From assembly GCF_002532045.1 (NCBI RefSeq), contig NZ_NWTG01000004.1, positions 372,001 through 436,000 of the forward strand: a stretch of 64,000 nt of DNA. Reading direction: 5' to 3'. The stretch is from Bradyrhizobium sp. C9. Lineage in GTDB: Bacteria > Pseudomonadota > Alphaproteobacteria > Rhizobiales > Xanthobacteraceae. A program made the position numbers and the translations under genes. Of this stretch, positions 1 to 64,000 are shown piece after piece. Positions within the stretch are counted from its first letter, which is position 1. Each line of letters opens with the position of its first letter. The notes under the pieces were generated by a model that worked only from the letters and a program-made list of their open reading frames with translations, was not told where the DNA came from and ran no database searches.

Positions 1-218
1 GTTCGCGGCCGCGCGTATTGCGGCAGTTCGCGCGGCGGCTGTGCCTGCACGGTACCGGTCGGCTGCGGATCGAACGCAAACGGATTTTGCGAGTAGGAAT
101 TTTGCGAGAAGCGCGACGACATGTCGGCGCTGCAACCGGCAAAAGCCATGGACATCAGCGTCAGCACCGCAACCTGCGGTACGCGACGCGAGCGAAGCAA
201 CTCAACAACCCCAGACAT
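1..218 (-). CDS. Lipoprotein N-terminus, probable NlpD-like M23 murein hydrolase (partial)
   Basis: The first 72 codons of a minus-strand gene that runs off the left edge of the window. It starts at an ATG (216-218) and encodes a lipoprotein signal: basic residues R9, R11 and R12, a hydrophobic run, and a lipobox F-A-G-C with Cys29 as the lipidation site, followed by Ser/Gln/Pro-rich linker. No catalytic part is visible. In related alphaproteobacteria the gene after surE and pcm encodes a LysM/M23 peptidase of the NlpD type, so that identity is inferred from position plus the lipoprotein signal. Another outer-membrane lipoprotein is possible. Confidence 0.6.
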   Translation of the reverse strand, partial: MSGVVELLRSRRVPQVAVLTLMSMAFAGCSADMSSRFSQNSYSQNPFAFDPQPTGTVQAQPPRELPQYARPR

Positions 219-328
219 GGTTACTCACTCGTACGCAACAAAAGACTGTTTTGAGTAAACACGTCGCGAGTAAATAACCGCTTAACCCTGCGAATAAGGC
301 GTTGGTGCCAAGCAGCAAATCGCCGAAT

Positions 329-985
329 TTACAATTCGCGCGCGATTCCCGGCAGCGCCGGCACAAAGCGGACGTCGACCAATTCCTTGCGGTCGAAGCC
401 GTTCTCCGTGCGCACCACGCGGACCAGGGTCTGGGTCCCCTGATGCGGCCCGACCGGGGCGATCAGGATGCCGCCGGGATCGAGCCTCTCCAGCAACTTC
501 TCCGGGATCCGCTCCATCGCCGCGGTAACGATGATACGGTCGAAATCGCCGGCCCCCGCCGGGACGTCGAAGCCGTCGCCGAGCAGCACCTCGATGTTGT
601 AATAGCCCAGCTTCTCGAGGCGCTTGCGGGCGCCGTCAGCCAGCGTCCGGTAGCGCTCGATGGTCAGAACCTGCTTGCACAGCCGGGACAGCACGGCGGC
701 CTGATAGCCTGAGCCGGTGCCGATCTCGAGCACGCGGTGGTCCTTCTGCAACTGCAGCTGCTCGGTCATGTAGGCCACGACGAAGGGCTGGCTGATGGTC
801 TGCCCGCAGGCGATCCCAAGCGCGCTGTCGCGATAGGCCTCGTTACGATCGCGCGGATCGACGAACACCTCGCGCGGCACCTCCTCCATGGTGCGCAGCA
901 CCGCCTGGTCGCTCACCCCTCGCCGCCGCAGCGTGAGCTGAAACATCATCTTCTCGGTCGGATCGGGCTTCACGGCCATGTTCAT
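329..985 (-). CDS. pcm: Protein-L-isoaspartate O-methyltransferase
   Basis: Repairs isoaspartyl residues in aged proteins by SAM-dependent methylation in the cytoplasm. With the chosen ATG the product has 218 residues, the usual length. It shows the family block G-Q-T-I-S around residues 61-65 and the SAM-binding motif EIGTGSG at about 87-93, then ERY and the GDGF block. The frame stays open upstream to 1126, and ATGs at 1033 (M-A-S-S) and 979 are alternatives; none has a clear ribosome site, so the start is uncertain by up to 16 codons. It stands in the usual surE-pcm-nlpD order, though here a response-regulator gene on the opposite strand separates it from surE. Confidence 0.93.
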
Positions 986-1359
986 CAGCGTCTCTGGGCA
1001 GCAGCGCGGAATCTTCCGCAAGCTTGATGCCATTGAAATCCGAAATACCGCGTTAAGGAAAAATTTCCCCTCACCATTTGTTCCCGGCCAGGAACCGGCA
1101 GCCCGATTTCGGGTTGGCGCCAGCACGGCAGCTTCCCATATAATTGCCAGCGATGCGCGGTTAACGCCCAGGCACGCGGAGCTCTGGTTGTGCGGTTTGC
1201 ACCCCCGTCAGAGTCTGGACGAATCCTGTGCAACAAGTCAGTCAGGATGATCCGGCGACGCAGCGTCGCGCGCTGGAAAGCGACTAATTCCCAAACGTTT
1301 GCATTGCGCCTTGTAGTGTTATTTGCGAGCCTATTTCAGGGACGGGCAAGGATTCCATC
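986..1359. other. Divergent intergenic region between pcm and a response regulator
   Basis: A 374-bp stretch between the start of pcm (minus) and the response regulator (plus). It must hold both promoters if pcm starts at 985. Frames across it are open but have no recognisable protein; the part to 1126 may instead belong to an N-terminally longer Pcm. No clear palindrome or terminator was seen. Confidence 0.5.
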
Positions 1360-1737
1360 ATGACAGCGATACGGCCGGCGGGCTGTTCAGTTTTCCTCGT
1401 GGAGGACGAGGTCATGATCCGGATGATGGTCGCCGATATGCTGGAAGAGCTCGGCCATAGCGTCGCGGCTGAGGCCGGCGAGATCGGCGAAGCGGTCAAG
1501 CTCGCGCAATCGACCGAATTCGACCTCGCGATCCTCGACGTCAACGTCAATGGCAAGGTGATCACCCCGGTCGCCGAGCTGATCAACGCCCGGAACCGGC
1601 CCTTCATCTTCGCGACCGGCTATGGCTCGTCCGGCCTGCCCCCGGAGTATCGCGATCGTCCGGCGCTGCAAAAGCCCTTCCAGCTGGAAACGTTGGCCCA
1701 AGTGATCTCCAGCGCGATGCGGAGCGCGCCGGTTTAA
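1360..1737 (+). CDS. Single-domain response regulator, FAT-GUY receiver type
   Basis: A 125-residue protein consisting only of a receiver (REC) domain. The acidic pocket is E15-D16, the phospho-acceptor is D60 in L-D-V-N-V-N-G, the conserved Thr is T86 within F-A-T-G-Y-G, and the conserved Lys is K105 in L-Q-K-P-F. The P-F-x-F-A-T-G-Y signature defines the FAT-GUY group known from PhyR-type receivers and stand-alone regulators of the alphaproteobacterial general stress response. There is no output domain and no kinase gene nearby, so it probably acts as a phosphate shuttle or sink. The link to general stress response is inferred from the signature only. Confidence 0.9.
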   Translation: MTAIRPAGCSVFLVEDEVMIRMMVADMLEELGHSVAAEAGEIGEAVKLAQSTEFDLAILDVNVNGKVITPVAELINARNRPFIFATGYGSSGLPPEYRDRPALQKPFQLETLAQVISSAMRSAPV

Positions 1738-1753
1738 CCGAGCGCAACGATCG

Positions 1754-1832
1754 GTAGCCCGGATGAGCGCAGCGACATCCGGGATTCAAAACTCAGACCC
1801 ACCCCGGATATCGCTGCGCTCATTCGGGCTAC
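1754..1832. repeat. Palindromic intergenic repeat (GTAGCCCG...CGGGCTAC)
   Basis: An inverted repeat whose outer ends read GTAGCCCGGATGAGCGCAGC and, at the other end, its near-complement ending CGGGCTAC. The arms are about 30 bp with a loop of about 18 bp. It lies between two convergent genes (response regulator ending at 1737, surE ending at 1840) and could end transcription from both sides. The sequence resembles a dispersed repeat I recall as common in Bradyrhizobium genomes. Confidence 0.85.
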
Positions 1833-1839
1833 GCGAACA

Positions 1840-2607
1840 TCACTTCAACGTCGCGGTCAGCGATTCCGAAAACGCTTCATCGGTGCGGTCGAGCCGCAGC
1901 GGCGTCACCGACACGTAGCGCGCGGCAAGCGCGGCGAGATCGGTGCCTTCGGCCGGCGTATCCATCATCGCCGCGCGCTCGAAGCCGATCCAGAAATACG
2001 GATTGCCGCGTCCGTCATGACGACGATCGATCTTCAGAAAACCCTGATTGCGCTTGCCCTGCCGCGTGATCCGGATGCCCTTGACGTCGTCGGGCATGCA
2101 GGACGGAAAGTTGACATTGATGACGGTGTTGCGGGGAACGCCTGCGCCGATCACTTTGCGGATGATGTCGGGTCCGAATTTCAGCGCGGTGTCCCACAGC
2201 GGCGCGTTGCGCGTCTCGATCGAGAACTCCTGCGACAGCGCAAACGATGGAAAGCCCAGGATGGTGCCTTCCAGCGCGCCGGCGATGGTGCCGGAATAGA
2301 CCACGTCCTCGGCGACGTTGCGGCCCTTGTTGACGCCGCTCAGCACGAGATCCGGCAGCTTGTCTCCGAGAATGTGGCGCGCGCCCATGATGACGCAATC
2401 GGTCGGCGTGCCGCGCACCGCGAAGTGACGCGGGCTGACTTCGCGCAGACGCAGCGGATCGTTGAGCGACAGTGAATGCGAGACGCCGGACTGGTCGAGT
2501 TCGGGGGCGACGATCCAGACGTCGTCGGACAATGCGCGTGCGATCTGCTCGACGACCTGCAGGCCGGGGGCGTGGATGCCGTCATCATTGGTGCAGAGAA
2601 TTCGCAT
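1840..2607 (-). CDS. surE: 5'/3'-nucleotidase, survival protein SurE
   Basis: Metal-dependent cytoplasmic nucleoside monophosphate phosphatase. The 255-residue product starts M-R-I-L-C-T-N-D-D-G with the metal-binding Asp8-Asp9, followed by the Ser/Asn ligand regions D-Q-S-G (about 38-41) and L-S-G-V-N-K-G-R-N. Length and start match the family. It is the gene after the proline-rich protein and serS, the common alphaproteobacterial order, and probably shares their transcript (79-bp gap). Confidence 0.96.
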   Translation of the reverse strand: MRILCTNDDGIHAPGLQVVEQIARALSDDVWIVAPELDQSGVSHSLSLNDPLRLREVSPRHFAVRGTPTDCVIMGARHILGDKLPDLVLSGVNKGRNVAEDVVYSGTIAGALEGTILGFPSFALSQEFSIETRNAPLWDTALKFGPDIIRKVIGAGVPRNTVINVNFPSCMPDDVKGIRITRQGKRNQGFLKIDRRHDGRGNPYFWIGFERAAMMDTPAEGTDLAALAARYVSVTPLRLDRTDEAFSESLTATLK

Positions 2608-2686
2608 CCGTCAAAGTGCCTCTTGTTCCGATTCGACGCGGGTTTCTTGAATTGCGGTTCCTTGAGCTGATTGCCGTCTTAACCGG

Positions 2687-3670
2687 CTAGGGCCGCGGAG
2701 GCAAACCCGGCCCGTGCCATCGCGCCGACGTGACGCGCCATGGCTGCACGAATCTGCCGCTGCCGGCGATCTTGCGGTCGAACACCGGCCAGGCCGGTCG
2801 GGCTGGCCGCCGATTGACCACGACAACAGGCGTCGGCATAGGCGCCTCCAGCTTCTTGGCCGGCGCGACGTTGCGCACTTCGACCTTGAGAGCTTCAGGC
2901 CTGCGAGGTTCGGGCTCGTGAGCTTCGGGCCTGAGCGGTTCAGGCTTTTGGGGCTCAGAGTTGGGAGCCTCGCGTTTGACAAGATCAGGCTTGGCAAGCG
3001 GCGGCTTCGCCGGTTCAGCCCTGGGTGGTTCAACCACTCGAGATCCAGGCCGCGGCGGCTCGGGAGCGACTGCAGCAGTTTGGAGAAGTTCGGGCTTGGG
3101 AGCCTTCGGAAGCTCCGATTTGGGGGGCACGGAGGGCTCGACCTTGCCGGCCAAGAACCGCTCTCCCCCGCGAGACGCCGACTTGGCGGGCTCAACCTTC
3201 GGCGCCTCGGAATTCCGAAGCTCAGAAGTCTGCGGCTCAGGACTGCGCGGTTCGGATTTGGGCGGCGCTGGCACTGGCGTCTCGGTCGGGCTTGTACTGA
3301 GCGGCGCCGTAGCCGATTTCGATTTCAGCCTCGCCAGCAGCTCCTCGATCGAGGGTACCGATTCCGCGTCGCGCGGAGCACGCGGCGCGGCCGGCGGTGT
3401 GGCCCGGACCGGAGCCGGCGCGACGGCTGCAGGCGCGGGCAGATCGGCCGGCGCCAGATGAGTGAACTTGCCGCGCGCGATCTCCAGCGCCTTGTCGAAG
3501 TCCGGCCTGTCGATCCAGGCTTTCGTTTGCACCTCGGTCACGCGCGCCTCCCACAAGCGCACGGCCTCGATGTCGTAATAGCCCATCTGCTTCTGATTGA
3601 TCAGCTGCAGACCGTGGCCCGTGACGGCCCATTGTCGACCAAGCCAGTGGATGTCACGGTGGAGCGGCAT
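2687..3670 (-). CDS. Proline/Lys/Glu-rich repetitive protein of unknown function
   Basis: A 327-residue protein that I do not recognise as a named family. The first 75 residues or so look folded (M-P-L-H-R-D-I-H-W-L-G-R, then G-Y-Y-D-I-E). The rest is a low-complexity region of short units such as K-P-E-P, K-S-E-P and P-E-P-R-R-P with many Ala and Pro, ending in a basic stretch. The start at 3670 is chosen because it lies 16 bp after the serS stop (3687) and begins the conserved-looking part; the frame is open further into serS. There is no signal peptide or membrane segment. Its place between serS and surE suggests co-transcription with them. Confidence 0.8.
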   Translation of the reverse strand: MPLHRDIHWLGRQWAVTGHGLQLINQKQMGYYDIEAVRLWEARVTEVQTKAWIDRPDFDKALEIARGKFTHLAPADLPAPAAVAPAPVRATPPAAPRAPRDAESVPSIEELLARLKSKSATAPLSTSPTETPVPAPPKSEPRSPEPQTSELRNSEAPKVEPAKSASRGGERFLAGKVEPSVPPKSELPKAPKPELLQTAAVAPEPPRPGSRVVEPPRAEPAKPPLAKPDLVKREAPNSEPQKPEPLRPEAHEPEPRRPEALKVEVRNVAPAKKLEAPMPTPVVVVNRRPARPAWPVFDRKIAGSGRFVQPWRVTSARWHGPGLPPRP

Positions 3671-3686
3671 CACACTGGCCCTCGCC

Positions 3687-5042
<1,356 letters not shown>

Positions 5043-5095
5043 TCAAGATAACGTTGCATGTCAACGTTTTGCGGCGTGCCTCAACTAGCACAAGT

Positions 5096-5195
5096 GTCAT
5101 CGCCCGCGAAGGCGGGCGATCCAGTATTCCAGAGACGTCAGTGTATTGCCGGGAAGCCCCGGCGTACCGGATATCCTGCCTTCGCGGGCTATGAC
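5096..5195. repeat. Palindromic intergenic repeat between tatC and serS
   Basis: A 100-bp element with inverted ends: GTCAT-CG-CCCGCGAAGGC at the left and GCCTTCGCGGG-CT-ATGAC at the right, with a shorter GC-rich palindrome inside (GGGAAGCCCCGGCG). It fills most of the 201-bp gap between tatC and serS. It resembles a repeat I recall as dispersed in Bradyrhizobium and Rhodopseudomonas genomes. It could fold as RNA and act as a terminator or processing site after tatC. Confidence 0.85.
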
Positions 5196-5219
5196 CTCCG
5201 GATCTGTGACGAAATCACC

Positions 5220-6014
5220 CTACTCGGCCGGATTGGTCGCCGACGGCGCGGACGAGGGCGCGGCCTTCTTCTCCACGATCCCGACCGAGATGATCGCCCC
5301 CTCATAGAGCAGGAGCAGCGGGATCGCGAGCGAGGCCTGGCTCAGCACATCGGGCGGCGTCAGCACGGCGGCGATGATGAAGGCGATCACGATGAAGTAG
5401 CGCCGCTTCTCCTTCAGCATCTTCGAGGTGACGATGCCGATGCGGCCGAGCAGCGTCAGGATCACCGGCAGCTGGAATGCGATGCCGAAGGCGAAGATCA
5501 GCGACATCATCAGCGAGAGATACTCGCCGACCTTGGGCAGCAACTGGATTTGCGCCGTCTCCGAGCCCGCTGCCTGCTGCATGCCGAGCGAAAAGCGGGT
5601 CAGCATCGGGAAGACCACGAAATAGACCATCATCGCACCGAGCACGAAGAACACCGGCGTCGCGATCAGATAAGGCAGGAACGCGTTGCGCTCGTGCTTG
5701 TAGAGACCGGGCGCCACGAACTTGTAGATCTGCGTCGCGACGATCGGAAACGAGATGAAGCCGGCGCCGAACAACGCGAGCTTGAGCTGCGTCAGAAAAT
5801 ATTCGAGCAGCGCGGTATAGATGAATTTGGAATTCTCCGGCCCCGCCACCCAGATGAAGGGCCAGACCAGGACGTTGAAGATCTGCTTGGCGAAGAAGAA
5901 GCAGATGATGAAGGCCACGCCGAAGCCGAGCAGTGCCTTGATCAGCCGCGAGCGCAGCTCGATCAGATGATCCATCAAGGGGGCCTTGCTGGCCTCGATG
6001 TCTTCGGCGCTCAT
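5220..6014 (-). CDS. tatC: Twin-arginine translocase subunit TatC
   Basis: Polytopic inner-membrane receptor of the Tat system, which binds twin-arginine signal peptides and, with TatB, recruits TatA. The 264-residue product has six hydrophobic segments and the family N-terminus [11 protein letters not shown], plus the conserved F...A.F.L P.I segment (A-F-Q-L-P-V-I). The start ATG overlaps the tatB stop by four bases (ATGA), indicating translational coupling. The C-terminal tail is Ala/Pro-rich. Confidence 0.97.
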
Positions 6015-6553
6015 GACGCCCTCGCGTCCTTGAGCACGTCAGGCTGCGCCGGCGTCACGTCCTGCGCGGGCGCCGGCTCGGGCTTCGCCTCGCTGGTGAT
6101 CGCGAGCGGCTCGCCGGCGGCGGCGTGCCTCTCGGCCTCGACGAAGGTTTCCGGTGTCGGTGGTGCGGGTGTTGTTGGGGTCGCCGGTGCGCTTGACGTC
6201 ACCGGTGCGTCGCTTGAGGTCACCGGCACATCGGTTGCAGACGCAACCTGCGCATCGACCGGCTTGTCGATCTGCAGGGCGTCGCTGACGTCCTTGTGCA
6301 GCGAGGTCATGATATTGCCGCTGGTGATGCCGGTTGCGGCTTCCCTGACCTCGTCAAAACTCTTCTTGAGGTCGGCCATCTCGGCCTCGCGCATGGCTTC
6401 CTGGAACTGGCCCTGGAATTCGGAGGCCATCTTGCGGGCCTTGCCCATCCATTGCCCGACCATGCGCAGCACGCCCGGTAGCTCTTTCGGGCCGATGGCG
6501 ATCAGCGCGACGACCGCGATGACGACCAGTTCACTCCACCCGATGTCGAACAT
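6011..6553 (-). CDS. tatB: Twin-arginine translocase subunit TatB
   Basis: Inner-membrane partner of TatC. The 180-residue product has the N-terminal membrane helix after M-F-D-I-G-W-S-E-L, the hinge G-P-K-E-L-P at about 22-27, and an amphipathic helix (residues 28-70) with [13 protein letters not shown]. The long C-terminal tail is rich in Ala, Pro, Thr and Val with repeated V-T-S-S-D-A-P-like units and is probably disordered, which makes this TatB longer at the tail than needed for the core. Confidence 0.96.
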
Positions 6554-6713
6554 GAATTCTTCCGCCTAAGCGCGCCGCCATCGGCCCCATCGGTCCTGAC
6601 AGGATCTGGGGCTGGCGGCGCCTTTTCTCAATCGGCGTCCATAGCGCGTCTGTGCGACGGCGTCACCGTTTCGCGCAAGGAAAAACGTCGAAATATGCGT
6701 CAGTACAAGCGCG

Positions 6714-6947
6714 TTAGACGGCCTTGCTGCCGACATCCTGGCGTGCGGCCGACGGCGCCGCATTGTGATCGATCGCCTTGGTGGACTCCGGCTTGTCCGC
6801 GACCTTGTCGTCGTCCTGCATGCCCTTCTTGAAGGCCTTGATGCCTTGGGCGACGTCACCCATCAGGTCCGAAATCTTGCCGCGTCCGAACAGCAGCAGG
6901 ACCACTGCGATCACGACGATCCAGTGCCAAATGCTCAGCGAACCCAT
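6714..6947 (-). CDS. tatA: Twin-arginine translocase subunit TatA
   Basis: Forms the oligomeric Tat pore. 77 residues: M-G-S-L-S-I-W-H-W, one membrane helix, the F-G-R-G-K-I hinge, and an amphipathic helix with G-I-K-A-F-K-K-G, then a polar tail. These are the diagnostic TatA features (the F-K-K-G motif separates it from TatB). A 160-bp gap separates it from tatB, somewhat long for a tight operon; the order tatA-tatB-tatC is standard. Confidence 0.96.
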
Positions 6948-7094
6948 CCTGCAACCCTCCAGAAATGGCCGGCGGACCGGCCTGAACTTTGCCGGAAGTT
7001 AGGCCCGCGGGGTGTCAAAAACAAGGACCTCGGCCGCGGCAAATCGCTGTCGCGGCTACGTAATATTGCTAGGCTTAACCGGGAATATTTCGGG

Positions 7095-8033
7095 CTATTC
7101 GCCCTTCTCCTCGGCGCCGTCCTCATCGCCCGCGTGGTCGATGTCCGCTTCCGGCTCATCGGCGTCAGGCTCGGACGCATCAGGTTCGGCCGTGTCCACC
7201 TCGGCGGCAACTTCCGCCTCGAGTTCGGTTTCGGCCTCGGCGGTCGTTTCGAGCTCGGCAGTCCCAATCTCGGCAGCCTCAACCTCGGCAACCGCTTCGC
7301 TCTCGGCCTTCGGTTCCTCGGCTTCCAGCTCGACGGCCGGCGCGAGCAGCAGTTCCAGTGTGTCGCCGGGCTCGAGCGGCTCCTCGTCGTCCCGCAGCGT
7401 CGCATCATCCGATGGCGAGGGAACGGAAAAGCCGGTCGGCAGGCGCGAGTCGAGCAGGCCGGTACCCTTCAGTTCCTCCAGCCCCGGCAGGTCGCCGAGC
7501 GCTTCCAGGCTGAACTGTGACAGGAACGCATCGGTGGTTCCGAAGGTCAACGGACGGCCCGGCGTCTTGCGGCGGCCGCGCGGGCGAATCCAACCGGTCT
7601 CCAGCAGCACGTCGATCGTTCCCTTCGACGTCACCACGCCGCGAATCTCCTCGATCTCGGCACGGGTCACCGGCTGGTGATAGGCGATGATCGACAGCAC
7701 CTCGATCGCTGCACGCGACAGCTTCCGCGTCTCGGTGCTCTCGCGCGTCATCAGCCACGACAGATCGCCGGCGGTACGGAACGTCCATTTGTTGGCGACC
7801 CGAACCAGGTTGACGCCGCGCGGCGCATATTCCGCCTGCAACTGCGCGAGCGCCGCCTTGATATCGACGCCGTCGGGCATCCGCTTGGCCAGCGTTGCCT
7901 GATCGATCGGCTCGGCCGATGCAAACAACAGGGCTTCCAGGAGCCGCAATTCCTCAGGACGCGCTACCGGATGATCCATAGGAGAAACCTCCTCCTCGGG
8001 CTCGTCTCTGCGCACTTCCGCCAAGCTTGCCAT
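7095..8033 (-). CDS. scpB: Segregation and condensation protein B
   Basis: Winged-helix partner of ScpA and the SMC ATPase in chromosome condensation and segregation. The chosen ATG at 8033 follows a good ribosome site (AAGGAGAG); the open frame continues to a TTG at 8063 that overlaps scpA. The product is 312 residues. The ScpB core (about 20-200) contains L-E-A-L-L-F-A-S-A-E-P-I, I-A-Y-H-Q-P-V-T-R-A-E-I-E-E-I-R-G-V and F-G-T-T-D-A-F-L. The last 100 residues are an acidic low-complexity tail of Glu, Ala and Asp, common in alphaproteobacterial ScpB. Confidence 0.95.
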   Translation of the reverse strand: MASLAEVRRDEPEEEVSPMDHPVARPEELRLLEALLFASAEPIDQATLAKRMPDGVDIKAALAQLQAEYAPRGVNLVRVANKWTFRTAGDLSWLMTRESTETRKLSRAAIEVLSIIAYHQPVTRAEIEEIRGVVTSKGTIDVLLETGWIRPRGRRKTPGRPLTFGTTDAFLSQFSLEALGDLPGLEELKGTGLLDSRLPTGFSVPSPSDDATLRDDEEPLEPGDTLELLLAPAVELEAEEPKAESEAVAEVEAAEIGTAELETTAEAETELEAEVAAEVDTAEPDASEPDADEPEADIDHAGDEDGAEEKGE

Positions 8034-8055
8034 GGGCTTGCTCTCCTTCTTCCAC

Positions 8056-8877
8056 TTACTCAACCGACAGGTCCGGCGCAGCCATTGCGGCCTGCGCTTG
8101 ACGCTTCCGGAAATAGATCGGCGCGAACGCCTGCTTCTGGTTGATTTCCATCTCGCCCTCGCGAACCAGTTCGAGGGCAGCAGCGAAGCTCGATGCGAAC
8201 ACCGTCGCCTTCTGCTTGGGATCGGCGACGTAGTTCATCAGGTACTCGTCGAGGCAGCTCCAGTCCTCGGCGAGGCCGACCAACCGCTCCAGCGAGGCGC
8301 GCGCTTCGGCCAGCGACCACACCGTCCGCTTGGCCAAATGCACCGAGGTCAGCACGCGTGAGGCGCGCTGCGTGGCATAGGCCGACAGCAGATCGTACAA
8401 GGTCGCCGTGAACTTCGGATGCTTGATCTCGGCGATCGATTCCGGATTGCCGCGCGGAAAGATATCGCGCTGGAACTGCGGCCGGTTCATCAGCCGGTTC
8501 GCCGCCTCGCGGATCGCCTCCAGGCGGCGCAGCTGGTTGGCTAGCGCGGTCGCCATTTCCTCGGCGCTCGGCCCCTCCGCAGTCGGCGGTTCGGGCAGCA
8601 GCAGCCGCGACTTCAGGAACGCCAGCCAGGCCGCCATCACCAGATAGTCGGCCGCAAGCTCGAGGCGGATTTTGCGCGCGGCCTCGATGAACGACAGATA
8701 TTGGTCGGCGAGCGCAAGGATCGAGATCTTCGACAGGTCGACCTTCTGCTGCCGCGCCAGCGTCAACAGCAGGTCGAGCGGGCCCTCATAGCCCTCGACG
8801 TCGACCACCAGCGCCGGTTCGCCGTCGGCGAGGTCGGCCGGCCGCCCGGTCTCAAACGATAGAATTTCAGCGGTCAT
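8056..8877 (-). CDS. scpA: Segregation and condensation protein A
   Basis: Kleisin subunit that bridges the SMC heads. The 273-residue product has the family core V-E-G-Y-E-G-P-L-D-L-L-L (about 29-40), D-L-S-K-I-S-I-L-A-L-A-D-Q-Y-L, and the C-terminal winged-helix part F-A-S-S-F-A-A-A-L-E-L. The start overlaps the nagZ stop by four bases (ATGA), so nagZ, scpA and scpB are probably one operon. Confidence 0.96.
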   Translation of the reverse strand: MTAEILSFETGRPADLADGEPALVVDVEGYEGPLDLLLTLARQQKVDLSKISILALADQYLSFIEAARKIRLELAADYLVMAAWLAFLKSRLLLPEPPTAEGPSAEEMATALANQLRRLEAIREAANRLMNRPQFQRDIFPRGNPESIAEIKHPKFTATLYDLLSAYATQRASRVLTSVHLAKRTVWSLAEARASLERLVGLAEDWSCLDEYLMNYVADPKQKATVFASSFAAALELVREGEMEINQKQAFAPIYFRKRQAQAAMAAPDLSVE

Positions 8878-9896
8878 GCCGTCCCTACCCGATCCAACAA
8901 CGCATCCAGTTCAGCCCGTGCCGCCTGCCGGTCGAGCGGCTCAGGCTGCTTCCGCGCGGCGAGCACAGCGTTGGCCCGCTCAAGCGCCCTGCCGGCCAGT
9001 TCCGGCGTCTCCCGCGCGACCTCGCGCATTTCGTCGATATTGCCGTTGCAGTGCAGAACCATGTCGCAACCGGCGTTGACGATGGCGCGGGTCCGCACGG
9101 CAATTGATCCGGCCAGCGCATTCATCGACACGTCATCACTCATCAACAAACCCTGGAACCCGATCAGGCCGCGAATCACCTGTTCGATGATTGTCGCAGA
9201 AGTCGTCGCCGGATGGACGGGGTCCAGCGCGCTAAACACAACATGTGCAGTCATCGCCATCGGCAGGTCCGCCAGCGGCTGGAACGCGGCAAAATCGGTC
9301 CGTTCCAGCTCGTCTGCGGCGGTATCGACCGTCGGAAGCCGGAAGTGGCTGTCCGCGGTGGCCCGGCCATGGCCGGGAATGTGTTTGAGAACGGGCAGCA
9401 CGCCGCCCTGTTCCAGCCCGTCCGTGACCGCCCGCGCGATCGCCGCGACCTTGCCGGGCTCGGTTCCATAGGCCCGGTTGCCGATCACAGCATCTGCGCC
9501 GACCACTGGAACATCGGCCAATGGCAGGCAATCGACGGTAATCCCAAGATCGATCAGGTCGGCCGCAATCAGTCGTGCGCTGAGCCGGGCCGCTGTCAGG
9601 CCGAGCTTCGGATCGATGTCGTAGAGCGCGCTGAAGCTCGCGCCGGGCGGATAGGCCGGCCAATGCGGCGGCCCGAGCCGCTGCACCCGCCCGCCCTCCT
9701 GGTCGATCAGGACCGGCGCGTCGGCCACACCAACCGCCGACCTGAGTTCCCCAACAAGAGCTGCCACTTGAGCAGGACTCTCAATGTTGCGTTTGAACAG
9801 GATGAAGCCCCATGGCCGCTCGGCGCGAACGAATTCGCGTTCAGCGTCGCTGAGGACCAGCCCGGATATGCCCGTGATGAATGCGCGGTTCGCCAT
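8874..9896 (-). CDS. nagZ: Beta-N-acetylhexosaminidase NagZ (GH3)
   Basis: Cytoplasmic glycosidase that removes N-acetylglucosamine from anhydro-muropeptides in peptidoglycan recycling. The 340-residue GH3 protein shows D-Q-E-G-G-R-V-Q-R-L (about 65-74), the signature K-H-I-P-G-H-G-R-A-T-A-D-S-H near 170 with the catalytic-loop His and Asp, and the nucleophile Asp in G-L-L-M-S-D-D-V-S-M. Length fits bacterial NagZ. It sits between the SPOR-domain protein gene and scpA, as usual in this group. Confidence 0.95.
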   Translation of the reverse strand: MANRAFITGISGLVLSDAEREFVRAERPWGFILFKRNIESPAQVAALVGELRSAVGVADAPVLIDQEGGRVQRLGPPHWPAYPPGASFSALYDIDPKLGLTAARLSARLIAADLIDLGITVDCLPLADVPVVGADAVIGNRAYGTEPGKVAAIARAVTDGLEQGGVLPVLKHIPGHGRATADSHFRLPTVDTAADELERTDFAAFQPLADLPMAMTAHVVFSALDPVHPATTSATIIEQVIRGLIGFQGLLMSDDVSMNALAGSIAVRTRAIVNAGCDMVLHCNGNIDEMREVARETPELAGRALERANAVLAARKQPEPLDRQAARAELDALLDRVGTA

Positions 9897-9942
9897 TCGG
9901 CCGATTAGGCCGTATGCAGCTCACGGGTCAAGGAAACGGCCT

Positions 9943-11409
9943 TTAATTTCTTTGGATGAGGCACTGCGGCCCGCCGGCCGACATCAGGCTCCGGCACAGC
10001 TGGTTCGCCTCTTCCGACGACGCGAACGGGCCGGCAAAGGCGCGGTAGTAGACGCCCTTCTCGCCGAGATCGACGCGTTTGACCACCAAAGGCTGCGAAC
10101 CGAGCACGCTGCGATACTTGCCCTGCAGCGTCCGGTAGGACGACTGCGCATCCGCCTCGTTCTTCTGCGACGATACCTGGACCAGATAGCCACCACTGCC
10201 GACCGACGCCGTCGTGGTCGACGCCACCCGGGTCGGGGGCGCGGCCGGGGCTGCTTCCGCCTGCCCGGGGACCAGCGACATTGGCGCGTTCACGCTGGCA
10301 TTGGCCGCTGACGGATTGCCGCGCGACACCGGAGGTTTCGCGGCGGCAGGCTTGGCCGCCGGCGCGGCAGCCGCGGCCTGCGCACCATCCGGCGAATCGC
10401 CCTTGACGGCGAGCGTGCGGATCTTGCGCGGCTCATTGTTCGGCAGCGTCCCGTTCGCGGTGATCGGCGCCGGCGCGGGCTGCGCCGTTTGCACACTGGC
10501 CACTGGCGGCGGATTCGCATTGGCGTTCAGCGCAGGAAACACGACGCGCGGTCCGGCGGTCTTCGAATTGACGTCGACCGGCGTCTCTTCACGCGACACG
10601 ATCTTCTCGGTGCCATCGCCCGTCGCCATGCGGTCCGGCGTCTTCGCCGGCGCGTCGGCCTGGGCCGGGATCACCTTGGTCGGCGTGTTGTCGGCCTTGA
10701 TGATCGGCGGCTCACCGCTGCGGGGCGAGCCGACATAGGTCCGGTAGGCGTACGCGCCACCGACGCCGAACACGCCAAGCGCCAGCACCGCGGCGACCGT
10801 CATCAGGCCACTGCTCCGCCGGCGCGGTTCAGGCTCTTCCTCGTCGGCCTCATACGCATAGGGATCGTCCGGATAGGACGGATCGCGTTGCAGGTCCTGT
10901 TCGCCAGCTTCCAACTGACCGTAGAGCGCATCGTCATAGCGCGACGGATCGTGGCCCTGGTCGCCGCTCTGATAGTGCGGCTCGTCGTCAAATGCCTCGG
11001 GCTGTCGCGGCGGCTCGACCGGCCGATAGGTTGCGACCGGTTCGGGCGCCGGCGGCTGCGCGTGCTGGGCTGCATAGCGGTGCAGCGGATGCACCGGCTT
11101 CGGCTGGTAGTCCTGCTCGGGCTCTTCGTATTCGGTGCGCTGCACGGGCGGCGGAACGACTGCCTCCTGCCGCGCGCGCTGCATCCACGGCGGCGGGCCC
11201 GCGGGCGGCACATCCTCGTCCTCGGCCTGCGGATCATATTGTTGCGGCCGCGCATTGGCGCGTGACTGCAGCGGACGCGGCGGCGGCTTGTTCGCGGAGC
11301 CGAACGGATCCGTCTGTCCGATCAGCCGGGCCAGTTCGGCGAGCGGATCGCTCTCGGCCTTGGGTGCCGCGTCGGTGGAAAAAAGTCGGTCCTGATATCG
11401 ATCAGCCAT
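9943..11409 (-). CDS. SPOR-domain cell-envelope protein
   Basis: Bitopic inner-membrane protein expected to bind denuded septal peptidoglycan. The 488-residue product has a long Pro/Gln/Glu-rich cytoplasmic part, one membrane helix (L-M-T-V-A-A-V-L-A-L-G-V-F-G) near residue 205, a Pro/Ala-rich periplasmic linker, and a C-terminal SPOR domain of about 75 residues beginning G-G-Y-L-V-Q-V-S-S and ending near C-L-I-Q. The start is M-A-D-R-Y-Q-D-R at 11409; the frame is open to 11454. It lies between argS and nagZ, a conserved context. Confidence 0.93.
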   Translation of the reverse strand: MADRYQDRLFSTDAAPKAESDPLAELARLIGQTDPFGSANKPPPRPLQSRANARPQQYDPQAEDEDVPPAGPPPWMQRARQEAVVPPPVQRTEYEEPEQDYQPKPVHPLHRYAAQHAQPPAPEPVATYRPVEPPRQPEAFDDEPHYQSGDQGHDPSRYDDALYGQLEAGEQDLQRDPSYPDDPYAYEADEEEPEPRRRSSGLMTVAAVLALGVFGVGGAYAYRTYVGSPRSGEPPIIKADNTPTKVIPAQADAPAKTPDRMATGDGTEKIVSREETPVDVNSKTAGPRVVFPALNANANPPPVASVQTAQPAPAPITANGTLPNNEPRKIRTLAVKGDSPDGAQAAAAAPAAKPAAAKPPVSRGNPSAANASVNAPMSLVPGQAEAAPAAPPTRVASTTTASVGSGGYLVQVSSQKNEADAQSSYRTLQGKYRSVLGSQPLVVKRVDLGEKGVYYRAFAGPFASSEEANQLCRSLMSAGGPQCLIQRN

Positions 11410-11527
11410 CGTGATGATGCATCCCCTTCGGGACAGCGCCAAGATCGCCGGCACAGCCGGTCCGAACGAGTTGGCCCCTGCCAGATGCCCTCACAAATCC
11501 CCACTCGTGAGGGCCTAATGCCCCTGC

Positions 11528-13324
11528 CTACCGCATCTCGGTCGGAGCGTGGACGCCTAGAACAGCTAAGCCCGATGCCAGAACCGAGACGACGCCCTGA
11601 ACCATTGCCAGTCGCGCCCTCGTGATCTCTGCATCATTATTGATAATGAAGCGTAAATAGGGCAAATCGCGCCCCTTGGTCCACAGCGCATGAAATTCAC
11701 TGGCCAAATCATATAGATAAAAAGCGATTCGGTGCGGCTCGTGTGCCACCGCGGCAGCTTCGATCATCCGGGGATAGAGCGCAAGCCGCTTGAGCAGGTC
11801 GAGCTCGGCCGGATCGGTCAGCAGTTCGACCGCAGCGTTCCCCAGATAGGCCAGGCGGGCCTCGTCGGTCTCGGGCAGATCGGGAACCGCCTCCTCCCGC
11901 GCATTGCGGAAGATCGAATGGCCGCGGGCGTGGCCGTACTGGACGTAGAAGACCGCGTTGTCCTTCGACTGCTCGATCACCTTGGCGAGGTCGAAATCGA
12001 GCACCGCGTCGTTCTTGCGGAACAGCATCATGAACCGGACCGCGTCCGAGCCGACCTCGTCGACCACTTCGCGCAGCGTGACGAATTCGCCGGAGCGTTT
12101 CGACATCTTCACCGGCTCGCCGTCGCGCAGCAGCTTGACGAGCTGCACGATCTTGACGTCGAGCGTGGCCTTGCCGGCAGTCACCGCCTTCACCGCCGCC
12201 TGCATGCGCTTGATGTAGCCGCCGTGATCGGCGCCGAACACGTCGATCAGGTTGCTGAAGCCGCGCTCGAACTTGTTGCGGTGGTTGGCGATGTCGGACG
12301 CGAAATAGGTGTACGAGCCATCCGATTTGATCAGCGGACGATCGACGTCGTCGCCGTAGTCTGTGGCGCGGAACAGCGACTGCTCGCGGTCCTCATAATC
12401 CTCGACCGGTTTGCCCTTCGGCGGCGGCAGGCGGCCTTCGTAGATGTCGCCCTTGGCGCGCAGGAAATCGATCGTCTCGGCGACCTTGTTGTTGCCTGAC
12501 GTAATTAGCGAGCGCTCGGAGAAGAACACATCGTGATGGATGTTGAGCGCGGCGAGATCCCCCTTGATCATCTCCATCATCATGGCGATCGCCTTGTCGC
12601 GCACGATCGGCAGCCATGCAGCTTCGCTCATGTCGAGCAGCTTCTCGCCGTATTCCTTGGCGAGCGCGGCGCCGACCGGTACGAGGTAATCGCCGGGATA
12701 GAGCCCCTCCGGGATAGCGCCGATGTCCTCACCGAGCGCCTCGCGGTAACGCAGGAACGCCGAGCGCGCGAGCACGTCGACCTGGGCGCCGGCGTCGTTG
12801 ATGTAATATTCGCGGCAGACATCGAAGCCCGCGAATTGCAGCAGGCTGCACAGCGCGTCGCCGAACACGGCGCCGCGGCAATGCCCGACATGCATCGGAC
12901 CGGTCGGATTGGCCGAGACGTATTCGACATTGACCTTCTCGGCCTTGCCGATGTCGCTGCGCCCGTAGGCCGAGCCAGCGGCCAGCACGGCGCGCAGCGC
13001 ATCCGCCCAGACCTGCGGCTTCAAGGTCAGGTTGATGAAGCCGGGCCCGGCGACTTCAACGGACGCCACCAGCGCATCGGCCCGCAGCCGCTCGGCGATC
13101 TTGTCGGCGAGTTCGCGCGGCTTTGCCTTGGCCTCCTTGGCGAGCACCATCGCGGCATTGGTCGCCATGTCGCCATGGCTGGCATCGCGCGGCGGCTCGA
13201 CCACGACGCGTGTGAGATCGATGCCCGCGGGCCAGTTGTCCTCGGCAGCGACAGCGGCACAGATCGCGTGCACGCGCGCCAGCATGTCGGCAAAAAGGTG
13301 TGATGGTGCAGTGGTGTCGGCCAT
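11528..13324 (-). CDS. argS: Arginyl-tRNA synthetase
   Basis: Class I synthetase for tRNA-Arg. The 598-residue product shows the HIGH-type motif in [11 protein letters not shown] and the K-M-S-K-R loop, plus the C-terminal DALR anticodon-binding domain ([18 protein letters not shown]). Length and domain order are normal. The start lies 9 bp after the dgt stop, so dgt and argS are probably co-transcribed. Confidence 0.97.
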
Positions 13325-13333
13325 GGCAGGGCG

Positions 13334-14542
13334 CTAACGCAAATCCGGGGTCGAGTCAAAAAGCCTTTGGTGTTCGATCAGGGCAAAACGGTCGGTCATC
13401 CCGGCAATGAAATTGCCGATCCGCCTGTTCCGCGCGCTGCCGGTCTCCTGCACGCTGCCCTCGATCCATTCCGCCGGCAGGTCGCCCGGCGATTGCCGGT
13501 AACGCTCATACAGATTGCGCACCACCTGCTCGGCCTCCCGCATCACCAGCATCACCCGCCGGTGGCGATACATCCGCCGGAACAGGAATGCCTTGATCGC
13601 CGCCTCCTGCTCGGCCACCTCGGGCGGAAACGCGATCAGCGGCGCGTTGTGGTGGCGCACGTCCTGGGCCGATTGCGGCTGCGCGGCCGCGAGCCGCCGG
13701 GTGGCCTCGTTGAACACTGCATTGATGAAATGCGAGATCAGTTCACGCACCAGTTCGGCGCCGCGCCGGACCTCGTCGAGCCCGGGATAGTGGCGATCGA
13801 TCTCGGCGATGATCTCTGATGTCAGCGGCATCTCCTTGAGGTCGTCGACCGCAAACAGGCCGGCGCGCAGGCCGTCGTCGATATCGTGCGCATCATAGGC
13901 GATGTCGTCGGCGAAGGCCGCGATCTGCGCCTCGAGCGAGGCATAGCTCCAGAGCTCGAGGTCGTAAGTCTGGTTGTAGTCGGCGATTCCGATCGGAAGT
14001 CCGCTGTCGAGGTAGCGGCCGCTAGGTGCGCCGTTGCGTTCGGTCAGCGGGCCGTTGTGCTTGACGATGCCCTCGAGCGATTCCCAGGTCAGGTTCAGCC
14101 CGCCGAATTCGGGGTAGCGATGCTCCAGCGAGGTGACGACCCGCAGCGCCTGCGCATTGTGGTCGAAGCCGCCATCATCCTTGAGGCATTCGTCGAGCGC
14201 CCGCTCCCCGGCATGCCCGAACGGCGGGTGGCCGAGATCGTGCGCAAGCGCCAGCGTCTCGGTCAGATCCTCGTCGACGCCGAGCTGGCGCGCCAGCGCG
14301 CGGGCGATCTGCGCGACCTCCAGCGAATGGGTCAGCCGGGTGCGGTAGTGATCGCCCTCGTGGAAGACGAAGACCTGGGTCTTGTGCTTGAGGCGGCGAA
14401 ACGCGGTGGAATGGATCACCCGGTCGCAGTCGCGCCGGAACGGGCTGCGGGTCCGGCTCGGCGGCTCCATGACAAGCCGGCCGCGGCTGCGATCGGGGTC
14501 GCAGGCATAAGGCGCGCGGGGGGCAGCCATTCCGACCGACAC
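13334..14542 (-). CDS. dgt: Deoxyguanosinetriphosphate triphosphohydrolase-like protein
   Basis: HD-domain dNTP triphosphohydrolase, releasing triphosphate from deoxynucleotides. The 402-residue protein contains [10 protein letters not shown] and the metal-binding H-D in [15 protein letters not shown], typical of the short dGTPase-like subgroup. The start used here is a GTG (M-S-V-G-M-A-A-P-R); an ATG four codons later at 14530 is the alternative. It is the first gene of the minus-strand block that includes argS. Confidence 0.95.
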
Positions 14543-14680
14543 GGTATTTTAGTCCTTATCCATTTGATTCCACGGTCCGACGCACTTAACTATGACTGAA
14601 GCGGCTGACCAAATGAATTGGGCATGACGCCGGGCATGATCCGATCAGATCGCGCCCAGATTGGGTTTCGGAGACCGACC

Positions 14681-15010
14681 ATGACTGCTGCCATCACCGT
14701 CAGCGAACGGGCCGCCCGCCGGATCGGGCAGATCCTCAGCAAGGAAGGCGACGGCGCCAAGCTGCGCATTTCCGTCGAAGGCGGCGGCTGCTCCGGTTTC
14801 CAGTACAAATTCGACGTCGAGCGCACCCAGGCCGATGACGACCTCGTGATCGAGCGCGACAGCGCCGTGGTGCTGATCGACCCCGCCTCGGTCCCGTTCC
14901 TCGCGGGCTCGGAGGTCGACTTCGTCGACGACCTGATCGGCGCCTCGTTCCGCGTCGTTAACCCGAATGCCACCGCCTCCTGCGGCTGCGGCACCAGCTT
15001 CTCGATCTGA
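14681..15010 (+). CDS. erpA: A-type iron-sulfur cluster carrier (ErpA/IscA family)
   Basis: Delivers Fe-S clusters to apo-proteins. The 109-residue product has the HesB/IscA fold signature with the three cysteine ligands Cys37 (G-G-G-C-S-G-F), Cys101 and Cys103 (S-C-G-C-G-T-S-F). Start ATG at 14681 gives the normal length; the open frame extends 21 codons upstream without support. ErpA is the most likely subtype because the gene stands apart from isc/suf genes, in divergent orientation next to dgt, but IscA cannot be excluded. Confidence 0.9.
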   Translation: MTAAITVSERAARRIGQILSKEGDGAKLRISVEGGGCSGFQYKFDVERTQADDDLVIERDSAVVLIDPASVPFLAGSEVDFVDDLIGASFRVVNPNATASCGCGTSFSI

Positions 15011-15073
15011 CGCTTCCTCAGCTGACGCGGCGTCCCGACGCGAGCCGATAACCGGTTCGCGGCAACCACTGTC

Positions 15074-18000
15074 TTATTCCGCCGCGACCACCTGCGGGCG
15101 CTCGACATCGCCGCCCGCCTGCGGATCGAGCTTGCGGCGCAGCCTGCGGTCGATGCGGTCGAGGTAGATGTAGATCACAGGCGTGATGAACAGCGTCAGC
15201 AGCTGCGACACGCAGAGGCCGCCGACCACTGCGACACCGAGCGGCTGACGCAGCTCGGCGCCGGCTCCGGCGCCGAGCGCGATCGGCAGCGTGCCGAAGA
15301 TCGCCGCGAACGTCGTCATCATGATCGGGCGGAAGCGCAGCAGCGCGGCCTCGCGGATCGCGTGCTCGGCGCTGAGGCCGACGCGGCGGCGCTCCAACGC
15401 GAAGTCCACCATCATGATCGCGTTCTTCTTGACGATGCCGACCAGCATCACGATGCCAATCATCGCAATCACCGACAGCTCCATCCCGAACAGCATCAGC
15501 GTCAGGATCGCGCCGATGCCGGCCGACGGCAGGCCCGAGATGATCGTGATCGGATGAATGAAGCTCTCGTAGAGAATGCCGAGGATCACAAAGGCCGCGA
15601 ACACGGCGGCGAGGATCAGGACACCCTGCCCGCGCAGCGAATCCTGGAACACCTGCGCGGTGCCGGAGAACCCGGTCGCGATCGTCGGCGGCAAATTCGC
15701 GTTCTGCTCGAGTTCGGTGATCTTGTCGACCGCATAGCCGAGCGAGTTGCCCGGCGCGAGATTGAACGAGATCGTCACCGCCGGCTGCTGGCCCTGGTGG
15801 TTGATCTGCAGCGGCCCGACCGTCGGCACCAACCGCGCCACCGCATTTAGCGGAATGGTCTGCCCGTTCGCGGTCTTCATGTAGAGTTTCGAGAGATCGG
15901 ACGGATCGACGCGGAACTGCGGCTGCACCTCCAGGATGATCTGGTAGTCGTTCGACGGCATGTAGATGGTGCCGACCTGCCGCGAACCGTAGGCGTTGTA
16001 GAGCTGGTTGCGGACCTGGTCGACGGTGATGCCGTAGACCGCCGCCTTCTCGCGGTCGATATCGACCGTCATCTGCGGGTTCTTGATGTAGAGGTCGGTG
16101 GTGACGTCGAGCAGGCCCGGAATCTTCTCGATCTTGTCCCGCATCTCGGGCGCTAAGCGATACAGCGACTCGGTATCGCCACTCTGCATCACATACTGAT
16201 ACTGGCTCTTGGAGATGCGCCCGCCGATGTTGAGGTTCTGGACGCTCTGGAAGAACGCCTGCATGCCCGGGATCTCACGCGCCTTCTGGCGCAGCCGTCC
16301 GATCACGACGGAGGCATTGTCGCGGCTCTTCTGCGGCTTCAGCGCGATGAACAGGCGGCCGTAATTGGTGGTCGGGTTCGGGCCGCCGGAGCCGACGGTC
16401 GAATTGATGTAGTCGATCGCCGGATCGGTCCGCATCACCTCGACCAGCGCCTGCTGGCGCACCTTCATCGCCTCGAACGAGGTGTCGGTCGCCGCCTCCG
16501 TCACACCGATCAGGAAGCCGGTGTCCTCCTGCGGGAAGAAGCCCTTCGGCACGATCATGTAGAGATAGACGGTGCCGCCGAGCGTCGCGAGCGTCACGAT
16601 CAGCATCAGGGCCTTCTTGGCCAGCACCCGGTCCAGCGCCCATTCATAGGCGCGCAGCCAGGCCTCGAACATCGCCTCGAACGCCCGCAGCACGATGTTC
16701 GGCCGCTTGGTCGCGTCATGCGCGCGCAGCACGCGGGCGCACAGCATCGGCGTCAAGGTCAACGAGACGAAGCCGGAGACGATGATCGCGACCGAGATCG
16801 TGACGGCGAATTCGCGGAACACGCGGCCGACGATGCCGCCCATCAGCAGCACCGGGATGAACACGGCGATCAGCGAGAAGGTGATCGAGATGATCGTGAA
16901 GCCGATCTCGCGGGCGCCCTTCAGCGCCGCCTCGAACGGCTTCATGCCGTGCTCGATATGGCGGACGATGTTCTCCAGCATGACGATGGCGTCGTCGACC
17001 ACGAAGCCTACCGAGAGCGTCAGCGCCAGCAGCGTCATGTTGTTGATCGAGTAATCCAGCGCGTACATCGCAGCGCAGGTGCCGAACAGCGAGATCGGCA
17101 CCGCCAGCGCCGGGATGAACGTCGCCGACGCCGAGCGCAGGAACAGGAAGATCACGAGGATCACGAGCGCAATCGCGATCAGCAGGGTCTCCTCGACGTC
17201 GCTGACCGCCTGCCGGATCGAGACCGAGCGGTCCATCATGACTTGCATGGTCACCGACGGCGGGATCGCCGCGCGCAGCGACGGCAGCTTCGCCAGCACG
17301 GCATCGACCACAGCCACGGTGTTGGCGTCGGGCTGCTTCTGGATCGCGAGCACGATCGCCCGCTCGTCGTTCATCCAGGTCGCGATCTTGTCGTTCTCGA
17401 CGCTGTCATAGACCTTGGCGATCTCGTCGAGGCGAACCGGCGAGCCGTTGCGCCAGGCGACGTAGATCTGGCGGTAGTCAGCCGCCTTGTCCATCTGGCC
17501 GGAGGCCTGCAGCGCGACGTCCTGCTTGGGGCCGTTCAGCGTGCCGACCGGGGTCGAGGAATTGGCGCGCGACACCGCAGCGCGGATGTCCTCCATCGAG
17601 ACGCTGCGGGCGGCCGCGGCCTCCGGATCGGCCTGGACCCGGATCGCGAATTTCTGCGCGCCGTAGATCAGCACCTGGGCGACGCCGGGCAGCTGCGACA
17701 GCGCCTGCCCGATCGTGATGTCGCCATATTCGTTGACCGCCGACAGCGGCAGCGTCGCCGATCCCAGCGAGACGAACAGCACCGGGAAATCGGCCGGGTT
17801 CACTTTCCGGAAGCTCGGCGGGATCGTCATCTCGATTGGCAGCCGGCGCTGCGCGATGGTCAATGCCGTCTGCACGTCGAGCGCTGCGGCATCGATGTTG
17901 CGGTTGAGGTCGAACTGGATGGTGATGACGCTCGTCCCCTGCGAGGAGTTCGAGTTCATCGAGGAGATGCCGGCGATGGTCGAGAGCTGCCGCTCGATGA

Positions 18001-18196
18001 TGCCGGCGACGGAAGCGGCCATGGTGTCGGCGCTGGCGCCCGGCAGCGTGGCGGTGACCGCGATGGTCGGGAAATCCACCTTGGGCAGCGCCGAGACCGG
18101 CAGCAGGCGGAAGCCGAACACGCCGAATGCGATGATCGACGCCGTGATCAGCGTCGTCATGACCGGGCGGCGGATGCAGAGCTCGGAGAGCGTCAT
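15074..18196 (-). CDS. RND multidrug efflux transporter (HAE1 family)
   Basis: Proton-driven inner-membrane exporter of the AcrB/MdtB superfamily. The 1,040-residue product begins M-T-L-S-E-L-C-I-R-R-P-V and shows two similar halves with twelve membrane helices; helix 4 carries the proton-relay Asp pair (G-F-V-V-D-D-A-I-V-M-L-E-N). The G-F-F-P-x-E-D-x-G block lies in the second periplasmic half. Sequence is nearer to MdtB/MdtC-like pumps than to classical AcrB. The adaptor gene ends 3 bp upstream; no outer-membrane TolC-type gene is nearby, so it must use a shared channel. Substrate unknown. Confidence 0.93.
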   Translation of the reverse strand: MTLSELCIRRPVMTTLITASIIAFGVFGFRLLPVSALPKVDFPTIAVTATLPGASADTMAASVAGIIERQLSTIAGISSMNSNSSQGTSVITIQFDLNRNIDAAALDVQTALTIAQRRLPIEMTIPPSFRKVNPADFPVLFVSLGSATLPLSAVNEYGDITIGQALSQLPGVAQVLIYGAQKFAIRVQADPEAAAARSVSMEDIRAAVSRANSSTPVGTLNGPKQDVALQASGQMDKAADYRQIYVAWRNGSPVRLDEIAKVYDSVENDKIATWMNDERAIVLAIQKQPDANTVAVVDAVLAKLPSLRAAIPPSVTMQVMMDRSVSIRQAVSDVEETLLIAIALVILVIFLFLRSASATFIPALAVPISLFGTCAAMYALDYSINNMTLLALTLSVGFVVDDAIVMLENIVRHIEHGMKPFEAALKGAREIGFTIISITFSLIAVFIPVLLMGGIVGRVFREFAVTISVAIIVSGFVSLTLTPMLCARVLRAHDATKRPNIVLRAFEAMFEAWLRAYEWALDRVLAKKALMLIVTLATLGGTVYLYMIVPKGFFPQEDTGFLIGVTEAATDTSFEAMKVRQQALVEVMRTDPAIDYINSTVGSGGPNPTTNYGRLFIALKPQKSRDNASVVIGRLRQKAREIPGMQAFFQSVQNLNIGGRISKSQYQYVMQSGDTESLYRLAPEMRDKIEKIPGLLDVTTDLYIKNPQMTVDIDREKAAVYGITVDQVRNQLYNAYGSRQVGTIYMPSNDYQIILEVQPQFRVDPSDLSKLYMKTANGQTIPLNAVARLVPTVGPLQINHQGQQPAVTISFNLAPGNSLGYAVDKITELEQNANLPPTIATGFSGTAQVFQDSLRGQGVLILAAVFAAFVILGILYESFIHPITIISGLPSAGIGAILTLMLFGMELSVIAMIGIVMLVGIVKKNAIMMVDFALERRRVGLSAEHAIREAALLRFRPIMMTTFAAIFGTLPIALGAGAGAELRQPLGVAVVGGLCVSQLLTLFITPVIYIYLDRIDRRLRRKLDPQAGGDVERPQVVAAE

Positions 18197-18199
18197 CGG

Positions 18200-19333
18200 T
18201 CAGGCTCCGGCCTTGCGCGCCCGCAGCTCGACCCGCGATCCCTCCGACAGCAGCAACTGCCCGTCGACGACGATGCTTTCATCTCCCGCCAATCCGTCCG
18301 AGATCACCGATGAGCCCTGGAAGGTGCGATCGACCTTGACCGGTCGGACCTTGGCGACGCCGTCCTGGACGACGAAAACGAAGTTGCCATTCTGGCTGCG
18401 CTGCACCGCGACCGTCGGCACCACGACCGCGTCTTCGCTGCGGATGATGAGCTTGGTCTGCACGATGGTGCCGGGCCACAGCGTTTCGTTCGCGTTGTTC
18501 ATGATGCCGCGCACAGTGACCATGCCGGTGGTCGCATCGACGGCGTTTTCGACCATCGCCACCTTGCCGCCCTCGGAGCGCTGGTGGCCGGGGATGGTCG
18601 CGATCACCTTGGGATCGTCCTTCCCCATGGCGTCGCGCAGATCGACCAGCGCACGCTGGGGAATGGCGAAGGTGACATAGACCGGCGCCATCTGGTTGAT
18701 GACCGCGAGCGGCTGGGTGTCGGCGGGGCGGACAAAGTTTCCGACCTTGACGTTGGCGGCGCTGATCCGGCCCGAGAACGGTGCGCGGATCACGGTGTAG
18801 CTCTTCTGGACGCGGAGGTTTTCCAGCGCGAACTGGTCGGCCTTGATGGTGCCGATCAGGACGTCGGACTGGGTCTTGGCGTTGTCGAGGTTGACCTGCG
18901 TGGTCGCGCCCTTGCCGACCAGCTCGGTGTAGCGGCGGAGGTCGCGCTGCGCGCCCTCGAGCTGGGCCTGGTCGCGGGCCAGGACGCCCTCGGCCTGTTC
19001 GATCTGGGCGTCGATCTGCCGCGCGTCGAGCGTGAACAGCAGGTCGCCCTCATTGACCTTGGCGCCATCCTGGAAATGCACCGAGACGATGGTGGTCTCG
19101 AGCCGCGACTTCAGCGCCACGCTGGAGATCGGTGTGACCTGTCCGATCGCGTCGACATCGACCGGTACCGATTTGCGTTCGGCCTTGGCGAGATCCACCG
19201 AGACCACGCGCGGCCGCGGCGTCCCCTGCGCGGTGGTCGTGCCGCCCCCCATCCATGATGCGCGGGTCATGTAGGCCGCCGCGGCTGCAATGCCGAGAAC
19301 AGCGACAGTCAGAACCAAATTGCGTTTTTTCAT
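18200..19333 (-). CDS. RND efflux periplasmic adaptor (MFP/HlyD family)
   Basis: Links the RND pump to an outer-membrane channel. The 377-residue product has an N-terminal signal anchor (M-K-K-R-N-L-V-L-T-V-A-V-L-G), a lipoyl/barrel-sandwich half (S-R-L-E-T-T-I-V-S-V-H-F-Q-D-G), an alpha-helical hairpin (about 105-165) and the second lipoyl half with I-R-A-P-F-S-G-R-I, then the beta-barrel and membrane-proximal domains. It precedes the pump gene by 3 bp, so the two form an operon. Confidence 0.93.
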   Translation of the reverse strand: MKKRNLVLTVAVLGIAAAAAYMTRASWMGGGTTTAQGTPRPRVVSVDLAKAERKSVPVDVDAIGQVTPISSVALKSRLETTIVSVHFQDGAKVNEGDLLFTLDARQIDAQIEQAEGVLARDQAQLEGAQRDLRRYTELVGKGATTQVNLDNAKTQSDVLIGTIKADQFALENLRVQKSYTVIRAPFSGRISAANVKVGNFVRPADTQPLAVINQMAPVYVTFAIPQRALVDLRDAMGKDDPKVIATIPGHQRSEGGKVAMVENAVDATTGMVTVRGIMNNANETLWPGTIVQTKLIIRSEDAVVVPTVAVQRSQNGNFVFVVQDGVAKVRPVKVDRTFQGSSVISDGLAGDESIVVDGQLLLSEGSRVELRARKAGA

Positions 19334-19568
19334 ACGTCTTGCACGTGCGCCGCCCGCTACCCCTCAAGGCCGGGACGCTTCGCAACTCCCCATCGGCAAT
19401 TGTTACGCCTTGTTTCTGGGGAGGGTTAGCACAGGCGGACCGCCCATGGTATGCCACCTAAGTGAAATCCTGGGCTTCAAATCCGGTCATGCGCAGGCCC
19501 GCCGCCGGACGTCTTGGCTGACCGCGCCGCATCGTTCCGCTTCATCGAGCTTTCCGAATCGCGACCTT

Positions 19569-19994
19569 ATGTCCATCTCCGTCCTTGTCTGCCCCTGGGA
19601 AGAAGCCCGCGAACGCTCACGTGCCATCCGCTACAGCGTCTTCGTCGAGGAGCAGCGCGTGCCGGTGGAACTGGAATGGGACGACATGGACGCGACGAGC
19701 TGGCATGCGCTGGCGTTGGCCGAGGACGGCATGCCGGTGGCGACAGGCCGGCTGCTGCCCGATGGCCATATCGGGCGCATGGCCGTAGTCAAAGCGGCGC
19801 GCGGCACCGGTATGGGCGCCCGCGTGCTGGACGCGCTGATGGCCAAGGCGGCCGAACTCGGCTATCCGGAACTGATCCTCAACGCGCAGACCCACGCGGA
19901 GCAGTTCTACGCGCGCGTCGGCTTTAAGCGGGTCGGCACGGAGTTCGAGGAGGCCGGCATCCCACACATCGAGATGCGGAAGCGCTTGGTCTAA
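19569..19994 (+). CDS. GNAT-family N-acetyltransferase
   Basis: A 141-residue acetyl-CoA-dependent acyltransferase. The N-terminus M-S-I-S-V-L-V-C-P-W begins a compact GNAT fold, with F-V-E-E-Q-R-V-P (about 29-36), and the acetyl-CoA loop in V-K-A-A-R-G-T-G-M-G-A-R-V-L, followed by A-E-Q-F-Y-A-R-V-G-F. This is the ElaA/YjcF-like subgroup; the substrate cannot be told from sequence. Start chosen at the first in-frame ATG that begins the conserved fold; the upstream open frame crosses the region before the RND operon. It precedes xthA by 44 bp on the same strand. Confidence 0.88.
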   Translation: MSISVLVCPWEEARERSRAIRYSVFVEEQRVPVELEWDDMDATSWHALALAEDGMPVATGRLLPDGHIGRMAVVKAARGTGMGARVLDALMAKAAELGYPELILNAQTHAEQFYARVGFKRVGTEFEEAGIPHIEMRKRLV

Positions 19995-20038
19995 GCGGGG
20001 CGGCGCTCGGTCACGTGCCCCACAATGAAGGAAGTCCG

Positions 20039-20836
20039 ATGGCAGTTCGCATCGCTACGTGGAACGTCAACTCGGTCCGGCAACGGATCGAGCTTCTGGT
20101 CGCCTGGCTGAAGGAGTGTTCCCCCGACATCGTCTGCCTGCAGGAGATCAAATGCGTCGACGACGCGTTCCCCCGGCTCGAGGTCGAGGCGCTCGGGTAT
20201 AATGTCGTCACCCACGGCCAGAAGACCTTCAACGGCGTCGCGCTTCTGTCCAAGCTGCCGTTCGACGAGACCAAATCGGGCCTTGCCGGCGACGACGAGG
20301 ACGCCCATGCCCGCTTCCTTGAAGGCGTCGTCACGCTGAAACAGGGCGTGGTGCGAGTTGCGTGCCTTTATCTGCCCAATGGCAACCCTGCGAACACCGA
20401 CAAATATCCCTACAAGCTCAAATGGATGTCGCGGCTTCTTGAGTACACGCGGGAACGGCTTAAGGCCGAGGAGCCGTTGATCCTGGCCGGCGACTTCAAC
20501 GTCATTCCGGCGGCCCGCGACGTCTACAATCCGGCCGCCTGGGCCGATGACGCGCTGTTCCGCCCCGCCACCCGCGAAGCCTTCCAGTCGCTGCTCGGCC
20601 TCGGCCTGACCGATGCGCTGCGCGCGGTCAATGACGCGCCGGGCCAGTATACCTTCTGGGACTACCAGGCAGGCGCCTGGCAGAAGAACTGGGGCCTGCG
20701 CATCGACCATTTGCTGATGTCGCCGCAGGCGAGCGACCGGCTGATCGATGTCGGGATCGACAGCTATGTCCGCGCCTGGGAGAAGCCGTCCGACCATGTC
20801 CCGGTCTGGGCCGATCTCGATTTCGAGACCACCTAA
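20039..20836 (+). CDS. xth: Exodeoxyribonuclease III
   Basis: AP endonuclease and 3'-5' exonuclease of base-excision repair. The 265-residue product has the Exo-Endo-Phos signatures: W-N-V-N-S-V-R near the N-terminus, the metal-binding Glu in L-Q-E-I-K-C (about 32-37), A-G-D-F-N-V-I-P, R-I-D-H-L-L and the terminal S-D-H-V-P-V. The ATG at 20039 has GAAGGAA upstream as a ribosome site. Confidence 0.95.
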   Translation: MAVRIATWNVNSVRQRIELLVAWLKECSPDIVCLQEIKCVDDAFPRLEVEALGYNVVTHGQKTFNGVALLSKLPFDETKSGLAGDDEDAHARFLEGVVTLKQGVVRVACLYLPNGNPANTDKYPYKLKWMSRLLEYTRERLKAEEPLILAGDFNVIPAARDVYNPAAWADDALFRPATREAFQSLLGLGLTDALRAVNDAPGQYTFWDYQAGAWQKNWGLRIDHLLMSPQASDRLIDVGIDSYVRAWEKPSDHVPVWADLDFETT

Positions 20837-20869
20837 GTCCGGCGGCCAGGATATCAATCCCGGCGGCCT

Positions 20870-21706
20870 CTAATCCCGGCGGCCCTGCACCCAGTGCTCG
20901 AGCATCTGCAGCGCCATCGCGCGGTCGTCCTCGGACGCCTTGGCGATCGCCCGGTTGTAGCTTTCCTTGATCCAGGCCTCTTCCGGCGTCGCGCTGTCGC
21001 GCGCCAGGGTCAGCCACATCAGGCCGCGGGCCCGCTGCGGCGGCAGCCGGTCGCCGTTGAACAGCATCTGGCCAAGCAGCGCCTGCGCCTGGTGCTGGCC
21101 CTTCTGGGCGGCAAGGCCGAGCCAGCGTGCGCCATAGCGGAAATCGTCCCGCGAGGCATCCGGCGTCTTCAGATAGAGCCGGGCCAGGTCGTACTGGGCG
21201 TCGGCATTGCCGAAATAGGATGCGGCATAGGAGAACATCTCCCGCGCCCGTTCGGTGTCCGCCTTCACCTTGGAATTGGGAATGCCGCTCAGATAATAGC
21301 GGCCGAGCGCCACGAAGGCGTTGGCCACGATCGAGGCCTGCGGCGCCGACGGCGAATCCTCGGCATGCGCGTTGGCGATCCGGCTGAAATACTCGAAGGC
21401 GCGCATGTCGTCCTGGATGACGCCGTCGCCCTCGGCGTACATCTTGCCGAGCTTCCACTGCGCCACGGGATGACCACCCTCGGCCTGGTACTGCAGCGTG
21501 CTGAAGGAGGAGGTCGGCGCGGTCGCGGCAGGAGCAACCGGCGTCGTGGCCCGCTTCAGGGCACCGGCCGTGCCGGGCTGCGGCGCGACCACCGGAAGAA
21601 CGGTATCCTGGGGGCTGACCGGGGCGCCGTCGAATCCGAATCCGGGGCCTGCCACCGGAATGGCCCCTAACGCAAACGCCAATATCGTACGCCTAAACGT
21701 CCGCAT
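20870..21706 (-). CDS. exoR: ExoR-like periplasmic Sel1-repeat regulator
   Basis: A 278-residue exported protein. [15 protein letters not shown] begins a signal peptide, followed by a Pro/Thr/Ala linker and Sel1-type repeats from about residue 70 to 250. Blocks such as [19 protein letters not shown] and E-D-D-R-A-M-A match, from memory, S. meliloti ExoR, the periplasmic inhibitor of the ExoS/ChvI two-component system that controls exopolysaccharide and motility. The start lies 14 bp inside the end of ilvD on the same strand, so its translation may be coupled. No exoS/chvI genes are in the window. If not ExoR, it is another Sel1 protein. Confidence 0.75.
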
Positions 21707-23417
21707 AACACTGTTTCTCGTGCGCGCCACCCGGATGGGTGACTGCGCCATCCACCGCCGGCCCCACTTGCTCGGCGTACTTCCACAGCGCACCAGATGT
21801 GTGGTTAGTCGCCCGAGGGGCCCATTTGGTCTTACGATTTGCGAGCTCGGCGTCGCTCAATTTTACGTCAAGTGTGCCGGCGACCGCATCGATCTCGATG
21901 ATGTCGCCGTCCTGCAATAACCCGATCGGCCCGCCGACGGCCGCTTCAGGTCCAATATGGCCGATGCAGAAGCCACGGGTGGCGCCGGAAAACCGGCCAT
22001 CGGTGATCAGGGCAATCTTGCCGCCCATCCCCTGCCCGGTCAGCGCCGCCGTGGTCGCCAGCATCTCCCGCATCCCGGGACCGCCCTTCGGTCCCTCGTA
22101 ACGGATCACAATCACTTCGCCTTCCTTATAGGTGCGCTTCTGCACCGCCTCGAAGGCGTCTTCCTCGCGGTCGAAGCACCGGGCCGGACCGGTGAACTTC
22201 AGGTTGGACATTCCCGCGACCTTCACGATCGCACCCTCCGGAGCGAGATTACCCTTCAGCCCGACAACGCCACCCGTCACGGTGATCGGATTGTCGGCGG
22301 GCCGCACCACGTCCTGGTGCGGATTCCATTTCACGCTTTTGAGGTTTTCGGCGATCGTTCGGCCAGTGACGGTCAGGCAATTCCCGTGCAGGTGGCCATT
22401 GTCGAGCAGCGTTTTCATCAGCAGCGGAATGCCACCAACTTCAAACATGTCTTTGGCAACATAACGGCCGCCCGGCTTCAAATCCGCGACGTAAGGAGTC
22501 TTTTTGAAGATTTCGGCAACGTCGAACAAATTGAACTTGATGCCGCACTCATGGGCGATCGCCGGCAGGTGCAGCGCAGCATTGGTCGAACCACCTGAGG
22601 CTGCAACCACGGCCGCAGCGTTTTCAAGGGCTTCCCGGGTGACGATGTCGCGGGGCCGAATGTTTTTCTCGATCAGCTCCATCACCTTCTCGCCGGCGGC
22701 GGCGCAGAAGGCGTCGCGGATCTCGTAAGGCGCCGGAGCGCCGGCCGAATACGGGAGCGCGAGGCCGATCGCCTCGGACACGGTCGCCATGGTGTTGGCG
22801 GTGAACTGGGCACCGCAGGCGCCGGCCGACGGGCACGCCACCCGCTCGATTTCGTCGAGGTCCTCGTCCGACATGGCGCCGACCGAGTGCTTGCCGACCG
22901 CCTCGAACATATCCTGCACGGTGACCGGCTGCCCGCGGAAGTTGCCGGGCAGGATCGAGCCGCCATAGATGAAGATCGACGGCACGTTGAGCCGGACCAT
23001 CGCCATCATCATACCCGGCAGCGACTTGTCGCAGCCGGCGAGCCCGACCAGCGCATCGTAGGAATGGCCGCGAACGGTGAGTTCGACCGAATCGGCGATG
23101 CATTCCCGCGACGGCAGCGACGAGCGCATGCCGTCATGGCCCATCGCGATACCGTCGGTGACGGTGATGGTGCAGAACTCGCGCGGCGTGCCGCCGGCCG
23201 AGGCCACGCCCTTCTTCACCGCCTGCGCCTGGCGCATCAGCGAAATGTTGCAGGGAGCAGCTTCATTCCAACATGAAGCAACGCCGACAAACGGTTGATG
23301 AATCTGGGTTGTGGTCAGCCCCATCGCATAGAGATAGGACCGATGCGGCGCGCGCTGGGGCCCCTCCGTCACGTGACGGCTCGGCAGCCTGCCCTTGATG
23401 TTCGTCTTGGCGTCCAT
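21693..23417 (-). CDS. ilvD: Dihydroxy-acid dehydratase
   Basis: Fe-S enzyme of valine, leucine and isoleucine synthesis, converting dihydroxy-acids to 2-keto acids. The 574-residue product shows Cys ligands in [15 protein letters not shown] and [16 protein letters not shown]. The ATG at 23417 gives the family N-terminus [14 protein letters not shown]; the open frame extends 17 codons upstream. The last codons overlap the exoR-like gene by 14 bp. Confidence 0.96.
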
Positions 23418-23815
23418 CGCGACCCTGTTCCCGGCGCTCTTTCCTCCAACAACGCCGGAACCGACCAAAAGTCCCGTCGTCGCGAGCGCTGGCTATTCAG
23501 CTAGGTGAATATCCTTTCATGTCAGGGTGTGGCCAAAAAGCGGCGCGACTACGGACCGGCTGTGTTTAGGGTTAAATGTCCAGTAACTGTTGCGATGACG
23601 CAACAATCGTGGCTCCCGGGCAACCATGTATTATTGATCCTTATGGGAACCTGACGTGGACCTGACCAAATGGCCGTGACGTTGCCATCCCGCGACGAAA
23701 CTCGCTCAAGTTGCGGATCGAAATGCCTACCAGGTTCCATTTCTGATAAAGCAAAATATTTTTGCTGCGGGACTTGCACTGCCGGGTCGCCCTGGAATGA
23801 CGATGGGAGACGTCG
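23418..23815. other. Intergenic region upstream of ilvD
   Basis: A 398-bp stretch between the ilvD start and the end of the diguanylate cyclase gene, both on the minus strand. It is less GC-rich than its surroundings (runs such as AAAGCAAAATATTTTTGC near 23752-23768). It should hold the ilvD promoter. No convincing gene, leader peptide or terminator was found. Confidence 0.5.
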
Positions 23816-25447
23816 CTACTCAGCCGCCAACTTCGGTGGCGCCGGAGGCGCCCAGCACACGACACGATTCCGGCCGTGCTCCTTGGCCCGATAGAGCGCA
23901 GCATCGGCGGCCTTCATCAGGGCGTCTATCCCGGACATGCTGGTGATGGCCTCGGCAACGCCGATGCTGACCGTGAATGACACCGGCCGATCGTCCACCC
24001 GCAGCGCCAACCCTTCCGCCCGCTTGCGAATGCGCTCGGCGACCGTTCGGGCGCGCGACAACGTGGTTTCCGGCAGCAGAACCGCGAACTCCTCGCCGCC
24101 GACGCGGCCGACAACGTCGGACTTGCGCTTGCCGCGCGTGCAAATCTCGGCGACGGCCTTGATGGCCTCGTCACCGGCCGCATGACCGAAGCGGTCATTG
24201 ATGCTCTTGAAGTAGTCGATATCGACCATCAGGACGGAGACGGAGCGATAGTAGCGCTGGAACCGGCTCCACTCTGCATCGAGCGTCGTGAGGAAATGCC
24301 TGCGGTTGAACAGCCCGGTAAGCGGATCGGTGGTCGCGAGCACTTCGAGCTGTCGCGCGTTACCGACAAGGTCAGTCACGTCGACGAAGGTCAGCATCCG
24401 GCCCCCGTTCGCCATCGTCGAGCAGTGGATCCTGATGTTGCGGCCGTCGGGCGTCTGGACGTCGCGCTTGTGATCGCCCGCCTTGATCTCCGCGATCCGC
24501 TTTGCTGGAAACGCTCTGATCTGTTCCGGGGTCGAGCCCGTCGGGACCGCCCGGCGGCTGCGCGTGAGCAGCGTGACGTACGCCGGATGCCGCGCCACCT
24601 CCTCCTCGCTCACCTCCCAGAATTCCCGCATTCGCCGGTTGAGGAAAACCACATTGAGATCGCGATCGAGCAGGACGACGCCGTCCTCCACGTTCTCGAG
24701 CGCACCGGTCAGCGCCTTCAACTTGTCCGATGCGCGCACGATGTCGGTCACCGGCGTGTAGCTTACCATCCGGCCGCCGTCGGGCAGCGGTGTGCACTGA
24801 CACCGAACCACATCGCCATTGCTGCGCCTGAGATCGATCGGGTTTGCGTCGCCGACGGCCACGAGGCGGACGCGTTCGGCAACGTAGGCTTGAAGCTGCT
24901 CAGCCGGCAGCTCGTAGGCCATGGTCTTGCAGCCGTGATGCATCAGGTCGGTGAAGCTGGGATTGCGGTCGGCCGACGCGTCGGGAAGCTGCCACATGTT
25001 GCGGAACGCGCGGTTGATGAAAAGGGCCTTCAGCTCCGCGTCCAAAAGCAGGATGCCGACCGGGATCTGATCGAGCGCCGAGCGTAGCGCCAGCATGTGC
25101 CCGCGCAGAATATCGCCGCTGCGCCGCTCCGGAACGGCGGATGGCACAGGAGCGGCAGACACGGCAGCAGCAGGCGCGGGAGCCGCAGCGCTCGCCTGCT
25201 GCGCCTCAAACACCAGGCCGAGTTGGCGGTCCGATTGCCACAGCCGCTTGCATGGCCTCACCTGATTGGTGCCGACGATCAACAGCTGGACCTGGTCAGG
25301 AATACCGACGACACTCTCGAGTTCCACGGTGGCGCCCGTATCGGTGAGCTGCCGGACCGTGCAATCGAAGGCCGACCGACCGAAATTGAAGACGATCTTT
25401 CCGGCCAAAAACGTTCGACCGCGGGAAGCTGACACCTGTCCGGACAT
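23816..25447 (-). CDS. PilZ-PAS-PAS-GGDEF diguanylate cyclase
   Basis: Predicted soluble c-di-GMP synthase of 543 residues. An N-terminal PilZ-like domain (about 1-85, G-R-S-A-F-D-C-T-V-R-Q-L-T-D-T-G-A) is followed by two PAS domains (about 115-235 and 240-365; L-L-D-A-E-L-K-A-L-F-I-N-R and L-L-D-R-D-L-N-V-V-F-L-N-R) and a GGDEF domain whose active site reads R-V-G-G-E-E-F-A. There is no EAL domain and no membrane helix. The first upstream start is a TTG at 25468; the ATG at 25447 is preferred. The PilZ domain lacks a clear RxxxR at its start apart from A-S-R-G-R, so c-di-GMP feedback is only possible, not shown. Confidence 0.9.
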   Translation of the reverse strand: MSGQVSASRGRTFLAGKIVFNFGRSAFDCTVRQLTDTGATVELESVVGIPDQVQLLIVGTNQVRPCKRLWQSDRQLGLVFEAQQASAAAPAPAAAVSAAPVPSAVPERRSGDILRGHMLALRSALDQIPVGILLLDAELKALFINRAFRNMWQLPDASADRNPSFTDLMHHGCKTMAYELPAEQLQAYVAERVRLVAVGDANPIDLRRSNGDVVRCQCTPLPDGGRMVSYTPVTDIVRASDKLKALTGALENVEDGVVLLDRDLNVVFLNRRMREFWEVSEEEVARHPAYVTLLTRSRRAVPTGSTPEQIRAFPAKRIAEIKAGDHKRDVQTPDGRNIRIHCSTMANGGRMLTFVDVTDLVGNARQLEVLATTDPLTGLFNRRHFLTTLDAEWSRFQRYYRSVSVLMVDIDYFKSINDRFGHAAGDEAIKAVAEICTRGKRKSDVVGRVGGEEFAVLLPETTLSRARTVAERIRKRAEGLALRVDDRPVSFTVSIGVAEAITSMSGIDALMKAADAALYRAKEHGRNRVVCWAPPAPPKLAAE

Positions 25448-25603
25448 GGCGAGACGCACCTGGAGCAATTGCGAGCCCCCTCACCTCAGCATGTTTGAGT
25501 CACCAAGCAATGAACGCTTTCGAGGCGTTTTGACCCAGAGCAAAGGGGGTGCGGTGCAAAACGGGTTCCATCGTCCGCTTCCTGGAACCCGTGCGGTGGA
25601 GAA

Positions 25604-26518
25604 CTACGATCCGCCGAGCCGCTTCCGTTTCGCGTTCAGCGCGGATGCAACGCGGCTGACCGGCGGACGGCCCAGCAACCCTGCGACCTCGTTGGTCGTG
25701 GCCAGCAGCCTGTCCATATCGACACCGGTTTTGACGCCCATGCCTTCGAGCATGAAGACGACATCCTCGGTTGCGACGTTGCCGGTGGCGCCGGGCGCGT
25801 AGGGGCAGCCGCCGAGGCCGCCGGCTGCGGCATCGATCACGCGCACGCCCTCCTCCATGCCGGCATAGAGATTTGCGAGCGCCTGGCCATAGGTGTCGTG
25901 GAAATGCATCGCGAGATTGGCGACCGGAAGCTCGGCGCCGACCGCGCGCAGCATCTCCTTGGCCCTGAGCGGCGTGCCGACGCCGATGGTGTCGCCGAGC
26001 GATATCTCGTAGCAGCCGAGATCCCACAGGGTCATCGCGAGATCAGCGACCGCCTTCGGCTTGATCTCGCCGTCGAACGGACAGCCGAGCACGCAGGAGA
26101 TATAGCCGCGCACCTTGACGCCATCGGCCTTGGCGCGCGCTAGCACCGGCTTGAAGCGCTCGATCGATTCTGCGATCGAGCAATTGATGTTAGCGCGCGA
26201 GAAGCCTTCGGAAGCCGCAGCGAACACCGAAACGACCTGGGCCCCGGCCGCGCGCGCAGCGTCATAGCCCTTCTCGTTCGGCACCAGCACGTGGAATTCG
26301 GCGTTCTTGACGTGACCGACGCCGCGCAGCACCTGGTCGGAACTCGCCATCTGCGGGATCGCCTTCGGCGACACGAAGGCGCCGACCTCGACGGTGTTAA
26401 GCCCCGCCGCCACCAGCGCCTCGACGAAGGCGATCCGCGCTTCGACGCTGACCGGCGTCTTCTCGTTCTGCAGGCCGTCGCGCGGCCCCATCTCGACGAT
26501 ATGGATCTGATCGCTCAT
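25604..26518 (-). CDS. mvaB: Hydroxymethylglutaryl-CoA lyase
   Basis: Cleaves HMG-CoA to acetoacetate and acetyl-CoA, the last step of leucine degradation. The 304-residue HMGL-like TIM barrel has E-M-G-P-R-D-G-L-Q-N-E (about 10-20), the catalytic Arg there, metal ligands in H-F-H-D-T-Y-G-Q-A and the signature loop G-L-G-G-C-P-Y-A-P-G-A-T-G-N with the catalytic Cys. Its ATG overlaps the mccA stop by four bases (ATGA), so it is the last gene of the ivd-mccB-mccA operon. Confidence 0.95.
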   Translation of the reverse strand: MSDQIHIVEMGPRDGLQNEKTPVSVEARIAFVEALVAAGLNTVEVGAFVSPKAIPQMASSDQVLRGVGHVKNAEFHVLVPNEKGYDAARAAGAQVVSVFAAASEGFSRANINCSIAESIERFKPVLARAKADGVKVRGYISCVLGCPFDGEIKPKAVADLAMTLWDLGCYEISLGDTIGVGTPLRAKEMLRAVGAELPVANLAMHFHDTYGQALANLYAGMEEGVRVIDAAAGGLGGCPYAPGATGNVATEDVVFMLEGMGVKTGVDMDRLLATTNEVAGLLGRPPVSRVASALNAKRKRLGGS

Positions 26519-28524
26519 GGCGCGGCCGTAGGCTCGACCTCGGCAAGCTCGACGCCCTCGCCGACGATGTCGCCGACCTTGCATTTCAGCTTCCTCAGCA
26601 CGCCGGCATAGGGCGCGCGCAGGGTCTGCTCCATCTTCATCACTTCGAGCGTGAGGATCGGCGCGCCCTTCTCCAGCGTCGCGCCCTCCTCGGCCAGCAG
26701 CGCGACCACGGTGCCCGGCAGAGGCGCCACGATCTTGTCCTCGCCGACCTGTTCCTCGCTCTCGCCGCCGAACGGATCGACCCAGTGCAGGTCGAAGCGG
26801 CCGTTGCGGGTGCGCAGGTAAAGCTCGTGACCCTCGATGACGGATGCGACGCGCGATTTGAGGCCGTCGAGTGTCAGGTCGAAGCCATCCTCGCGGGGTG
26901 ACGAAATCGCAAAGGCGAGCTCGCGCCCGCCGACCGACAGTGTCATCGGTCCGTTGCCATAATGCAGCGTAATCGCATGCGGCGGCTCGTGGCCCTGCCG
27001 GAGCGAGAACACCCGCTGGCGGCGGCCGACCGGCATCCAGCCGAAGGCCTGCCAGGGCGAGTTCGCCTCGCGGCGTGCCGCCTTCTGCTCATCATTGACG
27101 ATCGCCGCCACCGCCGCGCAGAGCTCGAACTCACCGGCCGCACCGGTGCCTGATGTCAGGTTCTTCAACTCGCGCTCGATGAAGCCGGTATCGATCGCAT
27201 TGGCGCGGGTCGCCGGATGCGTCACCAGCGCCGACAGGAACGGGATATTGGTGACGATGCCGCGGACATCGGTCCCTTCGAGCCCGCGATTGAGCTTCTC
27301 GATCGCGCCTTCGCGCGTCGGCGCCCAGGCGATCACCTTGGCGAGCATCGCGTCGTAATACGGCGAGACGTTATCGCCGCCGCGATAGCCGGCATCGATG
27401 CGCAGGCCGTCGCCTTCCGGCGGCGTCCGCCAGGTCTTGATGCGGCCGACCGAAGGCATGAAGTTCTTCTGCGGATTTTCCGCGTAGACGCGCGCCTCGA
27501 TGGCGTGTCCGTTCAGCGTGATCTCGTTCTGCTTGAGCGGGAGCGCCTCGCCGAACGCGACGCGCAGCTGCCAATCGACGAGATCGACGCCGGTGATCAG
27601 CTCGGTAACGGGATGCTCGACCTGCAAACGGGTGTTCATCTCGATGAAGAACACGTCCTTGCCGTCGGAGACGAACTCGATGGTGCCGGCGCCGACATAG
27701 TTGACCGCACCGGCCGCCTTGCGGGCCGCCTCGCAGACCGTCTCGCGCTGCGCGGCGTTGAGCGTCGGCGACGGCGCCTCCTCGATCACCTTCTGGTGGC
27801 GGCGCTGCAGCGTGCATTCGCGCTCCCACAGCGAGAGCAGATTGCCGTGGCTGTCGCCGATGATCTGCACCTCGATATGGCGCGGGTTCTGCACGTACTT
27901 CTCGATCAGCATGCGGTCGTCGCCGAACGCCGCCTTGGCCTCGCGCTTGGCGCTGGTGATCGCGGCGGACAGCTCGCCCGCAGAATTGACCACGCGCATG
28001 CCGCGACCGCCGCCGCCGGCCGACGCTTTCACCAGCACCGGGAAGCCGATCCGGTTGGCGGCCTCCGCCAGGATCGCCTCGTCCTGCGCCTCGCCGTGAT
28101 AGCCGGGCACCAGCGGCACGCCGGCCTTCTCCATCAGCGCCTTCGAGCCGGATTTGGACCCCATCGCCGTCATCATCGCGGCGGTCGGGCCGACGAACAC
28201 CAGGCCTGCATCGAGGCAGGCCTGCGCGAACTCGGCATTTTCGGACAGGAAGCCGTAGCCGGGATGCACCGCCTCCGCGCCGGTCTGCTTGGCGGCCGCG
28301 ATCACGCGCTCGATGTTGAGATAACTGTCGCGCGCCCGTGCCGGCCCGAGCAGCACGGCCTCGCCGGCAAGCGCGACATGCATCGCATCGCGATCGGCCT
28401 CCGAATAGACCGCGACGGTGCGTAGCCCCATGGCGCGCGCCGAGCGGATGACGCGGCAGGCGATCTCGCCGCGGTTGGCGATCAGAAGCGTGCGGAAACG
28501 CCGGTAGAGTTTTGAGCGGTCCAT
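26515..28524 (-). CDS. mccA: Methylcrotonyl-CoA carboxylase, biotin-containing alpha subunit
   Basis: Carboxylates 3-methylcrotonyl-CoA in leucine degradation together with MccB. The 669-residue protein has the biotin carboxylase N-domain (L-L-I-A-N-R-G-E-I-A-C-R-V at about 13-25), an ATP-grasp domain with the Gly-rich loop A-S-A-G-G-G-G-R-G-M, E-M-N-T-R-L-Q-V-E-H, and a C-terminal biotinyl domain with the acceptor Lys in E-V-M-K-M-E. The start is the ATG at 28524, 14 bp after mccB; the same frame stays open far upstream across mccB by chance. Confidence 0.95.
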   Translation of the reverse strand: MDRSKLYRRFRTLLIANRGEIACRVIRSARAMGLRTVAVYSEADRDAMHVALAGEAVLLGPARARDSYLNIERVIAAAKQTGAEAVHPGYGFLSENAEFAQACLDAGLVFVGPTAAMMTAMGSKSGSKALMEKAGVPLVPGYHGEAQDEAILAEAANRIGFPVLVKASAGGGGRGMRVVNSAGELSAAITSAKREAKAAFGDDRMLIEKYVQNPRHIEVQIIGDSHGNLLSLWERECTLQRRHQKVIEEAPSPTLNAAQRETVCEAARKAAGAVNYVGAGTIEFVSDGKDVFFIEMNTRLQVEHPVTELITGVDLVDWQLRVAFGEALPLKQNEITLNGHAIEARVYAENPQKNFMPSVGRIKTWRTPPEGDGLRIDAGYRGGDNVSPYYDAMLAKVIAWAPTREGAIEKLNRGLEGTDVRGIVTNIPFLSALVTHPATRANAIDTGFIERELKNLTSGTGAAGEFELCAAVAAIVNDEQKAARREANSPWQAFGWMPVGRRQRVFSLRQGHEPPHAITLHYGNGPMTLSVGGRELAFAISSPREDGFDLTLDGLKSRVASVIEGHELYLRTRNGRFDLHWVDPFGGESEEQVGEDKIVAPLPGTVVALLAEEGATLEKGAPILTLEVMKMEQTLRAPYAGVLRKLKCKVGDIVGEGVELAEVEPTAAP

Positions 28525-28538
28525 GATCAGATCCTGGG

Positions 28539-30143
28539 TCACATCCTGAACAGGCCGAACTTCGTCGGCTCGATCGGCGCATTGGCGGCGGCCGACAGGC
28601 CGAGCCCGAGCACCAGGCGGGTGTCGGCGGGATCGATCACGCCGTCGTCCCAGAGCCGCGCGGTGGCGTAATAGGGATTGCCCTGCTTCTCGTATTGCGC
28701 GCGGATCGGCTCGCGGAATTTGTCTTCCTCCTCCGCCGACCAGCTCTCGCCCTTGGCCTCGATGCCGTCGCGCCGCACTTGACTGAGCACCATCGAGGCC
28801 TGCTCGCCGCCCATCACCGAGATGCGGGCGTTCGGCCACAGCCAGAGGAAGCGCGGGCTGTAGGCGCGGCCGCACATGCCGTAATTGCCGGCGCCGTAGG
28901 AGCCGCCGATCACGACGGTGAATTTCGGCACGCCGGCGGTCGCAACCGCCGTCACCAGCTTGGCGCCGTCGCGCGCGATGCCGCCCGCCTCGTACTTCTT
29001 GCCGACCATGAAGCCGGTGATGTTCTGCAGGAACACCAGGGGAATGCCGCGCTGGCAGCACAGCTCGATGAAATGCGCGCCCTTCAGCGAGCTCTCGCTG
29101 AACAGGATCCCGTTGTTGGCGATGATGCCGACCGGATAGCCCCAGATGTGGGCGAAGCCGCAGATCAGCGTGGTGCCGTAGAGCTTCTTGAATTCGTCGA
29201 ACTCGGAGCCGTCGACGATTCGCGCGATGATGTCGTGCACGTCGAAGGGCTTGCGGCCGTCGGCGGAGACCACGCCGTAGATCTCCTCGGCGGGAAACAG
29301 CGGCTCCTGGACGGCGCGCATGTTGAGCGGTGCCTTCGTGGGCTGCTTCAGCGTGCCGACGATGCGCCGCGCGATCCCGATCGCATGGGCATCGTTCTGC
29401 GCGTAGTGATCGGTCACGCCCGACTGCCGGGAGTGGACGTCGGCGCCGCCGAGCTCTTCGGCGGTGACGACCTCGCCGGTCGCGGCCTTCACCAGCGGCG
29501 GGCCGCCGAGGAAGATCGTGCCCTGGTTGCGCACGATGATGCTCTCGTCGGACATGGCCGGCACGTAGGCACCGCCCGCGGTGCAGGAGCCCATCACGAT
29601 GGCGATCTGCGGGATGCCCTGCGACGACATCTGAGCCTGGTTGTAGAAGATGCGGCCGAAATGCCGCTCGTCGGGAAAGATCTCGTCCTGCAGCGGCAGG
29701 AAGGCGCCGCCGGAATCCACCATGTAGACGCAGGGCAGATTGTTCTGCCGCGCGATGTCCTGGGCGCGCAGATGCTTCTTCACCGTCAGCGGGTAGTAAG
29801 TGCCGCCCTTGATGGTGGCATCGTTGGCGACGATGATGCATTCGCGCCCCGAGATGCGACCGACGCCGGTGATGACGCTCGCCGAATGCACGTCGCCGCC
29901 GTAGAGCCCGTTGGCGGCGAGCGGCGACAGTTCGAGGAACGCCGTACCCGGATCGACAAGGAGGTCGACGCGATCGCGCGCCAGCATCTTGCCGCGCGAG
30001 GTGTGCCGCTTGCGCGAGGTCTCGCCCCCGCCGCCGGCGACCTGCTTGAGCTTGTCGCGGAGCTCTGCGACCAGGCTGCGCATCACATCGGCGTTGCGGG
30101 CGAATTCGGAGGATGTGGGATCGATCGTCGAATGAAGCGGCAT
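28539..30143 (-). CDS. mccB: Methylcrotonyl-CoA carboxylase beta subunit (carboxyltransferase)
   Basis: Carboxyltransferase half of the leucine-pathway carboxylase. The 534-residue product begins M-P-L-H-S-T-I-D-P and shows the paired crotonase-like carboxyltransferase domains: [38 protein letters not shown]. The close spacing to ivd (87 bp) and mccA (14 bp) indicates an operon. The biotin-free subunit with this G-A-G-N-Y-G-M-C-G motif is typical of MccB rather than PccB. Confidence 0.95.
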
Positions 30144-30230
30144 CGGTGTTGCACGTTTCGTTGGAGGAGCCGACAGGATTTCGGGAAAGAACGGGCCGCC
30201 GCGCCAGAGGCGCGACGGCGGCCGCACGGC

Positions 30231-31403
30231 TCAGGCCGTCTTGGCGAACAGCTCGCGGCCGATCAGCATGCGGCGGATCTCGCTGGTGCCGGCGCCGATC
30301 TCGTAGAGCTTGGCATCGCGCAGCAGCCGGCCGGTCGGATAGTCGTTGATGTAGCCGTTGCCGCCCAAGAGCTGGATCGCATCCAGCGCGCATTGGGTGG
30401 CCTTCTCGGCGGCATAGAGGATGGCGCCGGCAGCATCCTCGCGCGTGGTCTCGCCGCGGTCGCAGGCCTTTGCCACCGCGTAAACATAGGCGCGCGAGGC
30501 GTTCATCGTGGTGTACATGTCGGCGATCTTGCCCTGCACCAGCTGGAACGAGCCGATCGGTTCGCCAAACTGCTTGCGCTCGTGGACGTAAGGCAGCACG
30601 ACGTCCATGCAGGCCTGCATGATGCCGATCGGTCCCGCCGCCAGCACCGCGCGCTCATAGTCGAGGCCACTCATCAGCACGTTGACGCCGCGGCCGACCT
30701 CGGAGAGCACGTTCTCCTCCGGCACCTCGCAATCCTCGAACACCAGCTCGCAGGTGTCGGAGCCGCGCATGCCGAGCTTGTCGAGCTTCTGCGCGGTGGA
30801 GAATCCCTTCATGCCCTTTTCGATGATGAAGGCGGTGATGCCGCGCGGGCCGGCATTGGCATCGGTCCTGGCATAGACCACCAGCGTCTCGGCGTGGGGA
30901 CCGTTGGTGATCCACATCTTGCTGCCGTTGAGCACGAAGCGGTCGCCCTTCTTCTCGGCACGGGTCTTCATCGAGACCACGTCGGAGCCGGCGGAGGGCT
31001 CCGACATCGCCAGCGATCCGACATGCTCGCCGGAGATCAGCTTGGGCAGATATTTGCGCTTCTGCGCGTCGTTGCCGTTGCGGCGGATCTGGTTGACACA
31101 GAGGTTGGAATGCGCGCCGTAGGCCAGCCCGACCGACGCCGACGCACGCGAGATCTCCTCGACCGCGATGCAGTGCTCGAGATAGCCGAGGCCCGATCCG
31201 CCAAACTCCTCCTCGACCGTGATGCCGTGCAGGCCGAGCGCGCCGATCTTGGGCCAGAGGTCGCGTGGAAAGCTGTTGGAGCGATCGATCTCGGCGGCGC
31301 GCGGCGCGATCTCGTTGGTCGAGAAATCATGCACCGTCTCGCGGATCGCATCCGCGGTCTCGCCAAGGTCGAAATTGAAGATTGCCGCCCGGTTCGAGGC
31401 CAT
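30231..31403 (-). CDS. ivd: Isovaleryl-CoA dehydrogenase
   Basis: FAD-dependent oxidation of isovaleryl-CoA to 3-methylcrotonyl-CoA. The 390-residue acyl-CoA dehydrogenase carries the isovaleryl-CoA dehydrogenase signature [14 protein letters not shown], in which the Glu corresponds to the catalytic base of this subfamily (placed differently in other acyl-CoA dehydrogenases), and A-M-S-E-P-x-A-G-S-D-V. The ATG at 31403 is used; M-G-G-I-M-A-S upstream offers two further starts. First gene of the leucine degradation operon, divergent from the TetR gene. Confidence 0.94.
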
Positions 31404-31433
31404 GATCCCTCCCATGAGATTCATCTTGCAATT

Positions 31434-31547
31434 AAACGATCATACGTTTTTTTCTTGGCTTCGCAAGCAACCGTGCTATGGTTTGCATATGAAATCCGCA
31501 GTTCATTGAATTTACTGGGATTTCATGCGATATACATACGGTCGTTT
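31434..31547. promoter_or_regulatory. Candidate operator/promoter region of the leucine degradation operon
   Basis: The 192-bp gap between ivd and the TetR gene is AT-rich and full of dyads. At 31434-31449 lies AAACG-ATCATA-CGTTT. At 31535-31547 is CATACGGTCGTTT, a near match to the same half-site on the other strand. Between them ATGAAATCC (31489-31497) and GGATTTCAT (31518-31526) form a perfect 9-bp inverted repeat, with the smaller palindrome TTCATTGAA (31502-31510) inside. Such dyads fit binding by the adjacent TetR and possibly the Lrp protein; binding is inferred. Confidence 0.5.
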
Positions 31548-31595
31548 GCTTGTTTCCGGCACTCCCTGACAAGCCAACATCCCTCCGAGGCCCTG

Positions 31596-32249
31596 ATGGC
31601 ACGCACGATCGGCTCACACGGCCCCACGACGCTGGAGGCGATCCGCAAGGCCGGCGTGCGCCTGATCTTCGAGCGCGGCTACGAGGCGATGAGCCTGCGC
31701 CAACTCGCCGCTGAAGTCGGCATCCAGGCCGGCTCACTCTACAACCATATCTCAACCAAGCAGGACCTGCTGTTCGATCTGGTGCAGGAGCATATCAACG
31801 ATTTGCTGCGCGAGCTCGATCTTGCGCTGGAGGGCAAGGCCGATCCGGTCGAGAGGCTGCGCGCGTTCGTCGCCTTCCACGTCAGCTATCACATGACCCG
31901 CAAGCGCGAGGTCTTCATCGCCAATTCCGAGCTGCGCAGCCTCGAGGCCAAGAACTACGACGCCGTGGTGGCGCTGCGCGGCGCCTATGAGCAGCGGCTG
32001 GCGCAGATTCTGACCGACGGAGTGTCGGAGGCCGTGTTCGAGGTCGTCGATATCCAGGTTGCGACCTTCGCGATCATCGCGCTGCTGACCGGTCTTTGCA
32101 CCTGGTATCGCCCCGGCGGCCGGCTGACCCGCGACGCCATCATCGCCGCGCACGAGAAACTGGTGCTGTCGGGCGTCTCGCCGCAAGCCACGCTCGGTCA
32201 GGTCGGCAGCGGCAGCAAGAGCCCGCGGACTGCGGTAGCGGGCTCGTGA
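31596..32249 (+). CDS. TetR-family transcriptional regulator, probable regulator of leucine degradation
   Basis: A 217-residue one-component regulator. The helix-turn-helix lies at about residues 31-56 (M-S-L-R-Q-L-A-A-E-V-G-I-Q-A-G-S-L-Y-N-H-I-S-T-K), and the rest is the helical ligand-binding domain. ATG at 31596 begins M-A-R-T-I-G-S-H-G-P. It is divergent from ivd and so most likely represses the leucine/isovalerate genes, responding to an acyl-CoA or branched-chain intermediate; this is inference from position. Its stop overlaps the GTG of the Lrp-type gene. Confidence 0.9.
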   Translation: MARTIGSHGPTTLEAIRKAGVRLIFERGYEAMSLRQLAAEVGIQAGSLYNHISTKQDLLFDLVQEHINDLLRELDLALEGKADPVERLRAFVAFHVSYHMTRKREVFIANSELRSLEAKNYDAVVALRGAYEQRLAQILTDGVSEAVFEVVDIQVATFAIIALLTGLCTWYRPGGRLTRDAIIAAHEKLVLSGVSPQATLGQVGSGSKSPRTAVAGS

Positions 32250-32749
32250 CTGTGACAGAGCGCCCACAGCTTGATGAAATCGATTTGCGGATCCTGTCCG
32301 AATTGCAGCGGGACGGCCGGATCAGGATCAACGAGCTCGCGGAGCGGGTCGGCATCACCGCCCCGCCCTGTCTGCGCCGGGTCCGCGCCCTGCGCAGCCG
32401 CGGCGTGGTGCAGGCGATCCGCGCCACGCTCGACGAGCGGCTGCTGGGCTATGAGGTGACGACCTTCGTCCTGATCCAGCTCGACAGCCAGAACCTGGTT
32501 GCGATCGAGGCGTTCGAGGCCGCAGTGGCGGCGGTGCCGCGCTTCCTGCAATGCTGGCGGATCTCGGGCGATGCCGATTTCATGCTGAGATGCGTCGCGC
32601 CCAGCGTTGACGACATGCGTCAGCAGCTGCTGCAATTTGCCGGCCTGCCCAACGTGCGTAAAATTAGAAGTTTTCCGGTGCTCGGCGTCTCCAAGGATGC
32701 GCCGCTACCGATCCCGGGCGTCCTGGCCTCGACCAGCCCGGCCAGTTGA
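32246..32749 (+). CDS. Lrp/AsnC-family transcriptional regulator
   Basis: A 167-residue DNA-binding protein: N-terminal winged HTH (D-E-I-D-L-R-I-L-S-E-L-Q-R-D-G-R at about 9-24, then G-I-T-A-P-P-C-L-R-R-V-R) and a C-terminal RAM ligand-binding domain with C-W-R-I-S-G-D-A-D-F-M-L. The preferred start is the GTG at 32246, which overlaps the TetR stop as GTGA; a GTG at 32252 is the alternative. Coupling to a TetR gene beside leucine catabolism suggests leucine sensing, which is inference. Confidence 0.9.
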   Translation: MTVTERPQLDEIDLRILSELQRDGRIRINELAERVGITAPPCLRRVRALRSRGVVQAIRATLDERLLGYEVTTFVLIQLDSQNLVAIEAFEAAVAAVPRFLQCWRISGDADFMLRCVAPSVDDMRQQLLQFAGLPNVRKIRSFPVLGVSKDAPLPIPGVLASTSPAS

Positions 32750-32985
32750 CCGTTTCTGCCGCTTCGGCCTGGTAGCGTCCGGATGTCGAATCGTCAGCGC
32801 GGATCGTCCGTCGACCGACGCCGACGCCTTGGTTGATAGCAACGCCAACGTGTGACATCCTGAAGCCATCGTTCACCGCGCCTCGTGGTGAGCCGTGGGG
32901 TACTGCCCTGCGGTAGATCGGACGCCTCAGCCCCTGGCTGACGCGAAAGATCTGCCGCGGGGCGCCGTCAATTGGGACGGACCTC

Positions 32986-33798
32986 ATGGCCTCAGACTTC
33001 GCATCCCTCACCTCGTCCGGCGACCAGACCGTCGAGCATTTCCGCGTCCACGGTTGGATGCGCGTAGCTCGGTCGTTCGACAACGCCGAGGCCGCCGCCA
33101 TGCGCGACGTCGTCTGGGACGGCCTTGCAGGTATCGGCATCCAGCGCGACGCGCCGGCAACATGGACCGTCGAACGGCCGGTGAAGCTTCAAAAGCTGAA
33201 GGACCATGCTGCCTTCAATGCCGTGGGAAGCGCGCGCTTGCTCGCGGCCATTCGCGCCGTTTTGGAAACACAGGCCTTTGAGAAGCCGAAAAGGTGGGGC
33301 GCCATTTTCGTGGCGTTCCCGACCGAAGAGGAATGGGGTGTGCCGGCGAGCGGCTGGCACATCGATGCGAACTACGCCAGCCAACTGGCGCCGCCGAAGG
33401 GCGTCCAAACCCACGCTCTGTTCGGCGACATTGTGCCCCGCGGTGGCGCCAGCCAGATTCTGTCGGGCTCGCATCGGCTGATCCACAAATGGTTCAAGGA
33501 CCATCCGCCGGCGGCCGGCGCGCGAAGCGCCGACATGCGCAGATCGTTGCAGAGGCATCCCTATATCCGCGATCTGCTTACCGAGGGTAACCGGGAGGGC
33601 CGCATCGATCGATTTATGAACCGTGTCGAGGAAGTGGACGGCATTCCGCTGCAAGTCGTCGAAAACATCGGCGCCGCCGGCGATGTCATCCTTTTGCACC
33701 CGTTGACGCTGCACGTCGCCGCCCCAAACAACGGGGCCGCGCCTCGCTTCCTGCTCAGCGGCGCCGTGACGACCGATATGCACGGCTGGGCGCTGTGA
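32986..33798 (+). CDS. Phytanoyl-CoA dioxygenase (PhyH) family protein
   Basis: Probable Fe(II)/2-oxoglutarate-dependent oxygenase of 270 residues. The facial triad is suggested by H-x-D in G-W-H-I-D-A-N-Y (about 123-130) and a distal His in L-L-H-P-L-T-L-H-V-A-A-P-N-N, followed by an Arg (A-P-R-F-L-L-S-G) that could bind 2-oxoglutarate. No substrate can be assigned, and there is no neighbouring pathway. The ATG at 32986 is preceded by GGGACGGACC, a weak ribosome site. Downstream and convergent is the NDUFS4-like gene. Confidence 0.82.
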   Translation: MASDFASLTSSGDQTVEHFRVHGWMRVARSFDNAEAAAMRDVVWDGLAGIGIQRDAPATWTVERPVKLQKLKDHAAFNAVGSARLLAAIRAVLETQAFEKPKRWGAIFVAFPTEEEWGVPASGWHIDANYASQLAPPKGVQTHALFGDIVPRGGASQILSGSHRLIHKWFKDHPPAAGARSADMRRSLQRHPYIRDLLTEGNREGRIDRFMNRVEEVDGIPLQVVENIGAAGDVILLHPLTLHVAAPNNGAAPRFLLSGAVTTDMHGWAL

Positions 33799-33828
33799 GT
33801 GGCGTCATCCCTTCGTCGCGGGGACGCT

Positions 33829-34134
33829 CTAGTGGGTCCAAGGCTCCCAGCGGCGGAACGCGAAATTGTCGGCATAGGCGACCTGGCGGTGCGCCGAATC
33901 CTTCGGCTCGATCACCTGGTAGGCGATGCCCTTGCGCTCGCAATAGGCGACCGCCTCTTCCTTGGTCTCGAACTGCAGCGTGAGCTGCTGCTTCATGTCG
34001 GTAGACGAGGTCCAGCCCATCAAGGGCTCCACGGTGCGCGGCTGCTCCGGCTCGTAATCCAGCTGCCATTCTTTGGTCTTGGCACGTCCCGATTGCATCG
34101 CGTTTTTGGCGGGCTTAAAAATGCGTGCGGTCAT
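33829..34134 (-). CDS. NADH dehydrogenase accessory subunit, NDUFS4/ETC-C1 family
   Basis: A 101-residue homologue of the mitochondrial 18-kDa Complex I subunit, found as an extra Complex I subunit in alphaproteobacteria. It begins M-T-A-R-I-F-K-P-A-K-N-A-M-Q-S-G and shows the family blocks W-Q-L-D-Y-E-P, D-P/P-L-M-G-W-T-S-S-T-D-M, F-E-T-K-E-E-A-V-A-Y-C-E and the C-terminal Y-A-D-N-F-A-F-R-R-W-E-P-W-T-H. It is unlinked to the nuo operon, as usual. The upstream frame adds 24 codons without support. Confidence 0.92.
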   Translation of the reverse strand: MTARIFKPAKNAMQSGRAKTKEWQLDYEPEQPRTVEPLMGWTSSTDMKQQLTLQFETKEEAVAYCERKGIAYQVIEPKDSAHRQVAYADNFAFRRWEPWTH

Positions 34135-34375
34135 GGATGGTCGGCCTCGTGGGATGTGCAATATGGAAGCGATTTGAAGGAAGCCGCCGGGATAGTATAG
34201 AGACACCGTTCAACGAACTGATCGGTGATTCCTCGATCCCGGAGGGAGCCTTCGCCGGACCGGTATAGTCATTCTACCGCGCTGTGACAATCTGGCCTCG
34301 GGAGGCTTCGGTCTGGAGTCCCCTGGGTCCGCGGCGCGGCCTTCTCGACAGCATCATCTCGAGGAAGCGGCGCCC

Positions 34376-35539
34376 ATGGAAATCCACGCTCACCTGCCCG
34401 ATAAAGGACGTGACCTCCGGCTCGACCTGTTCCGCGGGATCGCGAACTGGGCGATCTATCTCGATCACATCCCCGACAATATCGTGAACTGGATCACGAC
34501 CCGCAATTACGGCTTCAGCGACGCCGCGGACCTGTTCGTCTTCATCTCCGGCTACACCGCATCCTTCGTCTATGCCCGCATGATGCTGGAGCGCGGCTTC
34601 ATCGTCGGCGCCACCAGGCTGACCAAGCGGGTCTGGCAGCTCTACGTCGCCCATATCATCCTGTTCGTGATCTACATCGCCTCGATCAGCTATCTGGCGC
34701 TGCGCTTCGGCGATTCCGAGATCATCAACGAGTTCAACGTCGCCGGCCTGGTCGACAACGCCACTGAGACGTTGCGCCAGGGCCTGTTCCTGAAGTTCAA
34801 GCCGGTCAATCTCGACGTGCTGCCGCTCTACATCGTGCTGATGGGCCTGTTTCCGCCGGTGCTGTGGTTCATGCTGCGGCAGCCGAACTGGACCATGATC
34901 GCCTCGCTCGCGCTGTGGCTGGTGTCGCGGCACATGGGCTGGAACCTGCCCGCCTACCCGGCCGGGACCTGGTACTTCAACCCGTTCGCCTGGCAGGTGC
35001 TGTTCGTGTTCGGCTCGTGGTGCGCGATGGGCGGCGCGCGCGCCAACATGCACATCATCAATTCGCGCTACACGCTGTGGTTCTGTATCGCCTATCTGGT
35101 CTTTGGCCTGATCATGACGATGGCCGGCCGCTTTCCGGACTTCGGCGCGATGTTCCCGGACTGGCTGTATTCGGCTTTTAACCCGAACGACAAGACCAAC
35201 CTCGCGCCCTATCGCTTCCTGCACTTCGTGGTGATCACGGTGCTGGTGATCCGCTTCGTCCCGAAGGACTGGTCGGCGCTGGAGTGGAAAGTGTTCGATC
35301 CGCTGATCGTCTGCGGCCAGCAGTCGCTTGCGGTGTTCTGCGTCGGCGTGTTCCTGTCCTTTGTCGGACATTTCGAGCTCTCGATGAGCTCGGGCTCGCT
35401 GTTCGCGCAGATCTTCGTCAGCATTTCCGGCATCGCGATCATGACGATCGTGGCCTATTACATCTCGTGGTCGAAGCGGCAGGACAAGCCGATCAAGCCG
35501 CCGGCGCCGAAACCCGCGGCACCGGCGAAGGCGGCCTGA
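34376..35539 (+). CDS. opgC: OpgC-type membrane protein (periplasmic glucan acyl-modification)
   Basis: Polytopic inner-membrane protein of 387 residues with about ten hydrophobic segments. The N-terminal D-L-R-L-D-L-F-R-G-I-A-N-W, H-I-P-D-N-I-V-N-W and F-S-D-A-A-D-L-F-V-F-I-S-G-Y motifs are those of the OpgC family, which transfers succinyl groups to osmoregulated periplasmic glucans in other proteobacteria. The C-terminal tail is Lys/Pro/Ala-rich. In Bradyrhizobium the glucans are cyclic beta-1,3/1,6, so the exact acyl group is uncertain. Convergent with the carbamoyltransferase gene. Confidence 0.9.
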   Translation: MEIHAHLPDKGRDLRLDLFRGIANWAIYLDHIPDNIVNWITTRNYGFSDAADLFVFISGYTASFVYARMMLERGFIVGATRLTKRVWQLYVAHIILFVIYIASISYLALRFGDSEIINEFNVAGLVDNATETLRQGLFLKFKPVNLDVLPLYIVLMGLFPPVLWFMLRQPNWTMIASLALWLVSRHMGWNLPAYPAGTWYFNPFAWQVLFVFGSWCAMGGARANMHIINSRYTLWFCIAYLVFGLIMTMAGRFPDFGAMFPDWLYSAFNPNDKTNLAPYRFLHFVVITVLVIRFVPKDWSALEWKVFDPLIVCGQQSLAVFCVGVFLSFVGHFELSMSSGSLFAQIFVSISGIAIMTIVAYYISWSKRQDKPIKPPAPKPAAPAKAA

Positions 35540-35550
35540 GCCTTTTTGTT

Positions 35551-35623
35551 GAGCATGGTCTACGCGCAAACGCTTCGCGTTTGTCGCGGGGAAAACCGCT
35601 TCACACTTTTCCGGACCATGCTC
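35551..35623. repeat. Palindromic repeat between convergent genes (GAGCATGGTC...GACCATGCTC)
   Basis: Ten-base perfect inverted ends (GAGCATGGTC at 35551, GACCATGCTC ending at 35623) enclose smaller dyads: CGCAAACGC-TTC-GCGTTTGTC and the element CACACTTTTCCGG. It fills the gap between opgC and the carbamoyltransferase gene and touches the stop codon of the latter. The CACACTTTTCCGG part recurs at about 57634. Resembles a repeat common in Rhizobiales; it may work as a two-way terminator. Confidence 0.8.
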
Positions 35624-37443
35624 TAGGCGCCTCCGCGGCTACCATCCTGCGTCGTCGAGGAGACGATGGTGGCGACGTCGCCGAACGTCGTCATCACAGG
35701 CGTGACGACCTTGTGCATGGCGGTCTTCGACACCAGCGTGTCGTGCAGCACGAGGTTGTCGATCCCGGTGGTGAGGAAGCAGCTCACCGCATCCTGCGGC
35801 GTCTCGATGATCGGCTCGCCCTTGACGTTGAACGAGGTATTGATCAAGACCGGCACGCCGGTCAGCGCCTCGAACTCCTTCAGCAGGCGATAGAGCACCG
35901 GGTTGGTTTCCTCCCGCACACTCTGCACCCGCGCCGAACCGTCGACATGCACGATCGCCGGAATCTTGTCGCGCCATTCGGGGCGCACCGGCTTGGCGAT
36001 CAGCATGTAGGGCGAGTCCTCCTCGCCCTCGAAGATCTCCTTCATCCGCTCGGCCAGCACGATCGGCGCGAACGGCCGGAAGGCCTGGCGGTGTTTGACC
36101 CGGCTGTTGAGGATGTCCTTCATCTCGGCCTTGCGCGGATCGGCGATCAGGCTGCGGTTGCCGAGTGCGCGCGGACCGAATTCAGAGGGCCCCTGAAACC
36201 AGCCGATCACGCGCTGGTCGGCGAGCAGCTTGGCGGTGTCTCGGCAGATGTTGTCGCTGCGCTTGGCGTCGATCTGGATGCGCACCAGGAAGCTTTGTAG
36301 CGCGGCCGCGACCTCGGTGTCGCTGTAGCGCCGACCGACATAGGCATGATCCATCACGAACGAGCGGCGTCCTTTGAGGATCTCGAGCCAGCCGTAATAG
36401 GCGCATCCGATGGCAATGCCGTCGTCGCCGGCGGCGGGCTGGATCCAGACGTTCTCGAAGCCGGCCTCGCGCGCGATGCGCCCGTTGGCGACGCAGTTCA
36501 GCGCGACGCCGCCGGCGATGCAGAGGTTCTTCGCGCCGGTGGTCTCGCGCAGCCAGCGCGCCCGCGCCAGCAGCACGTTCTCGGTGTCGTCCTGCACTCG
36601 CCAGGCGATGTCCTCCCAGTGCCGCATCGTCGGGCTTTTGTCCCAGCTGCCGCTGTCGAGCACGAAGGGCTGCTGGTTGTCGGCCCCCCAGAACGGCACC
36701 TCCAATCTGCCGTCCTTCATCTCGAGCAGATGGCCGACCTGCTCGTGGCGGCCATAGGGCGCGAGCCCCATCAGCTCGCCGCACTTGTTCCAATCACCGA
36801 ACACATAGGTCGAGACCCGGCTGTACAGCGCCCCTAGACCCGGCATGTTGTAGAACTCGTCCGACAACAGACCGCGCGCCGGCTCCATGAAGACCTTCTT
36901 CAGGCATTCGAGCCTGGTGTCGTCGAACCTGTAGTAACTCTCGGACTCGCGGGCGAGCGGCGATGCCCCATCCTGCTGATAGGTTTCCATCGCGTCGGCC
37001 TGATAGCTGCCGACGCCGTCGACGATCATCACGACGCCGTCCTTGAACGGCGACACCGCGAACGCGCTGTAGGCATGCGCAAGGTGATGCGAGATCGACA
37101 CCACCTTGTCGGACTTGGAGCGAAACAGCGGATGCTTGATCGCCTCGTTGCGTTCGGCGATCGGCAGGAAGCCCGGCATGTCCTGGTGGAGCATCCGCTC
37201 CTCCATCTCGGGCACCGGCAGGATGTAGCTGTTGCTCACCACGAGATCGACGTCGTCGAGCGTGATGCCCTCGGCGGACAAGCAGTAGTCGATGACCTCC
37301 TTGTAGAAGCCGGAGGCGTGTTTCTCGCGGGTGATGCGCTCCTTGGAGATCGCATAGGCAATCGCGCCGTCACGCAGCAGGCAGGCGCTCACGTCATGGT
37401 CGTAGACGTTGAGACCAAGGACGTAGGTGTGTTGTTTCGGCAT
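35623..37443 (-). CDS. NodU/TobZ-family O-carbamoyltransferase
   Basis: Carbamoyl-phosphate-dependent O-carbamoyltransferase of 606 residues. The N-terminal half is the ASKHA/Kae1-like domain (V-L-G-L-N-V-Y-D-H-D-V-S-A, then S-H-H-L-A-H-A-Y-S-A-F with metal-binding His), with N-L-C-I-A-G-G-V-A-L-N-C-V-A-N-G; the C-terminal domain has W-F-Q-G-P-S-E-F-G-P-R-A-L-G-N-R-S and S-F-N-V-K-G-E-P-I. Rhizobial NodU carbamoylates Nod factors, but no nod genes or nod box were seen here, so another glycan or secondary metabolite is as likely. ATG at 37443 is used; a GTG two codons upstream is possible. Confidence 0.9.
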   Translation of the reverse strand: MPKQHTYVLGLNVYDHDVSACLLRDGAIAYAISKERITREKHASGFYKEVIDYCLSAEGITLDDVDLVVSNSYILPVPEMEERMLHQDMPGFLPIAERNEAIKHPLFRSKSDKVVSISHHLAHAYSAFAVSPFKDGVVMIVDGVGSYQADAMETYQQDGASPLARESESYYRFDDTRLECLKKVFMEPARGLLSDEFYNMPGLGALYSRVSTYVFGDWNKCGELMGLAPYGRHEQVGHLLEMKDGRLEVPFWGADNQQPFVLDSGSWDKSPTMRHWEDIAWRVQDDTENVLLARARWLRETTGAKNLCIAGGVALNCVANGRIAREAGFENVWIQPAAGDDGIAIGCAYYGWLEILKGRRSFVMDHAYVGRRYSDTEVAAALQSFLVRIQIDAKRSDNICRDTAKLLADQRVIGWFQGPSEFGPRALGNRSLIADPRKAEMKDILNSRVKHRQAFRPFAPIVLAERMKEIFEGEEDSPYMLIAKPVRPEWRDKIPAIVHVDGSARVQSVREETNPVLYRLLKEFEALTGVPVLINTSFNVKGEPIIETPQDAVSCFLTTGIDNLVLHDTLVSKTAMHKVVTPVMTTFGDVATIVSSTTQDGSRGGA

Positions 37444-37809
37444 GGGCACTCTTCAGGAAGGATTCTGAAACGCTCAGAGAACATGATCGTGTCGACTTCA
37501 AGTTCTCGACGGCATTTTCCGCGGCTCGCAAACCTCTGCTTCTGCGATGCACAAATCAAATCGGCGCAATGCAAGATGAACAGAATGAACGGCGGATGAA
37601 CGACAAGATGAGCGTAGCAACCACATCATCCTTTGCAGGCGGGACTGTAACTTGACCTTACCTTTTGGTCTCAATAGAGTCGTTAAAGCTCGCAAGAACC
37701 TTAGTGAAAATATTGTCTTAGCATGCTCGAACCGGACGCCGGTCTCGCGCGTCTAAGCGAGACAGCCAGCATCAGTTCAGATGTTTGGAAGTGACTGGAG
37801 ATCTTCAGA
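37444..37809. other. AT-richer intergenic region between carbamoyltransferase and Gly-rich protein genes
   Basis: A 366-bp divergent promoter region with lower GC than its neighbours (for example GAACATGATCGTGTCG around 37479 and AGTGAAAATATTGTCTTAGC around 37704). It should hold both promoters. No supported coding frame, terminator or long palindrome was recognised. Confidence 0.5.
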
Positions 37810-38076
37810 ATGACTAAACGCTACAATATCCTGACTCGTTGCCTCGCAGCAGTCGCTTTGTTGTTCGTCTATGTCGCAAGCACCTCCGCCATCCTGGTCG
37901 GCGCCACCACTTCGCCCGCGCAAGCCTGGCGCGGTGGCGGACGTGGCTGGGGCTATCGCGGCGGCTGGGGTCGTGGCCGCGGATGGGGCTATGGCCGCGG
38001 TTATGGCTACTACGGCGGTTATGTCGGTCCCCGTTGCTGGTGGACCCCGCGTGGTGTTCGCGTTTGCCGGTGGTAA
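37810..38076 (+). CDS. Secreted glycine/tyrosine/tryptophan-rich small protein
   Basis: An 88-residue exported protein. Residues 1-40 form a signal peptide ending A-Q-A; the mature part is Gly/Arg/Tyr/Trp-rich (W-R-G-G-G-R-G-W-G-Y-R-G-G-W and G-Y-G-Y-Y-G-G-Y) and ends with C-W-W-T-P-R-G-V-R-V-C-R-W, whose two Cys could form a disulfide. A GGAG lies 9-12 bases before the ATG, and a strong terminator follows the stop at 38114. Function unknown; such proteins are common in Bradyrhizobium. Confidence 0.85.
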   Translation: MTKRYNILTRCLAAVALLFVYVASTSAILVGATTSPAQAWRGGGRGWGYRGGWGRGRGWGYGRGYGYYGGYVGPRCWWTPRGVRVCRW

Positions 38077-38113
38077 CAACCACCCGGCCGACACAAGCGA
38101 TATCGAAGACATG

Positions 38114-38154
38114 AATCAGGTGCGTCGATCCCGGCGCACCTGATTTTCTTTTTT
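38114..38154 (+). terminator. Rho-independent terminator
   Basis: Perfect 11-bp stem AATCAGGTGCG / CGCACCTGATT with a 10-nt loop, followed by TTCTTTTTT. It lies 37 bp after the stop of the Gly-rich protein gene. Confidence 0.9.
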
Positions 38155-38222
38155 GCGGCTTGGTTGCCCTGCTGGGACTCGGTTCTCCCGCCCGGGCTTG
38201 GCTCATCTCCGGCACACAAGAA

Positions 38223-38249
38223 AGAGCCCCGGGGAGACGCCGGGGCTCT
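38223..38249 (-). terminator. Rho-independent terminator, minus direction
   Basis: Perfect 10-bp stem AGAGCCCCGG / CCGGGGCTCT with a 7-nt loop. On the minus strand it is followed by TTTCTTGTG, so it ends leftward transcription. The nearest minus-strand gene (cyclase, ending at 38437) is 188 bp away, leaving room for a separate small RNA between them (see findings). Confidence 0.75.
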
Positions 38250-38436
38250 AGTCACGGGAGAGAACGCTTCGGAAATCGGGACGCGAGGACGAGCCGCCGG
38301 CCCGATCACCCAATGCATCTACGGCGTGTATGAGAACAGATTCGTCTGCCTCTGGCTGTAGCCATGCCGCAACAACCTGCCGTAATGCACAGCATGTCCA
38401 CGGGTTCCCGTATTCGGCGAAACGGCCCGAAGGCGC

Positions 38437-39213
38437 CTAAGCGTCGAGGATCGCAACCGCCCTCGTCCATCCCGCCGACGCGCGCTCGATCTTCACCGGG
38501 AAGCACGACACCATGAACCCGGTCGACGGCAATAGCTCGAGATTGTGCAGCTTCTCGATGTGGCAGTAGCCGATGTGCCGACCGGCCTTGTGGCCTTCCC
38601 AGATCAGGCTGGCGTCCCTGGTCTCGGCGTATCTCTTCGCGGTGAAGACGAACGGCGCGTCCCAGCTCCAGCCGTCGATGCCGGTCAGCCGCACGCCGCG
38701 CTCGAGCAGATACATCGTCGCCTCATAGCCCATGCCGCAGCCCGAATTGACGTAGTCGGCCTGGCCGTATTTCGCGCCGGCACTGGTGTTGACGACGACG
38801 ATCTCGAGCGGCGACAGCGTGTGGCCGATCCGCTTCAGCTCGGCTTCGACATCGCCCGCCGTCGCGACGTAGCCGTCAGGCAAATGGCGGAAGTCGAGCT
38901 TCACGCCCGGCTGAAAGCACCATTCCAGCGGCACCTCGTCGATGGTCCACGACCGTTCGCCGCGATTCATGGTCGGATGGAAATGCCAGGGCGCATCGAG
39001 ATGCGTTCCGTTGTGCGTGGAGAGCGAGACCTGCTCGACGGCCCAGCCCTGCCCGTCCGGCAGGTCCGCCGCCTTCAGCCCATCGAAGAACTGCAGCATG
39101 CGCGGCAGCCCCTGCTGATGGTCGATATACTGGATGGTCGGGTGATTGCCCGGCGGATCGGCCGGAACGTCGTTCTGCAAGGGAACGGAGATATCGATCA
39201 GTCTGCGCGCCAT
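38437..39213 (-). CDS. Cyclase family protein (kynurenine formamidase-like metal hydrolase)
   Basis: A 258-residue enzyme of the cyclase/KynB superfamily. The metal-binding signature H-N-G-T-H-L-D-A-P-W-H-F-H-P is at about residues 67-80, with a later D-G-W-S-W-D-A-P and H. These proteins hydrolyse amides or lactones; KynB (N-formylkynurenine) is shorter and differs, so the substrate is not assigned. ATG at 39213 (M-A-R-R-L-I-D-I-S-V-P-L) follows GGAGG within GAGGAGGCCCC upstream. Confidence 0.9.
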   Translation of the reverse strand: MARRLIDISVPLQNDVPADPPGNHPTIQYIDHQQGLPRMLQFFDGLKAADLPDGQGWAVEQVSLSTHNGTHLDAPWHFHPTMNRGERSWTIDEVPLEWCFQPGVKLDFRHLPDGYVATAGDVEAELKRIGHTLSPLEIVVVNTSAGAKYGQADYVNSGCGMGYEATMYLLERGVRLTGIDGWSWDAPFVFTAKRYAETRDASLIWEGHKAGRHIGYCHIEKLHNLELLPSTGFMVSCFPVKIERASAGWTRAVAILDA

Positions 39214-39380
39214 GGGGCCTCCTCCCGGATTGGTCTTGTCAGGCTGAAGCAACCTGCCAGTCCGCGCGCACCATCGGCAAGCCACATCCGTTCGAGATCA
39301 GGCCACGGCCTGCGCCGGCTGAGACAGCGGCAAGGAGCCGCGGCGTTGAACCTATTTCCCGCACGGACGACCCATGGGCA

Positions 39381-39453
39381 CTGGGGATTTCAGGGCCCAG
39401 TATTCGGCGACGCCGTCTGGACGATCCATATTCCGCCCAGGCGGCGTTGTTGC
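39381..39453 (+). repeat. 73-bp structured repeat, copy A
   Basis: Begins CTGGGGATTTCAGGGCCCAG and ends GCGGCGTTGTTGC. The same 73-nt layout recurs at 44355-44427 with identical ends and a variable middle. Two hairpins are possible: CTGGG/CCCAG at the 5' end and CGACGCCG with CGGCGTTG. It lies in the 319-bp gap upstream of the cyclase gene (39214-39532), where no gene was found. Confidence 0.8.
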
Positions 39454-39532
39454 GTCAGACGATACGACAGCCTCGCGCGGGCCGGCCACGACCTGGCGCG
39501 GTCAGTTCCTACGATCAAGCTTCAAGATGGGA

Positions 39533-39609
39533 TGGTCGGGGCAGCTGGATTCGAACCAACGACCTGCAGTACCCAAAACTGCCGCGCTACCAGGCTGCGC
39601 TATACCCCG
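39533..39609 (-). tRNA. tRNA-Pro (anticodon UGG)
   Basis: A complete cloverleaf on the minus strand, 77 nt with encoded CCA. The acceptor stem pairs CGGGGTA with TGCCCCG, the discriminator is A, the D-loop contains AGCGCAGCCTGGTAGC, the anticodon arm is GCAGT-TTTGGGT-ACTGC with anticodon TGG, and the T-arm carries GGTTCGAATCC. Confidence 0.96.
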
Positions 39610-39729
39610 ATATTTCCGAGAAGCCCCGTGGATACACGCTTCGGCCAGCGCCAGCAAGGCGGCGGCACGAGACTTCCGGCTGGGAAATCGGCCGCGGTTT
39701 CCATCCGGAAATCGCCGGGGAACGGCGAG

Positions 39730-40209
39730 CTAGTGGCCGCCGAACAGCGGGTGGCCGACCCGGTCGCCGGGCTGGATGCCGTATTTCTGCGCGGTGCCGG
39801 CAATCACCTCGAGGACGCCCTTGGCGAGCCCCCGCGACGGAATGATCTTGGTCGACATCGGCTCGGTGTTCTCGGCGATCCGCAGGATGCGCCCGTCGGC
39901 GCGGATGAAGATCATGTCGAGCGAAATGTAGGTGTTCTTCATCCACATCGACACTTCCTGCTCCGGCGTGAAGTCGAACAGCATGCCTTTGCCGTCCGCG
40001 AGCTCCTTCCGGTACATCAGGCCGGTCTCCTTCTCCTGCTCGGTGGTCGCCATTTCGACGGAGAAGACGTGCACGCCGGATTTGGTGACGATCTCGAGCG
40101 GCTGGACGCTGGCGGCCTGCGCCGCCGGGGACAGCAGCGCGCCGAACATCATGATGAGGGAGGCCAGCAGCCACGGGCGGAGCCGCCCAACCATGCGATC
40201 GAAATTCAT
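39730..40209 (-). CDS. Exported DUF192 family protein
   Basis: A 159-residue protein with an N-terminal signal sequence (R-P-W-L-L-A-S-L-I-M-M-F-G-A-L-L-S-P-A-A-Q-A-A) and a DUF192 domain (about 45-155): E-T-G-L-M-Y-R-K-E-L, M-W-M-K-N-T-Y-I-S-L-D-M-I-F-I and G-V-L-E-V-I-A-G-T-A. The family is widespread and its biochemical role is unknown to me. ATG at 40209 is used; an in-frame TTG lies two codons upstream. Confidence 0.9.
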   Translation of the reverse strand: MNFDRMVGRLRPWLLASLIMMFGALLSPAAQAASVQPLEIVTKSGVHVFSVEMATTEQEKETGLMYRKELADGKGMLFDFTPEQEVSMWMKNTYISLDMIFIRADGRILRIAENTEPMSTKIIPSRGLAKGVLEVIAGTAQKYGIQPGDRVGHPLFGGH

Positions 40210-40332
40210 CGACAAATACTCACACCGGGGAAGATTTTCCGGCGGACCCTAACCCGATGATTGCGCCAAATGCCAGAGCCCTGACAGCTCGCCCGCGGCT
40301 CACGTTTCCGTCAGGGGAGTCCAGCTCAGGGC

Positions 40333-40995
40333 TCAGTGCGACGACAGCGCCGAGGGGCCGGTCTCCGGGTGGATCTCGGCGGCCATCATGCCCTTGGAGC
40401 CGGGCCCGAACCGCACCAGCACATACTGGCCGGGACGCAGCTCGGTCATGCCGAAGCGGCGCAGCGTCTCCATGTGCACGAAGATGTCCGGCGTGCCCTC
40501 GCCGCAAGTCACGAAGCCGAAGCCGCGCAGCCGGTTGAACCACTTGACCTGTGCACGCTCGAGCCCGCTGGTCGCGGTCACCGTGACATGGGTTCGCGGC
40601 GGCAGCATCTGCGCCGGATGGATCGCGGTCGACTCGTCCATCGAGACGATGCGGAAGGCCTGGTAGCCCTTCGCGCGCTGCACGCACTCGACGACGAGCC
40701 GCGCGCCCTCATAGGCGGTCTGGTAGCCGTCGCGCCGCAGCACCGTCACGTGCAGCAGGATATCGGGCCAGCCATTGTCGGGGACGATGAAGCCGTAGCC
40801 TTTCGAGGCGTCGAACCATTTGATGACGCCGGAGACTTCGACGAGGTTGGCCGCGGCGTCGCCGAGGCCGGAGAAGGCATCCAGCGCCGGATCGCGCGGC
40901 GCGCTGCCGTACTCGCCTTGTGCAATCCTGCTTTGCCCAACTCCGCCTATCGGCGGTCCACCGAGCTTCTTGGACTCAAATCCGTCCGACCCCAT
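40333..40995 (-). CDS. Double cold-shock domain protein
   Basis: A 220-residue protein with two cold-shock (OB-fold) domains, about residues 53-118 and 143-210. Domain 1 has the RNP-like G-V-I-K-W-F-D-A-S-K-G-Y-G-F-I; domain 2 has A-Q-V-K-W-F-N-R-L-R-G-F-G-F-V and D-I-F-V-H-M-E-T-L. Tandem CSD proteins of this size are known in alphaproteobacteria (Caulobacter CspC/CspD type), where they act in stationary phase rather than cold shock. ATG at 40995; a GTG upstream at 41010 is possible. Confidence 0.93.
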   Translation of the reverse strand: MGSDGFESKKLGGPPIGGVGQSRIAQGEYGSAPRDPALDAFSGLGDAAANLVEVSGVIKWFDASKGYGFIVPDNGWPDILLHVTVLRRDGYQTAYEGARLVVECVQRAKGYQAFRIVSMDESTAIHPAQMLPPRTHVTVTATSGLERAQVKWFNRLRGFGFVTCGEGTPDIFVHMETLRRFGMTELRPGQYVLVRFGPGSKGMMAAEIHPETGPSALSSH

Positions 40996-41194
40996 GACCC
41001 CGGACCCCACACATCAAATGCAGAGCGCCGACGTTGCGGCGCACCCTGGACACGCTGCTCTCCATGACCAACTCATTTGGACGCCGCGCGAATCTCTCAA
41101 CCAAAAGATAACACTCCCGCTTGCCGGGCATAGCTAAAAAACGATTCTTGCGGGAACTATGAACAGGCTTGCACGGCCGCGAATCAATCGGGCG

Positions 41195-41956
41195 TCAATT
41201 GCCTACGAAAGGACCAAGCGTGTCGCCGATGTCATGCCGGATCACCAGGTCGGCGATGTCGTCCTGATCGGTCGGCTCGTTGTTGATGATCACGAGCCGC
41301 GCGCCGCTCTCCTTCGCCATCATCGGAAAGCCTGCGGCGGGCCACACCACCAGCGATGAGCCGATCGCCAGGAACAGGTCGCACTGCCTGGCGAGTTCCG
41401 CCGCGCGACGCATCGCATCCTCGGGCATCGACTGCCCGAACGAGATCGTCGCGGTCTTCACCGGATCGCCGCAGTCGCTGCAGTCGGGCGCACCACCGGT
41501 CTTGTCGAAGTTAAGCTTCACCCATGCGAGATCGTAGTCCTTGCCGCAACCGATGCAGCGGGCGTATGTGGTGTTGCCGTGCAGCTCGATGACGTCGTCG
41601 GCCTTGAAGCCCGACGCCTGATGCAGATTGTCGATGTTTTGGGTGATGATGCCGGGAACCTTGCCGGCGCGGTAAAGCGATGCGAGCGCACGATGCCCGC
41701 GCCCCGGCTTGGCGACCGCAAATGTCGGTTCCATCGCGAAGCGCCGGCGCCACGACTCGTCACGCGCATCCTGACTGGCGACGAACTCGTCGAACGGGAT
41801 CGGCCGGTTGCGCGTCCACAGCCCGCCGGGCGAACGGAAGTCGGGAATACCGCACTCGGTGGAGATACCCGCCCCGGTGAAGGGCACGATCGACGATGCC
41901 TCGGCAATCATGTTGCCGAGTTGCTCGACGCCGCTGCGCAGATCTTTTGCAATCAC
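41195..41956 (-). CDS. NAD-dependent protein deacylase, Sir2 family (sirtuin)
   Basis: Removes acyl groups from lysines using NAD. The 253-residue product has the NAD-binding G-A-G-I-S-T-E-C-G-I-P-D-F-R-S motif (about 29-43), T-Q-N-I-D-N-L-H, the catalytic His in E-L-H-G-N, two Cys pairs (C-I-G-C and C-S-D-C) for zinc, and G-S-S-L-V-V-W-P-A. The start is a GTG at 41956; an ATG 15 codons in would cut the N-terminal helix. Cys-type Zn module and length fit class II/III or U sirtuins. Confidence 0.93.
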   Translation of the reverse strand: MIAKDLRSGVEQLGNMIAEASSIVPFTGAGISTECGIPDFRSPGGLWTRNRPIPFDEFVASQDARDESWRRRFAMEPTFAVAKPGRGHRALASLYRAGKVPGIITQNIDNLHQASGFKADDVIELHGNTTYARCIGCGKDYDLAWVKLNFDKTGGAPDCSDCGDPVKTATISFGQSMPEDAMRRAAELARQCDLFLAIGSSLVVWPAAGFPMMAKESGARLVIINNEPTDQDDIADLVIRHDIGDTLGPFVGN

Positions 41957-42222
41957 TGGGAATGATCCGGTTGGCCGACCGCGACTATAGCATGGTCGGA
42001 GCGATTGCGAGTACGACCGTCACGCGAGCGATCGGCTGCGGTCAGGTCGTAGCGATCGCGTTGGCGACCTGCTCCGCCGGCGCATCGCCTTGTCGCACTT
42101 TCGCTGCCTTCCTTCGGCTGCCTTGGCTTGATCACAATCCTGCAAAGTCTGCTCCGCATTGACGCCCAATTCACCGATGCCAATGCGCGGCGGGGATAGG
42201 ACCATGACGAAGAGGATGGGCA

Positions 42223-42384
42223 ATGGCCGATCAGAAAGACAGTGCCGCGCGCGAGCGCGAAGAGATCGTCGCACGCGTTGCCAGCTTCCGCGCGACGCAG
42301 CAGAAGTTCGAGCGCGATCGCCAGGAATATTACGATAACACGCTCGGCAATGTCTGGAGCGGATTGCAACGCAAGAGCGCCTGA
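42223..42384 (+). CDS. Small charged protein (53 aa), unknown
   Basis: A 53-residue protein too short for most gene finders: M-A-D-Q-K-D-S-A-A-R-E-R-E-E-I-V, then S-F-R-A-T-Q-Q-K-F-E-R-D-R-Q-E-Y-Y-D. It is strongly helical and charged, with no signal or membrane segment. A good ribosome site (AGAGGA) lies 8-13 bases upstream, and codon usage matches the neighbours. Function unknown. Confidence 0.7.
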   Translation: MADQKDSAAREREEIVARVASFRATQQKFERDRQEYYDNTLGNVWSGLQRKSA

Positions 42385-42461
42385 TGCCACCCCGACCGCG
42401 TGCGCTCGCCGGACGATCGACGCCAACGCGCACCCGCACGATCACACCCTGACGCGCAGTT

Positions 42462-42492
42462 GAAAAAGCCCGGAGCGATGTGCTCCGGGCTC
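42462..42492 (-). terminator. Rho-independent terminator, minus direction
   Basis: Stem AGCCCGGAGC / GCTCCGGGCT (42467-42491) with TTTTTC following on the minus strand. It lies just after the stop of the Tyr/Gly-rich secreted protein gene. Confidence 0.88.
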
Positions 42493-42499
42493 GTCGCCG

Positions 42500-42778
42500 T
42501 TACCAATAGTGGCGGTAGTAGTGGTGCCGATAATACGGACCGCGATAGTAGACGTATCCGTCATCATAGTAGCCGTAGCGCGGGCCATAATAACCGTAAC
42601 CGGGCCCGTACCCGTAATAGCGTGGGCCGTAATACGCGCCGGCCGCGCCCGCAGCGAGTGCGCCGGCGGCCAGACCGAACGCCAGGCCAGGGCCGATACC
42701 GCGCGCCTGGGCCGGCGCCGTGACCATCGTCGCACCAACCGTCGCAACCGTCGCCAGAACTGCCAATGTCCTTTTCAT
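42500..42778 (-). CDS. Secreted tyrosine/glycine-rich small protein
   Basis: A 92-residue exported protein. M-K-R-T-L-A-V-L-A-T-V starts a signal peptide ending near A-P-A-Q-A; a short Gly/Ala hydrophobic stretch follows, and the rest repeats Y-Y-G-x-x-Y-G-Y-Y units ending in a His/Tyr tail (Y-Y-R-H-H-Y-Y-R-H-Y-W). Such proteins are frequent in Bradyrhizobium; function unknown. GAGGTTCC precedes the ATG, and a terminator follows the stop. Confidence 0.85.
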   Translation of the reverse strand: MKRTLAVLATVATVGATMVTAPAQARGIGPGLAFGLAAGALAAGAAGAYYGPRYYGYGPGYGYYGPRYGYYDDGYVYYRGPYYRHHYYRHYW

Positions 42779-42950
42779 GGGGAACCTCCTCGCGTGGTTA
42801 TGTCGACCAACGCGGGCGCAATGGGATGGTTGCAGCAAAACGCCTGCCCGGGTTCCGCAGCCATGCGATAGCGCAAAGCTACCATCGGTTAGCGCTGGAA
42901 CAAAAACACAACCTCAATGATTAGCTATTCCGTGAGCGAGGTTGGCATCG

Positions 42951-43052
42951 ATGCCGGCGTGGATGGAACTGCTGCTGAATGTGATGGGCTTTGCCGGCTT
43001 TATCGGCATCGCGATGTATCACAAGCATCCGAATGGAAAGCTGCCGGACTGA
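42951..43052 (+). CDS. Small hydrophobic protein (33 aa), possible
   Basis: A 33-codon frame: M-P-A-W-M-E-L-L-L-N-V-M-G-F-A-G-F-I, then G-I-A-M-Y-H-K-H-P-N-G. It encodes one membrane-spanning helix followed by a short basic tail. GCGAGG lies about 13 bases before the ATG. The amphipathic, membrane-anchor-like design argues for a real microprotein, but size alone makes this uncertain. Confidence 0.5.
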   Translation: MPAWMELLLNVMGFAGFIGIAMYHKHPNGKLPD

Positions 43053-43098
43053 GCGCCAGGACGCGGCTCGGCTTTTCCATTTTAGTTCGATTTCTGCT

Positions 43099-43284
43099 CT
43101 AGTTAGACTTCCGCGCCTCTCCCGCCGTGCGGACCAGCCGGTCCGCCTTCACCAGCACCTTGCCACTCTCCTGCTGCGGCCGAAGCCAGAAGCTGAGCGC
43201 GACAAAGGCGGAACAGAGCAGCAAGCCGACCACCATCACGCGCCGGTGGGTCGGTCTGTCCGCACTATGGAACGATGGCATCAT
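43099..43284 (-). CDS. Small single-pass membrane protein (61 aa), unknown
   Basis: M-M-P-S-F-H-S-A-D-R-P-T-H-R-R then a hydrophobic helix (V-M-V-V-G-L-L-L-C-S-A-F-V-A-L-S-F-W-L) and a polar C-terminus with K-V-L-V-K-A-D-R-L-V-R-T-A-G. The basic residues before the helix predict the N-terminus inside. I recall similar small proteins in Bradyrhizobium but no function. Confidence 0.65.
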   Translation of the reverse strand: MMPSFHSADRPTHRRVMVVGLLLCSAFVALSFWLRPQQESGKVLVKADRLVRTAGEARKSN

Positions 43285-43518
43285 GGGCTGTCACCTGCAA
43301 CCATCCCTACCGCAATCGCAGGTGGTGACAACGCGACCTTGCTCTTAACCTAACCCGGTAGGGTTAGCGGTGGCGTGGTAAGGCGGCCGTGGGATTGTCG
43401 CGACATCCATCCACAACGATATCCCGCGCCTATCCGCAGCAAATCCACAGCCTCAATAAGTCCATTTGCTCAACAAACTCACGCTCTTGCTGCGCACTCG
43501 TCCACAGCCTTGCCGCAA

Positions 43519-43866
43519 TCAGGCGTCGGCCAGCCTTTTCAGCGTTGCCTGGAAGCTCAGGCTGCGGGTTCCAACCAGCACGGTCCCGAACACTTCGGCC
43601 TGGTCACCGCTGAAGGTGCCGGAAAAGCCGCTCGTCACCTCCTGGCCGGCGAACAGCGGCCGGGCGAACAGGTCGGAAAACGGAGAATGCTGGTTGGTCT
43701 TGAGATGCCCCTTCCAGGTGCCCTCGCCCGCCGTGTAGGCCCCGATCGACCAGAAGTACGGTCCGCCTCCGAGCAGCAGACCATCGCGCAGGATCAGGAC
43801 ACCACTGTCGCGCCCCCGCACGCCGTCCGTCATATGGATGTGGATCGAATAGAGCCCGTTCCTCAT
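43519..43866 (-). CDS. GrlR-like small regulatory-domain protein
   Basis: A 115-residue beta-rich protein beginning M-R-N-G-L-Y-S-I-H-I-H-M-T-D-G-V and containing D-S-G-V-L-I-L-R-D-G and G-T-F-S-G-D-Q. The layout N-G-L-Y...G-G...Y.G-.-W is that of the GrlR-like fold, named after a negative regulator of type III secretion in enterobacteria. Bradyrhizobium carries several such proteins without GrlA, so the regulatory role is not assured here. Confidence 0.7.
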   Translation of the reverse strand: MRNGLYSIHIHMTDGVRGRDSGVLILRDGLLLGGGPYFWSIGAYTAGEGTWKGHLKTNQHSPFSDLFARPLFAGQEVTSGFSGTFSGDQAEVFGTVLVGTRSLSFQATLKRLADA

Positions 43867-44033
43867 CGATCGCGCCGTCCGGTCGCAAAGGCCCGCAGTA
43901 TCCCGCCAAGCAGGGCGGCAGGCGAGCGGCCCGATACCGCACAGCCGTTGATTCGGGCCTCAAGCGCGAGTTGAGGCGCTTACAAATCGTTAAGAAAGCC
44001 CTGACAAGGTTCGACAGCCGGAGGGAGAGAGCC

Positions 44034-44207
44034 ATGCTCATTTACCCCGTACCTGTCGAAGTGACGCAGGCCAGAGTGCAGCTCGTCGTCGATCAAACGG
44101 CGAAGGAGCAGCCGCGCGTCATCAGCGAGGACGTGCTCGACGTCTTCGCCGCCAAGAACAAGGCCGACCGCGATGCCGTCGAGACCCTTCTCGACATCAA
44201 GGTGTAA
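44034..44207 (+). CDS. Small conserved-looking protein (57 aa), unknown
   Basis: Starts M-L-I-Y-P-V-P-V-E-V-T-Q-A-R-V and ends D-A-V-E-T-L-L-D-I-K-V. It has a beta-rich N-terminal half and a helical C-terminal half with no signal or membrane part. A strong ribosome site (GGAGGGAGAG) lies 4-13 bases before the ATG at 44034, which decides this start over the frame's upstream extension. Function unknown. Confidence 0.7.
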   Translation: MLIYPVPVEVTQARVQLVVDQTAKEQPRVISEDVLDVFAAKNKADRDAVETLLDIKV

Positions 44208-44354
44208 GATCGCAACCAGCCTTGAGGCGCTTGCATTGCACATTTGCCGGCGCAGCTCCCGCGCGATCCGACGGCCCGGCCGCCCTTGGGCGCCGTCGCA
44301 GCCTCGCCAGATCTTTCCTTTGAACCTTTTGCGCGGTGCCAAGACAAAAATGCG

Positions 44355-44427
44355 CTGGGGATTTCAGGGCCCAGCATTCGGCGCAGCGCTGTGGGACGAG
44401 CATATTCCGTCTACGCGGCGCTGTTGC
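44355..44427 (+). repeat. 73-bp structured repeat, copy B
   Basis: Second copy of the element at 39381-39453: same 20-base head (CTGGGGATTTCAGGGCCCAG), same CATATTCCG core and the same tail up to one base (GCGGCGCTGTTGC). The variable block CAGCGC pairs with GCGCTG here, whereas copy A pairs CGACGC with GCGTTG, so pairing is kept although bases differ. Confidence 0.8.
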
Positions 44428-44507
44428 ATTTTACAAATTCAACTTTAAGTTTGGTCCCCAACAGTTGACGGCTCACGCCCTGAGAGATCCCCAGTCCGTC
44501 AACTGGG

Positions 44508-44543
44508 AAAGCCCCGCATCCAGCCTGCGGGGCTTTCTATTTT
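44508..44543 (+). terminator. Rho-independent terminator
   Basis: Perfect 11-bp stem AAAGCCCCGCA / TGCGGGGCTTT with a 7-nt loop, then CTATTTT. Immediately upstream, CCCAGT-CCGTCA-ACTGGG and AGTTGACGG...CCGTCAACT are alternative, mutually exclusive hairpins. Confidence 0.75.
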
Positions 44544-44625
44544 GGGGATGCTGGAACCTGCCGTCGCAAGGCACCGCTCGATGTCCGCTTGCCGGCACGA
44601 TCACCCAATGCCGATCGGCATCAGA

Positions 44626-44658
44626 CCTCGCGCGCCCACGCGCGGGGTTTTGCTTTTT
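44626..44658 (+). terminator. Rho-independent terminator
   Basis: GC stem CCTCGCGCG / CGCGCGGGG with a 4-nt loop, followed by TTTTGCTTTTT. No coding gene ends just before it, so it probably ends a non-coding transcript. Confidence 0.65.
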
Positions 44659-44743
44659 AGAGGACGTCCAACCTCGCGCGTCCTTGATTGGCCGTGATGG
44701 GCATTCGATGAGATAGAGGGCCGTGCCTCCAAGGCTCGACCAC

Positions 44744-44787
44744 GAAAGCCCCGTCCCAGAATTTTCCTGGGCGGGGCTTTCTCGTAT
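44744..44787 (+). terminator. Terminator-like long hairpin
   Basis: Stem GAAAGCCCC-GT-CCCAG / CTGGG-C-GGGGCTTTC with an AT-rich loop (AATTTTC); the 3' side continues TCTCGTATC. The T-run is weak in both directions. It lies 190 bp before the glyoxalase gene. Confidence 0.55.
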
Positions 44788-44974
44788 CGCGTGCAGCATG
44801 AGCGTGTCGCCGGTCGCTCAATGCGAAGGCTCGCGAAAGCTTGACAACGCAACCGCTGCGAACGGTCGGCAAAAGTCGTGCAAGCCCCTGCCCCGCGCGG
44901 CGTTTTGCTGCTATTTCTTGGCGCGTCTCGCCCGAGCCAAAACAAAATCTCGTAATTCCCAGGAGGACAAGAAA

Positions 44975-45427
44975 ATGCGCTATCTGCACACCATGCTGCG
45001 CGTCCGCAATCTCGATGTCGCGATGAAATTCTATCAGGACGCGCTGGGGCTGAAGGAAGTGCGTCGCATCGACAATGACAAGGGCCGCTTCACGCTGGTG
45101 TTTCTCTGCGCGGAGGAAGATCTCCATCTGCTCAAGTCGCTGCCGCAGAGCCGCGGCGCGCCGCTGGTCGAATTGACCTACAATTGGGACGAGGAGAAAT
45201 ACGGCGAGGACCGCCATTTCGGCCATCTCGCCTACGAGGTCGACGACATCTACGCGACCTGCGAGAAGCTGATGAAGATGGGCGTCACCATCAATCGTCC
45301 GCCGCGCGACGGCAACATGGCGTTCGTGCGTTCGCCCGACCTGCACTCGATCGAGATCCTGCAGAAGGGCGATCCGAAGGCGCCGGCCGAACCATGGGCC
45401 TCGATGCCGAACACCGGGCACTGGTAA
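44975..45427 (+). CDS. gloA: Lactoylglutathione lyase (glyoxalase I)
   Basis: Converts the methylglyoxal-glutathione hemithioacetal to S-lactoylglutathione. The 150-residue product starts M-R-Y-L-H-T-M-L-R-V-R-N and has the VOC-fold metal ligands: His near the start (L-H-T-M), Glu in L-V-E-L-T-Y-N-W, His in G-H-L-A-Y-E-V and Glu in S-I-E-I-L-Q. AGGAGGAC lies 7-14 bases before the ATG, a near-perfect ribosome site that settles the start. Confidence 0.95.
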   Translation: MRYLHTMLRVRNLDVAMKFYQDALGLKEVRRIDNDKGRFTLVFLCAEEDLHLLKSLPQSRGAPLVELTYNWDEEKYGEDRHFGHLAYEVDDIYATCEKLMKMGVTINRPPRDGNMAFVRSPDLHSIEILQKGDPKAPAEPWASMPNTGHW

Positions 45428-45550
45428 ACGCCACGCCCGCGCGCCTGTTCCTGATCCGCGTTTCTCCATCGGTGAAGCGCGGAGCGATCGCGAGGAACAT
45501 GGCGCTTTGGTTGACGTTGCCTCCTCACACGAATGCGAGGAGGCGAGGAG

Positions 45551-45631
45551 ATGGGAAAAGGACTTTTGCTTTGGCTGTTGGGTGTGCCGATCCCGGTGAT
45601 CATCGTGCTGTGGTTGCTGTTCGGTCACTGA
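45551..45631 (+). CDS. Small membrane protein (26 aa)
   Basis: M-G-K-G-L-L-L-W-L-L-G-V-P-I-P-V-I-I, then V-L-W-L-L-F-G-H, a single hydrophobic helix with a central Pro-x-Pro. GAGGAGGCGAGGAG directly precedes the ATG and a strong terminator follows at 45654, so it is a complete small transcription unit. I recall near-identical peptides in related genomes; the function is unknown. Confidence 0.7.
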   Translation: MGKGLLLWLLGVPIPVIIVLWLLFGH

Positions 45632-45653
45632 CCGCGATTTGACTGATATCGAC

Positions 45654-45688
45654 GAGGCTCTGCCGCACCGCGGCGGAGCCTCTTTTTT
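45654..45688 (+). terminator. Rho-independent terminator
   Basis: Stem GAGGCTC-TG-CCGC / GCGG-CG-GAGCCTC followed by TTTTTT; it lies 22 bp after the 26-residue protein gene. Confidence 0.92.
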
Positions 45689-45771
45689 GCGCTCGGTACA
45701 ATTCAGCCCGCGCATTTCGGCGACGATTCGGCTAAGAACGCGCGCAAAGCAACAGCGGAAAGAAACGCGTG

Positions 45772-46413
45772 ATGGACAGCAAGCCGCAACTGACGATCTG
45801 GGGCCGGCCGAATTCGGTCAATGTGCAGAAAGTGCTGTGGTGTCTCGCCGAGCTCGACGTCCCGTATCAGCGCATCGATGCCGGCATGCAGTTCGGCAAG
45901 AACGATCAGCCTGATTATCTCGCGATGAATCCGAACGGCCGCGTCCCGACGCTGGTCGACGGCGACTACGTGCTGTGGGAATCCAATTCGGTGATGCGCT
46001 ATCTCTGCATGGCCTACGGCCAGAGCTCGCCGGTCTATCCGCAGGCGCCGAAGGCGCGCGCGGCCGTCGACCGCTGGCTCGACTGGACGCTGTCGACGCT
46101 GCAACCGGTCGAGCGCCCGCTGTTCTGGGGGCTGGTGCGCACGGCGCCCGACAAGCGCGACATGGTTCAGAGCCAGAAGGACGCCGATGCCGCGGGCGCG
46201 GTATGGCGCGTCGTCGAGGCACAACTTGCAAGCCGCCGCTACGTCGAGGGCGATCAGTTCACGATCGCCGACATCGCGCTCGGCGCCTTTGCGCGGCGCT
46301 GGTTCGGTGTCGAGGGCGTGACCAAGCCGAAGCTGCCGCATCTCGAACGCTGGTTCGCCGAGATCGCGCAGCGGCCGGCCTTCGTGCGCATCGTCGCGCC
46401 GCCGATGTCGTGA
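45772..46413 (+). CDS. Glutathione S-transferase family protein
   Basis: A 213-residue soluble GST. The N-terminal thioredoxin-like domain (1-80) has L-T-I-W-G-R-P-N-S-V-N-V-Q-K-V (the Ser/Asn there is the likely glutathione-activating site) and M-N-P-N-G-R-V-P-T-L plus E-S-N-S-V; the helical C-terminal domain has F-T-I-A-D-I-A-L-G. ATG at 45772; a GTG immediately before it is an alternative. Substrate unknown. Confidence 0.92.
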   Translation: MDSKPQLTIWGRPNSVNVQKVLWCLAELDVPYQRIDAGMQFGKNDQPDYLAMNPNGRVPTLVDGDYVLWESNSVMRYLCMAYGQSSPVYPQAPKARAAVDRWLDWTLSTLQPVERPLFWGLVRTAPDKRDMVQSQKDADAAGAVWRVVEAQLASRRYVEGDQFTIADIALGAFARRWFGVEGVTKPKLPHLERWFAEIAQRPAFVRIVAPPMS

Positions 46414-46425
46414 GCGGCTAGCCGC

Positions 46426-46671
46426 TCAGCGTCCGCTGGATACGCCTGCTCCGACGCTGACGGCGCCACCAAGCTTCACACAGGTGTCGGAGCCCTCGAC
46501 CTTGACGAAGCCCGGTCCGAACGACGCGCAGGGATTGCTCCGCGTCATGGACTTCGACGGCAGGTTTCTCCCGGCATCGGGCGGCGTCTGGAAATTGCGG
46601 CGGTCGCCGGCCTGCGCGAACGCGGCGGCGGGAAGCAGGACGGCGATGAGGGCGAAGCAGGTCTTGCGCAT
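46426..46671 (-). CDS. Small secreted protein with porin-like motif
   Basis: An 81-residue protein with a signal peptide (M-R-K-T-C-F-A-L-I-A-V-L-L-P-A-A-A-F-A-Q-A). The mature end contains F-G-P-G-F-V-K-V-E-G-S-D-T-C-V-K-L-G-G-A, resembling the start of mature alphaproteobacterial porins (Y-x-x-x-G-T-D-T-C-x-K-I-G-G), but the protein stops about 15 residues later, before any barrel. It may be a stand-alone small protein or a truncated porin-type gene. It follows the PilZ gene by 31 bp on the same strand. Confidence 0.75.
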   Translation of the reverse strand: MRKTCFALIAVLLPAAAFAQAGDRRNFQTPPDAGRNLPSKSMTRSNPCASFGPGFVKVEGSDTCVKLGGAVSVGAGVSSGR

Positions 46672-46702
46672 CCGGCCTTTTATCGCGCGCGGAGAGATCA
46701 GG

Positions 46703-46960
46703 CTAGCGCACGAATCTGACGCCGAACGTCTTGCCCTCGCGCCAGACCACTTCGCAGGCGCGCCCGGTACGGGCGTCGCGCGAAAACGCCAGCCGCAGCT
46801 TGGCCGGCAGCGTGTTGTTGTCCTGCACGGTGATTTTTGCGCCCGACGAGGAAATGTCTTCGACCACACACGGCCGCGCGGCGAATCCGCCGTCGAGCGT
46901 GATCCAGCCGGATTGACGCAGCGATTTGCGCGTTTCGCGCTTCTTGGATCCTAGAGCCAT
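46703..46960 (-). CDS. PilZ-domain protein
   Basis: An 85-residue protein that is little more than one PilZ domain: R-E-T-R-K-S-L-R-Q-S-G-W-I at the N-terminus (an R-x-x-x-R-like c-di-GMP motif), V-E-D-I-S-S-S-G-A-K-I (the D-x-S-x-x-G motif) and V-V-W-R-E-G-K-T-F-G-V-R-F near the end. It probably binds c-di-GMP, or has lost binding as many alphaproteobacterial single PilZ proteins have. ATG at 46960 preferred over a GTG one codon upstream. Confidence 0.9.
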   Translation of the reverse strand: MALGSKKRETRKSLRQSGWITLDGGFAARPCVVEDISSSGAKITVQDNNTLPAKLRLAFSRDARTGRACEVVWREGKTFGVRFVR

Positions 46961-47127
46961 CACATCATCCCCGGCTCAGCCGTATCGCCGCGGGCTTACC
47001 AAAGGGTTGCGAAAGATCGGCGGATTGCAACGATTGTGCCGTTGTTCACAGTGCGCCGAACCGCATGGCAAGTCGGTCGCCGGCGCGACAATCCGTTGAG
47101 TTTGCTGGATTTCCGGTTTGGCGCCGA

Positions 47128-47202
47128 TGGCGCTCCCTAGCGGAATCGAACCGCTCTCTCCACCGTGAAAGGGTGGCGTCCTAACCGATAGACGAAGGGA
47201 GC
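47128..47202 (-). tRNA. tRNA-Glu (anticodon UUC)
   Basis: Complete minus-strand cloverleaf of 75 nt with encoded CCA. The acceptor stem pairs GCTCCCT with AGGGAGC and the discriminator is G. The anticodon arm is CCACC-CTTTCAC-GGTGG with anticodon TTC, and the T-arm has CGGTTCGATTCCG. Confidence 0.96.
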
Positions 47203-47360
47203 AAAACTCCTGGCAAATCAATACGTTAGATGTGAGATGTGCCGTGCCGGCCGTGACCTGCAAACGGCCGCGACGGGCGAACGTATAGTGGCGATTGGCC
47301 GGACGGGCAAGCGTCCAGAACGCTTTTCCCGGACTGCCGGCCCAGGCCGCCTCCGGGAGA

Positions 47361-47525
47361 TTACCTGCACGACAATCCGGCCTCGATCGAGGTCCAGAAA
47401 CCGCAATGCAGCGGCACATGTGCATGGGCCCGCGAGCCGCCGCCATGAATCAGGATAGCGGCCGCAAGCGCGGCGACGACGGCGGGAACAATGAGTCTGC
47501 GGAACGACATTCTTCGGAATGACAT
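47361..47525 (-). CDS. Small exported or membrane protein (54 aa), possible
   Basis: Begins M-S-F-R-R-M-S-F-R-R-L-I-V-P with a tandem repeat of M-S-F-R-R, so two ATGs (47525 and 47510) are possible. A hydrophobic helix (A-V-V-A-A-L-A-A-A-I-L-I) follows, then H-A-H-V-P-L-H-C-G-F-W and a second Cys near the end. Basic start plus hydrophobic core fits a signal or anchor. No family recognised. Confidence 0.45.
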   Translation of the reverse strand: MSFRRMSFRRLIVPAVVAALAAAILIHGGGSRAHAHVPLHCGFWTSIEAGLSCR

Positions 47526-47600
47526 GGGCCTGCGCTTCGAACGACATCGTGGCCTAACTAAGGCCTGCAGGCCCACGGCAGCCCCGGCTCGCGCCGGCCG

Positions 47601-47948
47601 CTAGTGATTGCTGGCGACGTCCTGACGATTGGTCGGCTGCGCCGCGGCCGCGGCCACCGGCGTCTGCTTGATGCAGGTGCTGCAGATCACGAGCTTGCGC
47701 GCCAGCCGGTCGTCCGCATCCGCGTCCGACAGTTGCGTCTCCGGCATCGCCGGCGACACATTCCGCGCATGGCGTCGCGCCTGCGGCTGATTGGGATCCT
47801 GCCCGGCGCCGTCCCAGGCCAACGGACCTGTTCCCGGCGGCGGGGTCGTCATGCTGTATTGCTGCGAGTATTGCGCGCAGGCGCCGAGCGCGATCGGAAG
47901 AAACAGCACAGCGGCCTTGCGAGCCCAGTTCCCGAATGCAGACATCAT
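47601..47948 (-). CDS. Small lipoprotein, unknown
   Basis: A 115-residue lipoprotein: signal A-V-L-F-L-P-I-A-L-G-A-C with the lipobox L-G-A-C, then a Gln/Pro/Thr-rich polar chain, L-A-R-K-L-V-I-C-S-T-C-I-K (a C-x-x-C) and an Ala-rich end. Two adjacent ATGs (47948, 47945) can serve as start; the GTG at 47957 is less likely. Function unknown; the C-x-x-C could hold a disulfide or metal. Confidence 0.75.
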   Translation of the reverse strand: MMSAFGNWARKAAVLFLPIALGACAQYSQQYSMTTPPPGTGPLAWDGAGQDPNQPQARRHARNVSPAMPETQLSDADADDRLARKLVICSTCIKQTPVAAAAAQPTNRQDVASNH

Positions 47949-48137
47949 CACACTCACACGCTATTCGTACCGCGACATCAGTCCTGCGACCTAAGAGCAG
48001 AACCGCTAAGAAATCGTTCACCCTGATTGTTCCGTCGCATCCAACCGCGACGGCATCAAGACGGGATTGCGGCGCCAAGACGCAAATGAAGTCGTAGATC
48101 GAGACGCAAACAAAAAACGCTCATCCGGAGTCCAACC

Positions 48138-49370
48138 ATGTCAGGCATCAACGGTCGCTTCGACGGCAGGCGCGTGCTCGCCGATCTCAATGCGCTGCGC
48201 GCAATCGGCGCCTACAAGACCGGCGTGCACAAGCCGACATTCTCGGAGCCGCACCTGCGCTCGCTGGACTGGCTTGCGACGCACCTGCCTGATGCCGACC
48301 TCACCGCAACGATCGACGGCATCGGCAACGTGTTCGGCACCAGCGCGAAAGCGGGACCGAAGCTGCTCGCCGGTTCGCATCTCGAAAGCCAGAACCATGC
48401 AGGCTGGCTCGATGGACCGCTCGGCGTGATCTATGCGCTGGAGGCCGCGCGCGTCATCAACGGCGATCCCGGCATCGACGGCGCGGTCGAGGTCGCCGCA
48501 TGGTGCGACGAGGAAGGCCATTTCGGCAGCTTCCTCGGCAGCCGGTCGTTCGCCGGCGCGGTGACCGAAGCCGACATCGATGCGGCCCGCGACCGCTCCA
48601 GCGATCGCACCATGCGCCAGGCGTTGCACGATGCGGGCTTCGCCGGCCGCCCGCGCCTCACCGGCGAACCTCGCCGCCATATTGGCTATCTCGAAGCGCA
48701 TATCGAGCAAGGCGACACGCTGGAGAGCAGCCGGCTCAAGATCGGGGTCGTCACCTCGATCGTCGGCATCTGGCAATATCGCATCAGCTTCACCGGCGAG
48801 CAGAACCATGCCGGCACCACGCGAATGGCGGTGCGCAGGGATGCGGGCCTGGCGCTGGCGCGGTTCTGCGTCGCGATCGACGACAGCTTCCCTGCCCTGT
48901 GCGGACCGCGCACGGTCTGGACCACCGGCCGCATCACGCTGGACCCGGGCGCGCCGAGCATCATCCCCGGCCACGCCGACATGCTGTTCCAGATCCGCGA
49001 CGACAATCCCGAGGTGATCGCGCGTCTCGAGGCGCATCTGCATCGCCTAGCGGAAGAAGCTACCGCGCACGGCCGCAGCGGAGTGAAGGTCGAGCGCATC
49101 CGCACCGGCGTGCCCGCGATGATGACACCTGCCTTCCAGGATGCGATCGAGGCCGCGAGCGCCGCCTGCGCCGGCGGCAAGTCAATCCGGATGCCGAGCG
49201 GCGCCGGCCATGACGCCCAGGTCCTCGCCACCATCATGCCGGCGGCGATGCTGTTCGTGCCGTCGATCGGCGGCATCAGCCATCACTGGAGCGAGAACAC
49301 CGACGACGCCGATATCGTCACGGGCGCCGAGGTGTTCGTCGAAACCTGCCGCCGCTTGCTGGCAGGTTAG
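48138..49370 (+). CDS. M20-family amidohydrolase (N-carbamoyl-amino acid / ureidopropionase-allantoate type)
   Basis: Hydrolyses N-carbamoyl or allantoate-like substrates. The 410-residue protein has the binuclear metal ligands H81 (A-G-S-H-L-E-S), D92 (L-D-G-P-L-G-V), the Glu pair E125-E126 (W-C-D-E-E-G), H188 (E-A-H-I-E-Q-G) and a C-terminal His in S-H-H-W-S-E-N, plus the dimerisation domain with G-E-Q-N-H-A-G-T-T-R-M. This is the HyuC/AmaB/AllC group. No hydantoinase, purine or pyrimidine pathway genes are adjacent, so the substrate is open. ATG at 48138. Confidence 0.9.
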   Translation: MSGINGRFDGRRVLADLNALRAIGAYKTGVHKPTFSEPHLRSLDWLATHLPDADLTATIDGIGNVFGTSAKAGPKLLAGSHLESQNHAGWLDGPLGVIYALEAARVINGDPGIDGAVEVAAWCDEEGHFGSFLGSRSFAGAVTEADIDAARDRSSDRTMRQALHDAGFAGRPRLTGEPRRHIGYLEAHIEQGDTLESSRLKIGVVTSIVGIWQYRISFTGEQNHAGTTRMAVRRDAGLALARFCVAIDDSFPALCGPRTVWTTGRITLDPGAPSIIPGHADMLFQIRDDNPEVIARLEAHLHRLAEEATAHGRSGVKVERIRTGVPAMMTPAFQDAIEAASAACAGGKSIRMPSGAGHDAQVLATIMPAAMLFVPSIGGISHHWSENTDDADIVTGAEVFVETCRRLLAG

Positions 49371-49467
49371 AGCGTCTTCGAGCGAAGTGGACCACCGGCT
49401 GGTGTGAAGAATGCGTCAACGCAAGAATCCAAGGCTTCGGCTCTGACTCGATCAGAACCGAAAAGCA
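49371..49467. repeat. Dispersed intergenic repeat (AGAGCGTCTTCGAGCGAAGTGG...)
   Basis: A ~97-bp element that starts at the amidohydrolase stop with AGAGCGTCTTCGAGCGAAGT and ends with the dyad GGCTCTGA-CTCGA-TCAGAACC and AAAAGCACTA. I recognise this as a widely dispersed repeat of Bradyrhizobium and relatives. It separates two convergent genes and probably helps end transcription. A related, interrupted copy occurs near 59284. Confidence 0.75.
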
Positions 49468-50412
49468 CTAGCCACCTTGCGAACGCCGCCCCGCGGCATT
49501 GTCGCCATCAGGTTGGGTCGCCCCGATTCCGGATCTCAGCGGAGCCAATGCGTGCGAGCTCTGCGCGGTCCCTCTCCGCGCGGTGAAGAAGACATACAAC
49601 AGGCAGACGTCGATCAGGATCGTGCCGGCCATGACGCTGTAGGCCCACGGGCTTTCCACCAGCTTCACTTCGACCAACACGCGCGACAGTCCGAAGCCCA
49701 CGACCCACGCATCGAAGCTCATGCAGATCCGGCGAAACGTCTCGGCATCCAGCCGCCGGATCAGCCAAGCACCGAACGGGATGCCGACGACCACGCATGG
49801 AACCAGCACGAACAAGATGCTCCGGCTCTCTTCGATGAACAGACCGAGCTTGTAATACGCGATCGCAGTCAAGCCGGACTCTGTCACCCGCACCAGTGCG
49901 AGACCGGCCCGAAACTCGTCTTTGACGAGGCCCTGATTGTTGAAAAGGATCGCCAACGGCGGTCCCGAGATGGTCGTGACCGAGTACAGGACCCCGAGCG
50001 CCGTTCCGAACGGCAAGCCGACGAGCCACTTCGACTGGATCGGCTTCCGCCAACCAGCCGCCTGCAGCAGGATCAGCGGCAGAATGATCGAGTAGGTGGC
50101 GAATTTGATCCAGCCGGGTTGCAGCGACGTCAGCGCAAAGGCTCCGACGGCGATGCCGGGCAGCATGCCGATGAGAATGGGCAGCACGCGCCGCCACACG
50201 GCCGGAACGCCGCTCAGGTTGATACACAGGACATACAGATTGACGACGACTTCGACGATGACGACCGCAGGATTGAGAACGCGGTTGGTGTAGAAGACAA
50301 GCGCCACCGGCACGGTGAGCGAGGAAAACCCGTAACCCAGCGCACCGTTTACAAACGCCGCAAACAGGGCGATCACGGCAAGAACGATCACAGCAGAATC
50401 AATCGAAGACAT
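49468..50412 (-). CDS. Sulfite exporter TauE/SafE family permease
   Basis: Inner-membrane permease of 314 residues with eight or so hydrophobic helices in two repeats (F-V-N-G-A-L-G-Y-G-F-S-S and T-I-S-G-P-P-L-A-I-L-F-N-N-Q). Members export small anions such as sulfite, sulfoacetate or related organosulfonates; the substrate here is not known. The C-terminal tail is polar. It is not next to a sulfur gene. Confidence 0.9.
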   Translation of the reverse strand: MSSIDSAVIVLAVIALFAAFVNGALGYGFSSLTVPVALVFYTNRVLNPAVVIVEVVVNLYVLCINLSGVPAVWRRVLPILIGMLPGIAVGAFALTSLQPGWIKFATYSIILPLILLQAAGWRKPIQSKWLVGLPFGTALGVLYSVTTISGPPLAILFNNQGLVKDEFRAGLALVRVTESGLTAIAYYKLGLFIEESRSILFVLVPCVVVGIPFGAWLIRRLDAETFRRICMSFDAWVVGFGLSRVLVEVKLVESPWAYSVMAGTILIDVCLLYVFFTARRGTAQSSHALAPLRSGIGATQPDGDNAAGRRSQGG

Positions 50413-50924
50413 CTTTGGCTTTTACCGGATCAGTCGCCTTGCCCGCGACATTATAACCCATGGAAAGCCACGCGGTGCCGAAACTTGCCGCCACCACGTC
50501 GCGCTACAGCCACGCATCGTGAAGTTCGCCGCGGGTCGGCGATCTCGTCACGCCCTGAGCTACCTCGTCGACGCGCCGCCCATCTCACTCCGACACGCCA
50601 TCGCCGCGCGGCTCGTGGCATTCAAGCAAGCTGGCTGGACCGACAGATCGTCACCCGATCACAGTTCGGGTACTGAGGTTCTGCGCCGGGAACGCAGCCC
50701 GGGAGCGTTTCGCTGCCAGGAACTGCCCGGCAGCCGCTGGTCGCCCTCTGCTTGGAGCCGATCGAGGCCCACGCCGCGTTTTCGCCGGCAACCGTGGCAT
50801 ATTGGACACGAGAAGGGCGTCAGCCGACGCCGATTTCCCAATTGCCTGATTTGCAATCCGCTGAACTTGCTGCCATTTCTTCGGTACGCATCGCTTTGGT
50901 GCCTTAAAAGGGGCCGTCCGGCTC
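50413..50924. other. Intergenic region without supported gene
   Basis: A 512-bp divergent gap between the TauE-like gene (minus) and the PrsW-like gene (plus). Open frames cross it on both strands, but composition and starts are poor. On the minus strand near 50782-50826 there is a C-P-I-C-H segment that could be a relic of a zinc-ribbon protein, too weak to call. Promoters for both neighbours should be here. Confidence 0.5.
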
Positions 50925-51962
50925 ATGTTGTTGCTTGAGTCGCTTCCGACTGTGATTGGCGCCGCCGCCATCGCGCCCGCCCTGCTGGTGTTGTGGCTGG
51001 TGATTGCCGCCGACGAGCGCCCCGGACCGCCGGTGCAGGTGTGGCTCGCCTTCGTGCTCGGCGCGGCCAGCATCTCGCTGCTGGGCCTGGCGCGAATTCC
51101 GTTCAATGCGCTACTTGCCATTCCCGACAATCCCTGGGCGACCCAAGCGGTCCGCGCGGCGTTCGGCGTCGCGGCGCCGGAGGAGATCGTCAAGGTTCTC
51201 GTCATCGTCGCCATCTCGACGCGCCGCCGCGCGTTCGCCGATCCGATGGATACGGTGGTCTATGGCGCGGCCGCGGGCCTCGGATTTGCGGCCTATGAGA
51301 ACCTCGCCTACCTCGTCCAGCACAAGGACATGTGGCGGGCGCTCGCGGCGTTGCGCAGCGTGCTCACGGTGCCGTTTCACGGCGCGCTCGGCATCATCGC
51401 CGGCGCCTACCTAGCGATCGCGCGCTCCGGCGGCGCGCTCGGCGCCTACCGGGGCCACCGCGACTGGGCGCGCATCACCAACTGGGCGCTCGTGCTGGTC
51501 GCGCCGGTCGCGCTGCACGCGGCGTTCGATTTTCCGCTGCTCGCGCTCCAGCGCATTCCCGATCTCAGCTCGACCACGCATCTGCTGCTCGGTTCGGCGA
51601 GCGTCTTGATTGGCTTCTCCTCGATCGGCTTTGCGATCCGCCTGGTGCGCCGCCTCGGCAGGCATCATGCCCCGCGCACCGACGTTGCGCGCGAGCGACT
51701 GAGCCAGCTGCGGCGGATGTGGGCGCTGCTGCTGGTCGGCGGCGGCACCGGCTTTGCCGGGGTCTCCTTCCTGCTCACCTCGTTGCATCACTGGTACGTC
51801 AATCCCGAGCGCAATGCGTCGTTCATCCTGGTCCCGATCGGCTTCACCTCGATCCTGATCGGACTGGCACTGTTGATTGCAACCACCGCCGTCTATTTCC
51901 TCGGCCGCAACCGGATGCGGACCGCCGCGGAGGGCTTTCCGTCCGCGCCGAGCCAGAGCTAG
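50925..51962 (+). CDS. PrsW-family intramembrane metalloprotease
   Basis: A 345-residue polytopic membrane protein with about ten helices and the three motifs of the PrsW/ABI-like glutamic-metalloprotease clan: E86-E87 (P-E-E-I-V-K), E125 (A-Y-E-N-L-A-Y), H152 (P-F-H-G) and H198...D202 (L-H-A-A-F-D-F). In Bacillus PrsW cleaves an anti-sigma factor; the target here is unknown. The stop is 50 bp before the hdeD-like gene, so they may be co-transcribed. Confidence 0.88.
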   Translation: MLLLESLPTVIGAAAIAPALLVLWLVIAADERPGPPVQVWLAFVLGAASISLLGLARIPFNALLAIPDNPWATQAVRAAFGVAAPEEIVKVLVIVAISTRRRAFADPMDTVVYGAAAGLGFAAYENLAYLVQHKDMWRALAALRSVLTVPFHGALGIIAGAYLAIARSGGALGAYRGHRDWARITNWALVLVAPVALHAAFDFPLLALQRIPDLSSTTHLLLGSASVLIGFSSIGFAIRLVRRLGRHHAPRTDVARERLSQLRRMWALLLVGGGTGFAGVSFLLTSLHHWYVNPERNASFILVPIGFTSILIGLALLIATTAVYFLGRNRMRTAAEGFPSAPSQS

Positions 51963-52012
51963 GATACGCCGCACGCTCGCAGACTTTACCGTTGCAGATT
52001 TGGAGAGCCGCG

Positions 52013-52585
52013 ATGACCCTGTCCAACGATCTCGACAAACTGCGATCGGAAATGCAGGCCGCGGTCAAGCAGCACTGGAAGGCGTTCCTGTTCGAAGGCA
52101 TCCTGCTCGTGACCATCGGCATCGCGGCGATGATCGTGCCGACATTCGCGAGCCTCGCCGTCACCATCTTCCTCGGCTGGATGTTCCTGATCTCAGGCAT
52201 CGGCGGGCTGATCGTGACCTTCTGGGCGCGCAACATGCCGGGTTTCTGGTGGTCGCTGATTTCGGCCGCGCTCGCCGTGCTGGCCGGCATGGTGCTGCTG
52301 GCGCGTCCGATGCAGGGCGTGCTGACGCTGACGATCGTGATCGGCGCCTATTTCGTCGCCGAGGGCGTCACCACCCTCATGTATGCGCTCGAGCACCGCC
52401 GCGAATTGTCGGGACGCTGGTCCTGGCTCTTGATCGCCGGCCTGATGGATGTCGTCGTCGCCTTCTTCATCATCGCGGGCCTGCCGGAGTCGGCAGGCTG
52501 GGCGATCGGCCTCCTGGTCGGCCTCAATCTGATGTTCGGAGGGGCGACGCTGATAGGTATGGCGTTGGCGGCGCGCAACACCTGA
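52013..52585 (+). CDS. HdeD/DUF308 family membrane protein
   Basis: A 190-residue inner-membrane protein with six hydrophobic segments in three pairs (H-W-K-A-F-L-F-E-G-I-L-L, G-W-M-F-L-I-S-G-I-G-G-L, G-A-Y-F-V-A-E-G). HdeD in E. coli is linked to acid resistance at high cell density. GGAGAG lies 6-11 bases before the ATG at 52013. Follows the PrsW-like gene on the same strand. Confidence 0.9.
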   Translation: MTLSNDLDKLRSEMQAAVKQHWKAFLFEGILLVTIGIAAMIVPTFASLAVTIFLGWMFLISGIGGLIVTFWARNMPGFWWSLISAALAVLAGMVLLARPMQGVLTLTIVIGAYFVAEGVTTLMYALEHRRELSGRWSWLLIAGLMDVVVAFFIIAGLPESAGWAIGLLVGLNLMFGGATLIGMALAARNT

Positions 52586-52616
52586 CGGCCAACTGGCTGC
52601 CCCCGCGGTTTTGGGG

Positions 52617-52645
52617 GTGACAGGCCGACATCCGTGGGCTATAGA
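52617..52645 (+). promoter_or_regulatory. Sigma-70-type promoter of the aroF leader
   Basis: GTGACA (52617-52622) and TATAGA (52640-52645) are separated by exactly 17 bp, five of six matches to the -35 consensus. The expected start of transcription is about 52652-52653, which coincides with the leader-peptide ATG at 52653, so the leader mRNA may have little or no 5' untranslated region. Confidence 0.65.
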
Positions 52646-52652
52646 GCCGCCC

Positions 52653-52733
52653 ATGATCACCGTCGCCACCAGCTATTTTTGGTACTTTAGCTACGACAGC
52701 TCGCTGGCGGCAGGAGGATCGCGCTCAATCTGA
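52653..52733 (+). CDS. Aromatic-rich leader peptide of the DAHP synthase gene
   Basis: A 26-residue frame: M-I-T-V-A-T-S-Y-F-W-Y-F-S-Y-D-S-S-L. Residues 8-14 are Tyr-Phe-Trp-Tyr-Phe-Ser-Tyr, so six of seven codons specify aromatic amino acids (52674-52694). It stops at 52733, 24 bases before the terminator stem and 86 bp before aroF. Ribosome stalling at these codons when charged tRNA-Tyr, -Phe or -Trp is scarce would favour the antiterminator (see next entry). The role is inferred from layout; I do not know of an experimental report. Confidence 0.8.
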   Translation: MITVATSYFWYFSYDSSLAAGGSRSI

Positions 52734-52783
52734 AGAATTGCAGCAAACGTCCAAAACAAGCCGCCAGACCTGGCGGCTTTTTT
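52704..52783 (+). promoter_or_regulatory. Attenuator with antiterminator and terminator hairpins upstream of aroF
   Basis: CTGGCGGC at 52704-52711, just after the aromatic codons, is complementary to GCCGCCAG at 52760-52767. The latter also pairs with a second CTGGCGGC at 52770-52777 to form the terminator. The two pairings exclude each other. The terminator is AAGCCGCCAG / CTGGCGGCTT followed by TTTTTT (52778-52783). With the leader peptide this has the classic 2:3 versus 3:4 arrangement of ribosome-mediated attenuation. Confidence 0.8.
52758..52783 (+). terminator. Rho-independent attenuator terminator
   Basis: Perfect stem AAGCCGCCAG / CTGGCGGCTT with a very short loop and six T residues, 36 bp before the aroF start codon. 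It is placed to stop transcription before the structural gene. Confidence 0.9.
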
Positions 52784-52818
52784 GTGCCGGCAGGTCTCGA
52801 AATCCAAAGGAGCCAGCC

Positions 52819-53904
52819 GTGTTGAGTACGACAGACGATCTTCGCATCAAGGAACTGAAAGAGCTGAGTACGCCCGAAGAGGTGATGCGGGAGGTCCCGC
52901 GCACCCTGACGGCGACCCGCGTGGTGATGGGTGCGCGCAACGCCATCCACGCGATCCTCAACGGCACCGATGACCGCCTGCTGGTCGTCGTCGGCCCCTG
53001 CTCCATCCACGATCCCGCGGCGGCCGTCGATTACGCCGAGCGTCTCGCCGGCCTGCGCGAACAGCTCGCCGACCGCCTCGAGATCGTGATGCGGGTCTAT
53101 TTCGAGAAGCCGCGCACCACCGTCGGCTGGAAAGGGCTGATCAACGATCCCGATCTCGACGGCAGCTTCGACATCAACAAGGGCCTGCGGCTTGCGCGCA
53201 ACGTGCTCTCGGCCGTGAACAATCTCGGCCTGCCGGCCGGCACCGAATTCCTCGACATGACGACGCCGCAATACATCGCCGACCTGGTCTCCTGGGCCGC
53301 GATCGGGGCACGCACCACCGAGAGCCAGATCCATCGCGAGCTGGCGTCCGGCCTGTCGTGCCCGGTCGGCTTCAAGAACAGCACCGATGGTGGCGTGCGG
53401 ATCGCGGCCGACGCAGTGAAATCGGCGTCGCACCCGCATCATTTCATGGCGGTCACCAAGGGCGGCCGTTCGGCGATCGCCGCGACCAGCGGCAACGAGG
53501 ACTGCCACGTCATCCTGCGCGGCGGGCGGGTGCCGAACTATGATGCAGCGAGCGTCGAAGCGGCTGCCGCCGAGCTCGGCCACGCCGGTGTCGCGCCGCG
53601 GCTGATGATCGACACCAGCCACGCCAACAGCAGCAAGAAGCCGGAGAACCAGCCGGCAGTTGCGGCCGACATCGCACAGCAGGTCGCAAGCGGCGAACAG
53701 CGCGTCATCGGCGTGATGATCGAGAGCAACCTTGTCGCCGGACGTCAGGACGTCGTGCCGGGCAAGCCGCTGACCTACGGCCAGAGCATCACGGACGGCT
53801 GCATCGACCTCGCGACGACGGCTGACGTGTTGCAGCAGCTGGCCGATGCCGTCGAGGCGAGGCGCAGCGTGCGGCGCGATGGCCTGCAGGAGCGTTCGGC
53901 CTGA
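52819..53904 (+). CDS. aroF: 3-Deoxy-7-phosphoheptulonate (DAHP) synthase, class I AroF/AroG type
   Basis: First step of the shikimate pathway: erythrose-4-phosphate plus PEP to DAHP. The 361-residue product shows V-V-V-G-P-C-S-I-H-D-P (about 54-64), Y-F-E-K-P-R-T-T-V-G-W-K-G, G-R-S-A-I-A-A-T-S-G-N-E-D-C-H and D-T-S-H-A-N. The start is GTG at 52819 with AAAGGAG seven bases upstream; the frame is open further back into the attenuator. Expected controls are the aromatic leader upstream and allosteric feedback; which amino acid inhibits it cannot be read from the sequence. Confidence 0.95.
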   Translation: MLSTTDDLRIKELKELSTPEEVMREVPRTLTATRVVMGARNAIHAILNGTDDRLLVVVGPCSIHDPAAAVDYAERLAGLREQLADRLEIVMRVYFEKPRTTVGWKGLINDPDLDGSFDINKGLRLARNVLSAVNNLGLPAGTEFLDMTTPQYIADLVSWAAIGARTTESQIHRELASGLSCPVGFKNSTDGGVRIAADAVKSASHPHHFMAVTKGGRSAIAATSGNEDCHVILRGGRVPNYDAASVEAAAAELGHAGVAPRLMIDTSHANSSKKPENQPAVAADIAQQVASGEQRVIGVMIESNLVAGRQDVVPGKPLTYGQSITDGCIDLATTADVLQQLADAVEARRSVRRDGLQERSA

Positions 53905-53970
53905 CACGGCCGGACGGATCGAGCGTTGCCGGCGGGGCCGATATCGCGCTCCGCCGGTCTCGTCCGCAGG

Positions 53971-54231
53971 CTAGCAGCCGCGGCAGATGCTCTTGATCTT
54001 CTTGTCGAGCGCCGCGTCTTCCTTGTTGGCCTGACTGTTCGGATCGCTGATACTCTTCTCGTTGGCAACGTCGCCGCGGCGTGGCTGACGATGTCCGACC
54101 GGCGCCTCCGGCAGCGGCGCGTTCTTCTGCATGGAGGACGATCCGCCCTGTTGCTGCGCCCATGCCTGGGACGTTCCAACCTGGGGCGCTCCAACCATCA
54201 TCAGAGCCATCAACAAAACAGTCTTCCGCAT
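53971..54231 (-). CDS. Small secreted protein, unknown
   Basis: An 86-residue exported protein: signal peptide M-R-K-T-V-L-L-M-A-L-M-M-V-G-A ending near A-W-A, then a Gln/Ser/Pro-rich linker and a charged C-terminus with K-K-I-K-S-I-C-R-G-C. The two terminal Cys could bridge. Convergent with aroF. Function unknown. Confidence 0.75.
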   Translation of the reverse strand: MRKTVLLMALMMVGAPQVGTSQAWAQQQGGSSSMQKNAPLPEAPVGHRQPRRGDVANEKSISDPNSQANKEDAALDKKIKSICRGC

Positions 54232-54253
54232 CTCGCGTCTCCGCTTCTCAACC

Positions 54254-54409
54254 CTATTGCGCCCGTTCCGGGACCGCGACGGTAGCACAGTTGCGTCGTC
54301 CCTGCGCTGCGCAATCCTGGACCTTCCGTATATCGGCCATGGTGCCAAGGAGCCAGATTCCCACGGCGACCAGCACCACAAAGAAGCCGAACATCACAGC
54401 ATTTTCCAT
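54254..54409 (-). CDS. Small single-pass membrane protein (51 aa), unknown
   Basis: M-E-N-A-V-M-F-G-F-F-V-V-L-V-A-V-G-I-W-L then T-M-A-D-I-R-K-V-Q-D-C-A-A-Q-G-R-R-N-C. One membrane helix and a cytoplasm- or periplasm-facing tail with two Cys. GAGGGC precedes the ATG at 54409; another ATG at 54466, 7 bp after the epmB stop, would add 19 polar residues. Possibly co-transcribed with epmA and epmB. Confidence 0.7.
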   Translation of the reverse strand: MENAVMFGFFVVLVAVGIWLLGTMADIRKVQDCAAQGRRNCATVAVPERAQ

Positions 54410-54473
54410 GCCGCGGCTGCCCTCGACGTCGGGCGGCTCCTGCCGTCCGTCCCCGGCCCCGCCCATCGCAGGC

Positions 54474-55565
54474 TCACGGTTGCGGCGGGTAAAGATGAAC
54501 GTCACCGCAATAATCGACGATACGGTACTGCCGTTCCGGCGAATCTTCACTTTCGCGGGAAGCCGGCTGCGACAAATAGGTCGGGCCGATCGGCGCCTTG
54601 CCGTAGCCACCGGGAATGTCGAGCACGTAATCCGGCTGGCACAGTCCGGAGACGCGCCCGCGCAACGCCCGCATCAATTCCTGCCCGGCTTCGATCGTGG
54701 TGCGCAAATGCGCGGTGCCGGGCGCAAGGTCGCCATGATGCAGATAATAGGGCTTGATCCGGCACTCGACGAAGGCGCGCATCAGCGCCGCGAGCGTCGC
54801 GGCATCGTCGTTGACGCCACGCAGCAGGACCGACTGGCTGACCAATGGGATGCCGGCATCGGCAAGGCGTGCACAGGCGGCGCGGGCATTGGCCCCCAGC
54901 TCGCGAGGATGGTTGGCGTGGATGGCGATCCAGGTCGTCGCCCCTTCGACCCGCAGCGCCGCGATCATGTCCGGATTGATGCGTTCGGGATCGGCGATCG
55001 GGACACGGCTGTGCAGGCGGATGATCTTCACGTGATCGATGGCGGCGAGATCGGCCATGATCTCCGACAGCCGGCGCGACGACAGCATCAGGGGATCGCC
55101 GCCGGTCAGGATGACTTCCCAGACTTCTTGATGGGCACGGATGTACTCCAGCCCGGCGCGGTAGGCATCGTCGGACAAGGCCGAGGCCTTGCCGGGCCCG
55201 ACCATTTCGCGCCGGAAACAGAACCGGCAATAGACCGCGCAGACATGGACGAGCTTGAACAACACCCGGTCCGGATAGCGATGCACGATCCCGGCGACCG
55301 GCGAATGCGCATCGTCGCCGATCGGATCGGCGTTCTCACCCGGCTGCTCCACGAGCTCGTCAGCGCTCGGGATGAACTGCCGCGCGATCGGGTCGTTGGC
55401 GTCGGCCGGATCGATCAGCGCCACGAGCTCCGGTGTCACCGCGACTGCATAGCGCGCGGCCACCTGTTCGAGCTCGGCGAGTGCTGCGACAGGCACGAGG
55501 CCGGCATCGGCCAGCTCGCGCGGCTGACGCAGCGTTGCCGCCAGTTTCGGATCGATCCTGTTCAT
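54474..55565 (-). CDS. epmB: EF-P beta-lysylation protein EpmB (lysine 2,3-aminomutase family)
   Basis: Radical-SAM, PLP-dependent conversion of L-alpha-lysine to beta-lysine for modification of EF-P. The 363-residue protein has the radical-SAM Cys triad C109-x3-C113-x2-C116 (H-V-C-A-V-Y-C-R-F-C-F), the T-G-G-D-P-L glycine motif and the C-terminal PLP region (Y-Y-L-H-H-G-D and D-I-P-G-G-Y-G-K). Start overlaps the epmA stop by four bases. Presence next to epmA and efp favours EpmB over catabolic lysine aminomutase. Confidence 0.93.
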   Translation of the reverse strand: MNRIDPKLAATLRQPRELADAGLVPVAALAELEQVAARYAVAVTPELVALIDPADANDPIARQFIPSADELVEQPGENADPIGDDAHSPVAGIVHRYPDRVLFKLVHVCAVYCRFCFRREMVGPGKASALSDDAYRAGLEYIRAHQEVWEVILTGGDPLMLSSRRLSEIMADLAAIDHVKIIRLHSRVPIADPERINPDMIAALRVEGATTWIAIHANHPRELGANARAACARLADAGIPLVSQSVLLRGVNDDAATLAALMRAFVECRIKPYYLHHGDLAPGTAHLRTTIEAGQELMRALRGRVSGLCQPDYVLDIPGGYGKAPIGPTYLSQPASRESEDSPERQYRIVDYCGDVHLYPPQP

Positions 55566-56614
55566 GTCTCTCCTGCAGGCGGTGTCCAGACCACCTGGTC
55601 AATTCGGGGCGCGCCGCTCGCCAGCATTACCAGCCGGTCGAAGCCCAGTGCGACGCCGCTCGCCTCGGGCATCTGGCCGACGGCGGCAAGGAAATCGTCG
55701 TCGAGCGGATAGCGCTCGCCGTAGCGGCGGGCCTTCTCGTCCATCGCTGCGGTGAAACGATGGCGCTGCTCGGCCGCATCGGTCAACTCGCCAAAGCCGT
55801 TGGCGAGCTCGACACCGCAGGCATAGACCTCGAAGCGCTCGGCGACGCGAGGCTCGCCTGCCTTGGTGCGCGCCAGCGCGGCCTCGGGCGACGGGTATTC
55901 GAACAGTACCGTCAGGCGGCCCTGTCCGAGATTGGGCTCGACGTGCTCGACAAGCACCTTGCTGAAGATGTCCGACCAGGTGTCGTCATCGGCGATCCGC
56001 ACCCGCTCGCGCGCGGCTGACGCCAGCGCCCCGCGATCGCCCTCGCCGCCCGAGATCGTGGCCAGCAGGTCGATGCCGGCGAAGCGCTCGAAACCTGCGG
56101 CCACCGTCAGCAACTCCGGCTCGGCAAACGGATCGGCCATCCTGCCGCGGAATGAAAACCGTCCGATCCCGGTCGCCTGCGCGGCGTGGGCGATCACGAC
56201 AATGGTGTCGGCCATGATGGCGTCGTAACCGGCATTGGCGCGGTACCATTCCAGCATGGTGAATTCGGGCAAATGCAGGTCGCCGCGCTCGCGATCGCGG
56301 AACACCCGCGCGAACTCGTAGATCTTGGGCTCGCCGGCCGCGAGCAGCTTCTTGCAGGCGAACTCGGGCGAGGTGCGCAGATAGCGTGGCGCCAGTTCGC
56401 CATCGGCCCGCCTGAGTTCGGTACGCGGGGCGTGCAGATGCGTCTCATTGCCCGGCGAGATCTGCAGGATGGCGGTCTCGACCTCGGCAAAACCCTGTTC
56501 CTCGAACCAGGCCCGCAGCGCCCGCGTGATCGCGGTCCGCGCCTGCAGGAAGGGCCTGCGGTCGGCGTAGCGCGACGGCGTCCACCAGGGCGATGGCTGG
56601 TCATGGGCGGTCAT
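55562..56614 (-). CDS. epmA: EF-P lysine lysyltransferase EpmA (PoxA/GenX)
   Basis: A class II LysRS-like enzyme lacking the anticodon domain that joins (R)-beta-lysine to a Lys of EF-P. The 350-residue product shows the synthetase catalytic core: F-x-E-V-E-T (motif 1 region), Y-L-R-T-S-P-E-F with F-A-R-V-F-R-D-R-E-R (motif 2) and G-V-A-L-G-F-D-R-L-V-M-L (motif 3). ATG at 56614 (M-T-A-H-D-Q-P-S-P-W-W) is used; an ATG five codons upstream is possible. First gene of a minus-strand operon with epmB, divergent from efp. Confidence 0.94.
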   Translation of the reverse strand: MTAHDQPSPWWTPSRYADRRPFLQARTAITRALRAWFEEQGFAEVETAILQISPGNETHLHAPRTELRRADGELAPRYLRTSPEFACKKLLAAGEPKIYEFARVFRDRERGDLHLPEFTMLEWYRANAGYDAIMADTIVVIAHAAQATGIGRFSFRGRMADPFAEPELLTVAAGFERFAGIDLLATISGGEGDRGALASAARERVRIADDDTWSDIFSKVLVEHVEPNLGQGRLTVLFEYPSPEAALARTKAGEPRVAERFEVYACGVELANGFGELTDAAEQRHRFTAAMDEKARRYGERYPLDDDFLAAVGQMPEASGVALGFDRLVMLASGAPRIDQVVWTPPAGET

Positions 56615-56811
56615 CGGCCGGGCGCCCAAGTGGCTACGGATTCAACATCAACAAGCCATTGCCCCGATTGAAGAGCCAGGCGCAAATCCTTGATTCCATA
56701 CGAATACATGGTCGACACGGCCTTGGTCGCAGCGGAACGCAGCGACGAGTGTCCCTTCTTGTCGAAAGAAGCCGGCATTGTCCATGTGCAGCCTCGGCTG
56801 AACCTGGGCAA

Positions 56812-56864
56812 GCGGCCCGAATTCGGGCGGCGGGAACGGTCGGCAAACCGCCGAATTCGGCCGC
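56812..56864. repeat. Inverted repeat in the epmA-efp intergenic region
   Basis: GCGGCCCGAATTCGG (56812-56826) and CCGAATTCGGCCGC (56851-56864) form a long dyad with one bulge and a 24-nt spacer. It lies in the 363-bp divergent region (56615-56977) and is 114 bp before the efp start, where it could serve as a regulator site or RNA hairpin in the efp leader. No gene was seen in the region. Confidence 0.65.
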
Positions 56865-56977
56865 AAAAGACTGGCATCTCAGGGACAAATCAGTATGTTG
56901 CAGCCCGAAATCGCCGCCACGGCCGAGGGGCTGCCGGTCCGGTTTGCGCCCCCGTTCTCAAATTCAGGAAAACACCT

Positions 56978-57544
56978 TTGAAAGTCATCGCCAGTTCCAT
57001 CCGCAAGGGCAACATCATCGAGCAGGATGGCAAGCTCTATGTGGTCCTCTCCGCCGAAAACATTCATCCCGGCAAGGGCACCCCCGTCAGCCAGATCGAA
57101 ATGCGCCGCATCGGCGACGGCGTGAAGGTGTCGGAGCGCTACAAGACCACCGACCAGGTCGAGAAGGCCACCGTCGAGGACCACAACTACAACTACCTCT
57201 ACGAGGACGCCGACGGCTTCCACTTCATGAACAACGACAACTACGACCAGGTCCAGGTCTCCAAGGAGATCGTCGGTTCGTCGGCGCCGTATTTGCAGGA
57301 GAACATGACCGTGAAGCTGTCGATGCACGACGGCAATCCGGTCGCGATCCAGTTGCCCCAGCGCGTGACGCTGGAAGTGGTGGAGACCGAGCCCGTCACC
57401 AAGGGTCAGACCGCCTCCTCGTCGTACAAGCCGGCGATGCTGTCCAACGGCATCCGCACCGGCGTGCCGCCGCACGTGTCCACCGGTACGCGCATCGTCG
57501 TGATGACCGAGGATGGTTCCTACGTCGAACGCGCCAAGGATTGA
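56978..57544 (+). CDS. efp: Elongation factor P
   Basis: Rescues ribosomes stalled at polyproline stretches. The 188-residue product begins, with a TTG start, [12 protein letters not shown] and carries the modifiable Lys33 at the tip of domain I ([10 protein letters not shown]), followed by two OB domains and the terminal S-Y-V-E-R-A. The TTG at 56978 is chosen because it starts the conserved N-terminus and has CAGGAA about eight bases upstream; no ATG fits. With epmA and epmB across the divergent promoter, beta-lysylation of Lys33 is expected. Confidence 0.94.
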
Positions 57545-57617
57545 GCGGAAGGATTGAGGGGCCCGGCGCGGTGACATGATCATCACCGCGCATCAGGTTG
57601 TTGTTCAGCCTCAAATT

Positions 57618-57659
57618 TTCCGGAAAACTGCTACACACTTTTCCGGAACTTGCTCTAAT
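57618..57659. repeat. Partial copy of a TTTTCCGG-containing repeat
   Basis: TTTTCCGGAAAA (palindrome) followed by CACACTTTTCCGG and CTTGCTCT. The second part matches the inner and right end of the repeat at 35551-35623. It lies between efp and the M23-like gene. Confidence 0.55.
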
Positions 57660-57691
57660 CTCTCGCGATCAGACATGACCCGGGGAGTGCA

Positions 57692-59278
57692 GTGAACAGG
57701 ACGGTCGTCAGCTTCATCAGTTGCTGGCTGGCAGCCCTGCTCTTGCCTCCTCCCGGCGCTTATGCCGACGAATTCCGGACGCCTTCGATCTCGGCTATGC
57801 GGGTCGAATGGCGCTCCGTGCTCGACCAGCTCCGGCAAGAGATCACCTCCCGCCCGGACATCGCCTCCAGCTTCACATTCGCCGGACAACGCCGCGTCCC
57901 GGCCACCGATCCGCGGTCGACGCCCGCGCTGGTGCAGCTGAACGCTGTGACGTCGCAGCTCTTCCCCGGCATTGCGCAGAGCCCGATTCCGGTGCTGCTG
58001 CCTTTCGACCCCGCAAGCTACCTCGACGCCCGACAGAACGGCGCACCGGACAACGTGCCGATTGCGCGCTACCAGGCCGACTTCCGCGCGGCTGACGTCT
58101 TCCACGCCGGCGCGGCCGGCTATGACGCGGTGTTCTCGCTCGACCCGGGCGTCGGCGACGGCATGCCGCAGCGGACCTTTGCCAAGCCGGTCGAGGTGCA
58201 GATCTCGGGCTCGATCCTGGTCTACGACCTCGCCGACCGGCTCGGCGGCAAGGGCGAGCCGGTCAAGACGCTGGCCGCGCAGTTTCCGGACCTGCGCCGC
58301 TTCATCCGCGAAGGCTATGTGCGCTACGCCTTCACCCGCTTCGGGATTCCCTATGTCGTCTCGATCCAGTGCCTCGACAGCGCGCCGCGGCCGAAGCGGC
58401 TGGCCTGCCGCGAGGCCACTCCGGTGGCGGAGCGCTTCCTGAAGGCGTTGCACATCGCCGGCGGGCAACCGTCGCGGCCGCGCAGGGACATCGCCTCCGG
58501 CATCGCCGAGCGGCCGATGGTTCAATCAGCTGACTTTACCTACCGCCCGAGCGGCGACATCGTCGCGGGCAGCGGCGGCCGCAGGCAGCAGGGTGGTCAC
58601 GCCGATTTCACCGCCTATTCGCAGATCCGCTTTCCGCTCGACAAGGCGCCGGCCTTCGCGCACTCGCAATCCTTCGCCCGGCGCAAGGCAGGCGCGACGG
58701 TCGACGAGTATCCCTGGCAGGACAATTTCTGCGAGGCGCGCAGCTTTGAGGTCGGCCAATGCGCCAGCGGCTACGGCCATCAGGGCCAGGATATCAGGCC
58801 GGGCGCGTGTCCGGCCGACAGCAAGGACGGTTGCGATCCCAGGCAGCAGGCGGTCGTCGCGGTGCGCGACAGTGTCGTGATCCGCTCGGCGCAGCAGCAG
58901 GCCGCGACATTGCAGGTCAACACAAGCACCGAGCATGTCCGCTTCCGCTACATGCACATGAACCCGTCAGTGATGGACGCCGACGGCCTGCTCAATGGAC
59001 GCCGCCTCAGCGAGGGCGAGAAGATCGGCGTGGTCTCGAACTATCTCGACCATCCCAACGGCACGTCACGGCATCTGCATTTCGACGTGCAGGTGTTCAC
59101 GCGCGACGGCTGGCTCTGGGTCAATCCCTACACCACGCTGGTGTCGGCCTATGAACGGCTGATCCGCGGCCGCGGCCACGAGATCGGACCGGAGCCTGGA
59201 CCTGCGGCCGCGGTGGCGCACGCCCTGCCCGATGACGTCGTGCATCGCATCGACACCCAGGAAGGCGGCGGCAATTAG
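57692..59278 (+). CDS. Exported M23-family (LytM-like) peptidase
   Basis: A 528-residue exported protein. A short signal sequence (I-S-C-W-L-A-A-L-L-L-P-P-P-G-A-Y-A) precedes a long N-terminal region of unknown fold. The C-terminal third contains the M23 pattern G-Y-G-H-Q-G-Q-D-I-R (first His and Asp) and R-H-L-H-F-D-V-Q (H-x-H), suggesting a zinc murein endopeptidase. The start is GTG at 57692 with GGGGAG upstream. The extra 350-residue N-terminal part is unusual for the family, so the substrate is uncertain. Confidence 0.82.
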   Translation: MNRTVVSFISCWLAALLLPPPGAYADEFRTPSISAMRVEWRSVLDQLRQEITSRPDIASSFTFAGQRRVPATDPRSTPALVQLNAVTSQLFPGIAQSPIPVLLPFDPASYLDARQNGAPDNVPIARYQADFRAADVFHAGAAGYDAVFSLDPGVGDGMPQRTFAKPVEVQISGSILVYDLADRLGGKGEPVKTLAAQFPDLRRFIREGYVRYAFTRFGIPYVVSIQCLDSAPRPKRLACREATPVAERFLKALHIAGGQPSRPRRDIASGIAERPMVQSADFTYRPSGDIVAGSGGRRQQGGHADFTAYSQIRFPLDKAPAFAHSQSFARRKAGATVDEYPWQDNFCEARSFEVGQCASGYGHQGQDIRPGACPADSKDGCDPRQQAVVAVRDSVVIRSAQQQAATLQVNTSTEHVRFRYMHMNPSVMDADGLLNGRRLSEGEKIGVVSNYLDHPNGTSRHLHFDVQVFTRDGWLWVNPYTTLVSAYERLIRGRGHEIGPEPGPAAAVAHALPDDVVHRIDTQEGGGN

Positions 59279-59810
59279 CGCGTGGTCGAGCGAAGCCTGT
59301 CCCGCACTTGATGCGGGATGGACACCGGTTCGGGGCGCACTGCCAAAATATCGAAAACAACCCCATGCACAGTAGCCGGCGGCCGCCGTCACCCAACACG
59401 ACGACTTGACACGTCGGGCAACTCAGCGGCATCATTCCATTATTCCGAAATCGTGCAACCGCCGCTCGCGTTGGAGGCCATCGGCTCCGTCGACTCCGCT
59501 TTCCGGAACGTCCGTTCCGGTGGGGCACACGGCTTGCAGAACGCCGGCGGCGCAATCATGGACGATGGCCCCCAATATTATCCCACGCCCCTCTCCGTCG
59601 GCGGCCGCAAAGCGCCGACGAAGGAACTCGCGCGTGCCAGAGCGGTCACGACGATCCTCGCACCGCATTCGACCGAGAGGCGCGCTGCCATGCCGTCAAT
59701 GCCGGCCACACGCGGCTGGAGATCAAGTGCTCGCGCCGCAAGACGCCGCGCACGAAAGAGGCACGTGCCAAAGTTCACCGATACCGGCCGAGACCTGGTC
59801 GCGTGAAATG

Positions 59811-59839
59811 AAAAGGGGCCGTGCCGCGAGACGGCCCCT
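59811..59839 (-). terminator. Rho-independent terminator, minus direction
   Basis: Perfect 9-bp stem AGGGGCCGT / ACGGCCCCT with an 8-nt loop, followed on the minus strand by TTTCATTTC. No coding gene reads into it from the right, so it may end a small RNA. Confidence 0.7.
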
Positions 59840-60021
59840 CAACCGGAACCTGAAAATTGCTTCGGGATGAAATCTTGCCCCGGTCGTCAGGACAATTAGC
59901 GCCAAATGCGGCCGAGATGGATTTCGTGGAATCCCGGTGACGAGATGGCGCCCAAAGAAACGGCCCCAGCACCTTTGGGGGCGGCAGCTCACATGCTGTC
60001 GCATTTTTTTTCGAACACCTC

Positions 60022-60050
60022 TTGACACTTTTCGAGCCCGATTTAACTCG
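60022..60050 (+). promoter_or_regulatory. Candidate promoter of the heat-shock operon
   Basis: TTGACA at 60022-60027 is a perfect -35 hexamer; a poor -10 (TTTAAC or TTAACT at 60042-60048) follows with 14-15 bp spacing. Transcription from here would begin just before the ROSE element. The -10 is weak, so the exact site is uncertain. Confidence 0.4.
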
Positions 60051-60057
60051 TGACACG

Positions 60058-60158
60058 TCGGTCCGCGTGGCCGATCACCTGGACGCCAGTCGGGTCCAGG
60101 CGTAACGGGCACCGGTCGTGTCCGGTGCTTCTCATACCCATCTTGCTCTTTGGAGGAT
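60058..60158 (+). ncRNA. ROSE-type RNA thermometer in the small heat-shock gene leader
   Basis: Four consecutive stem-loops fit the ROSE layout: TCGG/CCGA (60058-60074), ACGCC/GGCGT (60083-60103), GCACCGG/CCGGTGC (60109-60128) and the last hairpin (60140-60158) in which ATCTTGCTC faces GGAGGAT, hiding the ribosome site. The T-T-G-C-T motif opposite the Shine-Dalgarno is the hallmark of ROSE elements that repress Bradyrhizobium small heat-shock genes at low temperature. Confidence 0.85.
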
Positions 60159-60164
60159 TTGGCT

Positions 60165-60620
60165 ATGCGCACGTACGATTTCTCTCCCCTCTTCCGGTCG
60201 ACGATCGGGTTCGACCGTCTCTTCGATCTGGCCGAGACAGCTCAGCGGGCCACCGAAGACAACTACCCACCCTACAACATCGAACGACTTGCCGAAGACC
60301 GCTACCAGATAGCGCTCGCGGTCGCCGGCTTCTCACCGGACGAGATCTCGGTTACCGCCGAGCAGAACGTCCTGACGATCGAGGGCAACAAGGTCGAAAA
60401 AGCAGACCGCGACTATCTCTATCAAGGTATCTCGACCCGTCGATTCAGGCGGCAATTCAGCTTGGCGGACCATGTCCTGGTGAAGAACGCCGCGTTCGAC
60501 AATGGTCTGCTCAGGATCGAGCTGGCACGCGAAATTCCGGAAGCCATGAAGCCGCGGCGGATCGCGATCAACGCAACGCAGCCGAACCGGCCGCAACAGC
60601 TCGAATCAGCTGCAGCGTGA
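60165..60620 (+). CDS. Small heat-shock protein, Hsp20/IbpA family
   Basis: ATP-independent holdase chaperone of 151 residues. It starts M-R-T-Y-D-F-S-P-L-F-R-S-T-I-G-F-D-R-L-F, as class A rhizobial sHsps do, and has an alpha-crystallin domain (about 35-130) with Y-N-I-E-R, F-x-x-x-F-S-L-A-D and G-L-L-R-I-E-L. GGAGGA lies 8-13 bases upstream inside the ROSE hairpin, which makes translation heat-dependent. Four small genes follow on the same strand. Confidence 0.95.
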   Translation: MRTYDFSPLFRSTIGFDRLFDLAETAQRATEDNYPPYNIERLAEDRYQIALAVAGFSPDEISVTAEQNVLTIEGNKVEKADRDYLYQGISTRRFRRQFSLADHVLVKNAAFDNGLLRIELAREIPEAMKPRRIAINATQPNRPQQLESAAA

Positions 60621-60693
60621 CGCACGAGCAGCCGCGTTCGGAACGCCGAGCGCGGCCTCAACATTCAATTCTCGTCTTAGAACGGAGGCAAAC

Positions 60694-61005
60694 ATGCGGC
60701 CGACGACCGCTGAAGTCATTTGTTTGAGATCTGACCGCAGTAAGGCGCGGTTCAATCATCCCCGGGATGTCTTGGCGGATCTCTCCCTGACCACGGAAGA
60801 AAAACGCGCGCTCCTGGCGTCGTGGGCGTCTGACGCTGCCGCGGTCCCGTGTCGTCCGGACTTACGGGCGCCAACAGAGCTGCGATCACCGGCAACGATC
60901 GACGCAATTCTCGACGCGCTATGTCGTCTCGATAGCGATCCTCATCATCCGCCGGGCGGCAAGCCCCACCGTCTTCGCTCAACGGTACGTCCGCTGGCGG
61001 CGTAG
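60694..61005 (+). CDS. Heat-shock-operon small protein 1, unknown
   Basis: A 103-residue basic protein: M-R-P-T-T-A-E-V-I-C-L-R-S, then F-N-H-P-R-D-V-L-A-D-L-S-L-T-T-E-E-K-R-A-L-L-A-S-W-A-S-D. The middle block (P-x-D-V-L-x-D-x-x-L-x-x-x-E-K-R-x-x-L-x-x-W-A-S-D-A) recurs, from memory, in small proteins beside rhizobial sHsp genes. No domain of known function. GGAGGC precedes the ATG by 5-10 bases. Confidence 0.85.
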   Translation: MRPTTAEVICLRSDRSKARFNHPRDVLADLSLTTEEKRALLASWASDAAAVPCRPDLRAPTELRSPATIDAILDALCRLDSDPHHPPGGKPHRLRSTVRPLAA

Positions 61006-61014
61006 GAGGGTGAT

Positions 61015-61314
61015 ATGAATGACATCAATCTTCCGAAACACATCGTAGACAGAATCGAAGCCCGCTGGTGCGCCAGGCAGGAAAAGCGCGAGATCGTCGA
61101 CCGCCGGCTCGAACAGCTTCGGGCGCATCGCAACAACATCCGGCGGTATCGACGGTTACTCAGCACCAAGCTGAGCGACCTTGAGCGCCAGTTCATCGAA
61201 CGACGTCTTTCCGAGGAATCCTCGGCGATGGAGGCTCTGGCGGCCGACATGCCACCTCTAATACATGAACGGCCATCGCTGAGCGTCGGTAGATCGGAAG
61301 GCACCTCGCCATGA
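61015..61314 (+). CDS. Heat-shock-operon small protein 2, charged coiled-coil
   Basis: A 99-residue Arg/Glu-rich helical protein (M-N-D-I-N-L-P-K-H-I-V-D-R-I-E-A-R-W, then R-R-L-E-Q-L-R-A-H-R-N-N-I-R-R-Y-R-R). It begins 9 bp after the previous gene with GGAGG upstream and overlaps the next by four bases (ATGA). W-A/C-x-R-Q-E-K-R resembles small regulator-like proteins of rhizobial heat-shock loci; function unknown. Confidence 0.82.
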   Translation: MNDINLPKHIVDRIEARWCARQEKREIVDRRLEQLRAHRNNIRRYRRLLSTKLSDLERQFIERRLSEESSAMEALAADMPPLIHERPSLSVGRSEGTSP

Positions 61315-61490
61315 GCACGAAGCAGTTTCTGATACGCGGAAGCGAGAAGGTAATCCGTCACTATCAGTTCTTGCTCGACACTGCCAAATCGGATCAGGAG
61401 CGGGAGAAGTTCGCAAGAAGGATCGACGAAGAGAAGCGCAACCTGGAACGGCTGTTTGCTGATCTCACTCAGGCGGCCCAGGCCGCCTGA
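61311..61490 (+). CDS. Heat-shock-operon small protein 3 (59 aa), helical
   Basis: Starts at the ATGA overlap with the previous stop: M-S-T-K-Q-F-L-I-R-G-S-E-K-V-I-R-H-Y, then F-A-R-R-I-D-E-E-K-R-N-L-E-R-L. Highly charged, predicted as a single long helix, no membrane or signal part. The coupling and matching codon use support a real gene. Function unknown. Confidence 0.78.
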   Translation: MSTKQFLIRGSEKVIRHYQFLLDTAKSDQEREKFARRIDEEKRNLERLFADLTQAAQAA

Positions 61491-61529
61491 TCGGGTTGCC
61501 CATGGACAACGCGTGGATGGCGAGGCTCA

Positions 61530-61760
61530 ATGATGAGAACGCCAATTTCGGCAAGAGATCTCGAGTTGATTGCGCTGCGCGAAATACGCAGTCTTCCCGG
61601 CGGGGAGCACGTATGCCACGTGGAAATCGTCTCAGCGAATGCGGACTGGAGCCTTCATGCATCGGTGCGGGACGGTGGAGATCTCAACCGGATCCAGCAC
61701 GCGACGAGCGTCACGACGACCCGCCTGAAGAATCGGTATCAACTGCGAAGTGATTGGTGA
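61530..61760 (+). CDS. Heat-shock-operon small protein 4 (76 aa), unknown
   Basis: M-M-R-T-P-I-S-A-R-D-L-E-L-I-A-L-R-E-I-R, then G-G-E-H-V-C-H-V-E-I-V-S and N-R-I-Q-H-A-T-S-V-T-T-T-R-L-K-N-R-Y-Q-L. Mixed helix-strand, no signal. It follows the 59-residue gene by 39 bp on the same strand. Two adjacent ATGs (61530, 61533) are possible. The end overlaps a possible minus-strand gene (61711-61872). Confidence 0.72.
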   Translation: MMRTPISARDLELIALREIRSLPGGEHVCHVEIVSANADWSLHASVRDGGDLNRIQHATSVTTTRLKNRYQLRSDW

Positions 61761-61872
61761 GTAACGCCACATTATGGAGCGAGACGTCGGCAAACGCGGG
61801 GACCGATCCGGCCATAAAGCCGATCAGCACGAACGTCGCACCCGCGAGCACGCGCTGGAGGGCGGTCCGCAT
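61711..61872 (-). CDS. Small exported protein (53 aa), possible
   Basis: M-R-T-A-L-Q-R-V-L-A-G-A-T-F-V-L-I-G-F-M is a typical signal peptide ending near V-P-A-F-A; the mature part is only about 25 residues (D-V-S-L-H-N-V-A-L-L-T-N-H-F). It starts 16 bp after the chorismate mutase stop, so may be its operon partner, and its last 50 bp overlap the convergent heat-shock-operon gene. Evidence is limited to the signal peptide and position. Confidence 0.45.
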   Translation of the reverse strand: MRTALQRVLAGATFVLIGFMAGSVPAFADVSLHNVALLTNHFAVDTDSSGGSS

Positions 61873-61888
61873 GGTGAGCCGCGTCCGC

Positions 61889-62311
61889 CTATTTCTTCCA
61901 CGGCGTATCGCCGCGTGCCCCGGCGTCCGCGAAGATGCCCTGCTCGTAGTCGATGAAGGCGCGCACCATTGCGCGATAGGCGGCTTCCGCAACCTTGGGC
62001 GACAGCCCGTTCGCTTCAGCAAGCGCCATCGCCTTCTTCACGACAGCCTCGGCGCGCTCCGGCGCCTCGACCTGCGCGGGGTTGGCCTTGAAGCGGGCGG
62101 CTTCATGGACGTAGCGGCCGCGCTCGGCCATCAGGCGTACGATCTCGCGGTCGAGCCGGTCGATATTGCTGCGCACCTCGCCGAGCGTCTTGCAGCAAGC
62201 ACCGTTGTCGACGGTGGGACTGCCCCACAACGCCGGCGCGTCAGTCACAGGTTCCTCGGCCAGCGCCACGGCGGGGATCAGAAGCAACAACAGAACCATC
62301 GGCAATCGCAT
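61889..62311 (-). CDS. Exported chorismate mutase, AroQ type
   Basis: A 140-residue protein with a clear signal peptide (M-R-L-P-M-V-L-L-L-L-L-I-P-A-V-A-L-A) followed by an all-helical chorismate mutase II domain: L-G-E-V-R-S-N-I-D-R-L-D-R-E-I-V-R-L-M-A-E-R, then V-E-A-P-E-R-A-E-A-V-V and a third helix ending D-Y-E-Q. The N-terminal Arg, the K/R in the second helix and the E-R match the active-site pattern of AroQ/PchB enzymes. Periplasmic location is inferred. ATG at 62311 chosen because it begins the signal peptide; the frame continues upstream. Confidence 0.85.
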   Translation of the reverse strand: MRLPMVLLLLLIPAVALAEEPVTDAPALWGSPTVDNGACCKTLGEVRSNIDRLDREIVRLMAERGRYVHEAARFKANPAQVEAPERAEAVVKKAMALAEANGLSPKVAEAAYRAMVRAFIDYEQGIFADAGARGDTPWKK

Positions 62312-62427
62312 CAAGCGTCTCCCAGTCAGTGAGCACGATGGGCGATTGTTATGCCGATTTTGTACGCGCGTGGAAGCCGCAATGGCGCTGCAGCCACCGC
62401 GAATTCCAGTGCGAACCGCGTCGACGA

Positions 62428-63321
62428 TCAACCGATGTCCATTCCGGCCAAGACCTCACTGACCTTCTTCTGGGCGTCCGCCGGCAATGGCAGGATCGGG
62501 CGCGGAGGCTCGGCCGCACAGATCCCTCTGAGATTGGCGATCGCGTAAACCACCCGCACGCTCGAGAATGTCTTGAGCAGCTGCCAGACTGGTTGCAGCC
62601 GCGCGTCGAGCTGCCGCGCCCTGGCGGCATCGCCACTTGCCACGGCACGGACGATGTCGAGGCAGACCCTGGGGAAAATCCCTGCGAGCACGCTGTACCA
62701 GGTCTCGCCACCCGCCAGCAGCGCCTCGGTGCAATTCCAGTCGGCACTGTAACCCAACGAAAAGCCACTCGGCACGACAGCCCGCAATTCAGCGATATGG
62801 CCCGGCACCGCGGCAGCGTCCAGCGCGGGACTCTTCACCGCCACGATTCCGGCAACGTGACTCAAGCGGCCGACCAGGGCCGGGGTGAATCGAAAGTGCG
62901 TCGTGCCCGGATTGTCGTAGATGCAGATCGGCAATCCGCTTTCACGCGCCACTGTTTGAAAATGCTCGAACACCTCGTCATCGGTCAACGGCGTATAGGA
63001 CACCGGCGCCAGCAGGCCTGCCGCCGCGCCGGCATCCCGCGCATCCTGCGCCAGTTTCACCGCATCATCGGTGCGCAGCGCGCCGACGCCGACCAGGAGC
63101 GGCGTCTTGCCGTCTGCCAGCGCTGCAGCCGCCTGCACGGCACGCCGACGCTCATCGCGGCTGAAATATGGATAAGAGCCGGTGCTTCCGAGCAGCCCGA
63201 TCGAATCCACCCTCGCCGCGATCAGGGGCTCCAGCAAGGCGCGAAGCGCGCCCGCGTCGACCTGGCCATCCCTGTTCGAGGGCGTGATCGGGAAGGCGGA
63301 AAGCCCTTTGAGATTGACCAT
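62428..63321 (-). CDS. DapA/NAL-family aldolase or dehydratase
   Basis: A 297-residue TIM-barrel enzyme of the dihydrodipicolinate synthase family. The Schiff-base Lys is K163 (I-V-A-V-K-S-P), the catalytic Tyr is Y135 (C-I-Y-D-N-P-G), and G-S-T-G (about 45-48) binds the keto-acid. Substitutions such as A-V-K-S-P and the short C-terminus suggest a sugar-acid or keto-acid lyase rather than the essential DapA, but this is not settled. ATG at 63321 begins M-V-N-L-K-G-L-S-A-F-P-I-T-P. Confidence 0.9.
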   Translation of the reverse strand: MVNLKGLSAFPITPSNRDGQVDAGALRALLEPLIAARVDSIGLLGSTGSYPYFSRDERRRAVQAAAALADGKTPLLVGVGALRTDDAVKLAQDARDAGAAAGLLAPVSYTPLTDDEVFEHFQTVARESGLPICIYDNPGTTHFRFTPALVGRLSHVAGIVAVKSPALDAAAVPGHIAELRAVVPSGFSLGYSADWNCTEALLAGGETWYSVLAGIFPRVCLDIVRAVASGDAARARQLDARLQPVWQLLKTFSSVRVVYAIANLRGICAAEPPRPILPLPADAQKKVSEVLAGMDIG

Positions 63322-63516
63322 CGGTTGCTCCTGTTCGGTGACCGCCGCGCGAGCGGCGAAATCGCGTTGCGGTCGACGCCGCAGCGCCATCAATCACCGC
63401 GCCCAATCCCGCTTGCAAGGTCCAGTTTGCTGCGGACTTCACAGCAAATTGGTCCAGTGTGCAGCGGCGCGTGCGATCTGCGGAATTGGGCCGGCGTCGA
63501 TTAGGACTGCCGGCGG

Positions 63517-64000
63517 CTATTCCAGCATCGTGGTCAGCTGCGCGCCTTCGTCGGCAACGAACACCGCGATCAGTTCCGCCGGCTCCGTGGTGCTGGCATT
63601 GGCCGAGACCATGTGGGTCGAGCCCGGCGGCTCGAAGAAGGATTGGCCGACCTTGAAGGTTTCGACCGGTCCACCGCCGAGCTGGGAACGGATCTCACCC
63701 TTGGTGATGTAGGCCGTCACCGAGCCCGAATGGCGATGCGGCGGTGTGAAGCCGCCGGGACCATAGAACACGCGGACGACGGTGACGCGCTTGCCAGCCA
63801 CATTCGGCAGCGCATGCGAGGTGATGATCTCGACCTTGTCGAGCGGCGATGCCGCATCGGCACTCGCGCAGAGCGGCGCGATCACCGCGGAGATCGCATC
63901 CATCGGGGTCGGCAGCGACTTCCCGATCACGAAGGCCGAGGCCAGCCCCGCAGTCACGGCCAGCATCACCGGCCGCGGCGGCCGCGCGAATGAAAGAGGT
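63517..64000 (-). CDS. Cupin-domain protein, cut by the window end (partial)
   Basis: A single conserved-barrel cupin with metal-binding pattern: G-F-T-P-P-H-R-H-S-G-S-V (two His), E-I-R-S-Q-L-G-G-G-P and E-P-P-G-S-T-H-M. A hydrophobic N-terminal segment (M-L-A-V-T-A-G-L-A-S-A-F-V-I-G) predicts export or membrane anchoring. The frame has no stop before the right edge, and the basic stretch R-P-P-R-P precedes the hydrophobic segment, so the real start is probably beyond 64000; GTG/ATG at 63969/63966 are internal alternatives. Function unknown. Confidence 0.8.
   Translation of the reverse strand, partial: PLSFARPPRPVMLAVTAGLASAFVIGKSLPTPMDAISAVIAPLCASADAASPLDKVEIITSHALPNVAGKRVTVVRVFYGPGGFTPPHRHSGSVTAYITKGEIRSQLGGGPVETFKVGQSFFEPPGSTHMVSANASTTEPAELIAVFVADEGAQLTTMLE

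Follow-up and report, generated by a model that had tools for sequence, protein, structure and literature searches.

We identified a gene for a type I-alpha DAHP synthase in the window, the 64,000-nucleotide stretch of Bradyrhizobium sp. C9 DNA analysed here, and upstream of it a region with the layout of an amino acid attenuator (Table 1). The enzyme assignment of the original prediction is borne out by the TIGR00034 (aroFGH) profile, against which the gene product scores 528.2 bits (cut-off 173.2). The leader ORF, the run of aromatic codons, the segments able to pair and the six T were likewise all found in the sequence where they had been predicted.

Table 1. Features of the putative attenuator and its gene (positions in the window)
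Feature	Position	Strand	Basis
Putative promoter: GTGACA (52617-52622), 17 nt, TATAGA (52640-52645)	52617..52645	+	sequence
Leader peptide ORF MITVATSYFWYFSYDSSLAAGGSRSI, 26 codons and stop	52653..52733	+	sequence, relatives
Region 1, possible protector strand, pairs with region 2	52662..52673	+	minimum-energy fold, own species
Control codons Tyr-Phe-Trp-Tyr-Phe-Ser-Tyr	52674..52694	+	sequence
Region 2, CTGGCGGC, antiterminator 5' strand, within leader ORF	52704..52711	+	sequence, pairing with region 3
Predicted intrinsic terminator: 9-bp stem, GACC loop (52758-52779), T run 52778-52783	52758..52783	+	generic scan, sequence
Region 3, GCCGCCAG, common to antiterminator and terminator	52760..52767	+	sequence, covariation tests
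Region 4, CTGGCGGC, terminator 3' strand	52770..52777	+	sequence, covariation test
Shine-Dalgarno-like AAAGGAG of the DAHP synthase gene	52806..52812	+	sequence
Type I-alpha DAHP synthase (3-deoxy-7-phosphoheptulonate synthase), GTG start 52819	52819..53904	+	TIGR00034 profile

The CTGGCGGC copies at 52704 and 52770 can each pair with GCCGCCAG at 52760, as had been proposed, and the predicted terminator with its six U is best drawn with nine pairs and a GACC loop. One detail is to be amended: the first CTGGCGGC, which begins nine bases beyond the last Tyr codon, does come after the aromatic run, but it is still within the leader ORF and not past its end. A generic scan of positions 52000-53200 returned the hairpin at 52758-52779 as the sole terminator-like site and flagged no promoter-like site in the same interval. 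Among the short ORFs (8-45 aa) on both strands of the window, the leader is unique in having 6 aromatic residues in 12. Three such ORFs, the leader included, have at least 5 aromatics in 12, and only the leader precedes a terminator-like hairpin. The leader peptide has no match in NCBIfam at E≤10. Elsewhere in the window, a ROSE RNA thermometer (RF00435, 72.2 bits) was identified at 60079-60171 on the plus strand.

Upstream regions of related genes were scored by a leader-plus-terminator rule, the thresholds of which were chosen after examples had been viewed. In the family sample, the gene was found in 23 of 198 genomes with the window's protein, and all 23 have leader and terminator. Of 297 genomes in the order, 39 exceed the TIGR00034 cut-off and 39 of 39 are positive; nine of these belong to the window's genus and were already in the family count, and the other 30 are new. 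In the class, 14 of 385 genomes exceed the cut-off, with leader and terminator in 12 (two already counted in the earlier samples). Named loci were positive in 69 cases among the best 80 of at least 595 confirmed. Within these best 80, the rhizobial and other alphaproteobacterial positives come from Bradyrhizobium, Mesorhizobium, Rhizobium, Devosia, Kaistia, Methylosinus, Caulobacter and Phenylobacterium. Further positives come from Achromobacter, Bordetella, Advenella, Paraburkholderia, Trinickia, Massilia, Cupriavidus and Limnobacter, as well as from Xanthomonas, Dyella, Rhodanobacter and Pseudoxanthomonas.

The original prediction had staked itself on relatives keeping the leader frame and the paired segments, and the comparison favoured it. 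In total, 132 of 145 upstream regions carry leader and terminator by the rule, giving 129 distinct sequences; the total includes the best 80 of at least 595 named loci, and the named and unnamed sets may overlap in genomes. The 13 failures are L065, L066, L122, L137, L146, L152, L160, L161, L162, L163, L167, L168 and L171. Three of them, L065, L122 and L167, have merely 172, 172 and 64 bases upstream on the contig, and L065, from the class sample, is cut by the contig end. The other class-sample failure, L066, by eye keeps the terminator and CTGGCGG with two aromatic codons only, and L137 has an aromatic ORF with no terminator by the rule. On this sequence evidence, the candidate element is common to Alpha-, Beta- and Gammaproteobacteria and is no rhizobial speciality. 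A record titled Mycobacterium sp. KBS0706 (L096) has a leader near that of Inquilinus limosus (L101) and is perhaps misnamed.

The window's own genome also encodes a type II DAHP synthase (L064). By eye, no such leader and terminator lies within 350 bases upstream of it; the upstream region holds short ORFs in which aromatic residues are scattered, and an inverted repeat that has no T run. This gene may be controlled in some other way.

For the analysis of the helices, 65 representatives with less than 80% likeness were picked greedily from the 132 positive regions and aligned (alignment A2). The representatives were drawn from positives only, so the 13 negatives are absent from all alignment-based counts. 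By our own division, made from record titles and kinship, 40 representatives are alphaproteobacterial and 25 other, the latter taking in L131, a record that has no class name. Covariation of the two pairings, which the original prediction had put forward as a check, was observed in that both the 2:3 and the 3:4 helix show changes on both sides. Across the 65 representatives, 84.9% of cells in the 2:3 helix are paired and five of its eight pairs have changed on both sides. Its covariation is 0.098 versus 0.067 in shuffled alignments (0 of 500 as high), and slid versions reach at most 0.059. The 3:4 helix is paired in 97.1% of cells, with covariation of 0.169 versus 0.102 (0 of 500 shuffles as high; slid versions at most 0.137). 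Doubly changed pairs in 3:4 number two, a count that does not exceed shuffles (238 of 500), and the same is true of further pair types (242 of 500).

Examples of compensatory change include CTGGCAG with CTGCCAG in L023, AGCGG with CCGCT in L054 and GCCGGCGG with CCGCCGGC in L072. Tested sequence by sequence against its own shuffled flank, the 2:3 helix reaches p≤0.05 in 72 of 129 sequences. As the 2:3 core is nearly invariant, its covariation leans on few positions and lineages, and the compensatory changes in a core that is otherwise nearly constant are moderate evidence. RNAalifold applied to A2 returned the terminator alone (6 pairs).

Minimum-energy folds of the single representatives are consistent with alternative states. 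When the ribosome is taken as halted and region 4 as unmade, at least four of the five 2:3 core pairs are present in 57 of 65 representatives; when region 2 has been passed by the ribosome, 3:4 is present in 65 of 65. The five core bases of region 3 all pair upstream in 48 of 65, versus a mean of 14.35 and a maximum of 20 over 20 rounds of upstream shuffling. Antiterminator and terminator are thereby predicted to exclude each other through the 5' strand of the terminator. A protector hairpin 1:2 of the E. coli trp type is formed in the fold of the window's species but is unsupported family-wide, with p≤0.05 in 8 of 129 sequences (a test of low power on short strands). Also common in A2 are a purine-rich, GGAGG-like stretch directly after region 2 (columns 84-100) and a C-rich motif before region 3 (columns 140-145). 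A second antiterminator helix between these two outdoes letter shuffles (0 of 200 as high) but hardly differs from pairings with exchanged partners (24 of 500 as high), and we do not claim it.

Given the parts, their order, spacing and conservation, and the compensatory changes seen among relatives, we consider it very probable that the element controls DAHP synthase by classical, ribosome-mediated transcription attenuation. It appears to have the traits of trp-, phe- and his-type attenuators, namely a control-codon leader, a predicted terminator, an antiterminator, suitable codon placement and a pathway-matched gene. In the model that we infer for start site, leader translation, termination and starvation response, transcription would begin at or beside the leader ATG, with the ribosome trailing the polymerase. 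If charged Tyr, Phe or Trp tRNA were scarce, the ribosome would halt in the aromatic run with its edge at or before region 2. Region 2, left free, would pair with region 3 once the latter had been made, and the gene would be read, since the terminator could not form with region 3 already paired. If the tRNAs were charged, the ribosome would cover region 2 within the ORF, 3:4 would form and transcription would stop at the U run.

The spacing of the leaders fits such a model. We assumed a distance of 12 nt between the first base of the codon in the A site and the leading edge of the ribosome. With this footprint, a stall on the last aromatic codon brings the edge precisely to region 2 in 39 of the 65 representatives and no more than 6 nt from it in 65 of 65; the sequences are related, and thus the 39 exact cases are not independent events. 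The distance from region 2 to the stop codon has a median of 19 bases (129 sequences), so that a ribosome that does not halt would cover region 2. The leaders also favour one Phe synonym, with 153 TTT to 47 TTC, versus 58 to 328 in the corresponding DAHP synthase genes (odds ratio 18; four of the compared genes are partial). This use of the rare codon TTT may reflect decoding pace or base composition.

We infer that Tyr, Phe and Trp are all sensed. The three residues occur together in 33 of the 40 alphaproteobacterial and 13 of the 25 other representatives, and under the assumed footprint region 2 would be free whichever of the six aromatic codons in the window's leader the ribosome stalled on. 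Both observations speak against the main alternative, to which we nonetheless assign an appreciable minority chance: that the attenuator in effect responds to a single amino acid, most likely Phe or Tyr, with the other aromatic codons as passengers. This alternative would agree with the counts of the single residues in the 65 representatives, which were picked for aromatic leaders (Phe in 65, Tyr in 63 and Trp in 48). It would also agree with the report that AroR of Corynebacterium glutamicum has Phe-Tyr-Phe yet responds to Phe alone (PMC11802643). Because that leader is described as answering Phe and not Tyr, leader composition is no proof of which amino acid is sensed.

Among the 65 representatives, 54 share one reading frame across region 2 and 11 use another. 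Of these 11, four carry the usual CTGGCGG or TTGGCGG and the other seven carry variants of it, and the 2:3 core still folds in nine (L070 and L104 fail). Since the core survives the frame changes in 9 of 11, the RNA, and not the peptide, seems to be under constraint past the aromatic run, and a peptide-level function of that part is disfavoured. TnaC exemplifies leader peptides that arrest the ribosome, in which the nascent peptide rather than codon starvation sets the stall. A leader of this type might account for the likeness of the post-aromatic part in many sequences, for example PLAEEGxRS, but pairing explains that likeness, the order and kind of the aromatic residues differ among relatives and the frame changes argue against it, so we regard it as highly improbable. 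In L024, and in L093, L094 and L099, the frame past the aromatic run is unusual and the region 2 RNA is alike.

A covariance model built from the 65 DAHP synthase leaders, with the terminator as its sole structure, gave matches at E≤0.01 in 175 of the 398 phylum genomes searched, many of the weak ones covering the terminator end only. The best matches returned lie at 30 loci, all 30 with DAHP synthase directly downstream, although many of these genomes had also supplied the model. A simple terminator of an upstream unit, preceded by a chance ORF and followed by a separate DAHP synthase promoter, would also place a hairpin between ORF and gene, but it is scarcely credible given the mere 35 nt from T run to start codon, the company of leader, terminator and DAHP synthase in three classes and the gene content of those best-match loci.

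The 33 further matches that we chose comprise 17 before DAHP synthase, seven before pheA-like ORFs (chorismate mutase/prephenate dehydratase-like; L208, L209, L212, L215, L218, L220 and L238), three before pheS-like ORFs (L210, L213 and L214) and six before none of these. One ORF of each kind, pheA-like and pheS-like, was profile-checked and the rest were assigned by their resemblance to it. In E. coli, pheA and pheST are described as established cases of attenuation (PMC11802643), and the matches before pheA-like and pheS-like genes therefore favour the same mode of action for the DAHP synthase leaders. The Phe attenuators and this leader family may have a common origin or may have converged. 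In the window's own genome, the model search gave no convincing second copy: the five other matches (E 0.06 to 0.16) cover the 3' part of the model only, and one is the same place on the opposite strand.

In 30 of the 40 alphaproteobacterial representatives, the best -10-like hexamer ends 6 or 7 nt 5' of the ATG, a position that predicts a leader mRNA that is leaderless or nearly so. The spacing between hexamer and ATG varies in the 25 other representatives. The trpL mRNA of Sinorhizobium meliloti has been reported to be leaderless (PMC10117765, PMC7298713). The main text of a paper on B. japonicum start sites (PMC4842269) makes no mention of attenuation, leader peptide, DAHP, aroG or aromatic. 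A more elaborate version, in which the attenuator works across Pseudomonadota as an OR gate on the charging of the tRNAs for Tyr, Phe and Trp where the shikimate pathway begins, and the terminated leaderless mRNA acts in trans as RNA or peptide, seems unlikely to us. Such a trans-acting product would resemble rnTrpL/peTrpL of S. meliloti.

The original prediction also held that this design was not a standard example for DAHP synthase in rhizobia. Attenuation of a DAHP synthase through an aromatic leader peptide is known from C. glutamicum aroR-aroF (Neshat et al. 2014, as described in PMC4046766 and PMC11802643). There, Phe limitation is described as causing ribosome stalling and raising transcription, with no response to Tyr (PMC11802643). 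With this precedent, and with the element carried by Beta- and Gammaproteobacteria too, the claim is narrowed, and what stands is that we found no alphaproteobacterial description in the open PMC literature. The present element resembles AroR-aroF in placing an aromatic-codon leader peptide before DAHP synthase; the latter differs in belonging to Actinobacteria and in its run of Phe-Tyr-Phe, the two being likened by description and not by sequence.

The gammaproteobacterial pheA and pheST attenuators, with their leaders pheL and pheM, share a Phe/Tyr-rich leader, GC-rich alternative helices and a U run with the element studied here. They differ in their genes, in a Phe-dominated run and, by eye, in a GGGAGGC-like core; in the pheS leaders L210, L213 and L214 a GGAGGCT strand follows the stop codon (by eye). 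Within Alphaproteobacteria, the trpL-trpE(G) attenuator of S. meliloti, in which the leader AUG is described as the first codon of the transcript and a terminated leader RNA is released (PMC7298713, PMC10117765), is comparable to the present element, for which a transcript starting at or beside the AUG of a leader ORF and a terminated leader RNA are predicted. It differs in having Trp codons only and another gene, and is again likened by description rather than sequence. Putative attenuators have also been listed before aroA I-alpha > tyrA in Vibrio (PMC1173090, Table 7) and before aroF/aroH in Shewanella (PMC2659441, Table 3). Like the present element, these concern control of type I-alpha DAHP synthases from the 5' region; they differ as predictions in other gammaproteobacteria, with no leader peptide sequence in the passages that describe them.

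Rfam 15 has no family match at the element, either in the window at gathering scores or in ten relatives at E≤1. The open PMC literature yielded no description before alphaproteobacterial, betaproteobacterial or xanthomonad DAHP synthases; an earlier description in subscription papers is possible. The sequences point to a wide Pseudomonadota attenuator family for DAHP synthase for which we found no description, and the mechanism itself would be classical.

Aromatic amino acids are made through the shikimate pathway, which DAHP synthase opens. In E. coli, the enzyme is under feedback inhibition. Control by TyrR and TrpR has also been described there (PMC11802643). In three classes of Pseudomonadota, a putative attenuator has been kept before this gene, and in most cases its leader has codons for two or three end products of the pathway. 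Such an attenuator would explain how flux is set at the shared step when a single product is short, and it offers a ready model for asking whether one ribosome can sense several tRNAs. We suggest that the family merits an RNA family model and annotation of its small ORFs.
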